A stretch of DNA of 56,642 bases from Acidobacteriota bacterium (lineage in GTDB: Bacteria; Acidobacteriota; Thermoanaerobaculia; UBA5066): assembly GCA_029567505.1 (NCBI GenBank), contig JAKPXO010000266.1, positions 1 through 56,642 of the forward strand, given 5' to 3'. The notes beneath the pieces are model-generated. The model was not told the DNA's origin. It did no database searches and saw only the letters and a program-made list of their open reading frames with translations. The position numbers were made by a program, and so were the translations under genes. This document shows, in pieces, positions 1 to 56,642 of this stretch. Position 1 is the stretch's first letter. The number at the start of each line of letters is the position of its first letter.

Positions 1-380
1 CCCGCGAGGAGCGCCGCCTGGACGGGCGAGGCGCCGCGCCAGCGCGGGAGGACCGAGCCGTGGACGTTCACGCAGCCGAGGCGAGGCAGGTCGAGGACCC
101 TCTGCGCGAGGAGCTTCCCGTAGGCGACGACGACGAAGAGCTCGGCGCCGACGCCCGCGAGGCGGGCGAACGCGGCGTCGTCCTTCAGCGTCGGCGGCTG
201 GAAGACCGGGAGGCCGAGCTCCTTCGCGCGCCGGGCGACGGGCGGATCGACGAGCGCGGCCGACCGGCCGACCGGCTTGGCCGGCTGGGAGACGACGAGG
301 GCGACCTCGTGCCCGGCGGCGAGGAGCCCCTCGAGCGACGGGAGGGCGAAGTCGGGCGAGCCGAAGAAGACGATGCGCAT
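1..380 (-). CDS. fmt: Methionyl-tRNA formyltransferase, N-terminal part (3' end outside window)
   Basis: The enzyme formylates initiator Met-tRNA using 10-formyltetrahydrofolate in the cytosol. The visible 126 residues begin MRIVFFGSPDFALPSL, the typical start of the formyl-transferase fold. Near the cut edge they carry VHGSVLPRWRGASPVQ, the conserved segment with the catalytic Asn-His-Ser region (NVHGS) and the SLLPRWRGA-like loop. The ATG at 380 lies 19 bp downstream of the ftsK stop, on the same strand, so it is probably the last visible member of the rsmA-uppP-ftsK-fmt run. The C-terminal tRNA-binding domain lies beyond base 1. The family assignment is secure; only completeness is unknown. 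Confidence 0.95.
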   Translation of the reverse strand, partial: MRIVFFGSPDFALPSLEGLLAAGHEVALVVSQPAKPVGRSAALVDPPVARRAKELGLPVFQPPTLKDDAAFARLAGVGAELFVVVAYGKLLAQRVLDLPRLGCVNVHGSVLPRWRGASPVQAALLA

Positions 381-399
381 CGGAGCCGCCGTCGGACCG

Positions 400-2889
400 T
401 CAGCGCGGCTGGCGGTCGACGCCGTCGTAGTAGTCGGAGGGGACGAGGACCTCGCGGCTCTTCGCGCCGCCCGAGGGCGGGCCGACGATCCCGTCGCGCT
501 GCATCATGTCGATGAGCTTTCCCGCGCGGGAGAAGCCGATCTCGAGCCGCCGCTGGAGAAACGAGATCGAGGCCATCCTCTCGCGGACGACGAGGCGGGC
601 CGCCTGGTCGTACATCGGGTCGGCGTCGTCGGCGCCCGCCTTCCCTCCCCGTCCGTTCGCGTCGGGGACGACGTCGCGGTCGGCCGTGACGGAGTCGTCG
701 TAGATCGGTTTCGCCTGCTTCTTCAGGAAGCGGCAGATCTCCTTGATCTCCTCGCCGGAGACGTAGCCGCCGTGGACGCGCTGGAGATACGAGGTCCCGG
801 GCGGGAGGAAGAGCATGTCGCCCTGCCCGAGGAGCGCCTCGGCGCCCGTGGCGTCGAGGATCGTCCGCGCGTCGATCTTCGTCCGCGTCGTGTACGAGAT
901 CCGGCACGGAAGGTTCGCCTTGATCGTCCCGGTGATGACGTCGACGGAGGGACGCTGGGTCGCGAGGATCAGGTGGATGCCGACCGCGCGCGCCTTCTGC
1001 GCGAGTCGGGCGACCGATTCCTCGATGTCCTTCGGGGCCGTCATCATCAGGTCCGCGAGCTCGTCGATGACGACGACGATGTAGGGCATCGGGGAGATCG
1101 AGCCGTCGGGGCCGTCGGCCTTCAGCTTCTCGCCGAGCTTCTCGCGGACCTCCGCGACGGCCTCGGGGTCCCGGATCGCGGCGTTGTACTGCTCGATGTT
1201 CCGGACGCCGGGCCACTCGGAGAGGAGCTTGTAGCGCCCCTCCATCTCGTCGACGGCCCATTTCAGCGCGTTCGCCGCCTTCTTCGGGTCGACGACGACC
1301 GGCACGAGGAGGTGCGGCAGGTCGTCGTAGTCCTTCATGTCGTTCATCTTCGGGTCGACGAAGATGAACTTCACCTCGTCGGGGCGCGCCTTGTAGAGGA
1401 TCGACGTGATCATGCCGTTCACGCCGACGCTCTTCCCGGCGCCCGTCATCCCGGCGACGAGGAGGTGCGGCATCCGGGCGAGGTCGGCGACGACGGGGTT
1501 CCCCTCGACGTCGATCCCGAGGGCGATCGTCAGGAGGGACGGCGAGCGCTTGAACTTCTCGCTCTCCACGATCTCGCGCAGGGAGATGAGGTCGCGGTTG
1601 CGGTTCGGCACCTCGATGCCGATGGCGGAGCGGCCGGGGATCCGCTCGATGCGGACCTTCTCGGCCGCGAGCGCGAGGGCGAGGTCGTTCTCGAGGCCGG
1701 CGACCTGCGCGACCTTCACGCCGGCCGAGGGCTTGAACTCGTAGGTCGTGACGACCGGCCCGGGCCGGTAGCTGTCGACCGCCCCCTCGACGCCGAACTC
1801 GAGGCACTTGGCGGCGATGAGCTCCATCGTCTGCTGGAACTCCTCGCGCGTCTTGTCGCGGTCGCGCTTCGGCGCGGAGCGGAGGAGCTTCTCGGGAGGG
1901 AAGACCCACCCGTTCGACTCCTTCGGCGACGGGAACGGGAGGACGCGCTGCGGAGCCGGTTCGGTCTTCTTCAGCTGGGCCGGACGCGCGACCGGGGCGG
2001 GGCGGCCGGGCGGTGCGGGCCGGCCGGACGGCGCGGGCACGAGGAGACACGACGCGGCGCCGCTGGCCTCGGCCCCCGCCGCGACCGGGGACCCCGTCGT
2101 CCGGCGCACCGAGAACTGCCCGGCGCCGCTGCGTTCGCGGACGCGCAAGGTCGCGAGCGAGGGGATCGCGACGACCTCTCCGCCCTCCTCCTCCTCGTCG
2201 TCGGACGGCGGGGGCGACTCGAGCGTCCGCTCCAGGTGCTTCTTCACGACGGCCCGGCGCGTCCGCTCCTTCTCCTCGACCTGCCGCCGCCGCTCCCGCT
2301 CGAGCCGCCAGGCGGCGACGCTCGCCGAGGTCCGGAGCGCGACGCGCCGGACCGCCTCTCCGAGCGAGAGCGACGCGACGAGGAGGAGGCCGATCAGGAG
2401 GAGCGACAGGAGCGCGATCGTCGCGCCGGGCGCGTTGAAGGCGGCGACGAGGGCGCCGGCGACGAGGTCGCCGACGAAGCCGCCGGCCCCGAGCCCTCCC
2501 CCGAGCAGGCGGGGGCGCCCGAACGCGAGGTGGCAGAGGGGAGCCGCCGAGAGGAGGACGACGACGAGGCCGAGCGCCTTCGTCCCCCACGCGCCGACGG
2601 CGCGGCCGCGGAACCGGGCGACGCCGAGGGCGAGGACGACGAGCGGCAGGACGAAGGACGCGAACCCGAAGAACTGGAGCGCGCCGTCCGCGAACGACGC
2701 GCCGACGCGCCCGGCCCAGTTGCCCGGCCGCGCGTCGGGGTCGGCCACGGCGGAGAAGAGCGACGGGTCGGCCGGGTCGTACGAGAAGAGCGCCGCCACG
2801 AGGAGGAGCCCGGCCGCGACGAGGAGGATGCCGAGGAACTCGTCCCGGCGACGGTGCGGGGCCTCGGAGCTTCGGGGGCTCTCGGTCAT
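400..2889 (-). CDS. ftsK: DNA translocase FtsK (SpoIIIE family)
   Basis: This hexameric ATP-driven DNA pump at the division septum clears the terminus and dimer-resolution sites before cytokinesis. The 829-residue protein has four or five N-terminal membrane segments (about residues 18-36, 70-93, 104-123, 137-176). A short charged, Pro-rich linker (about 190-330) follows, then the motor with Walker A GMTGAGKS (480-487) and Walker B VVVIDE (605-610). It ends in a winged-helix gamma domain (about 757-803) for recognising polar sequences. ATG 2889 overlaps the uppP stop as ATGA; a longer in-frame extension upstream lies inside uppP and is rejected. Odd features: the segment after VDPKM reads NDMKDYD (516-522) instead of the usual LELSVYE, and SYTTRT (665-670) replaces the usual FQVSS before KIDARTILD. 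Confidence 0.96.
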   Translation of the reverse strand: MTESPRSSEAPHRRRDEFLGILLVAAGLLLVAALFSYDPADPSLFSAVADPDARPGNWAGRVGASFADGALQFFGFASFVLPLVVLALGVARFRGRAVGAWGTKALGLVVVLLSAAPLCHLAFGRPRLLGGGLGAGGFVGDLVAGALVAAFNAPGATIALLSLLLIGLLLVASLSLGEAVRRVALRTSASVAAWRLERERRRQVEEKERTRRAVVKKHLERTLESPPPSDDEEEEGGEVVAIPSLATLRVRERSGAGQFSVRRTTGSPVAAGAEASGAASCLLVPAPSGRPAPPGRPAPVARPAQLKKTEPAPQRVLPFPSPKESNGWVFPPEKLLRSAPKRDRDKTREEFQQTMELIAAKCLEFGVEGAVDSYRPGPVVTTYEFKPSAGVKVAQVAGLENDLALALAAEKVRIERIPGRSAIGIEVPNRNRDLISLREIVESEKFKRSPSLLTIALGIDVEGNPVVADLARMPHLLVAGMTGAGKSVGVNGMITSILYKARPDEVKFIFVDPKMNDMKDYDDLPHLLVPVVVDPKKAANALKWAVDEMEGRYKLLSEWPGVRNIEQYNAAIRDPEAVAEVREKLGEKLKADGPDGSISPMPYIVVVIDELADLMMTAPKDIEESVARLAQKARAVGIHLILATQRPSVDVITGTIKANLPCRISYTTRTKIDARTILDATGAEALLGQGDMLFLPPGTSYLQRVHGGYVSGEEIKEICRFLKKQAKPIYDDSVTADRDVVPDANGRGGKAGADDADPMYDQAARLVVRERMASISFLQRRLEIGFSRAGKLIDMMQRDGIVGPPSGGAKSREVLVPSDYYDGVDRQPR

Positions 2890-3731
2890 CGGCTTCCGAG
2901 GAGGCCCGCGGCGAGGACCGCGGCGCCGAGCAGCGCGCAGTAGAGGACGAAGGACTGGAGCTTCATCGCGACGACGAGGCGGAGGAGGAGGGCGACGGCG
3001 GCGTAGCCGACGACGGCGGCGGCGGCCATCCCCGCGAGGTAGACGCCGAAGTGGCTCCCGCCCGTCACGAGGTGGCCGGAGGCGCGGTACTCGCTCACGT
3101 TCTCGACGAGCGCCGCCGAAAGGATCGTCGGGACGGAGAGGAGGAACGAGTACTCCGCGGCGGCCCGCCGCGAGAGGCCCGAGAAGAGCCCCATCGAGAT
3201 CGTGTTCCCCGAGCGCGAGAGGCCCCGGAAGAGGGCCGAGAGGGACTGGAACGCGCCGATGAGGGCCGCGTCGGAGAAGCGCATCTCCTCGAGCGTCCGG
3301 CCGCCCTCGCCGCGCCGCCGGCCAACCGCCTGGGCCGTCGCGAGGAGCGCCGACGTCGCGAGGAGCGCGAGGCCGATCCGGGGGAGGCTCTCCATCCCTT
3401 CGAGGGCGAACTGCTTGAGGGGAAGCGTGACGACACCCGTCAGCGCGACGGAGGTCGCGAGGAGCATCGCGAGCTTCCACGCCGGGCGGCGCACGTCCGG
3501 GTCACGCGAGACGGCTCCCGCGAGGAGGCTCCCGATCCGCTCCCGGAAGTAGACGACGACGGCCACGAGCGTCCCGACGTGGAGCATGACGTCGAAGAGG
3601 ATCCCCGGCTGAGAGAAGCCGGGCAGGAGCTTCTGAGCCAGGATCAGGTGTGCGCTCGAGGAGACCGGGAGGAACTCGGTCAGACCCTGCAAGATGCCCA
3701 GCAGGATGGCCTGCCAGAACGTGACCGACAT
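2886..3731 (-). CDS. uppP: Undecaprenyl-diphosphatase UppP/BacA
   Basis: This integral membrane phosphatase recycles undecaprenyl diphosphate to the monophosphate carrier for peptidoglycan and other envelope polymers. The 281 residues contain the family's first signature QGLTEFLPVSSSAHL (15-29), with Glu19 and the Ser/His cluster. The second signature (169-175) reads RGLSRSG, where most members have PGxSRSG, so the Pro is replaced by Arg. About eight hydrophobic segments are visible. It overlaps ftsK by 4 bp, which suggests translational coupling of wall-lipid recycling and division genes. The Arg substitution leaves the catalytic Ser-Arg-Ser intact. Confidence 0.95.
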   Translation of the reverse strand: MSVTFWQAILLGILQGLTEFLPVSSSAHLILAQKLLPGFSQPGILFDVMLHVGTLVAVVVYFRERIGSLLAGAVSRDPDVRRPAWKLAMLLATSVALTGVVTLPLKQFALEGMESLPRIGLALLATSALLATAQAVGRRRGEGGRTLEEMRFSDAALIGAFQSLSALFRGLSRSGNTISMGLFSGLSRRAAAEYSFLLSVPTILSAALVENVSEYRASGHLVTGGSHFGVYLAGMAAAAVVGYAAVALLLRLVVAMKLQSFVLYCALLGAAVLAAGLLGSR

Positions 3732-3770
3732 CGACCAAGTCTAGCAGCTCGGAGGCGCCGCTCCGCGGAT

Positions 3771-4589
3771 TCAGCGGGTTCCGGCAGCCGCCGGGCGGGG
3801 TCCGAGACGCCGGGCGAGGGCGAGAAAGCCCTCCGGCGGAACCTCCTCTGCCCGGACCGTCGGGAGGAGCCCGGCCGACGCCACGGCCTCGGACGCGGCC
3901 TCGCGTCCCCAGACGGGGCCGAGCCCGTTGACGAGCGTCTTCCTTCGCACGCCGAACCCCGCCGACGCCACGGCGATCGCCACCGACGCGTCTTCGGGAG
4001 GCGCGGCGGGGACGAGCTCGATCACGGTGGAGACGACCTTCGGCCTTGGCGAGAAGTCGCCTGGCGGGACGTCGAAAAGGCGGCGCGCCGCGGCGTGCAA
4101 GCCGACGTCGACCGAGAGGAAGCCGTAGCCGTCGTCACCCGGACGAGAGCAGATCCGGTCGGCGACCTCGCGCTGGACCATGACGACGAGACGCGCGAAG
4201 AGGTCCCTTCTCCGGGAGAACGCGCGGACCATCGGCGTGGCGGACTCGTAGGGGAGGTTCGCGACGAGCGGGACCGGCGGGACGGCTCCGGCCTCGGCCA
4301 GCGCCCCGGCCGCGTCGAACGCGAGCGCGTCGGCCTCGACGACCCGAAGGGCCTCGCCGCCGAGCTCCTCGCGCAGCCGGGCCGCGAGACGCGCGTCCAC
4401 CTCCACCGCGAGGACGTTCAGCCCGCGCGCGAGGAGCGGCCGCGTCAGCGCGCCCTTCCCCGGCCCGACCTCCACGACCCAGCTTCCGGCAGGAGCCCCG
4501 AGCGCGTCGACGATCCGGCCCGCGGTCCGCGGGCTCGAGAGGAAGTTCTGGCCGAGACGGGGCCGCCTTGACGCTCTCACGAACGCCAA
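3771..4589 (-). CDS. rsmA: 16S rRNA (adenine1518-N6/adenine1519-N6)-dimethyltransferase
   Basis: RsmA/KsgA dimethylates two adjacent adenines near the 3' end of 16S rRNA during late 30S assembly, using SAM. The 272-residue protein shows the classical order of motifs. RLGQNFL (11-17) is in the N-terminal tail, EVGPGKGALT (40-49) binds SAM, the acidic motif VEAD lies near residue 85, and the catalytic NLPY is at 111-114. Downstream come FSPRPKV and a helical C-terminal domain. It is the first gene of the minus-strand run and is divergent from trxA, with only 66 bp between the starts, so both promoters must lie there or within the coding starts. Confidence 0.96.
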   Translation of the reverse strand: MAFVRASRRPRLGQNFLSSPRTAGRIVDALGAPAGSWVVEVGPGKGALTRPLLARGLNVLAVEVDARLAARLREELGGEALRVVEADALAFDAAGALAEAGAVPPVPLVANLPYESATPMVRAFSRRRDLFARLVVMVQREVADRICSRPGDDGYGFLSVDVGLHAAARRLFDVPPGDFSPRPKVVSTVIELVPAAPPEDASVAIAVASAGFGVRRKTLVNGLGPVWGREAASEAVASAGLLPTVRAEEVPPEGFLALARRLGPRPAAAGTR

Positions 4590-4655
4590 CCTACCATGCG
4601 CGCCCGGCGGATGGCCTCACGGCCTCCGCCGTCCCGCCGGTAGAAAGGAACCCAT

Positions 4656-4985
4656 ATGGCAGGAAACGTCCAGGAGTTCACCGCCGCCAACTTCGACGAG
4701 GCGGTCCTCGCGAGCAGCACCCCCGTCCTCGTCGATTTCTGGGCCGTCTGGTGCGGCCCGTGCCGCCAGGTGGCCCCGGTCGTCGAGGCCCTCGCCGCGA
4801 AGTGGGGAGCGGCGGTCAAGGTCGGGAAGGTCAACGTCGACGACCACCCGTCGATCGCCGAGAAGTACAACATCATGTCGATCCCGACCCTCATGCTCTT
4901 CAAGGACGGCGTCGTCGCCGAGCGCGTCATCGGCTTCGCCTCTCAGGCCGCCCTCGAGCAGAAGTTCCAGCAGCACGTCGCCTGA
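4656..4985 (+). CDS. trxA: Thioredoxin
   Basis: This small cytosolic disulfide reductase of 109 residues has the canonical active site WCGPC (32-36), VDFWA before it and the cis-Pro segment SIPTLMLF after it. There is no signal peptide, so it is the general reducing thioredoxin rather than a periplasmic one. ATG 4656 follows an AG-rich ribosome site (AGAAAGGAA, 4642-4650). The gene stands alone: rsmA is divergent upstream, and a strong hairpin lies 20 bp downstream of the stop. Confidence 0.97.
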   Translation: MAGNVQEFTAANFDEAVLASSTPVLVDFWAVWCGPCRQVAPVVEALAAKWGAAVKVGKVNVDDHPSIAEKYNIMSIPTLMLFKDGVVAERVIGFASQAALEQKFQQHVA

Positions 4986-5004
4986 ACTCTCCGGGGGGTG
5001 CGCT

Positions 5005-5034
5005 GCCGGGGGGCGCTGTTCGCCGCCCCCCGGC
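5005..5034 (+). terminator. Hairpin terminator after trxA
   Basis: A perfect 11-bp G+C stem (5005-5015 with 5024-5034) encloses an 8-nt loop, about 20 bp after the trxA stop. The 3' side is followed by a C run, not a U run, as is common in this G+C-rich window, so intrinsic termination is inferred from position and stem strength. Confidence 0.65.
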
Positions 5035-5159
5035 CCCCCCGATGTCGGCGGCGTGTACCTCCCAGTCGACCCTTACGCAGACGACCTCGCGCGACCCCCC
5101 GGACCCCCCAAGGCCGTGGCGACTGACGGACGGCCGATTCCCTCTCATGCCCCGAGCGC

Positions 5160-5188
5160 GGCGGGCCCGCCTCTCCGGCGGGTCCGCC
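5160..5188 (-). terminator. Hairpin terminator for the small secreted-protein gene
   Basis: Two 12-base arms (5160-5171 and 5177-5188) pair with one G-U and a 5-nt loop, just beyond the stop codon at 5192-5194 of the minus-strand gene. Together with the hairpin at 5005-5034 it separates two convergent genes. Confidence 0.55.
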
Positions 5189-5191
5189 CGT

Positions 5192-5596
5192 TCAGGGCGT
5201 CCGCGGCGACGGCGTCGCCGCGATCGGCCCGGGCAGGATCCTCCTTGCGACCGGCCCCTCCGGCCGGTCCTCGTAGAGGACCCTCACGCGGAGCCCCTTC
5301 CGGACCTCCGTCTCGATCTTCGTCTCTCCGTCGACCCGGAAGACCCGACCCGTCGCGCCGACCTCGGCGACGACCAGGTGCTGCCCCGGCGTGTACTCCA
5401 TGCAGGCCCCGGCCGCCCGCCGCCAGGGCGACGGCGTCGGGGCGGGGGGACCGTAGTAGGGACGCGCCGTCGGGGTCGGAGCGGGACGGCGGGCCGACTT
5501 CTTCCGGCGTCTCGTCGCCGCGTCGGCGGGCCCCGGAAGGACGAGCGCGAGGGCGAGGAGCGCCGCGGCGAGAAGGGGTACGAGGGGCCGGCGCAT
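5192..5596 (-). CDS. Small secreted protein of unknown function
   Basis: This is a 134-residue protein with a clear Sec signal peptide: MRRP, a Leu/Ala-rich core, and cleavage near ADA-A at about residue 27. A basic, Pro/Thr-rich linker follows (about 28-60). The compact C-terminal part (about 65-125) is rich in Val and alternating charged residues (HLVVAEVGATGRVFRV...KIETEVRKGLRVRVLYED) and looks like a small beta-barrel of the DUF5666/OB kind. The ATG at 5596 is chosen because it begins a proper signal peptide; the longer reading frame upstream is a shadow of moxR. It is divergent from moxR, and no function can be assigned. Confidence 0.7.
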   Translation of the reverse strand: MRRPLVPLLAAALLALALVLPGPADAATRRRKKSARRPAPTPTARPYYGPPAPTPSPWRRAAGACMEYTPGQHLVVAEVGATGRVFRVDGETKIETEVRKGLRVRVLYEDRPEGPVARRILPGPIAATPSPRTP

Positions 5597-5746
5597 CGGG
5601 CGTCCGAGGATATCCGAGGCGTGCCGTTCCGTCGCGGCACCGGCGTTGCTCGATGAGAATCGGTTGGCCCGGTGGCGCGCCAGAACGGCAGCGTTGTGGC
5701 CGTCGAACGTCCGTCCGCGCGTCTCGTTGACGCGCCCCGAGGAAGC

Positions 5747-6757
5747 ATGAGCATCGCCCCCACCGACACGGCTGCCCTCACCGAGAAGATCCGGGAGAGC
5801 TCCCTCGCCGTCACCGCCCTGCTCGCCGAGGTCCGCAAGGTCATCGTCGGCCAGCCGAAGATGGTCGAGAGGCTCGTCATCGGCCTCCTGGCCGACGGGC
5901 ACGTCCTGCTCGAGGGCGTCCCCGGCCTCGCGAAGACGCTCGCCGTGAAGACGCTCGCGCGCGGGCTCGACGCCACCTTCTCGCGGATCCAGTTCACGCC
6001 CGATCTCCTCCCCGCGGACCTCGTCGGGACGCTCGTCTTCAACCCCAAGTCGCAGGAGTTCGTGGCGCGGCGCGGACCGGTCTTCGCGCACGTCCTCCTC
6101 GCCGACGAGGTGAACCGGGCACCCGCGAAGGTCCAGTCGGCCCTCCTCGAGGCGATGCAGGAGCGCCAGGTCACGATCGGCGACGAGACGGTCCCGCTGC
6201 CGAAGCCGTTCCTCGTCCTGGCGACGCAGAACCCGATCGAGCAGGAGGGGACCTACCCGCTCCCCGAGGCCCAGGTCGACCGCTTCCTGATGAAGCTGAA
6301 GGTCGGCTACCCGACGAAGGCCGAGGAGCGCCAGATCCTGGACCGGATGGGAGACGCGACGGAGAAGACCGCTTCCGCCTCCGTGCGCCCCGTCCTGACC
6401 CCCGGCCAGATCGAGGAGCTCCAGGCGCTGGTCCGCCAGCTCTACGCCGACGAGCGGATCAAGGGCTATCTCGTGGAGCTCGTCGCGGCCACCCGCGACC
6501 CGCGGGCCTACGGGCTGCCGGAGCTCGCCGATTTCGTCCAGTACGGCGCCTCGCCCCGCGCCACGCTCGCCCTCCTCTCGACGGCGCGCGCGCACGCGTT
6601 CCTCCAGGGGCGCGGCTACGTCGTCCCCGAGGACGTCAAGGAGGTCGCCCCCGAGGTGCTCCGCCACCGCGTCCTCCTCTCGTACGAGGCCGAGGCCGAG
6701 AACGTCTCGAGCGACCAGGTCGTCTCCCGGATCCTGGAGAGAATCGAAGTGCCATGA
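5747..6757 (+). CDS. MoxR-family AAA+ ATPase
   Basis: MoxR ATPases act as chaperones that mature or insert metal ions into partner proteins with von Willebrand A (VWA) domains. This 336-residue protein has Walker A GVPGLAKT (57-64), Walker B LLADEVNR (117-124) and the sensor segment ATQNP. It ends in a C-terminal lid. ATG 5747 is preferred over an upstream ATG (5672) because GAGGAAG (5739-5745) sits just before it and the aligned family begins there. It heads an operon of DUF58, VWA and BatD genes, its usual partners. A 119-bp gap with duplicated hairpins separates it from the DUF58 gene. Confidence 0.95.
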   Translation: MSIAPTDTAALTEKIRESSLAVTALLAEVRKVIVGQPKMVERLVIGLLADGHVLLEGVPGLAKTLAVKTLARGLDATFSRIQFTPDLLPADLVGTLVFNPKSQEFVARRGPVFAHVLLADEVNRAPAKVQSALLEAMQERQVTIGDETVPLPKPFLVLATQNPIEQEGTYPLPEAQVDRFLMKLKVGYPTKAEERQILDRMGDATEKTASASVRPVLTPGQIEELQALVRQLYADERIKGYLVELVAATRDPRAYGLPELADFVQYGASPRATLALLSTARAHAFLQGRGYVVPEDVKEVAPEVLRHRVLLSYEAEAENVSSDQVVSRILERIEVP

Positions 6758-6762
6758 GTGTT

Positions 6763-6824
6763 CCCGGGGGTTTCTCGATCCCCCCGGGTCGGCCAGCTGT
6801 GCCGGGGGTTTCTCGATCCCCCCG
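6763..6824 (+). repeat. Duplicated hairpin between moxR and the DUF58 gene
   Basis: A 23-bp sequence occurs twice (6764-6786 and 6802-6824). Each copy is itself an inverted repeat; the first has an 8-bp stem (6763-6770 with 6781-6788) around a 10-nt loop, TTTCTCGATC. They sit only 6 bp after the moxR stop and about 50 bp before the next start, where they could attenuate read-through or protect mRNA ends. Confidence 0.7.
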
Positions 6825-6876
6825 CCCCCCCCTCGAGGGGCGCCGGGAACGAATGGCGTTGAGGACGTAGCGAAAC

Positions 6877-7761
6877 ATGCTGCCCCGCGAGATCGTCAAG
6901 AAGATCCAGCGGATCCGGATCACGACGAACCGGATGGTGGACGCCGGGCTCGGCGGGGAGTACCACTCCGTCTTCCGCGGCCGCGGGATGGAGTTCTCGG
7001 AGGTCCGCGAGTACGTCCCGGGCGACGACGTCCGGGCGATCGACTGGAACGTGACGGCCCGGACGGGCGTCCCGCACGTGAAGAAGTTCGTCGAGGAGCG
7101 CGACCTGACGACGCTCCTCGTCGTCGACCTTTCCCGCTCGCAGGAGTTCGGCTCGCGCTTCCTGACGAAGCGCTCGCTCATGGCCGAGCTCGCCGGCCTC
7201 CTCGCGTTCGCGGCCGTGAAGAACAACGACCGGGTCGGGGCGCTCCTCTTCACGGACCGGCTCGAGCGCTTCGTCCCGCCCCGCAAGGGCTTCGACCACG
7301 CCCTCTCGATCCTGCGCGACGTCCTCGTCCAGCCGATGGAGGGGACGCGGACCGACCTCGGCCTCGCGCTGAAGACGGCCGCTTCGCTCCTGAAGCAGCG
7401 ATCCGTCGTCTTCGTCCTCTCCGACTTCCTCGCGGCCGACTACGAGAAGCCGCTGAAGATCCTCCGGCGGCGGCACGACGTCGTCGCGATGCCGATCACC
7501 GATCCCCTCGAGACGGCGCTTCCCGACCGCGGCCTCGTGCGGCTGCGCGACGCCGAGACGGGCCTCGCCCGCGTCTTCGACGCGGGCGACCCCGCCTTCC
7601 GCGCGGCCTGGAAGAGGCGTGGCCGCCCGTTCCCCGACCCGGTCGAGGTCTTCCGCGCCTCGGGCATCGACTCCGTCCCCCTCACGACCGACGCGCCCTA
7701 CGAGCGCGCGCTCGTCCGCTTCTTCAAGGAGCGCGAGCGTCGGAGGTCGGCCGGGCGATGA
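6877..7761 (+). CDS. DUF58 domain protein of the MoxR/Bat cluster
   Basis: This 294-residue cytosolic protein has the DUF58 signature YVPGDDVRAIDWNVTART (46-63). Its C-terminal part has a VWA-like layout: LLVVDLSRSQ as a degenerate MIDAS, then TRTDLGLAL and VFVLSDF. DUF58 proteins nearly always sit next to MoxR ATPases, and the cluster order here is the usual one. Its exact biochemical role is not established. The TGA overlaps the next ATG as ATGA. Start ATG 6877 matches the family N terminus. Confidence 0.92.
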   Translation: MLPREIVKKIQRIRITTNRMVDAGLGGEYHSVFRGRGMEFSEVREYVPGDDVRAIDWNVTARTGVPHVKKFVEERDLTTLLVVDLSRSQEFGSRFLTKRSLMAELAGLLAFAAVKNNDRVGALLFTDRLERFVPPRKGFDHALSILRDVLVQPMEGTRTDLGLALKTAASLLKQRSVVFVLSDFLAADYEKPLKILRRRHDVVAMPITDPLETALPDRGLVRLRDAETGLARVFDAGDPAFRAAWKRRGRPFPDPVEVFRASGIDSVPLTTDAPYERALVRFFKERERRRSAGR

Positions 7762-8861
7762 GGAGCGCCCCGCTCCTCGCGACGGCGTTCGCGCTCTCTG
7801 CGCCGCTCGCGGCTCAGGCGCCCCGCCCCGGTCTGCCCGAGGCGACGGTGCCGCCGCCGATCGTCCTCACGACGTCCGCCGACCGGACGCAGGCCGCCGT
7901 CGGAGAGCCGGTGACGCTCGTCTACTCCGCGCGCATTCCCGAGGGGGCCGACCTGCGGCTGACGCACCTCGTCTCGCCGAAGCGGCCCGAAGGCCAGCCC
8001 GCCACGGCCGGCTTCGCCCTCGATTTCGAGCCGGTCGGTCCGGCGGTGGCGGAGCAGGTGAAGGGGGGCGGGGGCCGCGTCGACGTCCGCCAGACCGTCC
8101 GCGTCGCCGCGTTCGTTCCGGGCGACACGATCGTCCCCGGTCCGGTCTTCTCGTACCGTACCCCCGACGGCTCGACGGCGGTCCTGCGCGCGCCGGGCGT
8201 CGCGCTCACGATCGCCTCCCGCCTCCCCGAGGGCGAGGACCCCGAGAAGCTCGCCCCGAAGCCGGCCCGCCCCGTCCGGATCCCCGCCCGAAGCCCCTGG
8301 TTCTGGGCGGCGATCGCCGCGGCCGTCCTCGCCGTGGCCGGGCTCGTGACGTGGCTCGTGCGTCGCCGGAAGAAGGGGCCGGAGGCCGGAACCGTCGTCG
8401 CTCCTCCTCCCGTCCCGCCCGACGCCGAGCTCGAGGCCGCGCTCGCGGCGCTCGCGGCCCGCGCCACCACGCTCGACGGCGACCCGCGCCCGTTCTTCAC
8501 CGACCTGACGCACGCCGCCAAGCGCTTCCTCGAGCGGCACCTCGAGGAGCCGGTCCTCGAGTGGACGACGTTCGAAACGGTCCGCCGCCTCCGCGAGCTC
8601 GGTGCCGAGCCACCCCGGGAGGTCGCTCTCGCCGAGCTCCTCATGGGGGCCGACCGGGTCAAGTTCGGCCGCGCGGGCGCGACGGCCGCGGAAGCCGCGC
8701 GAGCGCTCGAAGGGGCCCGCCACCTCCTCGCGTGGGGCCGGACGCGGATGGCCGCCCGGGCCGCGGCGGAGCGGGAAGCCGCGAAGACCGCGAAGGCCCA
8801 GAGGCCGCCGGCGCCGGCGAAGGCTCCGGGCGCCTCGAGGCCGGCGGGAGGCGCGCGATGA
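7758..8861 (+). CDS. Membrane-anchored BatD-like protein with short ectodomain
   Basis: This 367-residue protein has a signal peptide (cleavage near AAQA, about residue 21) and a periplasmic beta-rich domain (about 35-160). A single transmembrane helix (about 178-196, followed by RRRKK) leads to a cytosolic helical domain (about 215-330) and an Ala/Lys/Pro-rich tail. The layout matches the protein often found between DUF58 and VWA genes in MoxR clusters, and resembles a shortened BatD. Its ATGA overlaps on both sides suggest strict co-translation. A role in presenting or anchoring a VWA partner is inference. Confidence 0.75.
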   Translation: MRSAPLLATAFALSAPLAAQAPRPGLPEATVPPPIVLTTSADRTQAAVGEPVTLVYSARIPEGADLRLTHLVSPKRPEGQPATAGFALDFEPVGPAVAEQVKGGGGRVDVRQTVRVAAFVPGDTIVPGPVFSYRTPDGSTAVLRAPGVALTIASRLPEGEDPEKLAPKPARPVRIPARSPWFWAAIAAAVLAVAGLVTWLVRRRKKGPEAGTVVAPPPVPPDAELEAALAALAARATTLDGDPRPFFTDLTHAAKRFLERHLEEPVLEWTTFETVRRLRELGAEPPREVALAELLMGADRVKFGRAGATAAEAARALEGARHLLAWGRTRMAARAAAEREAAKTAKAQRPPAPAKAPGASRPAGGAR

Positions 8862-9901
8862 GCCTCCTTTCGACCGTCCTCCCGCCCGGACTCGCGTTCC
8901 GGGACCCGCTCGTCCTCCTTCTCCTGCTCCCAGTCCCTCTCGCCGTCGCGCTCCGGATCGCGCGGGAGCGGAAGGGGGACACGGCCCTCGTCGTCCCGAC
9001 ACTGGCGTTCGTGGCGAAGGTGAAGCCGGGGTGGCGGGTGCGTCTGCGCCACCTCCCCTTCATCCTCGCCTGCCTCGGGTTCGCGGGCCTCGTCGTCGCC
9101 CTCGCGCGCCCGCGGGTCGGGCTCGAGAGGACCGAGTCGTGGACCGAAGGGGTCGACATCGTCGTCGCGCTCGACGCGTCCGGCTCGATGGCGGCGGAGG
9201 ACTTCAAGCCGAAGAACCGCTTTTTCGTGGCGAAGGCCGCGACGCGGACGTTCGTCGAGGGGCGGCCGCAGGACCGGCTCGGCCTGATCGCCTTCGCGGG
9301 CCGCTCGCGGACCGTCGTGCCGCTGACGACCGACCGCGACATGCTCCTCCAGCGCCTCGCCGCGCTCAACATGGGGGAGCAGGGGGACGGGACCGCGATC
9401 GGGATGGCGCTCGGGAACGCCCTCGCGCGGCTCGGCGCCTCGAAGGCGAAGTCGAAGGTGGTCGTCCTCGTCACCGACGGCGGCAACAACGCCGGCGAGA
9501 TCGACCCCGACACCGCCGCGAACGTGGCGAGGGGGCTCGGCGTCCGCGTCTACACGATCGGGGTCGGCACGGCCGAAGGGCCGGTCGAGATCCCGGTCCC
9601 GGTCCGCGATCCCGAGACCGGGCGCGTCGTGGAGCGCCGCGTCATGGCCGAGGTGGAGGTCGACGAGAAGCTCCTCGGGCGGATCGCGGACGCGACGGGC
9701 GGCCGCTTCTTCCGCGCGACCGACCCCGCGGGCCTCGCCCGGACCTACGCCGAGATCGACCGCCTTGAGAAGACCGAGGTGAAGACGACGACCTACACCC
9801 GCTGGCGTGAGACGTTCCCGCGCGTCGCGCTCCCCGCGGCCGGACTCCTGGCCGCGGCCGCGCTCCTCGGGCTCCTTGCGTTCCCGGTGGCCCCGCGATG
9901 A
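8858..9901 (+). CDS. batA: BatA-like VWA-domain membrane protein
   Basis: This 347-residue protein has the BatA N-terminal region with two membrane segments (about 17-32 and 66-83). Its VWA domain has an intact MIDAS motif DASGSM (106-111) and a later VTDGG. A final membrane helix ends the protein (about 325-345). VWA domains of this type bind metal and protein partners and are the presumed clients of MoxR. In other bacteria Bat proteins are linked to oxygen tolerance and envelope stress. It overlaps its neighbours by ATGA on both sides. BatA rather than BatB is chosen from its first position and the long insert before the last helix. Confidence 0.88.
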   Translation: MSLLSTVLPPGLAFRDPLVLLLLLPVPLAVALRIARERKGDTALVVPTLAFVAKVKPGWRVRLRHLPFILACLGFAGLVVALARPRVGLERTESWTEGVDIVVALDASGSMAAEDFKPKNRFFVAKAATRTFVEGRPQDRLGLIAFAGRSRTVVPLTTDRDMLLQRLAALNMGEQGDGTAIGMALGNALARLGASKAKSKVVVLVTDGGNNAGEIDPDTAANVARGLGVRVYTIGVGTAEGPVEIPVPVRDPETGRVVERRVMAEVEVDEKLLGRIADATGGRFFRATDPAGLARTYAEIDRLEKTEVKTTTYTRWRETFPRVALPAAGLLAAAALLGLLAFPVAPR

Positions 9902-11655
9902 CGGAGCTCTTCCTCTCCCCGGCCTGGCTCTGGGCGACCCTCGGCGGGGCCCTCCTGGCCGCGACGTCCGCGTGGCTCTCCGCGCGCCGCGTCCGCCGGC
10001 GACGGGAGGGGCTCGTCGCGCCGGCCCTCGCCGAGAAGGCCGGGCTCCTCGCGCGCGACCGGTGGACCCCGTTCGCAGCGCTCCTCGCGATCGTCGCGAC
10101 GCTCGGCACCGGGCTCGCCCTGGCCCGTCCCCGCTGGGGGCTCGTCACCGAGACGGTCGAGCGGCGGGGCGCCGACGTCGTCGTCCTCCTCGACACCTCC
10201 GCCTCGATGCGCGCGACCGACGTCACGCCGTCCCGCTTCGTCCTCGCGCGACAGGCGGCGCTCTCCCTCGCGGAGAAGCTGCCGGGCGACCGCCTCGCGC
10301 TCGTCGGCTGCGAGGGGGAGGCGCAGGTCCTCGTCCCGCTCACGCTCGACACGGCGGCGGTGGCGCTCTTCCTCGAGGCGCTCGAGCCCGGAATCGGCGC
10401 GCTCCCCGGCACCTCGCTCGCGGCCGGCCTCGCGGCCGCCGCCGAGCTGATGCCGCCCGGCACCTCCGCGGGCCGACAGGTCGTCGTCCTCTCCGACGGC
10501 GAGGACCTGGAAGGGGGCGTCGACGAGGCGATCACGAAGGCGAAGAGCGAGGGGATCGTCGTCCACGGCGTCTTCGTCGGCGTCGAGGGGCGCGGCGCGC
10601 CCGTCCCCGAGGTCGACGTCGCCGGCCGGCCGACGGGGTTCAAGACGCAGGAGGGAGCGCCCGTCCTCTCCCGTCCCGACCCGGGCCTCCTGAGACGGCT
10701 CGCCGCCGAGACGGGGGGCAGCTTCTCCGTCGTCGCTCCCGGGAGGACTGAGCTCGACGGCGTCGCGCGAGAAATCGACAAGGCCGCACGGCGGCCCCTC
10801 TCCGGGAGCGTCGGGACGAACAGGCGAGAACGTTTCCAGATCCCGCTCGCCGTCGCCGTCGGCGCGCTCGCGCTCCTCCTGATCGGGCCGCTCGGGTTCC
10901 TCCGGCCTCGCCGTGCGCTGAGCGGCGTGGCAGCGGCCCTCTTCCTCCTGCTCTCCGGCGCTTCGTCGGGCCGTCCGCTCCTCGCCCAGAGCCCGCCCAC
11001 GGCGCCCGCGGGAGCCGGCGCGCCGTCCGGTCCCGCGGTCGCGCCGACCCCGGCGTCGCTGAAGGAGAGGGTCCTCTCCCGTCCCCCGTTCACGACGGCA
11101 CGCGGCGAGGCGCTCGCGGGGAGGAAGGCCCTGGAGGAGAAGCGTCTCGACGAGGCGGTGGCCCGGTTCGCACGCGAGGCGGCGCTCGCGCCGAAGGACC
11201 CCGCCGGCAGCTACAACCTCGGCACCGCGCTCTCCCTCGCGGGCCGCGGCGACGAGGCCCTCGCCGCGCTGAAGAAGGCGAAGGGTGCCTCGCGGGGCGA
11301 CGTCGCCGCCGACGCCTCCCACAACGCCGGCACGGTCCTCCTCGCGGGGAAGCAGTGGGAGGCGGCCGCGGCCGCGTTCCGCGACGCGCTCCGGGCCCGG
11401 CCCGGCGACGCGGACGCCGCGTTCAACTACGAGCTCGCGCTCCGGCGGCTCGAGCAGCAGAAGCAGCAGCAGAGACAGCAGCAGGGGGGCGGCCCGCCGC
11501 CCCCGCCGAAGAAGGACGACTTCGAGAAGAAGGCGAAGATGAGCCGCGACAAGGCCGAGCAGCTCCTCCAGGCGATCGCCCGGAACGACCTCGAAGAGCA
11601 GCGAAAGAAAGTCGCCGAGCAGAAGAAGAAGCGGCGCTCCGGGAGGGACTGGTGA
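9898..11655 (+). CDS. BatB-BatC fusion: VWA domain plus TPR repeats
   Basis: This 585-residue protein joins two normally separate proteins. The N-terminal part is BatB-like: two membrane helices (about 8-28, 56-76), VWA with MIDAS DTSASM (99-104) and LSDGED, and a helix near 317-337. A second hydrophobic stretch (about 345-362) follows and leads into an exported domain. That domain has TPR repeats (about 400-510; SYNLGTALSLAGRGDEALAAL and a second copy), the hallmark of BatC. The end is Gln-rich then basic. The TGA overlaps the GTG of batD. The fusion supports BatB and BatC acting as one complex. Confidence 0.87.
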   Translation: MTELFLSPAWLWATLGGALLAATSAWLSARRVRRRREGLVAPALAEKAGLLARDRWTPFAALLAIVATLGTGLALARPRWGLVTETVERRGADVVVLLDTSASMRATDVTPSRFVLARQAALSLAEKLPGDRLALVGCEGEAQVLVPLTLDTAAVALFLEALEPGIGALPGTSLAAGLAAAAELMPPGTSAGRQVVVLSDGEDLEGGVDEAITKAKSEGIVVHGVFVGVEGRGAPVPEVDVAGRPTGFKTQEGAPVLSRPDPGLLRRLAAETGGSFSVVAPGRTELDGVAREIDKAARRPLSGSVGTNRRERFQIPLAVAVGALALLLIGPLGFLRPRRALSGVAAALFLLLSGASSGRPLLAQSPPTAPAGAGAPSGPAVAPTPASLKERVLSRPPFTTARGEALAGRKALEEKRLDEAVARFAREAALAPKDPAGSYNLGTALSLAGRGDEALAALKKAKGASRGDVAADASHNAGTVLLAGKQWEAAAAAFRDALRARPGDADAAFNYELALRRLEQQKQQQRQQQGGGPPPPPKKDDFEKKAKMSRDKAEQLLQAIARNDLEEQRKKVAEQKKKRRSGRDW

Positions 11656-13511
11656 GCCGCCTCCCGCGCGCCGCCGCGCCCCTCGCGGCGCTGGCGGCGC
11701 TTTCTGTCGTCCTCGCAGCAGGCCCGCTCCCCGCCGCGCAGGAGGGACCCGAGGTCCAGGTCGTCGTCGACAACCCTCGTCCCGCCGCCGACGACGTCGT
11801 GAGGCTGACGTACGTCTTCTCCGGCCCCGGCGTCGGAGGCCGGCTGCACGCCCCGGCCGAGCTCCCCCTCCGGAACCTCGTCTCCCTCGGCCCTCCGAGC
11901 AGCCGCACCCAGGCCTCCCTCATCAACGGCGTCTTCTCGCACACCTCGAGCCTCACGTACTTCCTCCGCCCGAGCGGGACAGGCCCCGCCGAGATCGGCG
12001 AGACGACCTTCCGTTTCGGCGAAAAGAAGGAGGTGACCGCGGGGGCCTACCTCCTCGAGGTGGGGCCCGCGCGCCGCGAAGCCGGCGCCCGCACGGCGAT
12101 GCCGCCGCAGGACGAGGACCCGTTCGACCGCCTCCTCCCGCGAAGGGGAGCCCGCCCGGCCGGCGTCGAGCGCGGCCTTCCCTCCGCCGAGCCGATCCTC
12201 GCGTTCGTCGCGACCCCGAGCCGGGAGTCCGCGTACGTCGGCGAGGAGGTGACGATCGCCTACGACCTCGTGACTGAGGCCGAGGTCCAGGGAATCGAGT
12301 ACGTCGAGGCGCCGCAGTTCCCCGGCCTCTGGGCGGAAGACCTCGAGCGGCCGGAGCGCCCGCAGGGGCGGAAGGACACGTTCGAGGGGCGTCCCGTCGC
12401 GCGTTTCACGCTCCTGCGGAAGGCCGTCTCCGGCCTCACGCCCGGCACCGTGACGCTCCCGGCGGCGAAGATCCGGATCGGCGTCCGCGTCGCGCTCGAC
12501 CCCTTCGGGGATCCGTTCGCGATGCTCCGGCCGCGCGTCGTCGAGCGCTCGACGAAGCCGATCACCCTGAAGGTCCTTCCGATCCCCGGACGCCCCGACT
12601 TCAAGGGCCCGGTCGGGCAGTTCGGCGTCACGGCGACGGTCGACCGAAAGCGCGTCCCGGCCGGTGAGGCCGTCACGCTCAAGGTCCGCCTCGCCGGCAC
12701 CGGGAACCTCCGGACCGCGACCGAGACCCCTCACCTCTCGATTCCGGGCGTGAAGGTCTACCCCCCGTCCTCCCGGACCCTTCCGACCCGCGGCGGGACC
12801 AAGGGCGGGACGAGCGCCGAGTGGGACTTCGTCCTCGTCCCGACCGAGGCCGGCAGCCTGGTCGTCCCTCCCGTCTCCTTCGAGGTCTTCGACACCGCCG
12901 AGAAGAAGCTCGTCGCCCGGTCGACGACCCCGATCTCGATCACCGTCGAGGCGCCCGCCCCGGGCGCCGTGATCGCCGAGGGTCCGGCCCCGCTTTCCGC
13001 CGCCTCCCCCGGCGCGGAGGAGGCGGCGACGACCCTCCCGGGCGAGCCGCCCACGCCGACGCCCCTCCCGTCGGCGCGCGAGCTCGCGCAGTCGACGGTC
13101 GCCGTCCCCCTCTGGGTCCTCGTCGCGATCCCGGGCCTGCTCGCCGTCGCAGGGGGCGCCACCTGGGCGGTCCGCCGCCGCTCCCGTGCCCTGGGCGCCA
13201 CCTCGGCCCTCCTCGCCCCGGAGCCGGGGGAGACGAAGGAGCGGGCGGTGGCGCGGGTGGAACGGGCCGTCCGAGGCCACCTCGCCCGCCGGACGGGCGT
13301 CTCCGAGACGGCGCCCGTCGGCGAGCTCCTCGAGGAGCTCGCCGGCCGGGGAGTCGGCCCCGAGCTCCGGGAGGAGGTCCGACAGCTCCTCGCGCAGGTC
13401 GAGTTCCTCCGCTTCGCGCCCCAGCTCGGCGACTACTCCGACGAGCTCGCCCGGCTGCGCGAGAGGGCGCGGGAGGTGCTCGGCCGGGTCCGCGACGAAC
13501 GACGCGGCTAG
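11652..13511 (+). CDS. batD: BatD-like oxygen-tolerance protein
   Basis: This 619-residue protein has a signal peptide (cleavage near AAQ, about residue 31) and a large periplasmic region of repeated beta-sandwich domains (about 35-440). A Pro/Ala-rich linker leads to one membrane helix (about 478-500) and a cytosolic helical domain (about 520-615). This is the BatD layout. GTG 11652 is preferred because it starts a good signal peptide and overlaps the previous stop as GTGA; no ATG fits. It closes the moxR-to-batD run, all on one strand with four successive 4-bp overlaps. Confidence 0.88.
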   Translation: MSRLPRAAAPLAALAALSVVLAAGPLPAAQEGPEVQVVVDNPRPAADDVVRLTYVFSGPGVGGRLHAPAELPLRNLVSLGPPSSRTQASLINGVFSHTSSLTYFLRPSGTGPAEIGETTFRFGEKKEVTAGAYLLEVGPARREAGARTAMPPQDEDPFDRLLPRRGARPAGVERGLPSAEPILAFVATPSRESAYVGEEVTIAYDLVTEAEVQGIEYVEAPQFPGLWAEDLERPERPQGRKDTFEGRPVARFTLLRKAVSGLTPGTVTLPAAKIRIGVRVALDPFGDPFAMLRPRVVERSTKPITLKVLPIPGRPDFKGPVGQFGVTATVDRKRVPAGEAVTLKVRLAGTGNLRTATETPHLSIPGVKVYPPSSRTLPTRGGTKGGTSAEWDFVLVPTEAGSLVVPPVSFEVFDTAEKKLVARSTTPISITVEAPAPGAVIAEGPAPLSAASPGAEEAATTLPGEPPTPTPLPSARELAQSTVAVPLWVLVAIPGLLAVAGGATWAVRRRSRALGATSALLAPEPGETKERAVARVERAVRGHLARRTGVSETAPVGELLEELAGRGVGPELREEVRQLLAQVEFLRFAPQLGDYSDELARLRERAREVLGRVRDERRG

Positions 13512-13520
13512 AATCGAGCC

Positions 13521-14675
13521 GTGGCCGTACCGACGCGGGTCCTTCCTCCGCCGAAGCTCGCGCGCTTCCTGGAGCGCCACCGTCTCCTGGACGAGACGAG
13601 CGGCATCGCCCCGGAGCGGTTCCTCGTCACGCTCGTGAGGAAGGCGCTCGATTTCGTTCCGGCGGAGGCCGCCGTCCTCCTTCTGGACGACCCGGTCGCG
13701 AAAGAGGAAGACCGGTCCCGGAACGAGCTGACCGTGATCGCCTCGGCCGGGGAGATCCGCGATCCCGCCGTCGGGACGCGGGTGAGGCCCGTCGACGGCA
13801 TCGCCGGCTTCACCTACGCGCGCGGGGAGCAGACCGCGGTGAACGAGATCAAGGGGGCCCGTGCCCTCTCCCGCGAGGCGGACGACGTGTTCGGATCGCC
13901 GGTGAGGAACGCTCTCGGAGTTCCCGTCGTCATCGAGTCCCACGTCTGCGGGTCGCTCGTCCTCGTGAACCGGATCGACCCGGCGGGGTTCGACGCGCTC
14001 GACCAGCGCCTCATGTCGCTCTTCGGCGAGACGCTCTCCCTCGCGCTGCAGAACCTCCTCGACGAGAGGCGCGCCCGCGAGGTGGCGCGTCGCGACTCGC
14101 TCACCGCCCTCTACAACGACCGCTACTTCCACAAGAAGCTCCGCCTGGAGATCGACCGCCTTTCCCAGACGCCCGACGGCGACCTGACGCTCCTCTTCCT
14201 CGACTGCGACCACCTCAAGTCGGTGAACGACGAGCACGGGCACCTCGCCGGGAGCCAGATCCTGCGGGAGGTCGCCTTCATCCTCCAGCGCCAGCTCGCC
14301 CAGACGACGTCCCTTCCCTGCCGCTACGGCGGCGACGAGTTCACGGTCATCCTCGTCGACTGCGAGCTCGCGAGGGGGATGGAGATCGGAGAGCGGATCC
14401 GCGCCGCGATCGCCGAATGGACCTTCCTCCCGATGGCGATCGGACCGGGCGAGCCCGCCCTGAACCTGAAGGGCGTCATCACGATGTCGATCGGCGTGGC
14501 GTCCTACCGGCGGCACTGCACGCCGAGCCGTCCGCCGAGCGAGCAGAAGAACGAGATCCTGAAGAAGGCCGACGCCGCCCTCTACGCCGCCAAGGAGGCG
14601 GGCAAGGACTGCGTCGTCGCGGCCCGCCGCGAGAGCGGTCCGCCCTCGATCTCGAACATCGTCCTGAAGAGCTGA
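13521..14675 (+). CDS. Diguanylate cyclase with N-terminal GAF-like domain
   Basis: The protein makes cyclic di-GMP from two GTP. Of its 384 residues, the first 180 form a GAF-like sensor. The GGDEF domain (about 190-370) has the metal-binding aspartate region FLDCDHLKSVND (about 226-237) and an intact active site RYGGDEF (268-274). No RxxD inhibitory site is present at the expected position upstream of GGDEF, so product inhibition through that site is not expected. The start is GTG 13521, 9 bp after the batD stop; no ATG fits. There is no membrane segment, so the sensed signal is cytosolic and unknown. Confidence 0.9.
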   Translation: MAVPTRVLPPPKLARFLERHRLLDETSGIAPERFLVTLVRKALDFVPAEAAVLLLDDPVAKEEDRSRNELTVIASAGEIRDPAVGTRVRPVDGIAGFTYARGEQTAVNEIKGARALSREADDVFGSPVRNALGVPVVIESHVCGSLVLVNRIDPAGFDALDQRLMSLFGETLSLALQNLLDERRAREVARRDSLTALYNDRYFHKKLRLEIDRLSQTPDGDLTLLFLDCDHLKSVNDEHGHLAGSQILREVAFILQRQLAQTTSLPCRYGGDEFTVILVDCELARGMEIGERIRAAIAEWTFLPMAIGPGEPALNLKGVITMSIGVASYRRHCTPSRPPSEQKNEILKKADAALYAAKEAGKDCVVAARRESGPPSISNIVLKS

Positions 14676-14705
14676 GCGCCTCCGGGGCGCTGCTAACATG
14701 CGGAG

Positions 14706-14726
14706 CCGGCCCCGGGACGGGGCCGG
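14706..14726 (+). terminator. Perfect 9-bp hairpin before the lysine aminotransferase gene
   Basis: The arms at 14706-14714 and 14718-14726 pair perfectly with a 3-nt loop. It sits 30 bp after the diguanylate cyclase stop and 5 bp before the ribosome site of the next gene. It could terminate upstream transcription or fold in the 5' leader of the aminotransferase mRNA; the sequence does not decide between these. Confidence 0.5.
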
Positions 14727-14740
14727 ACGGCGGAGGGACC

Positions 14741-16090
14741 ATGTCGTCGAGCGTCATCCCCGGTATCGGCCCGAAGAACGTCCTCGAATCGCTCGGCCGC
14801 CACATGCTCGTGGACGGCTACCACGTCGTGATGGACCTCGAGCGCTCGCACGGGAGCTTCATCTACGACAGCCGCCACGACGTCGAGATCCTCGACCTCT
14901 TCTCCCATTTCGCCACGATCCCGGTCGGCTACAACCACCCGAGCCTGAAGGAGCCCTCCTTCCTCGAGGAGCTCCGCCGCGCCGCGCTCACGAAGCCGGC
15001 GAACAGCGACATCTACACCGAGGAGATGGCCCGCTTCGTCGAGACGTTCGCCCGGGTCGCGGTCCCGCCGAGCCACTCCGAGCACCTCTTCTTCGTCGAA
15101 GGGGGCTCCGTGGGCGTCGAGAACGCGCTCAAGGCCGCCTTCGACTGGAAGGTGCGGAGGAACTTCCGGAAGGGCTACCGGCGCGAGGTCGGCCAGCAGG
15201 TCGTCCACTTCGAGCAGGCCTTCCACGGGAGGACCGGCTACTCGCTCTCCCTGACGAACACGGCCGACCCGCGGAAGACGATGTACTTCCCGAAGTTCCG
15301 CTGGCCGCGGATCGTCAACCCGAAGCTCCGCTTCCCCGTCGACGCGGCCGAGCTCGAGCGCGTCGAGAAGGTCGAGTCCCTCGCGATCGCGCAGGTGAAG
15401 CAGGCCCTCGTCGAGAATCGCGACGACCTCGCGGCGCTGATCATCGAGCCGATCCAGGCCGAGGGGGGCGACAACCACTTCCGGACCGAGTTCCTCGCGG
15501 CGCTCCGGCAGCTCTGCGACGAGAACGAGATGCTCCTCGTCTGCGACGAGGTGCAGACGGGCGTCGGCCTGACCGGGAGCATGTGGGGCTTCCAGACGAT
15601 GGGCGTCGTCCCCGACCTTTTCGCGTTCGGCAAGAAGATGCAGGTCTGCGGCTTCGCGTCGAACGGCCGGATCCTGGACGAGGCCGAGAACGTCTTCACC
15701 GTCTCCTCGCGGATCAACTCCACGTGGGGCGGGAACCTCGTCGACATGGTCCGCGCCCGGAAATACCTCGAGATCATCGAGGAGGAGAAGCTCGTCGAGA
15801 ACGCCCGGGCCGTCGGGACGGTCCTCCTCGAGGAGCTCGCCGCGCTCTCCGCCGAGTTCCCCGGGAAGGTGACGAACGTCCGCGGGAGGGGCCTCTTCAT
15901 CGCGTTCGACCTGCCGGACGGCGCGACGCGCGGGAACGTCCTCTCGACGATGCTCCAGAAGCACCACGTCATGGCTCTCGCGTGCGGGGAGAGCTCGATC
16001 CGCCTCCGCCCCGCGCTGACGCTCGGCCGCGACGAGGCCCTCCTCGGCGTGAAGCGCCTCCGCGCCGCGCTCGCCGAGGTCCTCGGCTGA
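14741..16090 (+). CDS. lat: L-lysine 6-transaminase
   Basis: This PLP enzyme moves the epsilon-amino group of lysine to 2-oxoglutarate, giving 2-aminoadipate 6-semialdehyde, in lysine catabolism or stress-linked pools. Its 449 residues equal the length of the mycobacterial enzyme. Key sites are VCDEVQTG (267-274, PLP ring Asp269), the PLP lysine in FAFGKKM (Lys298/299) and IIEPIQAEGG (234-243) with the glutamate switch region. ATG 14741 follows CGGAGGGA. It is alone, without a semialdehyde dehydrogenase nearby, so the downstream route must be encoded elsewhere. A generic class III aminotransferase is the alternative, but the N-terminal segment resembles LAT. Confidence 0.9.
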   Translation: MSSSVIPGIGPKNVLESLGRHMLVDGYHVVMDLERSHGSFIYDSRHDVEILDLFSHFATIPVGYNHPSLKEPSFLEELRRAALTKPANSDIYTEEMARFVETFARVAVPPSHSEHLFFVEGGSVGVENALKAAFDWKVRRNFRKGYRREVGQQVVHFEQAFHGRTGYSLSLTNTADPRKTMYFPKFRWPRIVNPKLRFPVDAAELERVEKVESLAIAQVKQALVENRDDLAALIIEPIQAEGGDNHFRTEFLAALRQLCDENEMLLVCDEVQTGVGLTGSMWGFQTMGVVPDLFAFGKKMQVCGFASNGRILDEAENVFTVSSRINSTWGGNLVDMVRARKYLEIIEEEKLVENARAVGTVLLEELAALSAEFPGKVTNVRGRGLFIAFDLPDGATRGNVLSTMLQKHHVMALACGESSIRLRPALTLGRDEALLGVKRLRAALAEVLG

Positions 16091-16109
16091 GGCGGTCGAC
16101 GCGCCCCGC

Positions 16110-16859
16110 ATGACGGCCGCCCGGGGAGCCTCGTGCCGCGCGAGGCTCCTCGCCCTCGGGGCGGCGGCCCTCGCCGCGCTGCTCCTCGGCGTTTTCGTCC
16201 CGGTCCCGCGGATCGTCGCGCTCCGCTTCGGGCCGCCGTCGTCGACGGCGTTCCTCGAGGCCCGCCGCGAGCGGCTTCGCGCCGAAGGACGGAACGCCCG
16301 GATCGACCGCCGCCCCGTTCCCCTCGAGAAGGTCTCCCCGCACCTCGTGACCGCCGTCCTCGTCTCCGAGGACGCCCGGTTCTTCGAGCATCACGGTATC
16401 GACTGGAGCGCCGTGAAGGCCGCCCGGACGCGGAACCGGCGTTTCCCGAAGCGCCGGCCGCTCGGGGCCTCGACGATCACGCAGCAGCTCGCCAAGAACC
16501 TCTTCCTCTCCCCTTCGCGGTCCTGGCTCCGGAAGGGGCGCGAGGCGGCCGTCGCGACGGCGATGGAGCTCCTCCTGCCGAAGCGGACGATCCTCGAGCA
16601 CTACCTCTCGGGAATCGAGTGGGGGGAGCGCGTCTGGGGCTGCGAGGCGGCCGCCCGGACCTACTTCGGCCGACCGGCGTCGGCCCTGACGCGCGAGCAG
16701 GCCGCCTGGCTCGCCGCGATGATCCCCGGGCCCCGCGTCTACCTCGCGCACCCGATCCGCCATCAGCGCCGAGCCGCCCGAATCCTGGCCCGGATGCGCC
16801 GCGCCGGGGACGTCCGGCCGCTGCTCCTCGAGGAGGCCGACGATCCGCCCGCGCGGTAA
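16110..16859 (+). CDS. mtgA: Monofunctional biosynthetic peptidoglycan transglycosylase
   Basis: This inner-membrane GT51 glycosyltransferase polymerises lipid II into glycan strands. It has 249 residues with one N-terminal membrane helix (about 13-32). The GT51 motifs are in order: SEDARFFEHHGIDW (86-99, catalytic Glu87), GASTITQQLAKNLFLS (119-134), RKGREA (141-146) and KRTILEHYLS (158-167). No transpeptidase domain follows, so it is the monofunctional MtgA type. It starts a run with the lipoprotein, MEMO-like and glycogen synthase genes. Confidence 0.94.
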   Translation: MTAARGASCRARLLALGAAALAALLLGVFVPVPRIVALRFGPPSSTAFLEARRERLRAEGRNARIDRRPVPLEKVSPHLVTAVLVSEDARFFEHHGIDWSAVKAARTRNRRFPKRRPLGASTITQQLAKNLFLSPSRSWLRKGREAAVATAMELLLPKRTILEHYLSGIEWGERVWGCEAAARTYFGRPASALTREQAAWLAAMIPGPRVYLAHPIRHQRRAARILARMRRAGDVRPLLLEEADDPPAR

Positions 16860-16871
16860 GATTTGAGGGCA

Positions 16872-17714
16872 ATGAGCCGTCACCCCCGCCTCCTCGCCGG
16901 CGCGGCGCTCCTCCTCGCCCCCCTCCTGCTCGCCTCCTGCGGACCGAAGGCGTCCGAGATCCGCCTGAAGGAGAAGAAGCTGACGGTCTACGGGCTCGAC
17001 CGGACCGTCTCCGTCGGCGGCGACGTCGTCGACGGGAAGGGGGAGATCGTCCCCGGCTTCATGGTCGCCTGGGAGAGCTCGAACCCGAAAGTCGCCACCG
17101 TCAACCCGCAGACGGGGTCCGTGAAGTCGGTCTCGGCCGGGAAGGCGAGGCTGACCGCACGGCTCGACAAGCCGCCCCTCGAGGCGCACGTCGCGCTCGA
17201 GGTGATCGACATCGCCTCGGTGAACGTCTCTCCTCTGCGGATGACGCTCGCGGGCCCCGCCGGGACGTCCTTCCCTCTCGTCCTCGAGACGAGGGCGAGC
17301 CGCGGGGCCCTCGTTCCGATGACGGCGGTGTGGGTCTCCTCCGACCCGAAGGTGGCGACCGTCGACGCCTCGGGGATCGTCACCTCCGTCGCGGAGGGGA
17401 AGACGACGGTGAAGGCCTCGATCGGGGACGTCTCCGGAGCGACCGACGTCGTCGTCGTCCTCCGGTCGATCGAGACCCTGGAGGCGACGCCGCTGAACAT
17501 CCCGCTGAAGGTCGGCGAGGCGCTCGACGTCACGCTCGTCGCCCGCGACGCGCAGGGTCAGCCGATCCCCGACGTGGCGGTGACGTGGACGTCGTCCGAC
17601 CCTTCGGTCGCGACCTGCTCCAGCGGGAGGGTCGTCGGCGTCGGACCCGGCTCGACCACCGTGCGCGCGGTCTGCGGCGCGAGATCCGCAGAGGTCGCGG
17701 TGATCGTGTTTTGA
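16872..17714 (+). CDS. Lipoprotein with three bacterial Ig-like (Big2) domains
   Basis: The 280-residue protein has a lipoprotein signal with lipobox LASC (Cys23). Three Big_2-type repeats of about 80 residues follow (about 30-108, 112-193, 196-280). Each carries the pattern 'xxWxSSxPxVAxVxxxxGxVxxVxxGxxxVxA'. It should be anchored in the outer membrane or periplasmic face and act in adhesion or as a spacer. ATG 16872 is favoured over an upstream TTG because the signal peptide starts there. Its TGA overlaps the TTG start of the MEMO gene. Confidence 0.85.
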   Translation: MSRHPRLLAGAALLLAPLLLASCGPKASEIRLKEKKLTVYGLDRTVSVGGDVVDGKGEIVPGFMVAWESSNPKVATVNPQTGSVKSVSAGKARLTARLDKPPLEAHVALEVIDIASVNVSPLRMTLAGPAGTSFPLVLETRASRGALVPMTAVWVSSDPKVATVDASGIVTSVAEGKTTVKASIGDVSGATDVVVVLRSIETLEATPLNIPLKVGEALDVTLVARDAQGQPIPDVAVTWTSSDPSVATCSSGRVVGVGPGSTTVRAVCGARSAEVAVIVF

Positions 17715-18586
17715 CCGAAGCCGTCCGCCTCCCCGCGGTCGCCGGACTCTTCTACGAGGGCGGCGCGCGGGCGCTGCGGGCGGACGTCGAACGCTATCTG
17801 GCAGGCGCGGCCTCCCCGCCCCGACCCGTCGCGGCCTGGCGGGCGCTCCTGCTGCCGCACGCCGGCCACGTCTACTCGGGCGCGATCTGCGGCGCCGGGC
17901 TCGCGGCGGTCGAGGTCCCGTCGACGGTCCTCCTCCTCGGGCCCAACCACCACGGAGCGGGGACCGGCGTCGCCCTCTCGGGGGCCGGCGCCTGGCGGAC
18001 GCCTCTCGGCGACGTCCCCCTCGCGGGAGGCCTCGCGGAGGAGCTCCGGAACGCGTCCCGCGCGATCCGGACGGACGAGGCGGCCCATCGCCGCGAGCAC
18101 GCGCTGGAGGTGATCCTCCCGTTTCTCCAGGTCGCGCGGCCCGGACTCTCCATCGCCTGTCTCACCCTCGGCGAGCCGGACCTCTCCGTCTGCCTCGAGG
18201 TCGGCCGGGCCGTCGCGGAGGCCGTGACGCGCGTCGAGGAGCAAGGAGAGCGGGTCGGGATCGTCGTCTCGTCCGACCTCAACCACTACCTGCCCCGCGA
18301 GAGGAACCGCGAAAAGGACGACCGCGCGATCGACGCGCTTCTCCTCGGCGACCCGTCGGAGCTCTTCTCGCGGGTCCTGCTGCGGGAGCGGATCTCCATG
18401 TGCGGCATCCTGCCGGCGACGGCTCTGCTCGCGGCCCTCCGGCACCTGCCGCCCACCCGGCCCCGCCTCGTGGCGCGAGGCGACTCGGGAGACACCTCCG
18501 GCGACACGAGCCGCGTCGTCGGCTACGCCGCCCTCCTCTGGGAAACCCGCACGGGAACGAACGGATCGGAAAGGAAGGAGTGCTGA
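17711..18586 (+). CDS. MEMO-like protein (AmmeMemoRadiSam system protein B family)
   Basis: These 291 residues resemble the MEMO family, related in fold to extradiol dioxygenases. Family marks are RLPAVAGLFY at the start, LLPHAGHVYSG (48-58), LGPNHHG (76-82), EHALEVILPFLQ (129-140), SSDLNHYLP (187-195) and Met-Cys-Gly (230-232). These supply the His/Cys metal-site residues. The start is taken as TTG 17711, since the family's conserved N terminus begins right after it and no ATG or GTG fits. It overlaps the lipoprotein stop and abuts glgA (TGATG). Neither the AMMECR1 nor the radical SAM partner is in this window. Its biochemical role is unknown. Confidence 0.85.
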   Translation: MTEAVRLPAVAGLFYEGGARALRADVERYLAGAASPPRPVAAWRALLLPHAGHVYSGAICGAGLAAVEVPSTVLLLGPNHHGAGTGVALSGAGAWRTPLGDVPLAGGLAEELRNASRAIRTDEAAHRREHALEVILPFLQVARPGLSIACLTLGEPDLSVCLEVGRAVAEAVTRVEEQGERVGIVVSSDLNHYLPRERNREKDDRAIDALLLGDPSELFSRVLLRERISMCGILPATALLAALRHLPPTRPRLVARGDSGDTSGDTSRVVGYAALLWETRTGTNGSERKEC

Positions 18587-20070
18587 TGCGCGTTGCGAAC
18601 TTCTCGGCCGAGGTCTCGCCTTTCGCCAAGACGGGCGGCCTCGGCGACGTCGTCTCTTCTCTCCCCAAGGCCCTCGCCGCGACCGGCCACGACGTGGACG
18701 TCTGGGTGCCGTTCTTCCTCGAGGCCGCCGAGTGGTTCCGGAGGCGCGGGACCTGGCCCGAGCAGGAGGTCGAGCCGTTCGACGTCTCGATCCTCGGCGC
18801 GACCTACAGGGTCGGCGTGCTCCGCGCGACGCTTCCCGGCAGCAGCGTCCCGGTCCACTTCGTGGCGCACGACCCGCTCTTCCACCGGCCCGGCGGGCTC
18901 TACGCGAAGAACGACCAGGGCGCCGACGACGGGATCTGGCGGTTCAGCCTCTTCGTCCGCGCGGCGATCGAGGCGCTGAAGCGGAAGGGGGACCGGCCCG
19001 AGGTGATCCACGCGCACGACTGGCATCCGGGGCTCGCCCCGATGCTCGGCGCCTGGAGCTCCTGGCGAGACCCGTGGTTCGACGAGGTCGCGTCGGTCCT
19101 GACGATCCACAACGTCGGCTACCAGGGGATCTACGGTCCCGACCAGGTTCCGGCGCTCGGTCTTCCGCCCGAGGCGTGGAGCGGCGGGCTCCTCGAGCAC
19201 TCCGGCTCGCTGAACATGCTGAAGGGCGCGATCGTCGCGGCCGACATGGTGACGACGGTCTCGCCTACGTACGCCTGGGAGGTCCGGACGCCGGAAGGGG
19301 GCGCCGGCCTCGACGGTGTCCTCCGCCTGAAGGCGGCGCGGCTCACCGGGATCCTGAACGGCATCGACGGACAGGAGTGGAACCCGTCCGTCGACCCGCA
19401 CCTGGCCTCGCGCTACTCGGCCGAGGACCTGCGCGGGAAGCTCGACTGCCGCGGCGACCTCTGCCGCCTCGCGGGCTTCGAGGCGGGCGACCCGGCGATG
19501 ATCGTCGGCTCCGTCGGCCGTCTCGTCCCGCAGAAGGGATACGACCTCCTCCTCGAGGCCGCGCCCGAGCTCCTCCGGCGCGGCGTCCGCCTCGTCCTCC
19601 TCGGCTCGGGAGAGCCGGCGCTCGAAGGCTCGATGCGGTTGCTCGAGGCGCACTACCCGGGCCGCTTCAAGGGGTTCGTCGGCTACGACGAGGCGCTCTC
19701 GCACAAGATCCAGGCGGGCAGCGACGGGCTCGTGATGCCGTCGCGCTACGAGCCGTGCGGCCTCACGCAGATGTACGCCCTCGCCTACGGCACCGTGCCG
19801 ATCGTGAGGAGGACCGGCGGGCTCGCCGACTCCGTCATCGGACTCCATGGCGAGAACCTCGAATGGGCGACCGGCTTCCACTTCGACGATCCCTCTCCGC
19901 ACGCCGTCGCCGCCGAGGTGCTCCACGCGCAGAGCGTCTTCTTCCGTCGGGAGGCCTGGTCGCGGCTCGTCCGGAACGGGATGAAGGCCGACTTCTCCTG
20001 GGGCCGCTCCGCGAACGACTACGAGCTCGTCTACCGGCGCGCGCGGGAGGTGCGCGGGCTACCCTGGTAA
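18586..20070 (+). CDS. glgA: Glycogen synthase (ADP-glucose, GT5)
   Basis: GlgA extends alpha-1,4-glucan chains from a sugar nucleotide in the cytosol. The 494-residue protein has the ADP-glucose site KTGGLGDV (15-22), HAHDWHPG and LTIHNVGYQG in the N-terminal domain, and the C-terminal signature MPSRYEPCGLTQMYAL with the catalytic glutamates. ATG 18586 follows a strong AGGAAGGAG (18572-18580). It is the last gene of the mtgA-lipoprotein-MEMO-glgA run. No other glycogen gene is near. A hairpin follows the stop. Confidence 0.94.
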   Translation: MRVANFSAEVSPFAKTGGLGDVVSSLPKALAATGHDVDVWVPFFLEAAEWFRRRGTWPEQEVEPFDVSILGATYRVGVLRATLPGSSVPVHFVAHDPLFHRPGGLYAKNDQGADDGIWRFSLFVRAAIEALKRKGDRPEVIHAHDWHPGLAPMLGAWSSWRDPWFDEVASVLTIHNVGYQGIYGPDQVPALGLPPEAWSGGLLEHSGSLNMLKGAIVAADMVTTVSPTYAWEVRTPEGGAGLDGVLRLKAARLTGILNGIDGQEWNPSVDPHLASRYSAEDLRGKLDCRGDLCRLAGFEAGDPAMIVGSVGRLVPQKGYDLLLEAAPELLRRGVRLVLLGSGEPALEGSMRLLEAHYPGRFKGFVGYDEALSHKIQAGSDGLVMPSRYEPCGLTQMYALAYGTVPIVRRTGGLADSVIGLHGENLEWATGFHFDDPSPHAVAAEVLHAQSVFFRREAWSRLVRNGMKADFSWGRSANDYELVYRRAREVRGLPW

Positions 20071-20118
20071 GGGCTCCGGCAACCGGGTCCCGTTCCAGGG
20101 GAGGCGCGAAGGCGCCGC

Positions 20119-20143
20119 GGGGAGGCTCGTGGCGAGCCTCCCC
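20119..20143. terminator. Bidirectional hairpin between glgA and the inositol-phosphatase gene
   Basis: A perfect 11-bp stem (20119-20129 with 20133-20143) has a TGG loop and lies between two convergent stops (20070 and 20152). The inner 23 bases recur exactly at 53805-53827, also beyond a gene end, suggesting a repeated terminator sequence in this genome. Confidence 0.75.
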
Positions 20144-20151
20144 GATCCACC

Positions 20152-20970
20152 CTAGAGCTGCTCGTCCCGGATCCCGAGACCCGCCACGAGCCGGGCGAGC
20201 GCCGCGTGGACCCCCGGACCCGCTGCGAGGATGTTGCCGCGCTCCCGCCACGCGCCGCCGCCCTCGAAGTCGGTCACGAGCCCGCCCGCCTCCGAAACGA
20301 GGACGGCCCCCGCCGCGGAGTCCCAGGGAGAGAGCCCCAGCTCGAAGAAGCCGTCGAAGACCCCGCAGGAGACGTAGGCGAGGTCGAGCGCCGCGCTCCC
20401 GGCGCGCCGGATCGACTGCGCCTCGAGGAAGACCGCCTTGAAGACCCGGAGGTACGTGTCGATGCGGGACTGGACGCGGAACGGGAAGCCGGTCGCCAGG
20501 AAGGCCCCCGCGAGCCCGTCCCGCGGCGACACGCCGACGCGCCGGCCGTTCCGGAAGGCGCCCGAGCCCTTCTCGGCGACGAAGAGGTCCCCCTTCACCG
20601 GGTCCCAGACGACGCCGAGGACGAGCTCTCCGTCGCGCCCGCCGGCCGTCCGGCCGACCGAAACAGCCCAGTGCGGGAAGCCGCGGACGAAGTTCGCGGT
20701 GCCGTCCAGGGGGTCGACGATCCAGGCGGGAGCGTCGGCGTTCGAGCCCGTCACGCCCCCCTCCTCTCCGATGAAGAGGTCGCCGGGGCAGGCGCCGAGG
20801 AGGAGCTCCTTCACGAGCGCCTCGCTCTCGCGGTCCGCGCGGGAGACGACGTCGTTCCGCCCCTTCTCCTCGACCTCCGAGGGGTCGAGGGATCCGAAGT
20901 GCCCGAGGAGGAGGTCTCCCGCGCGGCGGGCGGCCTCGACGGCGGCGTCGAGCGGGCGGGAGACCGGCAT
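20152..20970 (-). CDS. Inositol-1-monophosphatase family protein
   Basis: This Mg2+-dependent phosphatase of the FIG superfamily has 272 residues. Metal sites visible are GEEGG (68-72), DPLDGTANF (86-94) and the later PWDSAAG (about 216-222). Substrate could be inositol-1-phosphate, or 3'-phosphoadenosine 5'-phosphate or a sugar phosphate; the sequence alone does not decide. ATG 20970 overlaps the stop of the receiver-domain gene (TGATG), so the two are co-translated. SuhB is the nearest named member. Confidence 0.9.
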   Translation of the reverse strand: MPVSRPLDAAVEAARRAGDLLLGHFGSLDPSEVEEKGRNDVVSRADRESEALVKELLLGACPGDLFIGEEGGVTGSNADAPAWIVDPLDGTANFVRGFPHWAVSVGRTAGGRDGELVLGVVWDPVKGDLFVAEKGSGAFRNGRRVGVSPRDGLAGAFLATGFPFRVQSRIDTYLRVFKAVFLEAQSIRRAGSAALDLAYVSCGVFDGFFELGLSPWDSAAGAVLVSEAGGLVTDFEGGGAWRERGNILAAGPGVHAALARLVAGLGIRDEQL

Positions 20971-21386
20971 CAGTGCCGCTGGATGACGCTGTCGAGGATC
21001 ATCAGGAAAGCGCTCTGCTGCTGGGCCTCGGTCTTGTTGATGACGGCGAGACACGCTCCCTGCGGGAAGAGCCGGTGGAGCTCATCGGCGTCGTGGCCCG
21101 AGACGATGACGATCCTCTTCTCGCTGACCCCGCGCTCCTTCGCGAGGCGCGCGACGGAGCGGCCGTCGAGGACCGGCATCTCGAGGTCGACGAGGAGGAG
21201 GTCGACGTCCCCGCCGAGGTGCGACAGCGCCTCCACCGGGTCCTGGTACGCCTCGAAGACGACCTTCCCGCCGTAGCGTTCCGCGAAGATCGCGCGCCAG
21301 GACGCGGCGTAGGCGGACGAGTCGTCGACGAGGACGACGCGCTTCGCCCGGGACGGGGGCACGGCGGGAGGATCGGTCGCGGCCAC
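20970..21386 (-). CDS. Single-domain response regulator (receiver only)
   Basis: A receiver domain with no output domain, about 138 residues. The acidic pair is in VVLVDDSS, the phosphorylated Asp is in LLLVDLEMPVLDG, the switch Ser is in IVIVSGHD, and the conserved Lys is in AVINKTEA. It would relay or sequester phosphate from an unlinked kinase. The start is uncertain: GTG 21386 is chosen, GTG 21362 is equally possible, and a CTG at 21431 would overlap the pyrC stop. No ATG is available. It is the fourth gene of the pyr run and is followed directly by the phosphatase gene. Confidence 0.8.
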   Translation of the reverse strand: MAATDPPAVPPSRAKRVVLVDDSSAYAASWRAIFAERYGGKVVFEAYQDPVEALSHLGGDVDLLLVDLEMPVLDGRSVARLAKERGVSEKRIVIVSGHDADELHRLFPQGACLAVINKTEAQQQSAFLMILDSVIQRH

Positions 21387-21427
21387 GGCGGAGACGGCTC
21401 CGGGAACCTGCGGCGCCGGGGCCGGCG

Positions 21428-22744
21428 TCAGCCGGCCGCCTCGGGGGCGGCCGCCGCCCCGAACCGGTGGACCTCGCGTCCCGAGACGAACGTCCGTTCG
21501 ACCCTTCCGCGGAGCGTCTTCCCCGCCCACGGCGAGTTCGCCGACAGCGACCGGAACGACGAGAACGTCGTCGTGCGCGCGGTCGAGAAGAGGACGACGT
21601 CGGCGGGAACCCCTTCCGCGAGCGTCCCGTAGGGGAGGCCGAAGAGGCGCGCCGGGGCGGTGGACATCGCCTCGACGAGGCGCGAGAGCGAGAGGAGCCT
21701 CGGGGCGACGAGGGCGTCGACGAGGACGCCGAGCGCCGTCTCCAGGCCGGTGACGCCGAACGGCGCGGACGCGAACTCCATCGCCTTCTCGTCGGCGTGG
21801 TGCGGGGCGTGGTCCGTCGCAACGCAGTCGATCGTCCCGTCGGCGAGGGCCGACACGAGCGCCTGCCGGTCGGCCTCGTCCCGGAGCGGGGGGTTCATCT
21901 TGTAGCGGGTGTCGTAGCCGGAGCGGGCGAGATCCTCGTCGGTCAGCGTCAGGTGGTGGGGCGTCACCTCGCAGCTGACGGGGACGCGCGCGGCGCGCGC
22001 GCGGCGGATCGCCGCGAGGCTGTCCCTCACGGAGACGTGCGCGACGTGGAGGCGCGCTCCCGTGAGCGCGGCGAGCTCGACGTCGCGCGCGACCATCGTC
22101 GACTCGGCGACGGCGGGCCAGCCGGGGAGCCCGAGGCGGGTCGAGGCCCATCCCTCGTGCATCTGGCCGCCCCCGACGAGGTTCGGGTCCTCCTCGTGGA
22201 CGACGACCGGAAGGTCGAACATCGACGCGTACTCGAGGGCGCGCCGCATCAGGTCGGCGTTGACGACGGGCCGGCCGTCGTCCGAGATCGCGACGATCCC
22301 TTCGGCCTTCATCAGGCCGATCTCGGCGAGCGTGACGCCCTTCTGGCCCTTCGAGACGGCGCCGATCGGCAGGACGCGGACGCGCGCCGTCTCGCGGATC
22401 CGCTTCTGGACGAAGGCGGCCGTCGGCGCGTCGTCGACCACGGGGTCCGTGTTCGGCATGCAGCAGACGGTCGTGAAGCCGCCCGCGGCGGCCGCCGCGG
22501 AGCCGGACGCGATCGTCTCCTTCCACTCGAAGCCGGGCTCGCGGAAGTGGACGTGGAGGTCGACGAAGCCGGGGGCGACGACGAGGCCCGAGGCGTCGAC
22601 CGTCTCGGCGCCGCGGGGAGGCGCGATCCGCTCGTCCACGCGCGCGACGACGCCTCCCTCGAGGAGGACGTCGAGCGTCGCGTCGAGGCCGCGCGACGGG
22701 TCGAGGACCCGTCCGCCGGAGATCAGGACGGGGGCGTCACTCAT
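21428..22744 (-). CDS. pyrC: Dihydroorotase
   Basis: This enzyme closes carbamoyl-aspartate to dihydroorotate, the third step of de novo pyrimidine synthesis. The 438-residue amidohydrolase carries the metal site DLHVHFREPG (62-71), MPNTDP, HVAHVS and DHAPHH. The first of these is the class I dihydroorotase signature. It follows pyrB on the minus strand but is separated from it by a 141-bp repeat-bearing spacer. The last 20 bases of the pyrB end are duplicated just over the pyrC start. ATG 22744 has GGAGTGA about 9-15 bp upstream as a ribosome site. Confidence 0.95.
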   Translation of the reverse strand: MSDAPVLISGGRVLDPSRGLDATLDVLLEGGVVARVDERIAPPRGAETVDASGLVVAPGFVDLHVHFREPGFEWKETIASGSAAAAAGGFTTVCCMPNTDPVVDDAPTAAFVQKRIRETARVRVLPIGAVSKGQKGVTLAEIGLMKAEGIVAISDDGRPVVNADLMRRALEYASMFDLPVVVHEEDPNLVGGGQMHEGWASTRLGLPGWPAVAESTMVARDVELAALTGARLHVAHVSVRDSLAAIRRARAARVPVSCEVTPHHLTLTDEDLARSGYDTRYKMNPPLRDEADRQALVSALADGTIDCVATDHAPHHADEKAMEFASAPFGVTGLETALGVLVDALVAPRLLSLSRLVEAMSTAPARLFGLPYGTLAEGVPADVVLFSTARTTTFSSFRSLSANSPWAGKTLRGRVERTFVSGREVHRFGAAAAPEAAG

Positions 22745-22909
22745 CGCCGCTCACTCCGATCGGGAGGTGTCGAGCGCGTGAATCGCGCGAGCGAGGAGGA
22801 TGTCGAGCGCGTAGATCGCGCGAGCGAGGAGGAAGTCGAGCGCGTGAATCGCGCGAGCACGGAGTGAGCGGCCGCCTTCGACATCCTATTCATCGCCGCT
22901 CACTCCGAT
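22741..22909. repeat. Repeat insertion between pyrB and pyrC
   Basis: Three tandem 33-bp units (22769-22801, 22802-22834, 22835-22867) are flanked by an exact 20-bp direct repeat (22741-22760 and 22890-22909). The flanking repeat covers the pyrC start on one side and the pyrB end on the other. A 12-base inverted copy of part of it (22860-22871) can pair perfectly with 22896-22907. The layout resembles an insertion that duplicated the former pyrB/pyrC overlap. Confidence 0.8.
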
Positions 22910-23848
22910 GAGCAGGTACAGCACCGCCATCCTCACCGCCACGCCCGCCTCGACCTGGTCCAGGATGACGGAGCCGGGACCGTCCGCCACGGCGGAGTCG
23001 ATCTCGACGCCGCGGTTCATCGGGCCGGGGTGCATGACGATCGCGTCCTTGCGCGCGAGCTTCCTTCGCTCGGGCGTCAGGCCGAAGAGCTCGAAGTACT
23101 CGCGGTCCGACGGGAAGCCGAGGCCGCCGCCCCGCTCCTTCTGGACGCGGAGCATCATGACGACGTCGGCGCCGTCGACGGCCTCCTCGATCCGCGTCGT
23201 CACACGCGCGCCCGTCCGCTCGATCTCGGGCGGAAGGAGCGTCCGGGGCCCCGCGAGCGTCACCTCGGCCCCCATCTTCGGCAGGAGCGCGAGGTTCGAG
23301 CGCGCGACGCGGCTGAAGCGGACGTCGCCGCAGATCGCGACGCGCAGGCCGTCGAGCTTCCCCTTCGCCCTGCGGATCGTGAAGGCGTCGAGGAGCGCCT
23401 GCGTCGGGTGCGCGTGCGTGCCGTCGCCCGCGTTTATGACCGCGCACTTCAGGTTCCGGGCCAGGAAGTGGGGCGCGCCGGAGGCCTGGTGGCGGATGAC
23501 GATGGCGTCGGGCGCCATCGCCTCGAGGTTCCGGCAGGTGTCGAGGAGCGTCTCCCCCTTCGAGGCGGACGAGGTCGCCGCCGCGAAGGAGATCGAGTCG
23601 GCCGTGAGGCGCCGCTCGGCGATCTCGAAGGAGAAGCGGGTCCGCGTGGAGTTCTCGTAGAAGAGGTTCGCGACGAGGCGCCCGCGGAGCGTCGGGACCT
23701 TCTTGATCGTCCGCTTGTTGATCTCCGCCATCGACTCGGCCGTGTCCAGGATCATCTGGATCTCGGCCTTCGAGAGCGATTCGATGTCGAGGAGATCCTT
23801 CTTCGTGAAGGAGGCGGGGTCGGCCGGGGTCTCGGGCTTCCTGCTCAC
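22886..23848 (-). CDS. pyrB: Aspartate carbamoyltransferase, catalytic chain
   Basis: PyrB joins carbamoyl phosphate to aspartate. The 320-residue protein has the carbamoyl-phosphate site STRTR (67-71), HPTQALLD (147-154) and the aspartate-site region MHPGPMNRG near residue 275. GTG 23848 overlaps the pyrR stop (GTGA). Upstream in-frame ATGs lie inside pyrR and are rejected. [12 protein letters not shown] replaces the common GDILHSRVARSN. No pyrI is visible, so allosteric control by a regulatory chain is not indicated; PyrR is the likely regulator. The extreme C terminus (IGVSGDE) is encoded by the duplicated 20-bp sequence. Confidence 0.96.
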
Positions 23849-24537
23849 CGCTTCCCGCGGGGCCGCGCCTTCGGGGCGGCCTTCGGGACGGGCTTGCCCG
23901 CCCGCGCCGGGGTCTTCTTCGCCGGCGTCTTCCTCGCCCCCTTCGGCGCCGACTTGCCCTTGCGCGCCGCCGCGGGCTCCGTGTGGCGGTCGAGCAGCCA
24001 GACGTCGTCCTCGCCGTCGGTCTCCTTGAACGTGACCGAGACGACTTCCGTGGCGGAGGTGGAGATCTTCTTGCCGACGAGCTGCGCCTCGATCGGGAGC
24101 TCCCGCCGGCCGCGGTCGACGAGGACCGCGAGGAGGATCCGGCGCGGACGGCCGAAGTCGAGGATCGCGTCGATCGCGGCGCGGACCGTCCGCCCCGTGT
24201 AGAGGACGTCGTCGCAGAGGACGATCGTCTTCGTCTCCACCGGGAACAGGATCTCCGTCCGCTTCAGGACCGGCGACGAGGCCACGGTCGTCAGGTCGTC
24301 GCGGTAGAGCGTGATGTCGAGGAGGCCCACGGGGACGCGGACACCCTCGGCCTTCTCGATCTCGAGCGCGAGCCGCCGCGCGAGCGGCACGCCGCGGGTC
24401 CGGATGCCGACGAGGGCGAACCCGTCGACGCCGCCCGCGGCCTCGACGACCTCCCGGGCCATGCGGGCGACGGCGCGCGCCATCGCCGCGGGATCCATCA
24501 GCCGGAGCTTGCGGTAGGTGCCGTTCGCTTCGCCCAT
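23845..24537 (-). CDS. pyrR: PyrR: pyrimidine operon regulator / uracil phosphoribosyltransferase, with basic tail
   Basis: PyrR binds pyr mRNA in a UMP-dependent way and has uracil phosphoribosyltransferase activity. The first 185 of 230 residues are the normal protein, including [13 protein letters not shown] (44-56) and the PRPP loop [12 protein letters not shown] (106-117). The last 43 residues (188-230) are an unusual Lys/Ala/Pro/Arg-rich tail ([15 protein letters not shown], then [18 protein letters not shown]) like histone H1-type tails. ATG 24537 matches the family start; an upstream ATG (24582) would add 15 unrelated residues and lies across the promoter. It leads the pyrR-pyrB-pyrC run. 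Confidence 0.93.
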
Positions 24538-24553
24538 CGCTCGAATCGGCGGG

Positions 24554-24582
24554 ACAGTACACGGGCCGAGCCGCCCCGTCAA
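24554..24582 (-). promoter_or_regulatory. Sigma-70-type promoter of the pyr operon
   Basis: On the minus strand TTGACG (24577-24582) and TACTGT (24554-24559) are separated by 17 bp. The -10 box ends only 16 bp before the PyrR ATG, so the transcript would have almost no leader. That leaves no room for a classic PyrR-binding attenuator ahead of pyrR. Confidence 0.55.
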
Positions 24583-24672
24583 CGAATGCCGGGACGCTGA
24601 CCGATGGGCCGTGCCGTGTCTTCCGGAGGCCTTGCTGCCGCCCGACGACTGGCCGAGGTAGATTCCCCGCCC

Positions 24673-26676
24673 ATGCGCCCGTTGCCGTCTCCCGCCCGAT
24701 CGGAGGGTGCAGTCGCGATGCTCACGGACGCTCTCGCGATCTCCCTCCCGATCGCGGGTGTCGCGATCCGCACGCTCGTAGCCCGCGCGAGCCCGCTTCC
24801 GCCCGACCGCCCCGCGCTCTTCCTTTTTTCCGGGTTCGTGCAGGATCTCGCCGCGGGGCTTCTCCTCGCGCTACTCGCGCGCGGCCTGAGGCTCGCCGGT
24901 GCCCGGCCCGGGGCAGCCGCGGCGGTAACGGCCGTTCCCTTCGCGATCCTGCTCGTCGGCCACGCCGCCTGGGCAGAGGCGATCACCTTCTTCGGGCACC
25001 CCCCTCGACGGGAGGACCTGGAGGTCGCGCTCAATGCCGAGCTGCTGACCCGTTCGGCCGATGCGCGCGCACTCGGTCGGCTCGCCTCATTCCTGGCCGT
25101 CGGAGCCCTCGGTACGGTCCTCGTCAGCCACGCGCTCGCCCGGTGGAGGCGGGCGTCCACGCGACAGATCTTCGTCGGCGCGACGCTTGCGGGGGGCCTC
25201 GCCCTCCTGATCCACCAGCTGGAGCCGGTACCGACGGCGAACGGCGTCCTGTTCGCCGCGCTGGACTTCGCCCGGGAGCCCCGACCCGAGACCGGGCGGG
25301 GAATGGCAACGGTTCCCCCTCCACATTCGGCCCCCGAGGCGATCCGTCGGCTCGCACCGGGGCGAGCCTGGGTCGACCCGCATTTCCCGCTCGCCTTCGA
25401 GCCTTCGGCGCGCCGTGCGGAGGCGCCGCGCGTCGGCGAGGGAGTCCGACCGAACCTCGTCTTCATCCTTCTCGAGGGGGTCCGGGCGCGAGAGATCTCC
25501 TGCTACGGCGGACCGGTACCGGGCCTGACGCCGAACCTCGACCGGCTCGCACGCGAAGGAACGCGCGTCGCGCGCGCCTACAGCCCGGGCACGTTCACTC
25601 CGCAGGGAGAAGCCGCCTACTGGTACGGTCTCCTCGCGACGCCCGGCAGCCTCCTGCCAGTCCAGAATCCCGCCACACCGCTGCTCGGCCTTCCCGAGAT
25701 CCTCGGTGCGAACGGCTGGCGATCGTTCCTCTGGATCCACAACGGAGACGAGAGCTTCTATCGCCGGGACCGCTTCTACCTTTCCCGCGGATTTCGGATG
25801 GTGGATGGCCGGGACTTCCCCCGGAGCGCCGTCCGGACGAACTGGGGCTGCTCCGACCGGTCGCTCGCTCGGCTCGCGGTCGACAGCCTCGACCGGACAC
25901 GGGAGCCGTTCGCGGCGATGCTGCTGACGGTCTCGAACCACCATCCGTTCCAGGTGCCGTCGGACGCTCGCTCGGTCGCGCCGATTCCGTGGACCGAGGA
26001 GCGCGGCTGGTTCTCTCCGGCTCCCGGCCTTCCCCTCGTCGGGAGGCACACGGTGCCGATGATGAAGACGATCCACTACACCGACGAAGCCCTCGGCGAC
26101 TTCTTCCGCGAGGCCGCTTCACGAGACTGGACCCGGCGAACGATCTTCGTCATCTCGGGCGATCACGGCCTTCCGATCGTCCCGCTCGGCGGCCTCGCCT
26201 CCGCCCACGAGCTCGCCGAGCTGCGTCACGGAGTGCCGCTCGTCATCTGGTCCCCCCTGCTTCCCGGCGGCCGCGCCCTCGAGGGGCCGGCGACGCTCGC
26301 CGACGTCCCTCCGACGCTCCTCGGCCTCCTCGGAATCGACAGCCCGCGTCCCTTCGCGGGCGTCGACCTCCTGGACCCCGATCTGGACCTGGCCGATCGG
26401 CCTCTGCCCCTTTACGACGAAGAGGCCCGGCGCGTCACCGTCCTGAGGGGCCGCCTCGCCTACCACGCGCGGCTCGAGCCGCCCCGAACGTCTCCCGACT
26501 GGACTCTCGGGAACGAGCTCCTCGTCGACACGGTACGCGATCCGCGCGGCGTCGAGAACGCCGCGGACCTCCTCCCGCACGAGACGGCTCGAATGCGCCG
26601 GGACGCCGAGGTCTTCGTCGACGTCTACCCGTGGCTCGCGCTCGCCGGCCGAACGGGCCTTCCGCCGGAGAGGTGA
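24673..26676 (+). CDS. Membrane sulfatase-family protein, LTA-synthase-like
   Basis: About 667 residues if ATG 24673 is used (ATG 24718 and an upstream ATG 24604 are alternatives). Several N-terminal membrane segments (about residues 20-190) precede an extracytoplasmic alkaline-phosphatase-fold domain. Recognisable elements are [20 protein letters not shown] with the first metal ligand, [11 protein letters not shown], a candidate nucleophile Thr in [11 protein letters not shown], and ISGDHGLP. This layout is that of lipoteichoic acid synthases and phosphoglycerol or phosphoethanolamine transferases, so it likely moves a head group onto an envelope glycolipid or glycan. The acceptor cannot be told. 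It is divergent from pyrR. Confidence 0.82.
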
Positions 26677-26686
26677 CAATCCCGCG

Positions 26687-27721
26687 GTGAACGTCTCGGA
26701 CTTCGACTTCGACCTTCCGCCGGAGGCGATCGCCCAGCGCCCCGCGCCGCGCGGCACGTCGCGTCTCATGACGCTCGACCGCGCCACGGGCGCGACGGGC
26801 CACCGGAGCGTCGCGGACCTCCCCGCGCTCCTGCGCCCGGGCGACCTCCTCGTCGTGAACGACACGCGCGTCGTCCCGGCGCGCCTCTTCGGCCTCGACG
26901 AGACGGGACGTCGGACGGAGTTCCTCCTCGTCGAGAAGACCGAGGCCCCTTCCGCGTGGGACTGCCTCGCGAAGCCGGGGCGGCGCGCGAAGGCAGGACG
27001 GACGTTCGACTTCGGCGCCGGCCTCCGCGGGACCGTCCTCTCGAAGGGGGAGTCCGGCCACTACCGCGTCGCCTTCTCCGGGACGCCGCTCTCCGAGGCG
27101 CTCCCGCTCGTCGGGACGACGCCGCTCCCCCCCTACATCCACCGCGACGGCGGGGTGGCGGACGCGCGCGACGCCGTCGAGTACCAGACGGTCTACGCGC
27201 GCGAGCCCGGCGCGATCGCGGCGCCGACGGCGGGGCTCCACCTGACACCCGAGCTGCTCGATGCGCTCCGCGCGCGCGGCGTCGAGGTGTGCTCCGTGAC
27301 GCTCCACGTCGGGATCGGCACGTTCAAGCCGGTGAAGGTGGAGCGCGTCGAGGAGCATCGGATGGACACGGAGCGGGGAGTGATCCCGGAGGAGACCTTC
27401 GTCGCGGTGCGCCGGGCGAGGGAGGAGGGACGGCGCGTCGTCGCCGTCGGGACGACGAGCGTCCGGACGCTCGAGGCTTCGGCGCGCGCGCACGGCGGCG
27501 ACGTCGCGGCCGGGCCGTTCGAGACGCGCCTCTTCCTCGTCCCCGGCGCCCAGTTCCAGGTCGTCGACGCGCTCCTGACGAACTTCCACCTCCCCCGTTC
27601 GACGCTCCTCATGCTCGTCAGCGCCTTCGCCGGCCGCGAACAGGTGCTTGCGGCGTACCGGGAGGCCGTGCGATCGGGCTACCGGTTCTTCTCGTACGGC
27701 GACGCGATGCTGGTCGCCTGA
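26687..27721 (+). CDS. queA: S-adenosylmethionine:tRNA ribosyltransferase-isomerase
   Basis: QueA transfers and isomerises the ribosyl group of SAM onto 7-aminomethyl-7-deazaguanine in tRNA, forming epoxyqueuosine. The 344-residue protein shows FDLPPEAIAQRPAPRG at the start, VVNDTRVVPARL, PLPPYIHR, AAPTAGLHLT and TNFHLPRSTLLMLVSAF at the end, all family hallmarks. The start is GTG 26687 with GGAGAGG about 14 bp upstream; there is no ATG at this position. It lies 10 bp after the sulfatase stop and may be co-transcribed with it. Confidence 0.96.
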   Translation: MNVSDFDFDLPPEAIAQRPAPRGTSRLMTLDRATGATGHRSVADLPALLRPGDLLVVNDTRVVPARLFGLDETGRRTEFLLVEKTEAPSAWDCLAKPGRRAKAGRTFDFGAGLRGTVLSKGESGHYRVAFSGTPLSEALPLVGTTPLPPYIHRDGGVADARDAVEYQTVYAREPGAIAAPTAGLHLTPELLDALRARGVEVCSVTLHVGIGTFKPVKVERVEEHRMDTERGVIPEETFVAVRRAREEGRRVVAVGTTSVRTLEASARAHGGDVAAGPFETRLFLVPGAQFQVVDALLTNFHLPRSTLLMLVSAFAGREQVLAAYREAVRSGYRFFSYGDAMLVA

Positions 27722-27766
27722 GCCCGCCGGGCGGCCGTCGGGAAGGGAGCGTCGGCGACCCGCGCC

Positions 27767-28327
27767 TCAGCGCGTCGGGAAAGCGGCGCGAATCGTCCGC
27801 TCCTCCTCTCCGGTCATCCGGGGGGCCCCCTTGCGGAGAAGGCGGACGAAGTGATCGACCTCCTCGTCCTTCGACGGGAAGCCGACGTTCGTTCCGGGCC
27901 CGGCCACGTTCGACGTCGCGATCGGCTGCCGGGTCCGCGCGTCCAGGACGGCGACGAAGGGGAGGCCGGCGTCGCTCCCCGCGAGCGAGTCGAGGAGCGT
28001 CTCCGCCCCCGCGTTCTCCGTCTCCTTCCGTTCGCCGCGCTCGAAGACCGTCAGCTCGGTCCGGACGTAATGCCGGCTCACGACCGCCGCGACATCCGGC
28101 GTCGCGAGGACCGCCTCGAGCCTCCGGCACCAGCCGCACCACGACGCGTGGAAGAGGACGAGGACGTTCTTCTTCTCCCCTCGGGCGGCCTTCGCGGCAG
28201 CGGCGAGGACCGCCTCGGCGGGCGGTGCGGCCGGGACCACGGCGGCTGCCGGCGCGGCGACGGCCACCGGCGAGGCGAGACAGCCCGCCACGATGAAGGC
28301 AGCGACGATGAGACGGCGGCTCGACAT
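27767..28327 (-). CDS. Secreted thioredoxin-like protein
   Basis: The 186 residues begin with a signal peptide (cleavage near AVAA, about residue 25). The thioredoxin fold follows, with active site FHASWCGWCRRLE (Cys at about 64 and 67) and the cis-Pro segment GLPFVAVLD. It is probably a periplasmic thiol reductant or oxidant of the DsbD-C/SoxW type. It lies 57 bp downstream of the toxin-immunity pair on the same strand, so it may be transcribed with it, but no functional link is shown. Confidence 0.82.
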   Translation of the reverse strand: MSSRRLIVAAFIVAGCLASPVAVAAPAAAVVPAAPPAEAVLAAAAKAARGEKKNVLVLFHASWCGWCRRLEAVLATPDVAAVVSRHYVRTELTVFERGERKETENAGAETLLDSLAGSDAGLPFVAVLDARTRQPIATSNVAGPGTNVGFPSKDEEVDHFVRLLRKGAPRMTGEEERTIRAAFPTR

Positions 28328-28383
28328 GGCCGCGGAGTGTAAGGCGCGCGCGGGTCCGGTGCCCGGCCCTCGTGTCCGGGGGC

Positions 28384-28707
28384 CTACTCGCCGGCGAGGA
28401 TCCGGAGGACTCGCTCGGCCTCGGCGGCCGTCGAAGGCCTCCAGCCGGTTCCGAACCCGGCCCCGAGGAGCTTCCGGAGATCGCGCACCTCCATCCCCTC
28501 GAGGGCGGCCTGGAGCTTCTTCGCCTCGGGCGCGACGTTCCGCTTCTCGTCGTCCGCCGCATCGCGGCGGAAGGCGCGCGCGGCGTCCTCGGAGTCGGCG
28601 TACTCGGTCGTCCAGTCTTCGTGGAGGTAGCCGCGGAGCGCGTCGCGCAGCGCGGGATAGGCGCGGACGTCGACCGTCGCGGGCGCCTTCTTCGTCGTCG
28701 CCGTCAT
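28384..28707 (-). CDS. CdiI-type immunity protein
   Basis: This is a 107-residue soluble protein with no signal peptide. Its core YPALRDALRGYLHEDWTTEY followed by A..AF, a helical middle and TGWRPSTAAEAERVL matches the pattern I know for 'contact-dependent growth inhibition system immunity protein' (CdiI_2-like). Its ATG overlaps the stop of the upstream RNase-like toxin gene by 4 bp (ATGA), the usual toxin-then-immunity order. It should bind and neutralise that toxin in the cytosol. Function comes from family and context; no binding residues are identified. Confidence 0.78.
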   Translation of the reverse strand: MTATTKKAPATVDVRAYPALRDALRGYLHEDWTTEYADSEDAARAFRRDAADDEKRNVAPEAKKLQAALEGMEVRDLRKLLGAGFGTGWRPSTAAEAERVLRILAGE

Positions 28708-29195
28708 CGGGAGGCCTCCGGATAAGCAGTCAGGACGTAGTAGATCTCGGCGTCGACGTTCCAGCGGAGGACGACGACGGCCCGCGTGCAGGGGACGGGC
28801 TCTTTCGCCCCGCGCCGGAGCGACCGACCGACGACCTTCCGACCGTCGCCGGGCCAGTCGATGACGAGGTTCGCGCGCGAGCCCTCGCGGTTCGTCCACC
28901 GCTCGATCCGCTTCCGGCTCCCGCGGATCGCGTCGGCGACGACCTCTTCCGCCGTCGCGCGGTCGGTGAAGGTCGAGGCCGCCGAGAGCCGTCGCTCGCG
29001 ACGGAGCCGCTCGCGGAGCTGGGCGTCGCTCTGGCCGACGTGCCGGGCGAGCGTGTGGCCGCCGCGCTTCTCGTCGCGGAGGAGGTCCCGCTTCTGCGCG
29101 CCGTCGGCAGGGGCCGTCGCGCCGAGCAGCGCGGCGAGGGCGAGGAGGACGGGGACGATCGGGCGGAGGCGGGACACGAGACGGCGGAGCACCAC
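28704..29195 (-). CDS. Secreted RNase A-like toxin (CdiA-CT RNase A-type domain)
   Basis: This 163-residue protein has an N-terminal signal sequence (core about residues 12-28; cleavage near DGA, about 33) and then only one small domain. The domain begins GGHTLARHVGQSD and ends YYVLTAYPEASR, the two ends of the bacterial CdiA-CT RNase A family. His52, Arg63, Thr156 and Tyr158 reproduce the spacing of the His/Arg/Thr-x-Tyr active site that I recall for the Yersinia kristensenii CdiA toxin. No delivery domain (filamentous haemagglutinin, Rhs, PAAR, LXG) is attached. The start is GTG 29195, with GTG 29192 or 29177 possible. The immunity gene overlaps its stop. Confidence 0.8.
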   Translation of the reverse strand: MVLRRLVSRLRPIVPVLLALAALLGATAPADGAQKRDLLRDEKRGGHTLARHVGQSDAQLRERLRRERRLSAASTFTDRATAEEVVADAIRGSRKRIERWTNREGSRANLVIDWPGDGRKVVGRSLRRGAKEPVPCTRAVVVLRWNVDAEIYYVLTAYPEASR

Positions 29196-29274
29196 GCGCG
29201 GAGGTTAGCCGAAAGGAGCGCGTCCGGGCTCGCCGATCGTCGAGCCGGTACGGGAGGGGACCGTTCCCGGATCC

Positions 29275-29327
29275 CTGAACGCCCTCGCGGCAGGCCTCCG
29301 CGCCGCGAGCTGCCCGGTCGCGTTCAG
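29275..29327 (-). terminator. Nested inverted repeat after the wHTH/WD40 regulator gene
   Basis: An outer 8-bp pair (29275-29282 with 29320-29327) encloses an inner 8-bp pair (29284-29291 with 29302-29309). The stop codon of the regulator (29324-29326) lies in the outer arm. It should end the regulator transcript before the toxin gene, which reads in the same direction. Confidence 0.5.
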
Positions 29328-31750
29328 CGGGGCGGAGCGAGATCGAGAGCGCGAGTCAGGAGCGGCGGCCCGGCGAGCTGCCCCGCGTCGAACCGGAGGA
29401 GCTCGCCGTCGACCGTGCCGGCCCAGAGGGTGCCGTCGGGCAGGAGCGTCGCGGTCTGAAGGCCGGCCCCCGTCCGGCGGCGCGACCAGGCCCTGTAGGT
29501 GACCGTCCGGCGTCCCGCCGCGTCGGGGAGCGGGGCCGAGAACGAGTACCGCGAGACTCCGTCGAGCCCGACGACGAGGACGTCGTCCTCTCCCGGCACC
29601 GGCACGACCCACATCCCGTCGAGGCCTGCCGCGTCGAGCGGGGAGAGCGTGCCCGAGGCGAGGTCGAAGAGGTGGAGGCTCGACGGCTCGATGCCCGCCG
29701 CGACGTAGAGCCCGAGCCTCGGCACCGGCGCGAGCCGGTAGACCGCCCGCGACGGCACAGGGTGCTCCTTCACGCTCCACCGACCTTCGCGCGCCGTCAG
29801 CTCGAGGAGGCTCGAGCTCCAGGTCCCGACGAGGATGCGGAGGGACCCGGGCAGCGGCGCCACCGCGTGGAGCGAGACCTTCCGCCCGAGGAGCGAGGCG
29901 GCGTCGACGATCGCGACCGGATCGAGAGAGGGCCAGCGCCAGCGCCGCACCGTGCCGTCCGACGACGCTGTGACGAGCTCGCGCCCGTCCGGGCCATCGA
30001 CGACCGTCAGGTCGTTCACCAGGAAGTCGTGGGCCCGGGTCCTGAGCTTCAGCGAGGGTCCGGGAAGCCCCCAGAGGGCGACCGTCTTGTCGTCGGACGA
30101 GGTGGCGAGGAGGTCGCCGTCGCGCACCATCGAGGGGATCCCGTCCGTATGCGCGCTCGCCCGGAGAATCGCGAGGCTCGCGGTGTCGAGCGACCAGAGC
30201 TCGCCGTCCCGGCCGCCGGCGAAGACGGTCATCCCCGCGGCGTCGTGCTCGGCGGACCAGAGCGGGCGTCCTCCGGCCGGCACTCGCGCCGTCGGCGTGA
30301 TCCCCGCGTAGGAGACGACCGCGAGGCGCTGCCGGCGCGGAACCAGGGCGAGAATCGCGTCCGAGTCGACGTGGAGCCCCCCTCCCGGCGAGACGGGGGC
30401 GAGGATCGCGGCCGGCTCCTCGTCGCTGCGGTAGGCCGTGATCCCTTCGAGACCGGAGGCGAGAAGCGTCGGGGCGTCGCCGACCCAGGCGAGGCCGTAG
30501 GTCCATCCGCGCCGCGGGAGAGACTTCGGAGCGAGCCCGTCGCCTGCCGAGAAGACGGCGACGAAGTCGAACGGCCCGCCGACCGCGACCCGTCCGAGGG
30601 CATCGTCGACCGCCAGGGCCGACACGCGCTGCTCCGCGAAGGGCGTCACGAAGAGGGCGTTCCCCTCCGGCAGGTCGAACGCGCGGACCGGTCCTCCTCC
30701 CCCCTGGGCCAGGGCGACGAGCCGTTCGCCGACGTCGAGGACTTCTCCCTCCACGAACGGCAGATTCAGCCGAAGCCGGCGAGACCAGCCCGAGCCCCCC
30801 CTCTCGAAGACCTCGAGCGCCTGGTCGCCGCGGACCGCGAGGTAGCGCCCGGAGCGCGAGCAGCGGACCCGGCCGGGACGGGGGCCGGGAGCGTCCGGGG
30901 GGAGGAGCCCGAGGTCGGCCTCCTCCGGCTTCGTCGGATGCCTCGCCACCACACGACGCCCCCGCACGAGCAGGACCCGCCCACCGCCGAGGGGCTCGGC
31001 GAGGACTTCGTCCCGCTCGAGGGGAACCCGGACGGCCGGGTGCGCCCCGTCCGCCGGAAGGAGGTCGTAGGCCGAACGAGCGGAGAGGACGATCGTCCCG
31101 TCGAGGGATCCGAGGACGGACTGCGCGTCGGGAGGGACGGCAATCTCCCGCGTGAGCGAGAGCAGGGGCTCGACTCCGGCGGCGGCGCCCTGAGGTCCCC
31201 CGCGCGCCGGGCTCCGGAGAAGGATGGACGCGATCGCGGCCGCCGCGAGCGTCCCGGCCACGAGGACGCCGAGGAGGGACGCCGAAGGGCGCCTCGCGGA
31301 CGCGGCCGGAGGGTCGGGAGAGGCTCCGGAAAGCGGTTCCGCGGCCTCGTCGGTCTCCTCCGGCCCGGTTGACGGCAACGGGACCGGGGAGGGCGGTGCC
31401 TCCGGTCCTCCGGCTTCGGCCGAAGTGACGGGCAGGTTCAGCCGGTATCCGAATCTCGGGACCGTCTCCAGCATCCCCGTCCCCTCCGCCTCTCCCAGGG
31501 CTTTCCGGACGAGGAAGACGGCCTGCGTCAGAGAGGCGTCCGTCACCACGGTGCTCGGCCAGACGGCGGCGAGGATCTCCTCCCGCGGGATCGCGCGCCC
31601 GGCGTTCCGGGCGAGGTGCACGAGGACGTCGAAGGCCTTCGGCGTCAGCGGAACAGGCAGTCCGTCCTTCAGGAGGAGACGGGCCCGCGCATCCAGGCGA
31701 AACCCTCCGAAATCCCATAACCATCTGTTTTCGCGAGGGTTATCCGACAT
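29324..31750 (-). CDS. Membrane one-component regulator: winged helix, TM, WD40-type propeller
   Basis: This 808-residue CadC/ToxR-like protein has a cytosolic OmpR-type winged-helix DNA-binding domain (10-106; FRLDARARLLLKDG, LTPKAFDVL, VPRFGYRL). An acidic/Pro-rich linker leads to a single membrane helix (157-178). The periplasmic part (about 190-808) has repeated blade-like units, including two clear WD-type ones (SSDDKTVALWGL, ASSDGTVRRWRW). It should sense a periplasmic ligand or protein and control transcription directly. ATG 31750 starts the winged helix; longer upstream frames are rejected. It is divergent from two secreted paralogues, its likely targets, with only 85 bp between starts. 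Confidence 0.85.
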   Translation of the reverse strand: MSDNPRENRWLWDFGGFRLDARARLLLKDGLPVPLTPKAFDVLVHLARNAGRAIPREEILAAVWPSTVVTDASLTQAVFLVRKALGEAEGTGMLETVPRFGYRLNLPVTSAEAGGPEAPPSPVPLPSTGPEETDEAAEPLSGASPDPPAASARRPSASLLGVLVAGTLAAAAIASILLRSPARGGPQGAAAGVEPLLSLTREIAVPPDAQSVLGSLDGTIVLSARSAYDLLPADGAHPAVRVPLERDEVLAEPLGGGRVLLVRGRRVVARHPTKPEEADLGLLPPDAPGPRPGRVRCSRSGRYLAVRGDQALEVFERGGSGWSRRLRLNLPFVEGEVLDVGERLVALAQGGGGPVRAFDLPEGNALFVTPFAEQRVSALAVDDALGRVAVGGPFDFVAVFSAGDGLAPKSLPRRGWTYGLAWVGDAPTLLASGLEGITAYRSDEEPAAILAPVSPGGGLHVDSDAILALVPRRQRLAVVSYAGITPTARVPAGGRPLWSAEHDAAGMTVFAGGRDGELWSLDTASLAILRASAHTDGIPSMVRDGDLLATSSDDKTVALWGLPGPSLKLRTRAHDFLVNDLTVVDGPDGRELVTASSDGTVRRWRWPSLDPVAIVDAASLLGRKVSLHAVAPLPGSLRILVGTWSSSLLELTAREGRWSVKEHPVPSRAVYRLAPVPRLGLYVAAGIEPSSLHLFDLASGTLSPLDAAGLDGMWVVPVPGEDDVLVVGLDGVSRYSFSAPLPDAAGRRTVTYRAWSRRRTGAGLQTATLLPDGTLWAGTVDGELLRFDAGQLAGPPLLTRALDLAPPR

Positions 31751-31764
31751 CACAAAATCCTGTG
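31717..31764. promoter_or_regulatory. Candidate operator region between the regulator and secreted-protein genes
   Basis: An A+T-richer patch in otherwise G+C-rich DNA holds ATAACC (31717-31722) facing GGTTAT (31738-31743) and, next to it, CACA (31751-31754) facing TGTG (31761-31764). Both overlap or touch the regulator start. They are possible binding sites for the winged-helix regulator or for autoregulation; this is weak, pattern-only evidence. Confidence 0.25.
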
Positions 31765-31835
31765 AGGCGATCCTAGCCGAAAATTGATCGGTCCCCGAGG
31801 AACTCGTGCGCGTCCCGACCGTACGTTCGGGCGCC

Positions 31836-33107
31836 ATGAGACGAACACTCAGAACGCGACCGACCTTCCTCGGCGCGACCCTCGCGGGAGCGGCCCTCGC
31901 CGTCGCTCTACCGTCGGCCGCCGCCAACGTCCTTCAGAACGGCTCCTTCGCCACCGGGCTCAGTGGCTGGAAGATGACCGCCCCGGCGTCCTGGGAAGCG
32001 GAGGGGGCGGCCGGGCCCGGCTCGGGGTCGGCGCGCCTGGGGGGGAACCCCGGTATCGTCGGCGCCCTCTCGCTCTCTCAGTGCGCCGCCGTCACCCCCG
32101 GCACCGCCTACGACCTCGGCGCGACCGCGCTTCTCCCCCACTCGCCGGAAGCGCAAGGCGGCATTTCCATCCGCCTCGTCTGGCACTCGTGGCCCGGCTG
32201 CGAGGGGGCGACCCTCGGTCTCGCCCCGGCCCTCGACTTCCCGCACGTGGCCCCGGCCGGCTGGACCCGCAGGAGTCTCGAGAGGCTCCGTGCCCCGTAC
32301 GGCGCGGCGAGCGCCTCGCTCCTGGTCGTCCCCTGGTCCTCGGGCTCGGAGTCCGCGTTCTCCGCGTTCCTCGACGACGTGGAGCTCTCCCCTTCCTCGA
32401 TGTTCGAAACCCTCACGCTCCCGACGGCGGCCTCGGTGGACGGAGCGAACGGCGAGCGTTTCCAGACGACGCTCGTCCTGACGAACGTCGCGCTCTTCAC
32501 GCGGCGCGTCGACGTCACCCTTCGCTGCCCGTCGAGCCAGCCCTGCGGGACCTCGGCGGTGAGCCTCCAGCTCGCGCCGGGGGAGACGCGCGTCTTCGCC
32601 GATCTCCTCCTCGACGTCTTCGGGAAGCGGAACGGCGCCGGCGCAGTCGAGGTGACCTACGAGGCGACTCCCGGTCCGATCGTCGTGTCGGCGCGGGCGG
32701 CGACCGTCCACGCGGAGCGGCCCGGCAACGGGATGGCTCTGCCGATCCTTCCGGCCTCGGCGGCCCGCAACGCGGCGACGTTCTTCGGCCTGACGGACGG
32801 CCGGGCCGGTGCGGGCGGGACGCGCGTGAACGCCGGCGTCTACAACCCGTCGGATACCACCGTCTTCGTCGTCTTCTCGGTCCACGACGAGAACGGCGAC
32901 GTGAGGAACACGGTCTCCCGATGGATCGAACGCCGGGAGTGGGCCCAGATCGACGACCTCTTCTCCCGGGCCGGTCTCGGGCCGGCCACTCCGGGCGCCT
33001 ACGTGACGTTCCAGGCCGAAGCGCCCGACTTCCCCTTCCTCATCTCCATCGACAACCGCTCGGGCGACCCGACGTTCCTCGAGCCCACGGAGAGCTTCCT
33101 GCCATGA
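31836..33107 (+). CDS. Secreted protein with carbohydrate-binding-like N-terminal domain (paralogue A)
   Basis: The 423-residue protein has a signal peptide (cleavage near SAAA, about residue 29). The first domain (about 30-185) starts NVLQNGSFATGLSGWK and ends FLDDVELS, the pattern of CBM/discoidin-like jelly rolls, with a Cys pair (SQC and WPGC). The second domain (about 190-423) has LPTAASVDGANGERFQTTLVLTN and RVNAGVYNPSDT, a type common in secreted Acidobacteriota proteins. ATG 31836 is favoured because the signal peptide begins there. It is followed with ATGA overlap by a paralogue. Function is unknown; surface or extracellular binding is inferred. Confidence 0.75.
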   Translation: MRRTLRTRPTFLGATLAGAALAVALPSAAANVLQNGSFATGLSGWKMTAPASWEAEGAAGPGSGSARLGGNPGIVGALSLSQCAAVTPGTAYDLGATALLPHSPEAQGGISIRLVWHSWPGCEGATLGLAPALDFPHVAPAGWTRRSLERLRAPYGAASASLLVVPWSSGSESAFSAFLDDVELSPSSMFETLTLPTAASVDGANGERFQTTLVLTNVALFTRRVDVTLRCPSSQPCGTSAVSLQLAPGETRVFADLLLDVFGKRNGAGAVEVTYEATPGPIVVSARAATVHAERPGNGMALPILPASAARNAATFFGLTDGRAGAGGTRVNAGVYNPSDTTVFVVFSVHDENGDVRNTVSRWIERREWAQIDDLFSRAGLGPATPGAYVTFQAEAPDFPFLISIDNRSGDPTFLEPTESFLP

Positions 33108-34357
33108 GACCCAGCGCTGCATTCCTCCACGCCTTCGCCGTCCTCCTCGCCGCCGCCCTTCCGGCGTCCGCGTCGGGCGCCGAGAACCTCGTCGCGAACG
33201 GCGCGTTCCGCGAGGGAGTCTCCGACTGGTCGCGAATCGACGTCGTGTCGTACAGCGCCATGGGGGCCGCGACGCCGGGCTCGGCGCGCATCACCCTTCC
33301 GAGCCGCCCCGAAGGCGGGGATGCGATGCTCCAGTGCATCGCCGTCGAGGGCTGGCGCCTCTACGACCTCGGGGCCGCCGTCCGCCTCCCCGAGTGGCCG
33401 GAGCACAGCGGGGGCGTCTCCGTCCGCCTCCGCTGGCACGCCCTCCCGAACTGCCAGGGGCCGTCGCTCCGCGGCGCCCCGTCGCTCGACTTCTCCTACA
33501 CCGAGCCCGCCGGCTGGCAGGTGAAGGAGAGCCGGCGCATCCCGGCGCCGCAGGAGGCCGTCAGCGCGCTCGTCGTCGTCGTCGCCCGCGCCGCGGGAGA
33601 GGAGCCCTACCCGATCTTCGTCGACGACGTCGTCCTCCGCCGCTCCGTCGAGGAGCAGGACGTGTTCCTCCCGACGGCCGCCTCCGTCCGTGGCGCGAAG
33701 GGCGAGCGCTTCGAGACCGACCTCTGGGTCTACAACCCGGCACCCGCCGAGCGGATGTTCACGCTGCGGCTCTGGCGGGACGGGCAGCCGACGACGCCCG
33801 TCGTCCTCCGCGTCGGCGCCAAGCAGACGCGGCACCTCTCCGACGTCCTCCTGAGCGACCTCGGCCAGCGCGACGTCGCGGGGGCCGTCCAGCTCTCGTT
33901 CGACCCGGGGGGCGGACCGATGCACTTCTCGGCCCGCGTCGTGACGGTGAACCCCGAGAGCCCGGGCAACGGGACGCTCCTCCCCGTCCTTCGCAGGGAC
34001 GAGGCCCGCACGGACGCCCTCTTCCCAGGCCTTTCGGGCGCTCGTGACGATCTCACGGGCGCCTTCCGGGTCAACGCCGGCGCCTTCAACCCCCATGACG
34101 CCCCCGTCGAGGCCGTCTTCTGGCTCTACGACGGCGACGGGACGGAGCTCGGCACCTTCACGCGAACGCTCGCGCCGGGCGGCTGGCTGCAGGTGAACGA
34201 CGTGTTCCGCGAGGTCGGCGCCGAGGGCGTCTCGACCGAGGGGGCGGTGCTCGCGTTCAACGCGCGCCTTCCCGTCTTCCCGTTCGTCATCGCAGTCGAC
34301 GATCGCTCGGGTGACGGCACCTCCATCAAAGCGCGCGACTACCCGGTCCTCCGCTGA
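33104..34357 (+). CDS. Secreted protein, tandem paralogue B
   Basis: These 417 residues have the same plan as the preceding gene. A signal peptide is cleaved near SGA (about residue 24). The N-terminal domain starts NLVANGAFREGVSDWS and has the same Cys pair (LQC and LPNC), ending FVDDVVLR. The second domain has FLPTAASVRGAKGERFETDLWVYNP and RVNAGAFNPHDAPVEAVFW. Conserved marks and order show an old duplication, since many other positions differ. The ATGA overlap with paralogue A suggests both are made together, perhaps as a heteromeric surface component. Confidence 0.75.
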   Translation: MRPSAAFLHAFAVLLAAALPASASGAENLVANGAFREGVSDWSRIDVVSYSAMGAATPGSARITLPSRPEGGDAMLQCIAVEGWRLYDLGAAVRLPEWPEHSGGVSVRLRWHALPNCQGPSLRGAPSLDFSYTEPAGWQVKESRRIPAPQEAVSALVVVVARAAGEEPYPIFVDDVVLRRSVEEQDVFLPTAASVRGAKGERFETDLWVYNPAPAERMFTLRLWRDGQPTTPVVLRVGAKQTRHLSDVLLSDLGQRDVAGAVQLSFDPGGGPMHFSARVVTVNPESPGNGTLLPVLRRDEARTDALFPGLSGARDDLTGAFRVNAGAFNPHDAPVEAVFWLYDGDGTELGTFTRTLAPGGWLQVNDVFREVGAEGVSTEGAVLAFNARLPVFPFVIAVDDRSGDGTSIKARDYPVLR

Positions 34358-34463
34358 TCCACGACGACGGCCGCCGGGAGTCCGATCCTCCCGGCGACCC
34401 GTCTGCGGGCGGCCGGAGCGGACCCCCGTGAACCTGTCGGGGGGCTTCTCCGTTTCTCCCACC

Positions 34464-35387
34464 ATGCCGCTCCCCCGCTCGCGTTGGCTGCGCATCCTCG
34501 GCGTCTTCCTCGTCCTCGCCGTCGGCGCGGCCGGGCTTCGGACCGCCCTCGAGCCTGAGGAGACCCCGGCACCCGGACTGACGCTCCCGGAGGCGGAGCG
34601 TGACCGAATCGGGGCGCTCGCGCGCGCCTCAGCCGCGGACGCCGGTCGACGCCTCGAGGACCTCTCCGGCGTGGACGTCCTCCTGGTCGGCGAGGAGCAC
34701 TTCTACGTGGAGACCCAGGCCTGGCTCGCGCGGCTCCTCGACGGCGTGACGAACCGCAGGATCGCTCTCCTCCTCGAGCTCCCGCGCGGCTTCCAGCCCG
34801 AGGTGGACCGGTGGGTCGCGACGGGCCGCTCCGAGCGCCTCGAAGAGGCGATCCGCTCGCGGGACGCCCTCCCCTTCGGCGACCTCCTCGCCTGGGCGCA
34901 CCGAAACCGCTCGCGCCTCTCCGGAGTCGTGGCGATGGACGAGGACGGGAGCCGAGTCTTCTGGAACCGAGTCTTCCTGCGCGACACGCGGAACCGGACG
35001 ATGGCCGACGCGGTCCTCTCGGCGCGCCGCGCGGGGCCGGGAGACCTCGTCGTCGCCTACGGCGGGCAGATGCACATGCTGCTCGCCGGCCGCTACCGCT
35101 ACGACCGGAAGGACCGCGTCCCGGCGGGAGCGCGGCTGCTGCGCGAGGGCGTCCCGCGGGAGAGGATGCGGAGCGTCCTCCTCTCGGGCGAGAGGAAGGC
35201 GCCCGTGTGCGATGCCTGGGCTGGGCCCGGCGCGCTCGACATGGCCGACGCCATCGGCGCCGAGCCCTGGGCTCTCTTCGTCGACTATCCGCTGTTCCGC
35301 GTCGGCACGAGCCGGGACCTCTTCGACTTCTTCGTCCACCTCGGGCCCCTCACGCGCGTCTCCCGGCCCGAGGCCGGCTCCCGCTGA
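34464..35387 (+). CDS. Membrane-anchored ChaN/TraB-like (Tiki superfamily) protein
   Basis: The 307 residues have an N-terminal membrane helix (about 7-24), then an exported domain with VDVLLVGEEHFYVETQ (about 70-85), a Glu-His pair, and GDLVVAYGGQMHMLLAGRYR near residue 200. This GxEH...GGxHM pattern is that of ChaN/EreA/TraB-related proteins, which include haem-binding lipoproteins and putative metalloproteases. The precise activity cannot be told. ATG 34464 is chosen as the start of the membrane anchor; GTG 34428 would add 12 residues. Its stop lies in a hairpin shared with the convergent gene. Confidence 0.68.
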   Translation: MPLPRSRWLRILGVFLVLAVGAAGLRTALEPEETPAPGLTLPEAERDRIGALARASAADAGRRLEDLSGVDVLLVGEEHFYVETQAWLARLLDGVTNRRIALLLELPRGFQPEVDRWVATGRSERLEEAIRSRDALPFGDLLAWAHRNRSRLSGVVAMDEDGSRVFWNRVFLRDTRNRTMADAVLSARRAGPGDLVVAYGGQMHMLLAGRYRYDRKDRVPAGARLLREGVPRERMRSVLLSGERKAPVCDAWAGPGALDMADAIGAEPWALFVDYPLFRVGTSRDLFDFFVHLGPLTRVSRPEAGSR

Positions 35388-35408
35388 GGGCCGCGACCCC
35401 TCAGCGGG
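35380..35408. terminator. Bidirectional hairpin containing both convergent stop codons
   Basis: A perfect 11-bp stem (35380-35390 with 35398-35408) has a 7-nt loop. The plus-strand stop (35385-35387) is in the left arm and the minus-strand stop (35401-35403) in the right arm, so a single element of 29 bp ends both genes. Confidence 0.75.
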
Positions 35409-35733
35409 GCGCGCGGTCCGCGACGACGGCCGCGACGAGGAGGCCAAGGGCGGCGGCGTCGAGCGCCGAGAACGCGAAGCCCGAGACCGCGTAGAGGGCT
35501 CCGAGCGCGCCCGGGTTCGAGGCGAGGGTCGGCGCGGCCGCGTAGAACGCCGCGCCGCCGAGGCTCGTCGCGAGCGCCACGGCGAGCCCCGCGGCCGCGA
35601 GGCTCGAGGCCTTCGGGTGCGCCGGCTTCCGCCCCAGGACGACGACGAAGCCGACGACGGTCACGGCGAGCTCGGGCAGCTGCCGCGCGACCGACGAGAG
35701 GAACGCCAGGAGGGGCGACCCGCTTCCGTACAT
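35401..35733 (-). CDS. Small integral membrane protein of unknown function
   Basis: A 110-residue protein with three or four hydrophobic segments (about 18-34, 42-63, 70-92, 93-106), rich in Ala/Val/Leu/Gly. I do not recognise the family. ATG 35733 is the first in-frame start after the neighbouring gene's region; longer readings overlap the opposite-strand gene at 35815. It converges with the ChaN-like gene. Confidence 0.6.
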   Translation of the reverse strand: MYGSGSPLLAFLSSVARQLPELAVTVVGFVVVLGRKPAHPKASSLAAAGLAVALATSLGGAAFYAAAPTLASNPGALGALYAVSGFAFSALDAAALGLLVAAVVADRAPR

Positions 35734-35814
35734 GCCGCGGACGGTAGCAGAGCCGCTGGGTGGCCTGCGACCGCGACGTTGACAGATTCGGGGGACGCAC
35801 CCGATCGTCGGGCC

Positions 35815-36060
35815 ATGGCCGCCCCGTCTCCCTCGGACCGCCTCCTCGCGATCCTCGCCGCGAAGATCGCCGAGGAGGCGGGGATCGACCCGGCCCTCGC
35901 GCGCGAGGTCGCGCCGGCGGCCCTCGCCTCGGACTCCGTCGACGAAGGCGAGCCGATCGCGCTCCGCGACGCGCGCGGCCACGTCGTCGCGCGCATCCCC
36001 TTCTCGCTCGTCGAGGAAGCCTTCGACGACCTCGACGACGAGGAGGACGGCGAGCGCTGA
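35815..36060 (+). CDS. Small acidic protein of unknown function
   Basis: An 81-residue soluble protein with a helical N-terminal half and a very acidic C terminus (EEAFDDLDDEEDGE). The middle (GEPIALRDARGHVVARIPFSLVEEA) could form a small beta unit. I do not recognise a family. It starts at ATG 35815, divergent from the small membrane protein, and is followed by the 78-bp hairpin repeats. Confidence 0.5.
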   Translation: MAAPSPSDRLLAILAAKIAEEAGIDPALAREVAPAALASDSVDEGEPIALRDARGHVVARIPFSLVEEAFDDLDDEEDGER

Positions 36061-36100
36061 ACGGGCGCCCGCGGTTCTCCTCACCGCGGGCGGGGCGCAC

Positions 36101-36281
36101 GGGAAACCCGGCGGCCCGGGTTTCCCTTCGTCCCGCGCTCGCGCGGCGAGCAGCCGCACCGCGCGGAAGGAGACCCGGGGGAAACCCGGCGGCCCGGGTT
36201 CCCCTTCGCCTCGTGCTCGCGAAGCGAGCAGCCGCACCGCGCGGAAGGGGGCCCGGGGGAAACCCGGCGGCCCGGGTTCCC
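36101..36281. repeat. 78-bp tandem repeat of hairpins (2.3 copies) beside glnA
   Basis: Copies begin at 36101, 36179 and 36257, the third being only the first 25 bp. Each starts with an 11-bp hairpin (GGGAAACCCGG paired across a 4-nt loop; the last two copies lose one base pair step). Each full copy also has a second 6-bp hairpin, GCTCGC...GCGAGC (36137-36142 with 36146-36151 in copy 1), whose loop differs between copies while the stem is kept. It lies between convergent ends of the small acidic gene and glnA, so it can act as a terminator array. Confidence 0.8.
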
Positions 36282-36291
36282 CCCGATCACG

Positions 36292-37632
36292 TCAGTACGC
36301 CTGCAGGTACTCCTCCACCTCCCAGGGGTGGACGCGGGAGATGTAGGTCGCCCACTCGGCCCGCTTGGCCTCGACGAAGTGCTGGTGGATGTGCTCGCCG
36401 AGGGCGTTCTTGACGACGTCGTCCTTCTCGAGGCAGTCGAGGGCGTCGGAAAGGTTCGCCGGGAGCTGCTCGATCTTCCGACGCCGCTTCTCCCTCTCGG
36501 ACATTTCGAAGATGTTCTCGTTCACCGGCTCGCCCGCGTCGATCCGGTTCTTGATCCCGTCGAGGCCGGCCGCGAGCATCACCGCGAACGCGAGGTAGGG
36601 GTTGCACGCGGGATCCGGCATCCGGACCTCGCAGCGCGTCCCCATCCCGCGCCGCGCGGGGATGCGGACCATCGGCGAGCGGTTCTTCTCCGACCAGGCG
36701 ACGTTCACGGGCGCCTCGTAGCCGGGCACGAGCCTCTTGTAGGAGTTCACGAGCGGGTTCGTCACGGCCGCGATCGCCTTCGCGTGCTTCAGGACGCCGC
36801 CGATGTAGTACATGGCGGTCTTCGAGAGCTGGTACGGCGCTTTCGCGTCGAAGAAGGCGTTCTTCATTCCGGCGCCCGTGCCCGTCATCAGCGACTGGTG
36901 GACGTGCATTCCCGAGCCGTTGACCCCGAAGATCGGCTTCGGCATGAACGTCGCGTGGAGGCCGTGGTCCATCGCGACTTTCTTGACGACGAGCTTGAAG
37001 GTCGTCACCTTGTCCGCCGTCACCACGGCGTCGCCGTACTTGAAGTCGATCTCGTGCTGCCCGGGGGCCACCTCGTGGTGGGCCGCCTCCACCTCGAAGC
37101 CCATCGCCTCGAGCGCGACGACGATGTCCCGCCGCGCGTCCTCGCCGCGGTCGACGGGGGTGAGGTCGAAGTAGCCGCCCGAGTCGTGCGTGTCGACGAC
37201 CGGGTCTCCCGAGGCGTCCCGCCGGAAGAGGAAGAACTCGGCCTCGGGCCCCGTCATGAGGGAGAAGCCGAGCTCCTTCGCCTTCTCCCGCTGCCGCTTG
37301 AGCGTCTGACGGGGGCAGCCGGCGAACGGCTTGCCGTCCGCGGTGATGACGTCGCAGACGAGCCGGGCGACCTTCCCGTTCGTGTGCGACCAGGGGAAGA
37401 TCCGAAACGTCTCGAGGTCGGGGACGAGCCCCATGTCCGACTCCTCGATCCGGGTGAAGCCCTCGATCGAGGAGCCGTCGAACTGGATCTCCCCGTCGAG
37501 CGCCTTCTCGAACTGGGACCTCGGCACCTCCACGTTCTTGATGATCCCGAGGATGTCGGTGAACTGGAGGCGCAGGAACCGCACCCCCTCCTTGTCGCAC
37601 GTCTTCAGGATCTCGACCGCCTTCGTCGCCAT
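36292..37632 (-). CDS. glnA: Glutamine synthetase, type I
   Basis: GlnA makes glutamine from glutamate, ammonia and ATP. The 446-residue length fits the shorter GSI-alpha type. Visible marks are [14 protein letters not shown] (24-37), FDGSSIEGF, the ATP/metal segments [18 protein letters not shown] and [10 protein letters not shown], and the glutamate-site RSPMVRIP. The usual adenylylation Tyr segment NLYDLP of GSI-beta is replaced by [11 protein letters not shown], so adenylylation control is not expected. ATG 37632 follows an AGGGAAGGGGAAG site. It stands alone, divergent from an HD-domain gene. Confidence 0.96.
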
Positions 37633-37674
37633 CGCGCTTCCCCTTCCCTTCGAGCCCGGTTCCAGGATGGCGCG

Positions 37675-37704
37675 GAATTTCGGTCCGCCGGCTCGATTCG
37701 TCAA
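37675..37704 (-). promoter_or_regulatory. Possible promoter of glnA
   Basis: On the minus strand TTGACG (37699-37704) is followed after 18 bp by AAATTC (37675-37680), 42 bp before the ATG. The -35 is good and the -10 is weak. The 170-bp divergent region is the most A+T-rich nearby, which supports promoters here; no clear sigma-54 site was seen. Confidence 0.35.
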
Positions 37705-37805
37705 GAGAAATCTCCGCGAAACCCACACTCACGAGCAGAATCGATCGAAAAGGAGAAGGCACTCCGTTTTTACGGGGCCTCCCCGGACGCGGGATACTCC
37801 GCGCC

Positions 37806-38438
37806 ATGACCGCACCGACCCGCGAGAACGCCTGGGCCCTCCTGACCGAGTTCACCGCCTCTCAGGCGCTCCGCCGCCATGCCCTCGCCGTCGAGGCCGC
37901 GATGCGCGCTCTCGCCCGCTCCGCCGGCGTGACGGACGAAGCCGAGATCGAGCGCTGGGGGCTCGTCGGCCTCCTGCACGACTTCGACTACGAGAAGTAC
38001 CCGACCGAGGCGGACCACGTCTTCCGCGGGATGGAGATCCTCCGTCAGCGAGGGTGGCCCGAGGACCTGATCCGGGCGGTCGGCGGCCACGCCTTCTACA
38101 CGGGGATCCCGCGCGAGACGCCGATGGAGAAGGCGATCCTCGCCGCCGACGAGCTGACCGGCTTCGTCGGCGCCTGCGCGCTCGTCCGTCCCTCGAAGCG
38201 GATCGCCGACGTCCCCGTCGAGTCGGTGATGAAGCGCCTCAAGGAGAAGGCGTTCGCGGCGAAGGTCGACCGCGAGTACGTGAGGCGGGGCGCCGAGGAG
38301 TGGGGACTGCCGCTGCCCGAGCTCGTCGCGATCGTCCTCGCCTCCCAGGTGCCCCTCGCCGACGCGCTCGGCCTCGGCGGCGCGCCCGCGCCCGACCTCC
38401 CCGACGCCCCCTGCCCCCCTCCGCCGCCGGCGCCCTGA
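37806..38438 (+). CDS. HD-domain hydrolase
   Basis: This 210-residue metal-dependent phosphohydrolase-like protein has an H...HD...D layout: RRHALAVEAAMRAL, GLLHDFDYEKYP (about 55-66) and GGHAFYTG, and AADELTGFVG as the distal Asp. Members close to this are annotated as HDIG-type proteins that may act on nucleotides; the substrate is unknown. The C terminus is Pro-rich (PCPPPPPAP). ATG 37806 lies within the divergent region with glnA. Confidence 0.8.
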   Translation: MTAPTRENAWALLTEFTASQALRRHALAVEAAMRALARSAGVTDEAEIERWGLVGLLHDFDYEKYPTEADHVFRGMEILRQRGWPEDLIRAVGGHAFYTGIPRETPMEKAILAADELTGFVGACALVRPSKRIADVPVESVMKRLKEKAFAAKVDREYVRRGAEEWGLPLPELVAIVLASQVPLADALGLGGAPAPDLPDAPCPPPPPAP

Positions 38439-38502
38439 GGAGAGCCGGACCGGTCCGCCCCTCCGCTCGACGCGAGCCGCGCGCGGGCCGATACTCCGCC
38501 GG

Positions 38503-39891
38503 ATGCGCGCTCTTCTGATCGAGAACGCCCTCGTCGCCGGGATGCGCTCGGCCGACGACCTCCACCCGCGCGGCGCGGTGTGGGCGGAGGACGGCGTCAT
38601 CCGCGCCCTCGGCTCCGAGGCCCGGGCCGCTGCCGCGGCCGCCGCCGCCCGCGGCGAGGCCGTCGAGAGGGTCGACGCCGAGGGGCTCTGGCTCTTCCCC
38701 GGCTTCGTCCAGACCCACGTCCACCTCTGCCAGACGCTCCTCCGGAACGGCCCCGACGACCTCCCCCTCCTCCCCTGGCTGAAGACCCACGTCTGGCCCG
38801 GCGAGGCGGCTCACGACGAGGAGACCCTCTTCCTCTCCGCGCGCCTCGGCCTCGCCGAGCTCGCCGCCGGGGGAACGACGGCGATCCTCGACATGGGGAC
38901 CGTCCGCCATACCGACGCCGTCTTCCGCGCCGCGCAGGCCTCGGGCCTCCGCGTGACGAGCGGAAACGCCCTGATGGACGACGCGGCGATGAACCCGCCG
39001 GAGCTCTTCGCCGAGACGTCCGAGGCGCTCGAGGAGGGAGAACGTCTCCTCGCCCGCTGGCACGGCGCGGCGAACGGCCGCCTCCGCTTCGCCTGGTGCC
39101 CGCGTTTCGCGGTCTCGTGCACGGACCGGATCCTCGAGGAGGCGGCCACGCGCGCGAAGGCGCAGGGGGTCCTCGTCCACACGCACGCCTCCGAGAACGT
39201 CGACGAGGTCGCGCTCGTGAGGGAACGGAGCGGCCGCGCGAACATCGAGCACCTCCGCGAGGTCGGGATCGGAGGGCGCGGGACCGTCCTCGCCCACGTC
39301 ATCCACACGAGCGAGGAGGAGCGCCGGCTCCTCGCCGCCGACGGCACGGGCGTCGCGCACTGCCCCTCCTCGAACCTGAAGCTCGCTTCCGGGATCTGCC
39401 CGGTTCCCGACTACCTCGGCCGCGGCATCCGCGTGACGATCGGCGCCGACGGCGCACCCTGTAACGACCGCCTCGACGTCTTCTCCGAGATGCGCCACGC
39501 GGCGCTCCTGCAGAAGATCGCGGCGGGGCCGGGCGCGTTGACCGCCTGGCAGGTCGTCCGGATGGCGACGGCCGAGGGGGCCGGGGCGCTCGGGCTCGGC
39601 GACGTCTGCGGGACGATCGAGGTCGGTAAGCGGGCCGACCTCGTCCTCCTCGACCCTTCGGCCGGCTTCGCCCTCCCGACCTCCTGGCGCGACGACCCGT
39701 ACGGACCCGTCGTCTTCTCCTTCGACCGGAGCAACGTCGTCGAGACGCGCGTCGACGGCGAGGTCGTCTTCCACCGCGAGCGGCGCGGAGCCCGGGTGCT
39801 CGCGCCGACGGCCGCCGAGATCGAATCCGCAGTCGCGCGACTTCGCGAGTCCCGCGTCCGGAACGGGCGCCGCGGGGCCGGAGCCTCTTGA
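38503..39891 (+). CDS. Amidohydrolase: S-adenosylhomocysteine/5'-methylthioadenosine deaminase type
   Basis: The 462-residue TRZ/ATZ family enzyme has metal sites TGFVQTHVHLCQTLLR-type (FVQTHVHLCQTLLR, about 69-82), VHTHASE, HVIHTSEEE, HCPSSNLKLASG and GADGAPCNDRLD. The CNDRLD-type ending points to adenosine, SAH or MTA deamination, or to related guanine or cytosine-type deaminases. It would act in nucleoside salvage or SAM recycling. ATG 38503 begins the beta-sandwich start RALLIENALV. It is co-directional with the HD gene upstream and a universal stress gene downstream. Confidence 0.85.
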   Translation: MRALLIENALVAGMRSADDLHPRGAVWAEDGVIRALGSEARAAAAAAAARGEAVERVDAEGLWLFPGFVQTHVHLCQTLLRNGPDDLPLLPWLKTHVWPGEAAHDEETLFLSARLGLAELAAGGTTAILDMGTVRHTDAVFRAAQASGLRVTSGNALMDDAAMNPPELFAETSEALEEGERLLARWHGAANGRLRFAWCPRFAVSCTDRILEEAATRAKAQGVLVHTHASENVDEVALVRERSGRANIEHLREVGIGGRGTVLAHVIHTSEEERRLLAADGTGVAHCPSSNLKLASGICPVPDYLGRGIRVTIGADGAPCNDRLDVFSEMRHAALLQKIAAGPGALTAWQVVRMATAEGAGALGLGDVCGTIEVGKRADLVLLDPSAGFALPTSWRDDPYGPVVFSFDRSNVVETRVDGEVVFHRERRGARVLAPTAAEIESAVARLRESRVRNGRRGAGAS

Positions 39892-39944
39892 TGAGAGCGC
39901 CGCTCCGGCCCAGACTCGGGCCGGGAGATCGCTGGAGGTGAACG

Positions 39945-40412
39945 ATGGCCGCACGTGAGAACGCCGCTCGACTGAAGAGCATCGTCGTCGGCACCGATTT
40001 CTCGATCTGCGCCGCCCGCGCCCTCGCTCACGCCGTTTCGCTCGCGCAGCTCTCGGGCGCGAAGCTGCACCTCGTCCACGTCCTGCTCGAGCCGGTCCAG
40101 GCGCTCGACGTCGCCGCCGCGCTCCCCTACCCCGACGTCGAGGTCCGGAGGGAGTGGGAGGAGGCCGCGCGCGTCAAGCTCGACCGCGAGGTGAAGGCGG
40201 CCGAGAAGCGCGGGGTCCCGACGACGGCGGAGATCCGCTGGGGCCGCCCGTCCGACACGATCGTCGACACCGCCGCGCGCCAGAAGGCGTCGATGATCGT
40301 CCTCGGGACCCACGGCCGGTCGGCCCTCGAGAAGCTCCTCCTCGGCTCGACCGCCGAGAGGGTCCTCCGGCTTTCGCCCGTCCCGGTCCTGACCGTCCGA
40401 GAGAAGCGGTGA
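39945..40412 (+). CDS. Universal stress protein (UspA family)
   Basis: A single Usp domain of 155 residues. It starts KSIVVGTDFSICAARAL and ends with the nucleotide-binding signature GTHGRSALEKLLLGSTAERVLR-like (GxxG then GS, about 122-143), so it should bind ATP. ATG 39945 follows CTGGAGGTG. Role: general stress survival; the trigger is unknown. A strong hairpin follows the stop. Confidence 0.93.
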   Translation: MAARENAARLKSIVVGTDFSICAARALAHAVSLAQLSGAKLHLVHVLLEPVQALDVAAALPYPDVEVRREWEEAARVKLDREVKAAEKRGVPTTAEIRWGRPSDTIVDTAARQKASMIVLGTHGRSALEKLLLGSTAERVLRLSPVPVLTVREKR

Positions 40413-40414
40413 CC

Positions 40415-40441
40415 GCGCGCCGGGGCCCCGCCCCGGCGCGC
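40415..40441. terminator. Bidirectional hairpin after the universal stress gene
   Basis: A perfect 11-bp G+C stem (40415-40425 with 40431-40441) with a CCCCG loop begins 3 bp after the stop at 40412 and faces the convergent stop at 40464. Confidence 0.75.
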
Positions 40442-40463
40442 CCGTCCCGGTGGCCCGGCCGGC

Positions 40464-41291
40464 CTAGTCGGCCTTCTCCCAGGCGTGGGGGATCTCGACG
40501 GGAAACGGCGTCCTCGTGAGCCGGGTCCGGTCCCCGAAGTAGAGCCCCCCGGCCGTCGCGTCGCCGAAGCCGACCCACTCCTCGAAGGAGACGGCGTTCA
40601 GGAGGTCCTGGACGGCCACCGTCTTCGTCTTCTTCTTCGGGTTCTCGCGGATCTCCTGGCGGGCATTGTCGTACCGGCTCGAGGCGGCCAGCTGGGGCTG
40701 GTCGGTCCGGAGCTCCGCGAAGCAGACCTGGCGGAAGACCTTGCCCGGCCGGTGCGTGGCGTACCAGGCGTACTCGACCGGCGTCAGGTTCGAGAGGACG
40801 AGGAGCTCGAGCGGCGCGAAAATGGCGTAGAGCCGCGGCTCGCGGCGGGCCGGCTCGGCTGCGCCGATCGCCTGCGCCACCTCGGCCGGAGCCATGCTGT
40901 CACGGCAGGGGGCCGGGCCGAACCGCGCGACGTCGGAGACCGGCCCCATCGAGAGCGCCTGACCGCCGGTCTTCACGAGCAGCACCCGGCGGTACGCCTC
41001 GATCGGGGTGATCGTGAAGGCGTTCGAGGAGAGCGCCGTCTTCGTCCTCTTACCCGAGCGGACCTCCTGGATCGCGCGGGCGGTGTCTCCCGCCGTGTCG
41101 CGCCAGCCCCCCTCCTCGAGGAAGGAGAACGCCGCGCCGGCTTCTCCGAGCGCCAGGTCGACGTAGATCCCCCGCCCGTGGAAGTGCCGGCCCGAACCGG
41201 GAGAGAGGTGGTGGGCGAGCCCCTCCACGCCGAGGCTCGTCGCGATGACGGAGCCGTGGGGGATCGTCAGGACGAGGTTCAACCGTTCCAT
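40464..41291 (-). CDS. Conserved-looking protein of unknown function
   Basis: A 275-residue protein without signal peptide or membrane segment. It has His-rich parts near the start (LAHHLSPGSGRHFHGRGIYVD), a basic segment ENPKKKTKTVAV and otherwise mixed alpha/beta composition. I do not recognise the family. Even codon use and a clear frame support a real gene. It lies 43 bp downstream of the RmlC-like gene on the same strand, so the two may be co-transcribed; whether it acts on a sugar nucleotide or peptide is unknown. Confidence 0.65.
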   Translation of the reverse strand: MERLNLVLTIPHGSVIATSLGVEGLAHHLSPGSGRHFHGRGIYVDLALGEAGAAFSFLEEGGWRDTAGDTARAIQEVRSGKRTKTALSSNAFTITPIEAYRRVLLVKTGGQALSMGPVSDVARFGPAPCRDSMAPAEVAQAIGAAEPARREPRLYAIFAPLELLVLSNLTPVEYAWYATHRPGKVFRQVCFAELRTDQPQLAASSRYDNARQEIRENPKKKTKTVAVQDLLNAVSFEEWVGFGDATAGGLYFGDRTRLTRTPFPVEIPHAWEKAD

Positions 41292-41334
41292 CGTGTCTCC
41301 TGCCTCCCGGACGGACCGGGGCGCGAAAGGTACA

Positions 41335-41913
41335 TCAGCCGTTCGGAACTTCCCAGAGATCCCGGACGGCCGGGTGGTCCCAGGGGATCCGGTGCTCGTC
41401 CGGGTCGTTCACGTCGAACGTCCGGGTGACGAGGTAGAAGAGGGCGCACGGGTTCGTCAGCGGACGGTAGCCGTGGGCGACCCCCTCCGGGATCCTCACG
41501 AGGAGGTCCTGGCCGTCGCCCGCGACGACCACCTGGGTCCGGAGGTAGGTCGGCGAGGCCTTCCGGACGTCGAAGAGGACGAACTTGGCCTTCGAGGGGT
41601 GCGGACAGAACCAGACGTCCTGCTGCTTCAGGTGGTAGTGGAGCCCCTTCACGTGGTTCTCCGCGTTCACGATCGTGTAGTTGAGCTGCGCGACCGGGAC
41701 GTCCCGAAAGAAGGCCGCGAGGGACTCGCTCCCGGCGTGGTCCGCCTTCGCCCGGTAGATCTCCTGGAAGAACCCCCGGTCGTCCACGAACCGGGGGAGG
41801 CGCTGGATCGCGACTCCGTCGATGGGACCGGGCCTCTCGTAGCTCTTCGTCCCGGAACGAAACTCCTCTCCGATCGCCTCGATCGGGAGGACGGGCGTGT
41901 CGCGGATGCTCAT
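41335..41913 (-). CDS. RmlC-like cupin (dTDP-4-dehydrorhamnose 3,5-epimerase family)
   Basis: These 192 residues have the RmlC jelly-roll pattern: VDDRGFFQEIYR (about 43-54), LNYTIVNAENHVKGLHYHL with the catalytic-type His near 93, and IPEGVAHGYRPL (about 141-152). They would epimerise a dTDP- or other NDP-4-keto sugar for surface glycans. No rmlA, rmlB or rmlD is visible, so it could be a sugar-specific relative. The C terminus WDHPAVRDLWEVP fits the family. It is divergent from the ParA-like gene. Confidence 0.82.
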   Translation of the reverse strand: MSIRDTPVLPIEAIGEEFRSGTKSYERPGPIDGVAIQRLPRFVDDRGFFQEIYRAKADHAGSESLAAFFRDVPVAQLNYTIVNAENHVKGLHYHLKQQDVWFCPHPSKAKFVLFDVRKASPTYLRTQVVVAGDGQDLLVRIPEGVAHGYRPLTNPCALFYLVTRTFDVNDPDEHRIPWDHPAVRDLWEVPNG

Positions 41914-41961
41914 TCCGCGATTCTAATCGGCGCGGGAGGCGTGCTAGCCTCCCACAGCCCG

Positions 41962-43230
41962 ATGCCGAAGAGGATCATTCCCGTCTCCTCCGGGAAGGGC
42001 GGCGTCGGAAAGACGACCGTCGCGACCAACTTCGCGCTCTCGCTTTCCCGGTTCGCCCCGACGATCCTCGTCGACCTCGACACGGGCACCTCGTCGGTGA
42101 GGAGCTCGATCGGCGTCCCCGTCGCGCACGACCTCTACCACTTCTTCCGGAAAGGGCGCCGCCTCGACGAGTGCGTGACCCGCCTCCCCGACTCGTGGGA
42201 CCCCGACGGCCTCTACCGCGGCTTCGGGTTCGTGGCGGGGCCGCTGCACCTGATCGAGGAGGTGACGAACTTCGGGCCGGAGAAGAAGGCCCGGCTCTGC
42301 GACGCAATCAACGAGCTCCCGGCCGACTACGTCATCCTGGACATGAAGGCGGGGCTCGACGCGAACGTCGTCGACTTCCTCCCCTGGTCGAACTCCGGGA
42401 TCCTCGTCTTCACGCCGCACCTCCCCTCGGCGACGCTCGCCGCCTCCGACATCGTCAAGGCGATCCTCTTCCGGAAGCTCCGGATCGTCTTCTCCCCGTC
42501 GAGCCCGTTCTACGCCCAGGTGAAGGACCCGCGGACGACGACGCTCCTCGTGAACGACCTCCTCGACGAGGTCGAGGACGTCTACGAGCCGGGCCTCCCG
42601 AACCTCGACGCGTTCCTCGTCGACCTCGCCGCGGCGCTCGGCGACCACCCGGTCCTCGATCAGGTCGCGCGGACCGTCGAGCACTTCCGCGTCCACTACG
42701 TCCTGAACTCCTTCAACGGCGTCGACGAGGCGTTCGACACGGCCGTCAAGCCGTTCGTCGAGAACCTCGTCAGCACCGTCTCCGAGCGGATGACGCTCAC
42801 GAACCTCGGCTGGGTCGTCCGCTCGGACGAGATCCACCAGGGGAACTGCCGGAAGCGCCCCGTCCTGCTCGCCCCTCCCGACGGCCGCCCCGCCTCGCGC
42901 CCCACGCGCGGCGAGCGCGAGCTCGACGCCCTGATCCGCGAGACGGCGGGGCTCGCGGCCGACCCGAGGCCGCGCAAGCCGGTCCTGCCCGTCCCGACGC
43001 GTCCCGATCCCGAGAGCGCCCTCGCGCGGGAGCTCGACGCGCTCAACCGGATGTACCACCGCCGCGGGAATCGGGACGACCCCCGGGACAACTTCGACTA
43101 CCTCACGGCGCGCGCCCTGCACCTGCTCGGGAGGGCCCGTCCGTCCGAGTTCGGGACGGCGCGCCTCGTCGGCCCCGTCGAGATCCTCCGCTCCTTCTTC
43201 CCCGGCGGCGCGGCGCGCCCGGCCGGGTGA
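41962..43230 (+). CDS. ParA/MinD-family ATPase with C-terminal extension
   Basis: The 422-residue protein has a deviant Walker A SSGKGGVGKTT (9-19) and the MinD-like DLDTG. Where partition ATPases usually have a D-x-[GP]-[AG]-G switch it reads ILDMKAGLD. A C-terminal extension of about 90 residues (330-422) has a Pro-rich linker and a helical end (ARELDALNRMYHRRG, NFDYLTARALHLLG). No ParB, MinC or flagellar genes are nearby. Positioning of a surface or glycan machine is a guess based on neighbouring envelope genes. Its TGA overlaps the GTG of the next small membrane gene. Confidence 0.85.
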   Translation: MPKRIIPVSSGKGGVGKTTVATNFALSLSRFAPTILVDLDTGTSSVRSSIGVPVAHDLYHFFRKGRRLDECVTRLPDSWDPDGLYRGFGFVAGPLHLIEEVTNFGPEKKARLCDAINELPADYVILDMKAGLDANVVDFLPWSNSGILVFTPHLPSATLAASDIVKAILFRKLRIVFSPSSPFYAQVKDPRTTTLLVNDLLDEVEDVYEPGLPNLDAFLVDLAAALGDHPVLDQVARTVEHFRVHYVLNSFNGVDEAFDTAVKPFVENLVSTVSERMTLTNLGWVVRSDEIHQGNCRKRPVLLAPPDGRPASRPTRGERELDALIRETAGLAADPRPRKPVLPVPTRPDPESALARELDALNRMYHRRGNRDDPRDNFDYLTARALHLLGRARPSEFGTARLVGPVEILRSFFPGGAARPAG

Positions 43231-43487
43231 AGGTCTCGGGCCGGGCCGCGGCCGTCGGCCTCGCGATCCTCGCGGGCGCGGCCGTCCTCGCCTCGCGCGG
43301 ACGCCTCCGCGAGCTCGGGCTCCGGGCCCGCCTCGCCTTCCTCGCGATCGTCACCCTCCTCGGCGCCTCGCTCCTCGTGCGTGGGCTGGCCGCGGAGGGC
43401 GACCGCCGGCTCTACGCGCTCGTGGCGTTCGCGGTCGTCGCGCCGTGCGTCGTCCTCGCCTGGAGGGACCTCCTCCGCCGGCGGTAG
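43227..43487 (+). CDS. Small two- or three-helix membrane protein
   Basis: An 86-residue protein starting at GTG 43227, which overlaps the ParA-like stop as GTGA. Hydrophobic segments are at about 8-20, 32-50 and 60-78, and the end is basic (RDLLRRR). The coupling suggests that it anchors or partners the ATPase. I do not recognise a family. Confidence 0.6.
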   Translation: MKVSGRAAAVGLAILAGAAVLASRGRLRELGLRARLAFLAIVTLLGASLLVRGLAAEGDRRLYALVAFAVVAPCVVLAWRDLLRRR

Positions 43488-43493
43488 GGCTCT

Positions 43494-43770
43494 GGCAGGC
43501 TGCTGAAGGGAGCGGAGGGGCCGCGCGCACGGGGCTTGCGCGGCGAAGGCAAGGCGCGAGGAACGGATCGATGCGGGGCCATCGAACGCGACGAGCAACG
43601 CCGCATTCGCCCGCCCCCCCCCGTGCGCCCTTCGGGTCGCGGCGGCGCGGGCCCGTCTTCTTCGTTGCGGCTCCTCGACGATGCCGATGCATCGACCTCG
43701 TCGCCGACGCCTCGAATCCCGGCCCGCGGCGCTCGCAACGCGGCCCCTCCCGTCTCTTCAGCAACCTGCT
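43494..43770. mobile_element. MITE-like intergenic element with terminal inverted repeats
   Basis: The 15-base ends (43494-43508 and 43756-43770) are inverted repeats with two mismatches, on the pattern GCAGGYTGCTGAAG. The 247 bp between hold no credible gene, and include an internal 6-bp palindrome near 43570. The element begins 7 bp after the small membrane gene's stop. Its right end overlaps the stop codon of the next gene (43769-43771). I know similar CAGG(C/T)TGCTGAA ends as common repeats in environmental genomes. Confidence 0.65.
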
Positions 43771-46072
43771 ACCGGACGAGGACGCGGTCGAGAGCGATCC
43801 CGAGGCGCCTCGGGTCGCCTCCGAGGCCCGCGTCCCGCGGGACGAGGACGGGCGAGGAGAGGACGATCCGGACCGGTCCTCCGGCGCGGAAACGCTCCCG
43901 CGATTCCGGATCGAGGCGAAGGCGGACCTCGGCGAAGTCGCCCGGCGGGATCTCGACGTTGCCCGCGGCGCGCTCGTCGAACGCGACGTCCACCCGGACG
44001 CCGGACGCGCCGGGCGCCCGGGCTCGTAGGACGAGCTCGCCCGGCGCGAGGCCCGGGACGGGTACCCACGTGAACGCGGCGCGGCCGGAGGTCCAGCGCC
44101 ACGTCGCGCCGCTCTTCTCGTGGACCTCCCTGTCGTAGAAACCGTCGAGGTCGGTCCAGGCGTCGCGCGGGCGGCCGAGGTCGAGGAGGCGCTCCTCGCC
44201 GAGCCGTTCCCAGACCTCCTCGGGCGGCAGGGAGAACGTCGCCTCCCGGAACAGGAAGCAGCCGCGCGAGGGCCGGACGAGACCGGGAGCGGCCGGGACC
44301 GCCTCGGGGCGGTCGCACGACAGGACGAGCTCGCGCGGCTTCGGGAGGGGTCCGTAGACCGGATGCGCGAGGAAGGCGACCTCGAAGTCGCCCGGCTCGA
44401 TCCGCCGCTCGAGGACGGTCCTTCCCGTCTCGGCGTCCCTCACCTTCAGCGTCGTCGCCCCTTCGTGATGCTGGCGAACCCCGCGCAGGAGCGCGACCGG
44501 TGGCCCCTGGAGCCCCGGGACGATGAGGCGCGCCTCCGGTCCGGCCCATCGCGTCGAGGGCCGCCCCGGAACGCTCTCCCTCGGCCCGAAGCCGGGTCCG
44601 AAGAGCGGCGGCGCGGGGTCGCGCACGGCGACCACGAACAGCCGGCCGTTCCCGAGCGCCCGGGCTACTCGCCCCTCGTGCCGGAAGACGCGCCAGGCCG
44701 GGTCCGTCCGGTCGGGCGAGTCCCCCTCCGACGTGAAGTCGGCGAGGCGGACGAGCCTTCGGTTCCTCCGCACGCCCTCCCGCAGCAGGATGTCGTCCGA
44801 GAGCGGCCAGACGCGCAGGCGCTTCTCCCACCGTTCCAGCCGGAGGAACGCGTTGAAGATCCCGTCGGAGACGATCGTCTCCCGGCCCGGATGGCCGTAG
44901 AGCGAGAGGGCGTCGATCGCCGCCGAAGGGGGCGTGGGGTTCGTGGCGCCGTAGCGCACCTCGCCCCACGAAGCCCGGCCGGCGAGAGCCGCCCCGGCCA
45001 CCATCGCCGCCAGGCCGAGAGGAGGCCTCCGGACGAGGACCTCGACTCCCGCCGCGACCGGGAGCGCCAGGACGAGGACGAACGGGACCGAGTAACGCGA
45101 CATCTCCCGGCTGTGAAGGAACCAGAGCGAATAGAACGCCGGGGCGAGGACGAGGAGGAGCGCGGCCGCGCCCCGAGGCAGACGCCGGAACGTTGCCCCG
45201 AGGCCGAGGAGGGCGAGCAGGGCGATGACGAGCGCGAGCGGCCACGAGAGGAAGTCGCGGACCAGGAACGAGTCCAGGATGCTGCCGAACCGGCCGGTCT
45301 CGAACGCCCCCGAGCGGAAGGAGGCCCGCTCGTCGATGCCCGCGAGGAAGCCGCGCACACCGCCGGTCTGCTTCAGAAGCCACGCGAGCCAGGCGGCCGT
45401 ACCCGCCAGCCCGGACGCGACGAGAGCCGCCGCGACGGGGCGTCCGGACCGCGACCGGACGAGGAGGAGCGCTTCCACGAGGAGGAGCGGCCCGAACGCC
45501 AGGACCAGGTGCGGGCGAACCCCGGCTCCGGCGGCCGCCGCGAGGCCCGCGAGGACGGCGAGGGACACGGCGCCTGGACGGCCGGAGACCGCGCGTGCGG
45601 AGGCCGCCCCGAGCGACGCGAGCGACGCGAGGAAGAGCGCCGTCGACGGCGTATCGGAGAAGGCCCTCCCGCCGTTCACCCAGACGACGGGGAGGAACGC
45701 CGCGAAGACGGCCGCTCCCAGCGCGGCCCACCCCCCGACGAGCCGCCGTCCCCAGAGGTAGAGCGCCGGCAGGCCGAGGCACGAGAGGAGCGTCGCGGCC
45801 ACGGCGAGAGCGTGGAATGCCCCTGGAGCGAGCGGCAGGAGCGCCCGGCCGAGGAGGATCCAGACAGGGAAGCCGGGCGCCTGCGGCGAGAGGTCCGCGA
45901 TGTCGAACCGGTGCACGGCCCCGGCGAAGACGGCCTCGTCGATCTCCCCCGGCGCGGCCGCGATCGCGAGGAAACGTGACGCGATCACGGCGCCGAGGAG
46001 GGCGACGGCCAAGACGGGCGGCGGCTCGCCGGCGGAGGGACGCGGGGTCGGATCGGCCACGATCTCCCGCAT
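43769..46072 (-). CDS. Multi-pass membrane glycosyltransferase (GT39/ArnT-PMT-like) with exported C-terminal domain
   Basis: This 767-residue protein has about nine to eleven membrane helices in the first 400 residues. The large first loop has GEIDEAVFAGAVHRF (about 43-57), where an Asp-Glu pair is the catalytic mark of polyprenyl-phosphate-sugar-dependent enzymes. The C-terminal 360 residues are extracytoplasmic and beta-rich. It should transfer a sugar from a lipid carrier to lipid A, protein or glycan; the acceptor is unknown. ATG 46072 is preferred to 46174, which would overlap pcnB further. The stop codon and following bases belong to the MITE-like element. Confidence 0.78.
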   Translation of the reverse strand: MREIVADPTPRPSAGEPPPVLAVALLGAVIASRFLAIAAAPGEIDEAVFAGAVHRFDIADLSPQAPGFPVWILLGRALLPLAPGAFHALAVAATLLSCLGLPALYLWGRRLVGGWAALGAAVFAAFLPVVWVNGGRAFSDTPSTALFLASLASLGAASARAVSGRPGAVSLAVLAGLAAAAGAGVRPHLVLAFGPLLLVEALLLVRSRSGRPVAAALVASGLAGTAAWLAWLLKQTGGVRGFLAGIDERASFRSGAFETGRFGSILDSFLVRDFLSWPLALVIALLALLGLGATFRRLPRGAAALLLVLAPAFYSLWFLHSREMSRYSVPFVLVLALPVAAGVEVLVRRPPLGLAAMVAGAALAGRASWGEVRYGATNPTPPSAAIDALSLYGHPGRETIVSDGIFNAFLRLERWEKRLRVWPLSDDILLREGVRRNRRLVRLADFTSEGDSPDRTDPAWRVFRHEGRVARALGNGRLFVVAVRDPAPPLFGPGFGPRESVPGRPSTRWAGPEARLIVPGLQGPPVALLRGVRQHHEGATTLKVRDAETGRTVLERRIEPGDFEVAFLAHPVYGPLPKPRELVLSCDRPEAVPAAPGLVRPSRGCFLFREATFSLPPEEVWERLGEERLLDLGRPRDAWTDLDGFYDREVHEKSGATWRWTSGRAAFTWVPVPGLAPGELVLRARAPGASGVRVDVAFDERAAGNVEIPPGDFAEVRLRLDPESRERFRAGGPVRIVLSSPVLVPRDAGLGGDPRRLGIALDRVLVR

Positions 46073-46161
46073 TCTAGGGGCCCGGCCAACTCCCGCCTTC
46101 CGGGCACCTCCGGCCACAGGCGCTAGAATGGGGCGATGCTCTCGAGGACCCGCCTGTAGGG

Positions 46162-47550
46162 ATGGCCGAGCCACGGATCATCCCCCGCGCCGAGCACCCG
46201 ATCTCGCGCGGCTACATCGACCCCGACGCCCTGAAGGTTCTCTACCGCCTCCACAGGGCGGGATACAAGGCCTACCTGGTCGGGGGCTCCGTCCGCGACC
46301 TCCTGACCGGGCGCACCCCGAAGGACTTCGACGTCGGTACCGACGCCCGGCCGCAGGACGTGCGCCGCCTCTTCCGCAACAGCCGCGTCATCGGCCGGCG
46401 CTTCCGCCTCGCGCACGTCCTCTTCGACGGAGGGAAGCTCGTCGAGGTCTCGACCTTCCGCCGGCGCCCGGACCCGGCCGACGCCGAGCCGGGACCCGGG
46501 GGCGACGACGACCTCCTGATCCGTTCGGACAACACCTTCGGCACGCCCGCCGAGGACGCCGTCCGCCGCGACTTCACGATCAACGGCCTCTTCTACGACA
46601 TCGCCACGTTCGCCGTGATCGACTGGGTCGGCGGCGTCGAGGACCTCGAGAGGCACGTCATCCGGACGATCGGCGACCCGGAGATCCGTTTCCGGGAGGA
46701 CCCCGTCCGGATGATGCGCGCCTGCGAGTTCGCGGCGCGCCTCGACTTCCGGATGACGCCCGGCGTCCGGGCCGCGATCGAAGAGAACCGGAAGGAGATC
46801 CGCAAGAGCGCCTCGCCGCGCGTCACGGAGGAGCTCCTCGACCCGCTCCGGCGAGGCTGGGGCGCGCCGACGTATCGCCTCTGGTCGGAGACCGGGCTTC
46901 TCGGCGAGATCTTCCCGGCTCTCGAGGCCGAGATCGGCGGCGCCTCCCGCGGGACGGGGCTCTTCTGGAAGCTCCTCGCGGAGACCGATCGGCGCCGCGG
47001 CGGCGGCGAGGTCCTCTCGGACTCGATCCTGCTTGGCGTCGTCTTCCTCCCCCTCCTCTTCGCCGCCATCCGGGCCCGTTCCGGCGGATCCGTCGACGCG
47101 CAGAAGCTCCTTCTCCTGCTCGAGGAGGTCGTCAACCCCGAGGCGGCGCGCCTCTCGCTGCCGAACGCGGCGATCCACGACCTCAAGCAGGGACTCTTCA
47201 CGATGGGCCGGATCGCCGAGCTGCGGCCGGGAGACCCGGCCGCTCGCCGCCTCGTCACGAAGGGGTACTTCCCCGTCGCCGTCGGCCTCCTGTCGCTCTA
47301 CTCGGCCGCTTCCGGCCGCTACCGCGACGCCGCCCGGACCTGGGAGGACCTCCTGCGCCGGGGAGGCCGGACGCCCCGTCCGGGCGAGGACCTCCGCGCG
47401 GCGATCCCCTTCCCCGAGGCTCTGATCCCGCACGAGGAGACGGGCCCGACGGAGCTTCTCCTCCCGGACGAGGCGCCGCCGCGCGCTCGGACCGCGCCCC
47501 GTCGACGCCGACGGCGCGGCCGCGGCGGTCGGGCCGGCGAAGCCGCCTGA
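46162..47550 (+). CDS. pcnB: Poly(A) polymerase I
   Basis: PcnB adds 3' poly(A) tails that promote RNA decay. The 462-residue protein has EHPISRGYIDPDALKVLYRL (11-30), typical of PcnB rather than CCA-adding enzymes. The nucleotidyltransferase core is LVGGSVRDLL (39-48) with the metal motif KDFDVGT (54-60), and RRDFTINGLFYD follows. The neck and body domains continue, then a basic C terminus (RRRRRRGRGG) for RNA binding. Start ATG 46162 fits the family. It converges with the CpeT-like gene with 4 bp between stops. Confidence 0.93.
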   Translation: MAEPRIIPRAEHPISRGYIDPDALKVLYRLHRAGYKAYLVGGSVRDLLTGRTPKDFDVGTDARPQDVRRLFRNSRVIGRRFRLAHVLFDGGKLVEVSTFRRRPDPADAEPGPGGDDDLLIRSDNTFGTPAEDAVRRDFTINGLFYDIATFAVIDWVGGVEDLERHVIRTIGDPEIRFREDPVRMMRACEFAARLDFRMTPGVRAAIEENRKEIRKSASPRVTEELLDPLRRGWGAPTYRLWSETGLLGEIFPALEAEIGGASRGTGLFWKLLAETDRRRGGGEVLSDSILLGVVFLPLLFAAIRARSGGSVDAQKLLLLLEEVVNPEAARLSLPNAAIHDLKQGLFTMGRIAELRPGDPAARRLVTKGYFPVAVGLLSLYSAASGRYRDAARTWEDLLRRGGRTPRPGEDLRAAIPFPEALIPHEETGPTELLLPDEAPPRARTAPRRRRRRGRGGRAGEAA

Positions 47551-47554
47551 GGCC

Positions 47555-48208
47555 CTACTTCGGCGATGCGGCGGGCGGACCGTCCGAACGCCGTTCGAAG
47601 ACGTAGGGCCCGTTCCGCGCTCCCCAGACCTGACGTCCGTTGACGTCGTATCCGCGGTCCCACGACTCCATTCGACCCGGGCGAAGCGTGACCTCCGAGG
47701 TCGCCCAGCGCGCTCCGGCGAGCGCGGAGGGGCACCCCTTCCCTTCGGTCGAACCCCGCCAGCCGTCGTCCGTCCGCATCAGTCGGACCGCGCAGCCGAG
47801 CCGCTCCACGACGTCGCCCGCCCCGTAAAGGGCGAGGTCCGACGGGTCACGCCACTTCCCCGACACCGCGATCGGCTCCTTCGGCTCGAAGACGCGCGAG
47901 ACGACGCCGCCGTCCGCGGTCTCCTCGATCCGGTAGAAGCGCTGCCGGTACGGCCGGTCCGGGCTCTCGAGGAGCGCCTGCTCGACGTAGAGGACCGGCG
48001 CGCCCGCGCCGAGCCGGCTCGCCGGGACCCGCACCGCCACGAGCCGGACGGCCCGGTACCCCTCCGGGTCCGAGCCGGACTGGGCGGAGGAGTCGAACGT
48101 CCCCGTCAGGAGAGCGGCGACCTCCTCGACCCGGGAGGGGGGCTCCGTTCCCGCCGCCGGAACGCCCGCGAGAAGGAGCATGGAAAGGGCGAATCGTGCG
48201 CGTCGCAT
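47555..48208 (-). CDS. Secreted CpcT/CpeT-like protein
   Basis: The 217-residue protein has a signal peptide (cleavage near AAGT, about residue 20). The core has the CpeT pattern: LLTGTFDSSAQS, LYVEQALLESPDRPYRQRFYRI, GCAV, GKGCPS, WATSEVTL and the end SWDRGYD...QVWGA..GPYVFE. In cyanobacteria relatives attach bilins to phycobiliproteins; in non-phototrophs the role is unknown. Here it has a signal peptide and no photosynthesis genes nearby, so another envelope function is likely. Confidence 0.8.
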   Translation of the reverse strand: MRRARFALSMLLLAGVPAAGTEPPSRVEEVAALLTGTFDSSAQSGSDPEGYRAVRLVAVRVPASRLGAGAPVLYVEQALLESPDRPYRQRFYRIEETADGGVVSRVFEPKEPIAVSGKWRDPSDLALYGAGDVVERLGCAVRLMRTDDGWRGSTEGKGCPSALAGARWATSEVTLRPGRMESWDRGYDVNGRQVWGARNGPYVFERRSDGPPAASPK

Positions 48209-48218
48209 CGCGCCGACT

Positions 48219-49070
48219 CTACGGCATCAGGAGGAGGAGGCTCAGCGACATCGCCCCCATCCCGAGGAGGAGGCCGTAGAGCGAGTCGTGCCCCTCGCCG
48301 AAGGCGCGCGACGTCGGCAGCAGCTCGTCGAGAGAGATGAACACCATGACGCCGGCAACCGCACCAAAGACGACGCCCATGACGCCGGACGTCAGGAACG
48401 GACGCAGGACGAGATAGCCGACGGCGGCGCCGACCGGCTCCGCGAGCCCCGAGAGGAACGACCACCCGAACGCCGCGCGCCTTCGCCCCGTCGCGTAGTA
48501 GATCGGCACGGCCACGCTCACCCCCTCCGGGATGTTGTGGAACGCCACGGCGATCGCGATCGCGAGGCCGACCTTCGGGTCGTCGAGCGCGGAGAGAAAC
48601 GTCGCCATCCCCTCCGGGAAGTTGTGAATCGCGATGGCGACGGCGACCGCCGTCCCCGTCCTCCGGAGCTTCGCGGCCGCGGGGAGGGCCATCGCGTCGC
48701 CGAGCGACGCGAGCTCGAGCGCCGTCCGGACCTCGTGCGGGTTCTCGTCGCCCGGCACGAGCCGGTCGATCGCGAGGATCAGGAGGATGCCGAGGAAGAA
48801 CGCTCCGACGGAGAGCCAGGCTCCCTGCCGTGCGCCGACGGCCGTCGCGAGCGCCGCCTGCGACTTCGGCAGGATCTCGAGGAACGACACCCAGAGCATG
48901 ACACCCGCCGAGAACCCCGTTGCGACCGACAGCAGCCGGAGGTTCGTCCGCCGGGCGAAGAACGCGATCGCGCTCCCGAGCCCGGTCGACAGCCCTGCCG
49001 CGAGCGTCAGACCGAACGCGACCCCCACGTTGCCCGCCGTCGTAACCCCTCCCCGGCGCCACAGGCGCAC
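48219..49070 (-). CDS. zupT: Zinc transporter ZupT (ZIP family)
   Basis: The 283-residue ZIP permease moves Zn2+ (and other divalent metals) into the cytosol. There are about eight membrane helices; the metal sites are HNFPEG (about 149-154) and HNIPEG (about 178-183) in the two central helices. The start is GTG 49070, since the family N terminus [14 protein letters not shown] follows; no ATG fits. It is 11 bp upstream of the CpeT-like gene on the same strand. Confidence 0.93.
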
Positions 49071-49148
49071 CGATCATGTTCGCACGGTCGGAAACGACCC
49101 GGGCGCGGCGAACGCCGGGCGGGACGTCGGGCCCTCCGGGCCCTCCGG

Positions 49149-50966
<1,818 letters not shown>

Positions 50967-51032
50967 TCGTCTTCCTTCCCCGCGCACCGGCGCGGGAGCG
51001 GGAGGGTACCAGACCCGCCCGGACCGGCCCGA

Positions 51033-51587
51033 CTACTTCCGCGAGAGCACCGCGCTCACGTAGGGCGCGAACTCCTTGCCCGCAGGGGCGACCTCGAGCA
51101 GCTCCCCGATCGTCCCGTCGGCTCTGCGGGTGAACGTCCAGCGAGACCGGATGCCGGCCTCCAGGTTTGCCATCTCCTTCGCCGTGAACACGATACCGTC
51201 GGGTCGCACGTCCGCCTCGTAGATCCCCCAGACCTTCGTCGAGAAGACGACGAGGGCGACGTACTTGCCCTTTCCCCCGTCGTAGACGATGTAGGCGACC
51301 TCTTCGGTCGAGCTCTCCGGGAGCGCGTCCTTGGCCGGGTAGAAGGTCGTCGCGCGATAGCTGAGCTGGGCGCCTCCGACCGAGGACGTGAAGGAGACGA
51401 CCCGGCCGCCGACGCGCCCGCCCGACTCGGCCGGGCCGGCCCAGGAGCCGTTCAGGAAACCGAACTCCTGGAAGATCTTCCACTCCTGGGCCGGGGGCGG
51501 ATCCTGGGCCTCGAGGCTCGCCCCGGCGAGCAGCAGGGGCAGGAGCGCAAGGAGTACGGGAACCCTCACGTTTCGAGCAGAGAACAT
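51033..51587 (-). CDS. Secreted lipocalin-like protein of unknown function
   Basis: 184 residues with a signal peptide ([13 protein letters not shown], cleavage near LEAQ, about residue 28). The mature part starts with a [18 protein letters not shown] pattern and alternates beta strands, as in DUF1579/THAP4-like lipocalin barrels (GSWxGxG at the first strand). No ligand is known. It is divergent from the ECF sigma gene and could be a target of it. Confidence 0.65.
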
Positions 51588-51622
51588 CTCACCCCTCCTC
51601 GACGAATCCGACGGGAACGGGA

Positions 51623-51628
51623 ATTATA
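51623..51628 (-). promoter_or_regulatory. Consensus -10 box of the lipocalin-like gene
   Basis: On the minus strand TATAAT lies at 51623-51628, 36 bp before the ATG at 51587. No good -35 box is seen at the normal spacing, so an activator or another sigma factor may assist. Confidence 0.35.
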
Positions 51629-51638
51629 GACTCGCACG

Positions 51639-51664
51639 GGAACCTCACGCCCGCGAACTCCGTT
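51639..51664 (+). promoter_or_regulatory. Possible ECF-type promoter of the sigma factor gene
   Basis: GGAAC (51639-51643) is followed after 17 bp by CGTT (51661-51664), which is like the -35/-10 pair of many ECF factors, 20 bp before the ATG. A second GGGAAC lies at 51613-51618. This would fit autoregulation; the evidence is short-motif only. Confidence 0.35.
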
Positions 51665-51683
51665 TCGACTTTCGAGGAGGCCG

Positions 51684-52313
51684 ATGGCGAACGCCCCGCA
51701 CCCCGACGCCGAGCTCGTCGCTCGCTGCCTGAACGGCGACGAAGGGGCGTGGCGAGAGCTCGTGGAGCGGTACTCCGCGAAGGTCTACCGGATCGCCTAC
51801 CACCGGACCTACGACCGGGCCGAGGCCGAGGAGCTGACCCAGGACTGCTTCCTGAAGGTCTGGGAGAACCTCGACCGGTACGAGCCGACCGAGGCCTCAC
51901 TGCTCGCCTGGATCGCGACCCTCTCGCGGAACCTCTCCATCGACCACTACCGAAAGCGACGCCGGGAGAAGGGCTTCCGCTTCGTCACCGACGACGCCCT
52001 CGTGACCCTCCTCCCCGGCTCGGAGGACCCCTCGGCCGACGCCGTTCGGCGGGAGCGGCTCCGCCTCCTTCTCGACGCGATCGCGCAGCTCCCCGACGAG
52101 CTCGCCGAGATCGTCCAGATGCGAGATCTGGACGGCCTCGACTACCGGGAGATCGCCGATCTCCTCGGGCTCCCCGACGGCACGGTCAAGTCGCGCCTCA
52201 ACCGGGCCCGCGTCGAGCTGGCCCGGATCGTGAGGGAGAGGATCGGCGCGACGCCCCTCGCCCGCGGCCCGCTCTTCGGCGGGCTGACGCCGCAGGCCGG
52301 AGGCGCCACATGA
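51684..52313 (+). CDS. ECF RNA polymerase sigma factor (sigma-24 type)
   Basis: The 209-residue protein has regions sigma2 (about 20-90; YRIAYHRTYDRAEAEELTQDCFLKVW) and sigma4 (about 128-185; LPDELAEIVQMRDLDGLDYREIADLLGLPDGTVKSRLNRAR). ATG 51684 has GAGGAGG (51674-51680). Its TGA overlaps the ATG of the adjacent anti-sigma gene, the standard partner arrangement. It directs polymerase to an envelope-stress-type regulon. Confidence 0.94.
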   Translation: MANAPHPDAELVARCLNGDEGAWRELVERYSAKVYRIAYHRTYDRAEAEELTQDCFLKVWENLDRYEPTEASLLAWIATLSRNLSIDHYRKRRREKGFRFVTDDALVTLLPGSEDPSADAVRRERLRLLLDAIAQLPDELAEIVQMRDLDGLDYREIADLLGLPDGTVKSRLNRARVELARIVRERIGATPLARGPLFGGLTPQAGGAT

Positions 52314-53113
52314 GCGGCGGCGCGGCCGTCCCCTGCCGTCGCGCCGAGACGGCGCTCCTTTCGGGCGGCGTCCCCGTCCCCCCCGAGGTCGGGGCCCACG
52401 CCTCGTCCTGCGAGACGTGTGGACCTCTCCTCTCGGGCTGCGAGGAGATCCACGCCCTGCTCGCCGCCCTCGTCGTGCCCGAGCCGCCTCCCGCGCTCTC
52501 CGGGACGCTCGCGGCGATCGGCTCGACCGAGCCTCCCCGCGTCGCCGCGCGAGAGACCCTGGCCCTCCTCTCCCCCGAGGCGCTCGCCATCCCCGAGCCT
52601 TCTCCCGCCCTCCTTCGCCGGCTCCTCGCCGTACCGGCGACAGGACCCCGGCGCGCGGCGAACGTCGTCGAGATGAGCCGGTTCCGCCGCCTGCGCAGCG
52701 ACTGGCGCGTCCTCGTCGCCGTCGCCTACGCCGCCTGTCTCGCCCTCGTCGCAATCCTCGGCGTCGACCCGCTCTCCGCCGCGCGGAGCGGCGCGAGCGG
52801 GATGGCCGCCGTCGGAGAGCGCGCGATCGCCGAGGCACGCGAGGCGGCCGCCGGCAAGCTCGACACGGTCCTCGCGGCCCAGAGGAAGAAGCCCCTCACC
52901 GAGCAGATCGACTACAAGGTCTACAGGACGCTCGCCGTCGGGAAGGCGAAGACCTCCGCGTGGGCCGGCATCCTCCTCGGCCGGATCTTCGGGAGCCGCG
53001 TCGAGACCGAGGCGCCGGCCGCAGCTCCCCGGAGCGAACCGGACCCCGGCAGTTTGCGTTCCTTTGATCGGGCCGGGACGGAGAGCCCGCTCTCGCGAGC
53101 CCAGCGAGCCTGA
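52310..53113 (+). CDS. Anti-sigma factor with ZAS motif and one membrane helix
   Basis: 267 residues. The N-terminal HxxxCxxC motif in AHASSCETCG (about 29-38) is the zinc-binding anti-sigma signature, placed near the sigma gene it should control. A Pro/Ala-rich linker leads to a single membrane helix (about 137-155). An exported or juxtamembrane C-terminal region follows. It should bind the ECF sigma factor at the inner membrane and release it on stress. Confidence 0.82.
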   Translation: MSGGAAVPCRRAETALLSGGVPVPPEVGAHASSCETCGPLLSGCEEIHALLAALVVPEPPPALSGTLAAIGSTEPPRVAARETLALLSPEALAIPEPSPALLRRLLAVPATGPRRAANVVEMSRFRRLRSDWRVLVAVAYAACLALVAILGVDPLSAARSGASGMAAVGERAIAEAREAAAGKLDTVLAAQRKKPLTEQIDYKVYRTLAVGKAKTSAWAGILLGRIFGSRVETEAPAAAPRSEPDPGSLRSFDRAGTESPLSRAQRA

Positions 53114-53136
53114 CCGAAGCCCAGAAGGTGGAGCCG

Positions 53137-53721
53137 ATGAACGAAAACCCGAACCTTCCGCCGCCCCCCGTGAGCGCCGCCGCGGCCCCTCCGGTCGCCT
53201 ACGCTCCGCCCGCACCGCCGCGCCTCGCGGCCCCTCCGGGGAAGAACCCCGCGGCCGCCGGTCTCCTCTCGCTCTTCCCCGGCCTCGGGCACGTCTACCT
53301 GGGGCTTTACAAGCGAGGGGTCGTCTTCTTCGCGATCTGGGCGTTCTTCATCGCCGCCGTCGACCGCGGCCACGACATGCCGTTCGGCCTCCTGATCCCG
53401 TTCTGGATGGTCTTCGTCCTCATCGACGCCGTCCGGCAGGCGCGCGCCCTGAACGCCACCGGCATGCCCGAGCCCGGCTTCTTCGGCGAGGAGCGGCCGT
53501 TCCGGGCCGACGGCGGGCTCACGTTCGGCATCTTCCTCATCCTGATCGGCCTCTTCTTCCTCGCCGACCGGATCTTCACGATCGACCTCTCGTTCCTCCT
53601 CGACTGGTGGCCGGTCCTCCTCGTCGCCTTCGGCGGCTGGCAGGTCTTCGCCTACTTCCAGGAGAAGAAGCGGCGCGACGAGGCGGCGGCCGGCCGGGAG
53701 GCGGGAGCCCTCGAGCCGTAG
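53137..53721 (+). CDS. Small membrane protein: TM2-like plus LiaF-like TM domain
   Basis: About 194 residues from ATG 53137 (GTG 53128 is an alternative). A Pro/Ala-rich N-terminal tail precedes NPAAAGLLSLFPGLGHVYLGLYKRG, the TM2-type hairpin start. Two hydrophobic segments follow, then a pair reading GLTFGIFLILIGLFFLADR and LLDWWPVLLVAFGGWQVF, like the LiaI/LiaF DUF5668 unit. In Firmicutes such units sense envelope stress. Lying 23 bp after the anti-sigma gene, it may be a third member of the stress system. Confidence 0.72.
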   Translation: MNENPNLPPPPVSAAAAPPVAYAPPAPPRLAAPPGKNPAAAGLLSLFPGLGHVYLGLYKRGVVFFAIWAFFIAAVDRGHDMPFGLLIPFWMVFVLIDAVRQARALNATGMPEPGFFGEERPFRADGGLTFGIFLILIGLFFLADRIFTIDLSFLLDWWPVLLVAFGGWQVFAYFQEKKRRDEAAAGREAGALEP

Positions 53722-53751
53722 GGCCGGCTCCGCGGCTCGCGAGGGGCTCTC

Positions 53752-53795
53752 GCGCGAAAGGGAGGGGCCGCGGCCCCTCCCTTTCCGTTTCGCGC
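53752..53795 (+). terminator. Strong hairpin terminator after the TM2/LiaF-like gene
   Basis: A perfect 14-bp palindrome (53757-53770 with 53771-53784) is framed by a further pair GCGCGAAA (53752-53759) and TTTCGCGC (53788-53795), separated by a small bulge. It lies 30 bp after the stop at 53721 and ends the sigma/anti-sigma operon. Confidence 0.75.
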
Positions 53796-53804
53796 CCCGC
53801 CGCC

Positions 53805-53827
53805 GGGAGGCTCGTGGCGAGCCTCCC
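53805..53827 (-). terminator. Repeated hairpin ending the small secreted-protein gene
   Basis: A 10-bp stem (53805-53814 with 53818-53827) has a TGG loop. Its 23 bases are identical to the core of the hairpin at 20119-20143. It lies 10 bp beyond the minus-strand stop at 53837. Confidence 0.7.
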
Positions 53828-53836
53828 CGACTCATC

Positions 53837-54367
53837 TCACCCGCCGAGACTCGTCACGAGGACGACCGTCGTCTCGGAGACCTTGCCGTCCCGCGGGTCG
53901 ATCAGGTGGTCCTCCACGACGACCTGGAGCGTGTCGTCGTCCTTCGTCCAGCGCGCCGTCCGGCCCGACTTCCCCGCCCACGCCTTCTCCGCGGAGGCGT
54001 CGACGCCGACCCCGGTCGACCGCGCCCACTCCCGAAGGTCGCCGAGGATGTCGCGCTCCCCCTTCAGGAAGACGAGCTGCATCGGGGCGCCCTCGTAGAA
54101 CGCGACGGTCTCCTCCCATCCGCGGGGCGTCGTGTAGACCGCGAGGCGAAGGCCCGCGAGCCGCCGCCGGATCTCCGCCTTCGCCTCGGGCGGCTGGGCG
54201 GACCTCTCGAGCTCCGCGAGGACCGACTGCATCTCGACCTTCGCGCGGTCGGAGACGACCTTCGTCATCTCCGGCTCGAACCGGCCTCCCGGAGGGGCCG
54301 GGACCCCCTTCACCGGCGCGGGTTCGGCGAGCCAGAAGAGCGTCAGGAGAGCGAGGACGGGCGCCAT
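53837..54367 (-). CDS. Small secreted protein of unknown function
   Basis: 176 residues with a short hydrophobic start (MAPVLALLTLFWLAEPAP) that acts as a signal peptide or anchor. The mature part is mixed helical (VEMQSVLAELERSAQPPEAKAEIRRR) then beta-rich (LAVYTTPRGWEETVAFYEG, ARWTKDDDTLQVVVEDH). I recognise no family with confidence. It lies 11 bp downstream of the rhomboid-like gene on the same strand, so the two are likely co-transcribed with mutL. Confidence 0.6.
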   Translation of the reverse strand: MAPVLALLTLFWLAEPAPVKGVPAPPGGRFEPEMTKVVSDRAKVEMQSVLAELERSAQPPEAKAEIRRRLAGLRLAVYTTPRGWEETVAFYEGAPMQLVFLKGERDILGDLREWARSTGVGVDASAEKAWAGKSGRTARWTKDDDTLQVVVEDHLIDPRDGKVSETTVVLVTSLGG

Positions 54368-54378
54368 CGCGCGAGAGT

Positions 54379-55311
54379 TTACCCGCCGGCCCCGCCGTCG
54401 CGCTTCTTCACGACGATCTCGGAAGGCTGCCCGGCGAGGTAGCGAAGGGAGCACTCGGCGAAGCCCTCGCACCGGAGGCAGACGAGGTCCCTGTCCCCCT
54501 TGAAGTCGACCGGCTTGCAGATCTTCACGCCCGGCACGACGAGCTTCTGGAGCTCGTTTCGGAGGCCCTCTCCCCCCGGCGGCTCGACGCCCGAGCGCTC
54601 CGTCGCGCGGAGCGCGTCGACTCGGGGGAAGAGCTCCCGGTTCCGCTTCTCGAGCGTCTCGTCCTTCTGCTGCACGACCGCCGTCTTCACCGCGACGACC
54701 GCCTCGCGCGCCGCCTTCCTCGCCTTGAAGCGCCCGTGGTGGCGAACCCAGAAGAAGAGGAAGCCGGCCCCCGCGCCGAGGACGCGGACGAACGCCGGCC
54801 CGGCGCCGAACGTCACGAGGTCGCGGAAGAAGGCCAGCCCCAGGAGCGCCGCGCTGAAGACGGCGATCCACTTCACCTTCACCGGGATGACGAAGAAGAC
54901 GAGGAACTGCGCCTCCGGGAAGAGGACGGCGTAGGCGAAGAGCATCGAGATCGGGACGACGAACGGGTCGGAGACGAGCGGCGTCCCGAGGAGCCAGGCC
55001 GAGAGCGACGCCCCGAGCGTGGCGACGAGCCAGAAGGCCGTGTACTCCGCCGTGCCCCACTCGGCCTCGAGCGCGCTCCCGAGGATGTAGAGCGCGAACG
55101 CTCCGAAGAAGAGCGACACCGGTCCGCCGTGCAGGAACTGGAACGTCACGAAGCCCCACGGCTGCGAGAGCGCCTGCTGCGGCCAGAAGCCGAAGAGGCT
55201 CGCCGTCTTCTGCGGGTCCATCGAGAAAAGGAAGAAGAAGACGAAGTGGAGGCCGCAGAGCGGCAGCGTGAGGCCGAGCTTCGGCGCGAAGAGGTCGCGG
55301 CCCGAGGTCAT
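54379..55311 (-). CDS. Rhomboid-like membrane protein, probably inactive, with Cys-containing tail
   Basis: 310 residues with about six membrane helices (about 12-200) in rhomboid order: WGFVTFQFLHGGPVSLFFGAFALYILG, LEAEWGTAEY and LFPEAQFLVFFVIPVKVKW. The usual active-site GxSG segment is absent (PISMLFAYAVLFP in its place), so protease activity is unlikely; it may work like iRhoms or derlins in binding clients. A soluble C-terminal tail (about 215-310) has CLRCEGFAEC, three closely spaced Cys. ATG 55311 overlaps the mutL stop (ATGA). Confidence 0.72.
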   Translation of the reverse strand: MTSGRDLFAPKLGLTLPLCGLHFVFFFLFSMDPQKTASLFGFWPQQALSQPWGFVTFQFLHGGPVSLFFGAFALYILGSALEAEWGTAEYTAFWLVATLGASLSAWLLGTPLVSDPFVVPISMLFAYAVLFPEAQFLVFFVIPVKVKWIAVFSAALLGLAFFRDLVTFGAGPAFVRVLGAGAGFLFFWVRHHGRFKARKAAREAVVAVKTAVVQQKDETLEKRNRELFPRVDALRATERSGVEPPGGEGLRNELQKLVVPGVKICKPVDFKGDRDLVCLRCEGFAECSLRYLAGQPSEIVVKKRDGGAGG

Positions 55312-56642
55312 CCGGAGCTCCTTCCGAAGCGCTTCAGCACCTCGGCGTGGGCGAGCGTGAGGAGGATGGGGCGCCCGTGCGGGCAGGTCCACGGGTCGCG
55401 GCAGGAGGAGAGATCGGCGAGGAGGCGCGCGGCCTCCTCGGGGGCGAGGCGGCGGTTCACGGTGATCGCCCCGCGGCAGGCGAGCGACGCCGCGAGGGCG
55501 TCCTTCATCCGCGCCGCGGTGTCGCCCGCCCGTCCAGCGCCCGTTCCGGCCGCTTCGAGGAGCCGGCCGAGGAGGTCGCGGAGGACCGCGACGACCTTGT
55601 CCGCCGGCACGTCCGCAGGCGCCGCCGAGACGACGAAGAGCCGCCCCGCGAGCTCCGAGACGGCGAATCCCGCGGCCGAGAGCGTCTCGTCGGCGCGCCG
55701 GAGCGCCTCGGCCTCCTCGGGCGCGGCCTCGAACGACACGGGCGAGAGGAGCGCCTGGGACGCCAGCCCCTGCCCTTCGAGACAGTCGCGGATCCGCTCG
55801 AACCGGACCCTCTCGTGCGCGACGTGCTGGTCGACGAGGACGAGGCCGTCGGCTCCCTCCGCGACGAGGTACGACTCGCGGTACTGGCCGAGGAGCCGGA
55901 GCGTCCCGGCCGGCGACGCCACCGCGGCGACGGACGAGGCGCCCTCCCACGAGCCGCGGGACGGCTCCGCCGGGAACGCCGACGCCGTGCCGCCCGGCGC
56001 GAGGGCCGCTCCGTCCCAGAGACCGAGCGTCTCCGCGAGGGCGGCGGCCGCCGGGAGCGCATCGGTCCAGCCGGCCGCTCGAGCGGAGCCCGGGAGGCCC
56101 GGGCCGCCTCCCGCGAGGACCGAGCCGGGCAGCTCCGCCGCCGACTTGCCCTCCGTCAGCGCGGCGCGCAGGCCGCGGTGGACGAGCGCGTGGACCGCGG
56201 CCGGATCGAGGAAGCGGACCTCGCTCTTCTGAGGGTGCACGTTCGGGTCGACCCGCTCGGGCGGGCAGGTGACGAAGAGCGCCCAGGCCGGGTGCCGCTC
56301 GCCGAGGAGCGCCTCCTCCGCCGCGAGGCGCGCGGCGTGCGCGACCGACCCGTCGCGCGCCGCACGGCCGTTCACGTAGAGCCACTGGAACGTGCGGGAC
56401 GCGAACGTCGTCTCCGGGGGCGAGACGGCTCCGAGGAGCCTCAACCCCGCGTGGGCGAAGTCGACGCCGATCACGCGCGGCAGCGAGCCGCGCCCCATCA
56501 CCTCCGCGAATCGGTCGAGGGCACCGGCGGCCGATGGGAGGGACAGGAGCTCGCGCTCCCCGGCCCGCAGCGTGAACGACACGTCGGGGCGCGAGAGGGC
56601 GAGCGTCGTCAGCGCTTTCACGACGGCCCGCTGCTCGGCGTC
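55308..56642 (-). CDS. mutL: DNA mismatch repair protein MutL, C-terminal part (5' end outside window)
   Basis: MutL couples MutS recognition to strand incision. The visible 444 residues begin in the transducer domain and include VDPNVHPQKSEVRF (the NVHPxKxEVRF mark). The C-terminal domain has DQHVAHERVRFE (the DQHAxxExxxxE metal motif, with Val for Ala), ACRGAITV and CPHGRPILL. Together these mark an endonuclease-type MutL rather than the E. coli non-cutting type. The N-terminal ATPase lies beyond base 56642. The ATGA overlap couples it to the rhomboid-like gene. Confidence 0.95.
   Translation of the reverse strand, partial: DAEQRAVVKALTTLALSRPDVSFTLRAGERELLSLPSAAGALDRFAEVMGRGSLPRVIGVDFAHAGLRLLGAVSPPETTFASRTFQWLYVNGRAARDGSVAHAARLAAEEALLGERHPAWALFVTCPPERVDPNVHPQKSEVRFLDPAAVHALVHRGLRAALTEGKSAAELPGSVLAGGGPGLPGSARAAGWTDALPAAAALAETLGLWDGAALAPGGTASAFPAEPSRGSWEGASSVAAVASPAGTLRLLGQYRESYLVAEGADGLVLVDQHVAHERVRFERIRDCLEGQGLASQALLSPVSFEAAPEEAEALRRADETLSAAGFAVSELAGRLFVVSAAPADVPADKVVAVLRDLLGRLLEAAGTGAGRAGDTAARMKDALAASLACRGAITVNRRLAPEEAARLLADLSSCRDPWTCPHGRPILLTLAHAEVLKRFGRSSG

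What the first reader, a model, noticed from the sequence alone, without database searches (positions are those of the whole stretch)
28384..29195. Stand-alone secreted RNase A-fold toxin with overlapping CdiI-type immunity gene
The sequence shows a 163-residue protein with a Sec-type signal and a single small domain whose ends (GGHTLARHVGQSD and VLTAYPE) match bacterial CdiA-CT RNase A domains. His52, Arg63, Thr156 and Tyr158 keep the spacing of the active site I recall for the Y. kristensenii toxin (His175/Arg186/Thr276/Tyr278). The family normally rides on huge delivery proteins; here there is none, and the immunity protein lacks a signal. That parallels barnase/barstar, with a secreted RNase and a cytosolic inhibitor, but in an RNase A fold. 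It may be a minimal contact-independent antibacterial or RNA-scavenging system. Independent evolution of the barnase-barstar plan is inference.
Basis: partly seen in the sequence, partly recalled or inferred. Interest (0 to 1): 0.82.

Follow-up and report, generated by a model that had tools for sequence, protein, structure and literature searches.

The report
Exported RNase A-fold toxin with immunity
A soil-type bacterium (Acidobacteriota) carries a two-gene unit, an exported RNA-cutting protein shaped like our own RNase A and a small inhibitor that stays inside the cell; the same unit occurs across the phylum and beyond without the giant delivery proteins that usually carry this toxin, so how it reaches its targets is an open, testable question.

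Summary
On the minus strand, 29195-28704 encodes a 163-residue protein with an export-signal-like N-terminus and one bacterial RNase A domain (PF18431, 108 bits; AlphaFold model matches CdiA-CT Ykris 5e3e at Z 17.0, 1.8 A). His52/Arg63/Thr156/Tyr158 align exactly with its published active site. The next gene (28707-28384) overlaps by ATGA, has no signal, and encodes a CdiI_2 immunity protein. It is not a lone oddity. In 31 of 31 related Acidobacteriota/Chloroflexota loci the toxin is short, has a hydrophobic N-terminus (20 with a lipobox-like Cys) and is followed by the immunity gene; no third gene recurs. These stand-alone toxins form one supported clade, apart from Rhs/CdiA-borne ones. Toxin and immunity co-occur in 16 genomes of 396 (toxin in 18, immunity in 19). 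Both genes are under purifying selection. One relative lacks the toxin gene at the orthologous site but keeps the immunity gene. Best reading: a stand-alone, Sec/lipoprotein-exported branch of the CDI RNase A toxin-immunity family, probably antagonistic. Catalysis, toxicity, neutralisation and delivery are untested. Stand-alone exported bacterial RNase A proteins have precedents (Ribocin; NCBIfam RNase_A_lipo), so this is a new variant of a known kind.

The parts
28704..29195 (-). Toxin gene: 163-aa exported bacterial RNase A-fold protein (signal-like segment about residues 1-32, domain 45-159; predicted catalytic H52, R63, T156, Y158)
29097..29195 (-). Signal-peptide-like N-terminus (Arg-rich n-region, hydrophobic core IVPVLLALAALL, ATA/PADGA cleavage-like site); no lipobox in this genus. 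The end point is approximate
   Evidence: (hydropathy heuristic, no dedicated predictor)
28719..29060 (-). PF18431 RNAse_A_bac domain
   Evidence: 108 bits
28384..28707 (-). Immunity gene: 107-aa all-helical CdiI_2-type protein, no signal
28704..28707 (-). ATGA overlap of toxin stop and immunity start (suggests translational coupling); exactly this overlap in 48 of 68 related loci
   Evidence: (sequence)

Best explanation
The pair is a stand-alone toxin-immunity unit. A Sec-type signal (or, in most relatives, a lipoprotein signal) exports an RNase with the bacterial RNase A fold out of the cytoplasm. The co-translated CdiI_2-type helical protein stays in the cytosol, where it should cap the active site of any toxin that folds inside before export or that comes back in from a sister cell. 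The exported enzyme most likely serves antagonism against neighbouring cells, cutting RNA once it reaches their cytosol. Shown here by sequence and structure prediction: the fold, the active-site set, the immunity family, co-conservation of the two genes, purifying selection, and absence of an attached delivery protein. Inferred: export, RNase activity, neutralisation, antagonistic purpose. Unknown: how the toxin leaves the producer and enters a target.
For: Domain and fold: PF18431 108 bits; model pLDDT about 98 over the domain, 5e3e_B Z 17.0, 1.8 A over 113 residues. Active site conserved 60/60 for H52, R63, T156. Immunity: CdiI_2; non-circular profile of 9 Acidobacteriota immunity proteins hits 5e3e_A at 8.3e-10; best structural match 5e3e_A, TM 0.65/0.69. 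Pairing: 31/31 stand-alone loci have the immunity gene downstream, 48 of 68 loci at exactly -4; genome-wide co-occurrence in 16 genomes, with toxin in 18 and immunity in 19 of 396; 10/10 pairs among close relatives. Export: all 31 have a hydrophobic N-terminal core (shuffle p<=0.05 each), 20 have a lipobox-like Cys (my count from the listings). Selection: dN/dS 0.21 and 0.08. Stand-alone clade 97/87 support. No third conserved neighbour in 32 loci. Immunity more divergent than toxin in 99% of 406 pairs, with co-divergence (Mantel r 0.63, 0/5000). Immunity kept without toxin: G073 at the orthologous site, flanks 73-78% identical; L068 has a truncated toxin with an intact immunity gene; G316 has two CdiI_2 genes beside an Rhs gene and no RNase A domain found.
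Against: No experiment. Signal assignment is heuristic. The orphan immunity of G073 is under weak constraint (dN/dS about 0.75), so it may be a decaying relic rather than selected protection. A two-gene secreted RNase with inhibitor would look the same if the role were RNA scavenging, as barnase is usually seen. The producer's own route from periplasm to outside is not identified; the genome has T6SS sheath genes, T2SS-type pseudopilins and Rhs proteins, none linked to the pair.
Confidence: 0.62

Rival explanations
1. Nutritional or housekeeping exported RNase with a safety inhibitor: the enzyme degrades environmental or periplasmic RNA for phosphate and nucleotides, and the immunity protein only protects the producer from mislocalised enzyme (strict barnase-barstar or vertebrate RNase A/RI plan).
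For: Signal and cytosolic inhibitor fit; the toxin is well conserved (mean 54% identity) and under purifying selection; no delivery gene.
Against: Sporadic distribution (17 of 396 genomes over the cut-off); inhibitor diverges much faster than the enzyme; orphan immunity genes exist; nearest relatives are competition toxins; most relatives look membrane-anchored, which suits scavenging less well.
Confidence: 0.22
2. Orphan cassette of a polymorphic toxin system: a spare toxin tip-immunity module waiting to recombine with an Rhs/CdiA protein elsewhere in the genome, with the upstream segment being incidental.
For: The genome has Rhs proteins; stand-alone cassettes are known for polymorphic toxins (PMC3482391).
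Against: Own start and hydrophobic export segment in 31/31 loci; a single supported stand-alone clade of 31 rows across two phyla; no neighbouring Rhs/CdiA gene recurs; the VPGGGLAAHE-like pretoxin motif of Rhs/CdiA forms is absent from the Acidobacteriota forms.
Confidence: 0.08
3. Lipoprotein toxin passed cell to cell through outer-membrane exchange or vesicles, as the SitA toxins of myxobacteria; the window's genus has secondarily lost the lipid anchor.
For: 20 of 31 relatives have a lipobox-like Cys after the hydrophobic core; SitA precedent with a downstream immunity gene and no export apparatus (PMC5562445).
Against: SitA N-terminal domains were reported only in Myxococcales with traAB (PMC5562445); traAB was not tested here; the window protein itself has no lipobox; the linkers here are short.
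Confidence: 0.2
4. Effector against eukaryotes (grazing protists), like Ribocin of P. aeruginosa, with the immunity protein for self-protection.
For: Ribocin is an exported stand-alone RNase A-fold protein that cuts eukaryotic rRNA (PMC13189344).
Against: Ribocin is reported to be highly divergent (15% identity to CdiA-CT Ykris) and not to cleave bacterial H69; the window pair is much nearer to the antibacterial Ykris pair and has a cognate immunity gene.
Confidence: 0.07

Closest known systems
CdiA-CT/CdiI of Yersinia kristensenii ATCC 33638 (PDB 5e3e)
   Same: RNase A-like fold (Z 17.0, 1.8 A), same His/Arg/Thr/Tyr set, homologous helical immunity protein directly downstream
   Different: The Ykris domain is the tip of a large exoprotein; here the domain is alone behind an export signal. 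The 2022 review PMC9086364, citing Batot 2017, says all family members known then had associated secretion systems
Ribocin RbcN (PA14_21120/PA3318), P. aeruginosa
   Same: Stand-alone bacterial RNase A-fold protein with a signal peptide (PMC13189344)
   Different: No annotated domain and 15% identity to CdiA-CT Ykris by the paper; no immunity gene reported in the passages read; acts on eukaryotic ribosomes
NCBIfam NF041883 RNase_A_lipo (RNase A-like domain-containing lipoprotein)
   Same: Same domain in a short lipoprotein, so exported stand-alone forms are already recognised in annotation
   Different: Window scores 58.8 bits against a cut-off of 200; best of the relatives tested 72.4
SitA/SitI lipoprotein toxins of myxobacteria
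   Same: Toxin exported as a lipoprotein with adjacent immunity gene and no dedicated export apparatus (PMC5562445)
   Different: SitA has a longer conserved N-terminal region and outer-membrane exchange by TraAB; the SitA toxin domains described there (WHH nuclease, tRNase, DNase) are other families
Barnase/barstar and vertebrate RNase A/ribonuclease inhibitor
   Same: Secreted RNase with a cytosolic inhibitor (general knowledge)
   Different: Inhibitors unrelated (CdiI_2 here); barnase has another fold; fold similarity to vertebrate RNase A is moderate (Z 4.5-5.2) and the catalytic residues differ

Membership tests
Bacterial RNase A superfamily (PF18431, CdiA-CT RNAse A domain) | Profile match above curated cut-off over the full domain | tested here: met
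   108.3 bits against 27, profile 1-113/113
Bacterial RNase A superfamily (PF18431, CdiA-CT RNAse A domain) | Fold of 5e3e_B | tested here: met
   Model pLDDT about 98 in domain; Z 17.0, rmsd 1.8, 113 aligned
Bacterial RNase A superfamily (PF18431, CdiA-CT RNAse A domain) | Active-site His175/Arg186/Thr276/Tyr278 equivalents | tested here: met
   H52/R63/T156/Y158 by alignment; conserved in 60 relatives
Bacterial RNase A superfamily (PF18431, CdiA-CT RNAse A domain) | Metal-independent RNase and cCMP hydrolysis activity | not testable with these tools
   Needs purified protein
CdiI_2 immunity family (PF18593) | Profile match above curated cut-off | tested here: met
   32.9 bits against 26.7
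CdiI_2 immunity family (PF18593) | Helical fold of 5e3e_A | tested here: met
   Best Foldseek hit, TM 0.65/0.69, prob 1.00, E 0.03; profile A2 hits 5e3e_A at 8.3e-10
CdiI_2 immunity family (PF18593) | Binds and neutralises the cognate toxin | not testable with these tools
CDI system (CdiB/CdiA/CdiI) | Toxin as C-terminal tip of a large two-partner-secretion exoprotein | tested here: not met
   163-aa ORF with its own start and stop; open frame only 166 codons
CDI system (CdiB/CdiA/CdiI) | TPS/CdiA elsewhere in the genome | tested here: inconclusive
   PF05860 none, but none of the control genomes rang either
NCBIfam RNase_A_lipo NF041883 | Score above curated cut-off 200 | tested here: not met
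   58.8 bits
SitA outer-membrane-exchange toxins | N-terminal lipobox | tested here: not met
   No Cys in the window protein's N-terminus; lipobox-like Cys in 20 of 31 relatives
SitA outer-membrane-exchange toxins | TraAB in the genome and the SitA N-terminal domain | not tested
   No family accession for TraA was at hand
Barnase-barstar type (secreted RNase with cytosolic inhibitor) | Export signal on RNase, none on inhibitor | tested here: met
   Hydropathy heuristic 2.98 against 0.37; dedicated predictor not available
Barnase-barstar type (secreted RNase with cytosolic inhibitor) | Inhibitor homologous to barstar | tested here: not met
   Only CdiI_2 in Pfam

The most novel reading that the evidence does not exclude
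Bacteria have a dedicated, long-lived secreted RNase A plus cytosolic inhibitor system, a counterpart of vertebrate RNase A and ribonuclease inhibitor, spread over Acidobacteriota and Chloroflexota as its own clade, with delivery that needs only Sec or lipoprotein export and no polymorphic-toxin carrier.
Probability: 0.35. Interest if true: 0.7.

Novelty: new variant of a known kind. Interest (0 to 1): 0.52.

Why it matters
The bacterial RNase A family was known as warheads on large delivery proteins. A stable clade of small exported versions, each with its immunity gene and no other partner, shows that the module works, or at least persists, without them. It offers a small genetic unit for asking how an exported RNase enters a target cell, and whether secreted RNases with cytosolic inhibitors serve competition or nutrition. 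It also gives Acidobacteriota, an abundant and poorly understood soil phylum, a plausible antagonism system.

Tried and rejected
The G065/L022 'hit' for PF18431 (24.8 bits, below cut-off) is a HisZ/HisRS-like protein in front of a HisG-like protein by inspection: false positive. The apparent second toxin in L027 was a spurious cluster join. The absence of the pair in same-genus G003 says nothing: its regulator gene ends at a contig edge. The exported CGWC thioredoxin and the WD40 regulator beside the pair are not functional partners as far as seen: in G006 and G008 they lie on other contigs, although the regulator precedes the pair in G007 too. Profile A4 against the PDB is partly circular because it contains near-copies of CdiI Ykris; the clean test is. 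Phage records: no match; plasmids: only distant (32-35%) Pantoea and Rhizobium matches. Literature searches for a described stand-alone RNase A toxin-immunity pair found none in the held library, apart from Ribocin; Batot 2017 and Cuthbert 2017 are not held. Complex prediction could not be run.

Full report
What is there. The minus strand of the window holds two overlapping genes. 29195-28704 encodes 163 residues from a GTG start; 28707-28384 encodes 107 residues from an ATG whose last two bases are the first two of the toxin stop (ATGA). The window is contig C365 of a 5.14 Mb, 96% complete genome whose named relatives are Acidobacteriota (Holophagales, Thermoanaerobaculia and others).

The toxin. 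PF18431 matches at 108 bits over its whole length. The single PDB match by sequence is CdiA-CT of Y. kristensenii, 5e3e_B, and the alignment places H52, R63, T156 and Y158 on the published His175, Arg186, Thr276 and Tyr278 (PMC9086364). An AlphaFold model built on 60 relatives has pLDDT near 98 over the domain and matches 5e3e_B at Z 17.0 and 1.8 A over 113 residues; vertebrate RNase A and angiogenin follow at Z 4.5-5.2. In the 60 relatives H47, H52, L60, R63, A82, G123 and T156 are invariant and Y158 is Y or F. The conserved H47 and G123 are not among the four published active-site residues and deserve a look.

The immunity protein. It passes the CdiI_2 cut-off modestly (32.9 against 26.7). 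A profile of nine Acidobacteriota homologues, free of close Ykris copies, finds 5e3e_A at 8e-10, and the predicted all-helical model has 5e3e_A as best match, TM 0.65/0.69. Its N-terminus is polar.

Export. The toxin N-terminus has RRLVSRLR followed by IVPVLLALAALL and a small-residue region. No dedicated predictor was available. By hydropathy, all 31 stand-alone relatives have such a core, each rarer than 5% of shuffles of its own N-terminus. By my reading of the listings, 20 of the 31 have a Cys in a lipobox-like setting (LAAC, LQAC, LVAC, LAGC, LGGC and the like), none followed by Asp. The window's genus has no such Cys. The four relatives from Dehalococcoidia and near them have a single hydrophobic segment and a Ser/Thr/Pro-rich linker instead. 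In Terriglobia-type relatives two cysteines, at positions 136 and 161, fall opposite each other in the last hairpin (strands 138-146 and 151-160; 7 loci), which would suit a disulphide in an oxidising compartment; this is inference.

The pair as a unit. A scan of 84,980 genomes kept 80 loci. A CdiI_2-type gene lies directly downstream in 71 with E <= 1e-9, and in all 31 stand-alone Acidobacteriota/Chloroflexota loci. The -4 overlap is exact in 48 of the 68 where a start was assigned. In two separate whole-genome searches over the same 396 Acidobacteriota, 18 have the toxin domain, 19 the immunity family, and 16 have both; among 101 nearer relatives 10 have both, and one (G073) only the immunity gene. 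In 32 stand-alone loci no other gene family recurs beyond a few sister loci. A maximum-likelihood tree groups the 31 sampled Acidobacteriota/Chloroflexota stand-alone rows in one clade (97/87), separate from the Rhs- and CdiA-borne toxins of Pseudomonas and Enterobacterales; the short cyanobacterial forms are another supported clade. The root is not inferred, so which form came first is open.

Selection and function. Between the window and the same-genus G001, dN/dS is 0.21 for the toxin domain and 0.08 for the immunity gene; against G002 0.24 and 0.18. Across 29 stand-alone pairs the immunity protein is more divergent than the toxin in 99% of comparisons (mean identity 32% against 54%), and the two distance matrices correlate (r 0.63, 0 of 5000 permutations). 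Shared descent alone could give the correlation. In genus g44, G091 has the pair, while G073 has collinear flanks (73-78% identical DNA) and the immunity gene, but about 0.54 kb less sequence exactly where the 0.5 kb toxin gene lies. Immunity without toxin is what antagonism predicts, though that copy is weakly constrained (dN/dS about 0.75). L068 has a toxin cut short before T156 with an intact immunity gene, and G316 has two CdiI_2 genes beside an Rhs gene and no RNase A domain found.

Delivery. The genome carries T6SS sheath genes, pseudopilins of the T2SS type and Rhs proteins elsewhere; none is linked to the pair. Sec export alone would place the protein in the periplasm. Release by vesicles, lysis or membrane exchange, and entry into a target, remain unknown.

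Against the known. Bacterial RNase A toxins, CdiI_2 immunity, stand-alone exported RNase A-fold proteins (Ribocin, PMC13189344; NF041883) and lipoprotein toxins with immunity (SitA, PMC5562445) are each known. What I did not find described is the combination: a conserved clade of small exported RNase A toxins, each with its CdiI_2 gene and nothing else. I file it as a member of the bacterial RNase A and CdiI_2 families, not as a CDI system, and as a new variant of a known kind.

Noticed in passing
L142:44-1864 (G441:C188): Phage portal protein (PF04860, 299 bits) with an RNase A-like toxin domain at its C-terminus (61.7 bits), and a 96-aa ORF of no known family overlapping it by ATGA: a portal-toxin fusion with a candidate immunity gene in an Acidobacteriota prophage or phage contig.
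   Followed up: partly
L140:4697-5944 (G316): Two tandem CdiI_2 genes downstream of an Rhs gene in a genome without a detected RNase A domain: orphan immunity genes.
   Followed up: partly
L141:4385-4723 (G073) against L016:3524-4365 (G091): Immunity gene kept at the orthologous site while the toxin gene is cleanly absent.
   Followed up: yes
L026, L030, L033, L035, L036, L038, L039 (toxin positions 136 and 161): Two cysteines facing each other in the last hairpin of the toxin, a likely disulphide found only in exported forms; CdiA-CT Ykris has none according to PMC9086364.
   Followed up: partly
29324-31927 (-): CadC/ToxR-like protein: N-terminal winged helix (Trans_reg_C) and C-terminal WD40 repeats, directly upstream of the toxin; the same order occurs in G007 (L018), a different genus.
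   Followed up: partly
27767-28327 (-): Thioredoxin-like protein with a CGWC motif and a hydrophobic N-terminus directly downstream of the immunity gene; neighbour only within the genus.
   Followed up: partly
L052-L062, L065, L066, L069, L079, L080, L088: Filamentous cyanobacteria (Microcoleus, Tychonema, Lyngbya) carry a short N-terminally hydrophobic RNase A toxin of their own clade, with a PGGGLxxHE-like linker and a CdiI_2 gene at exactly -4.
   Followed up: partly
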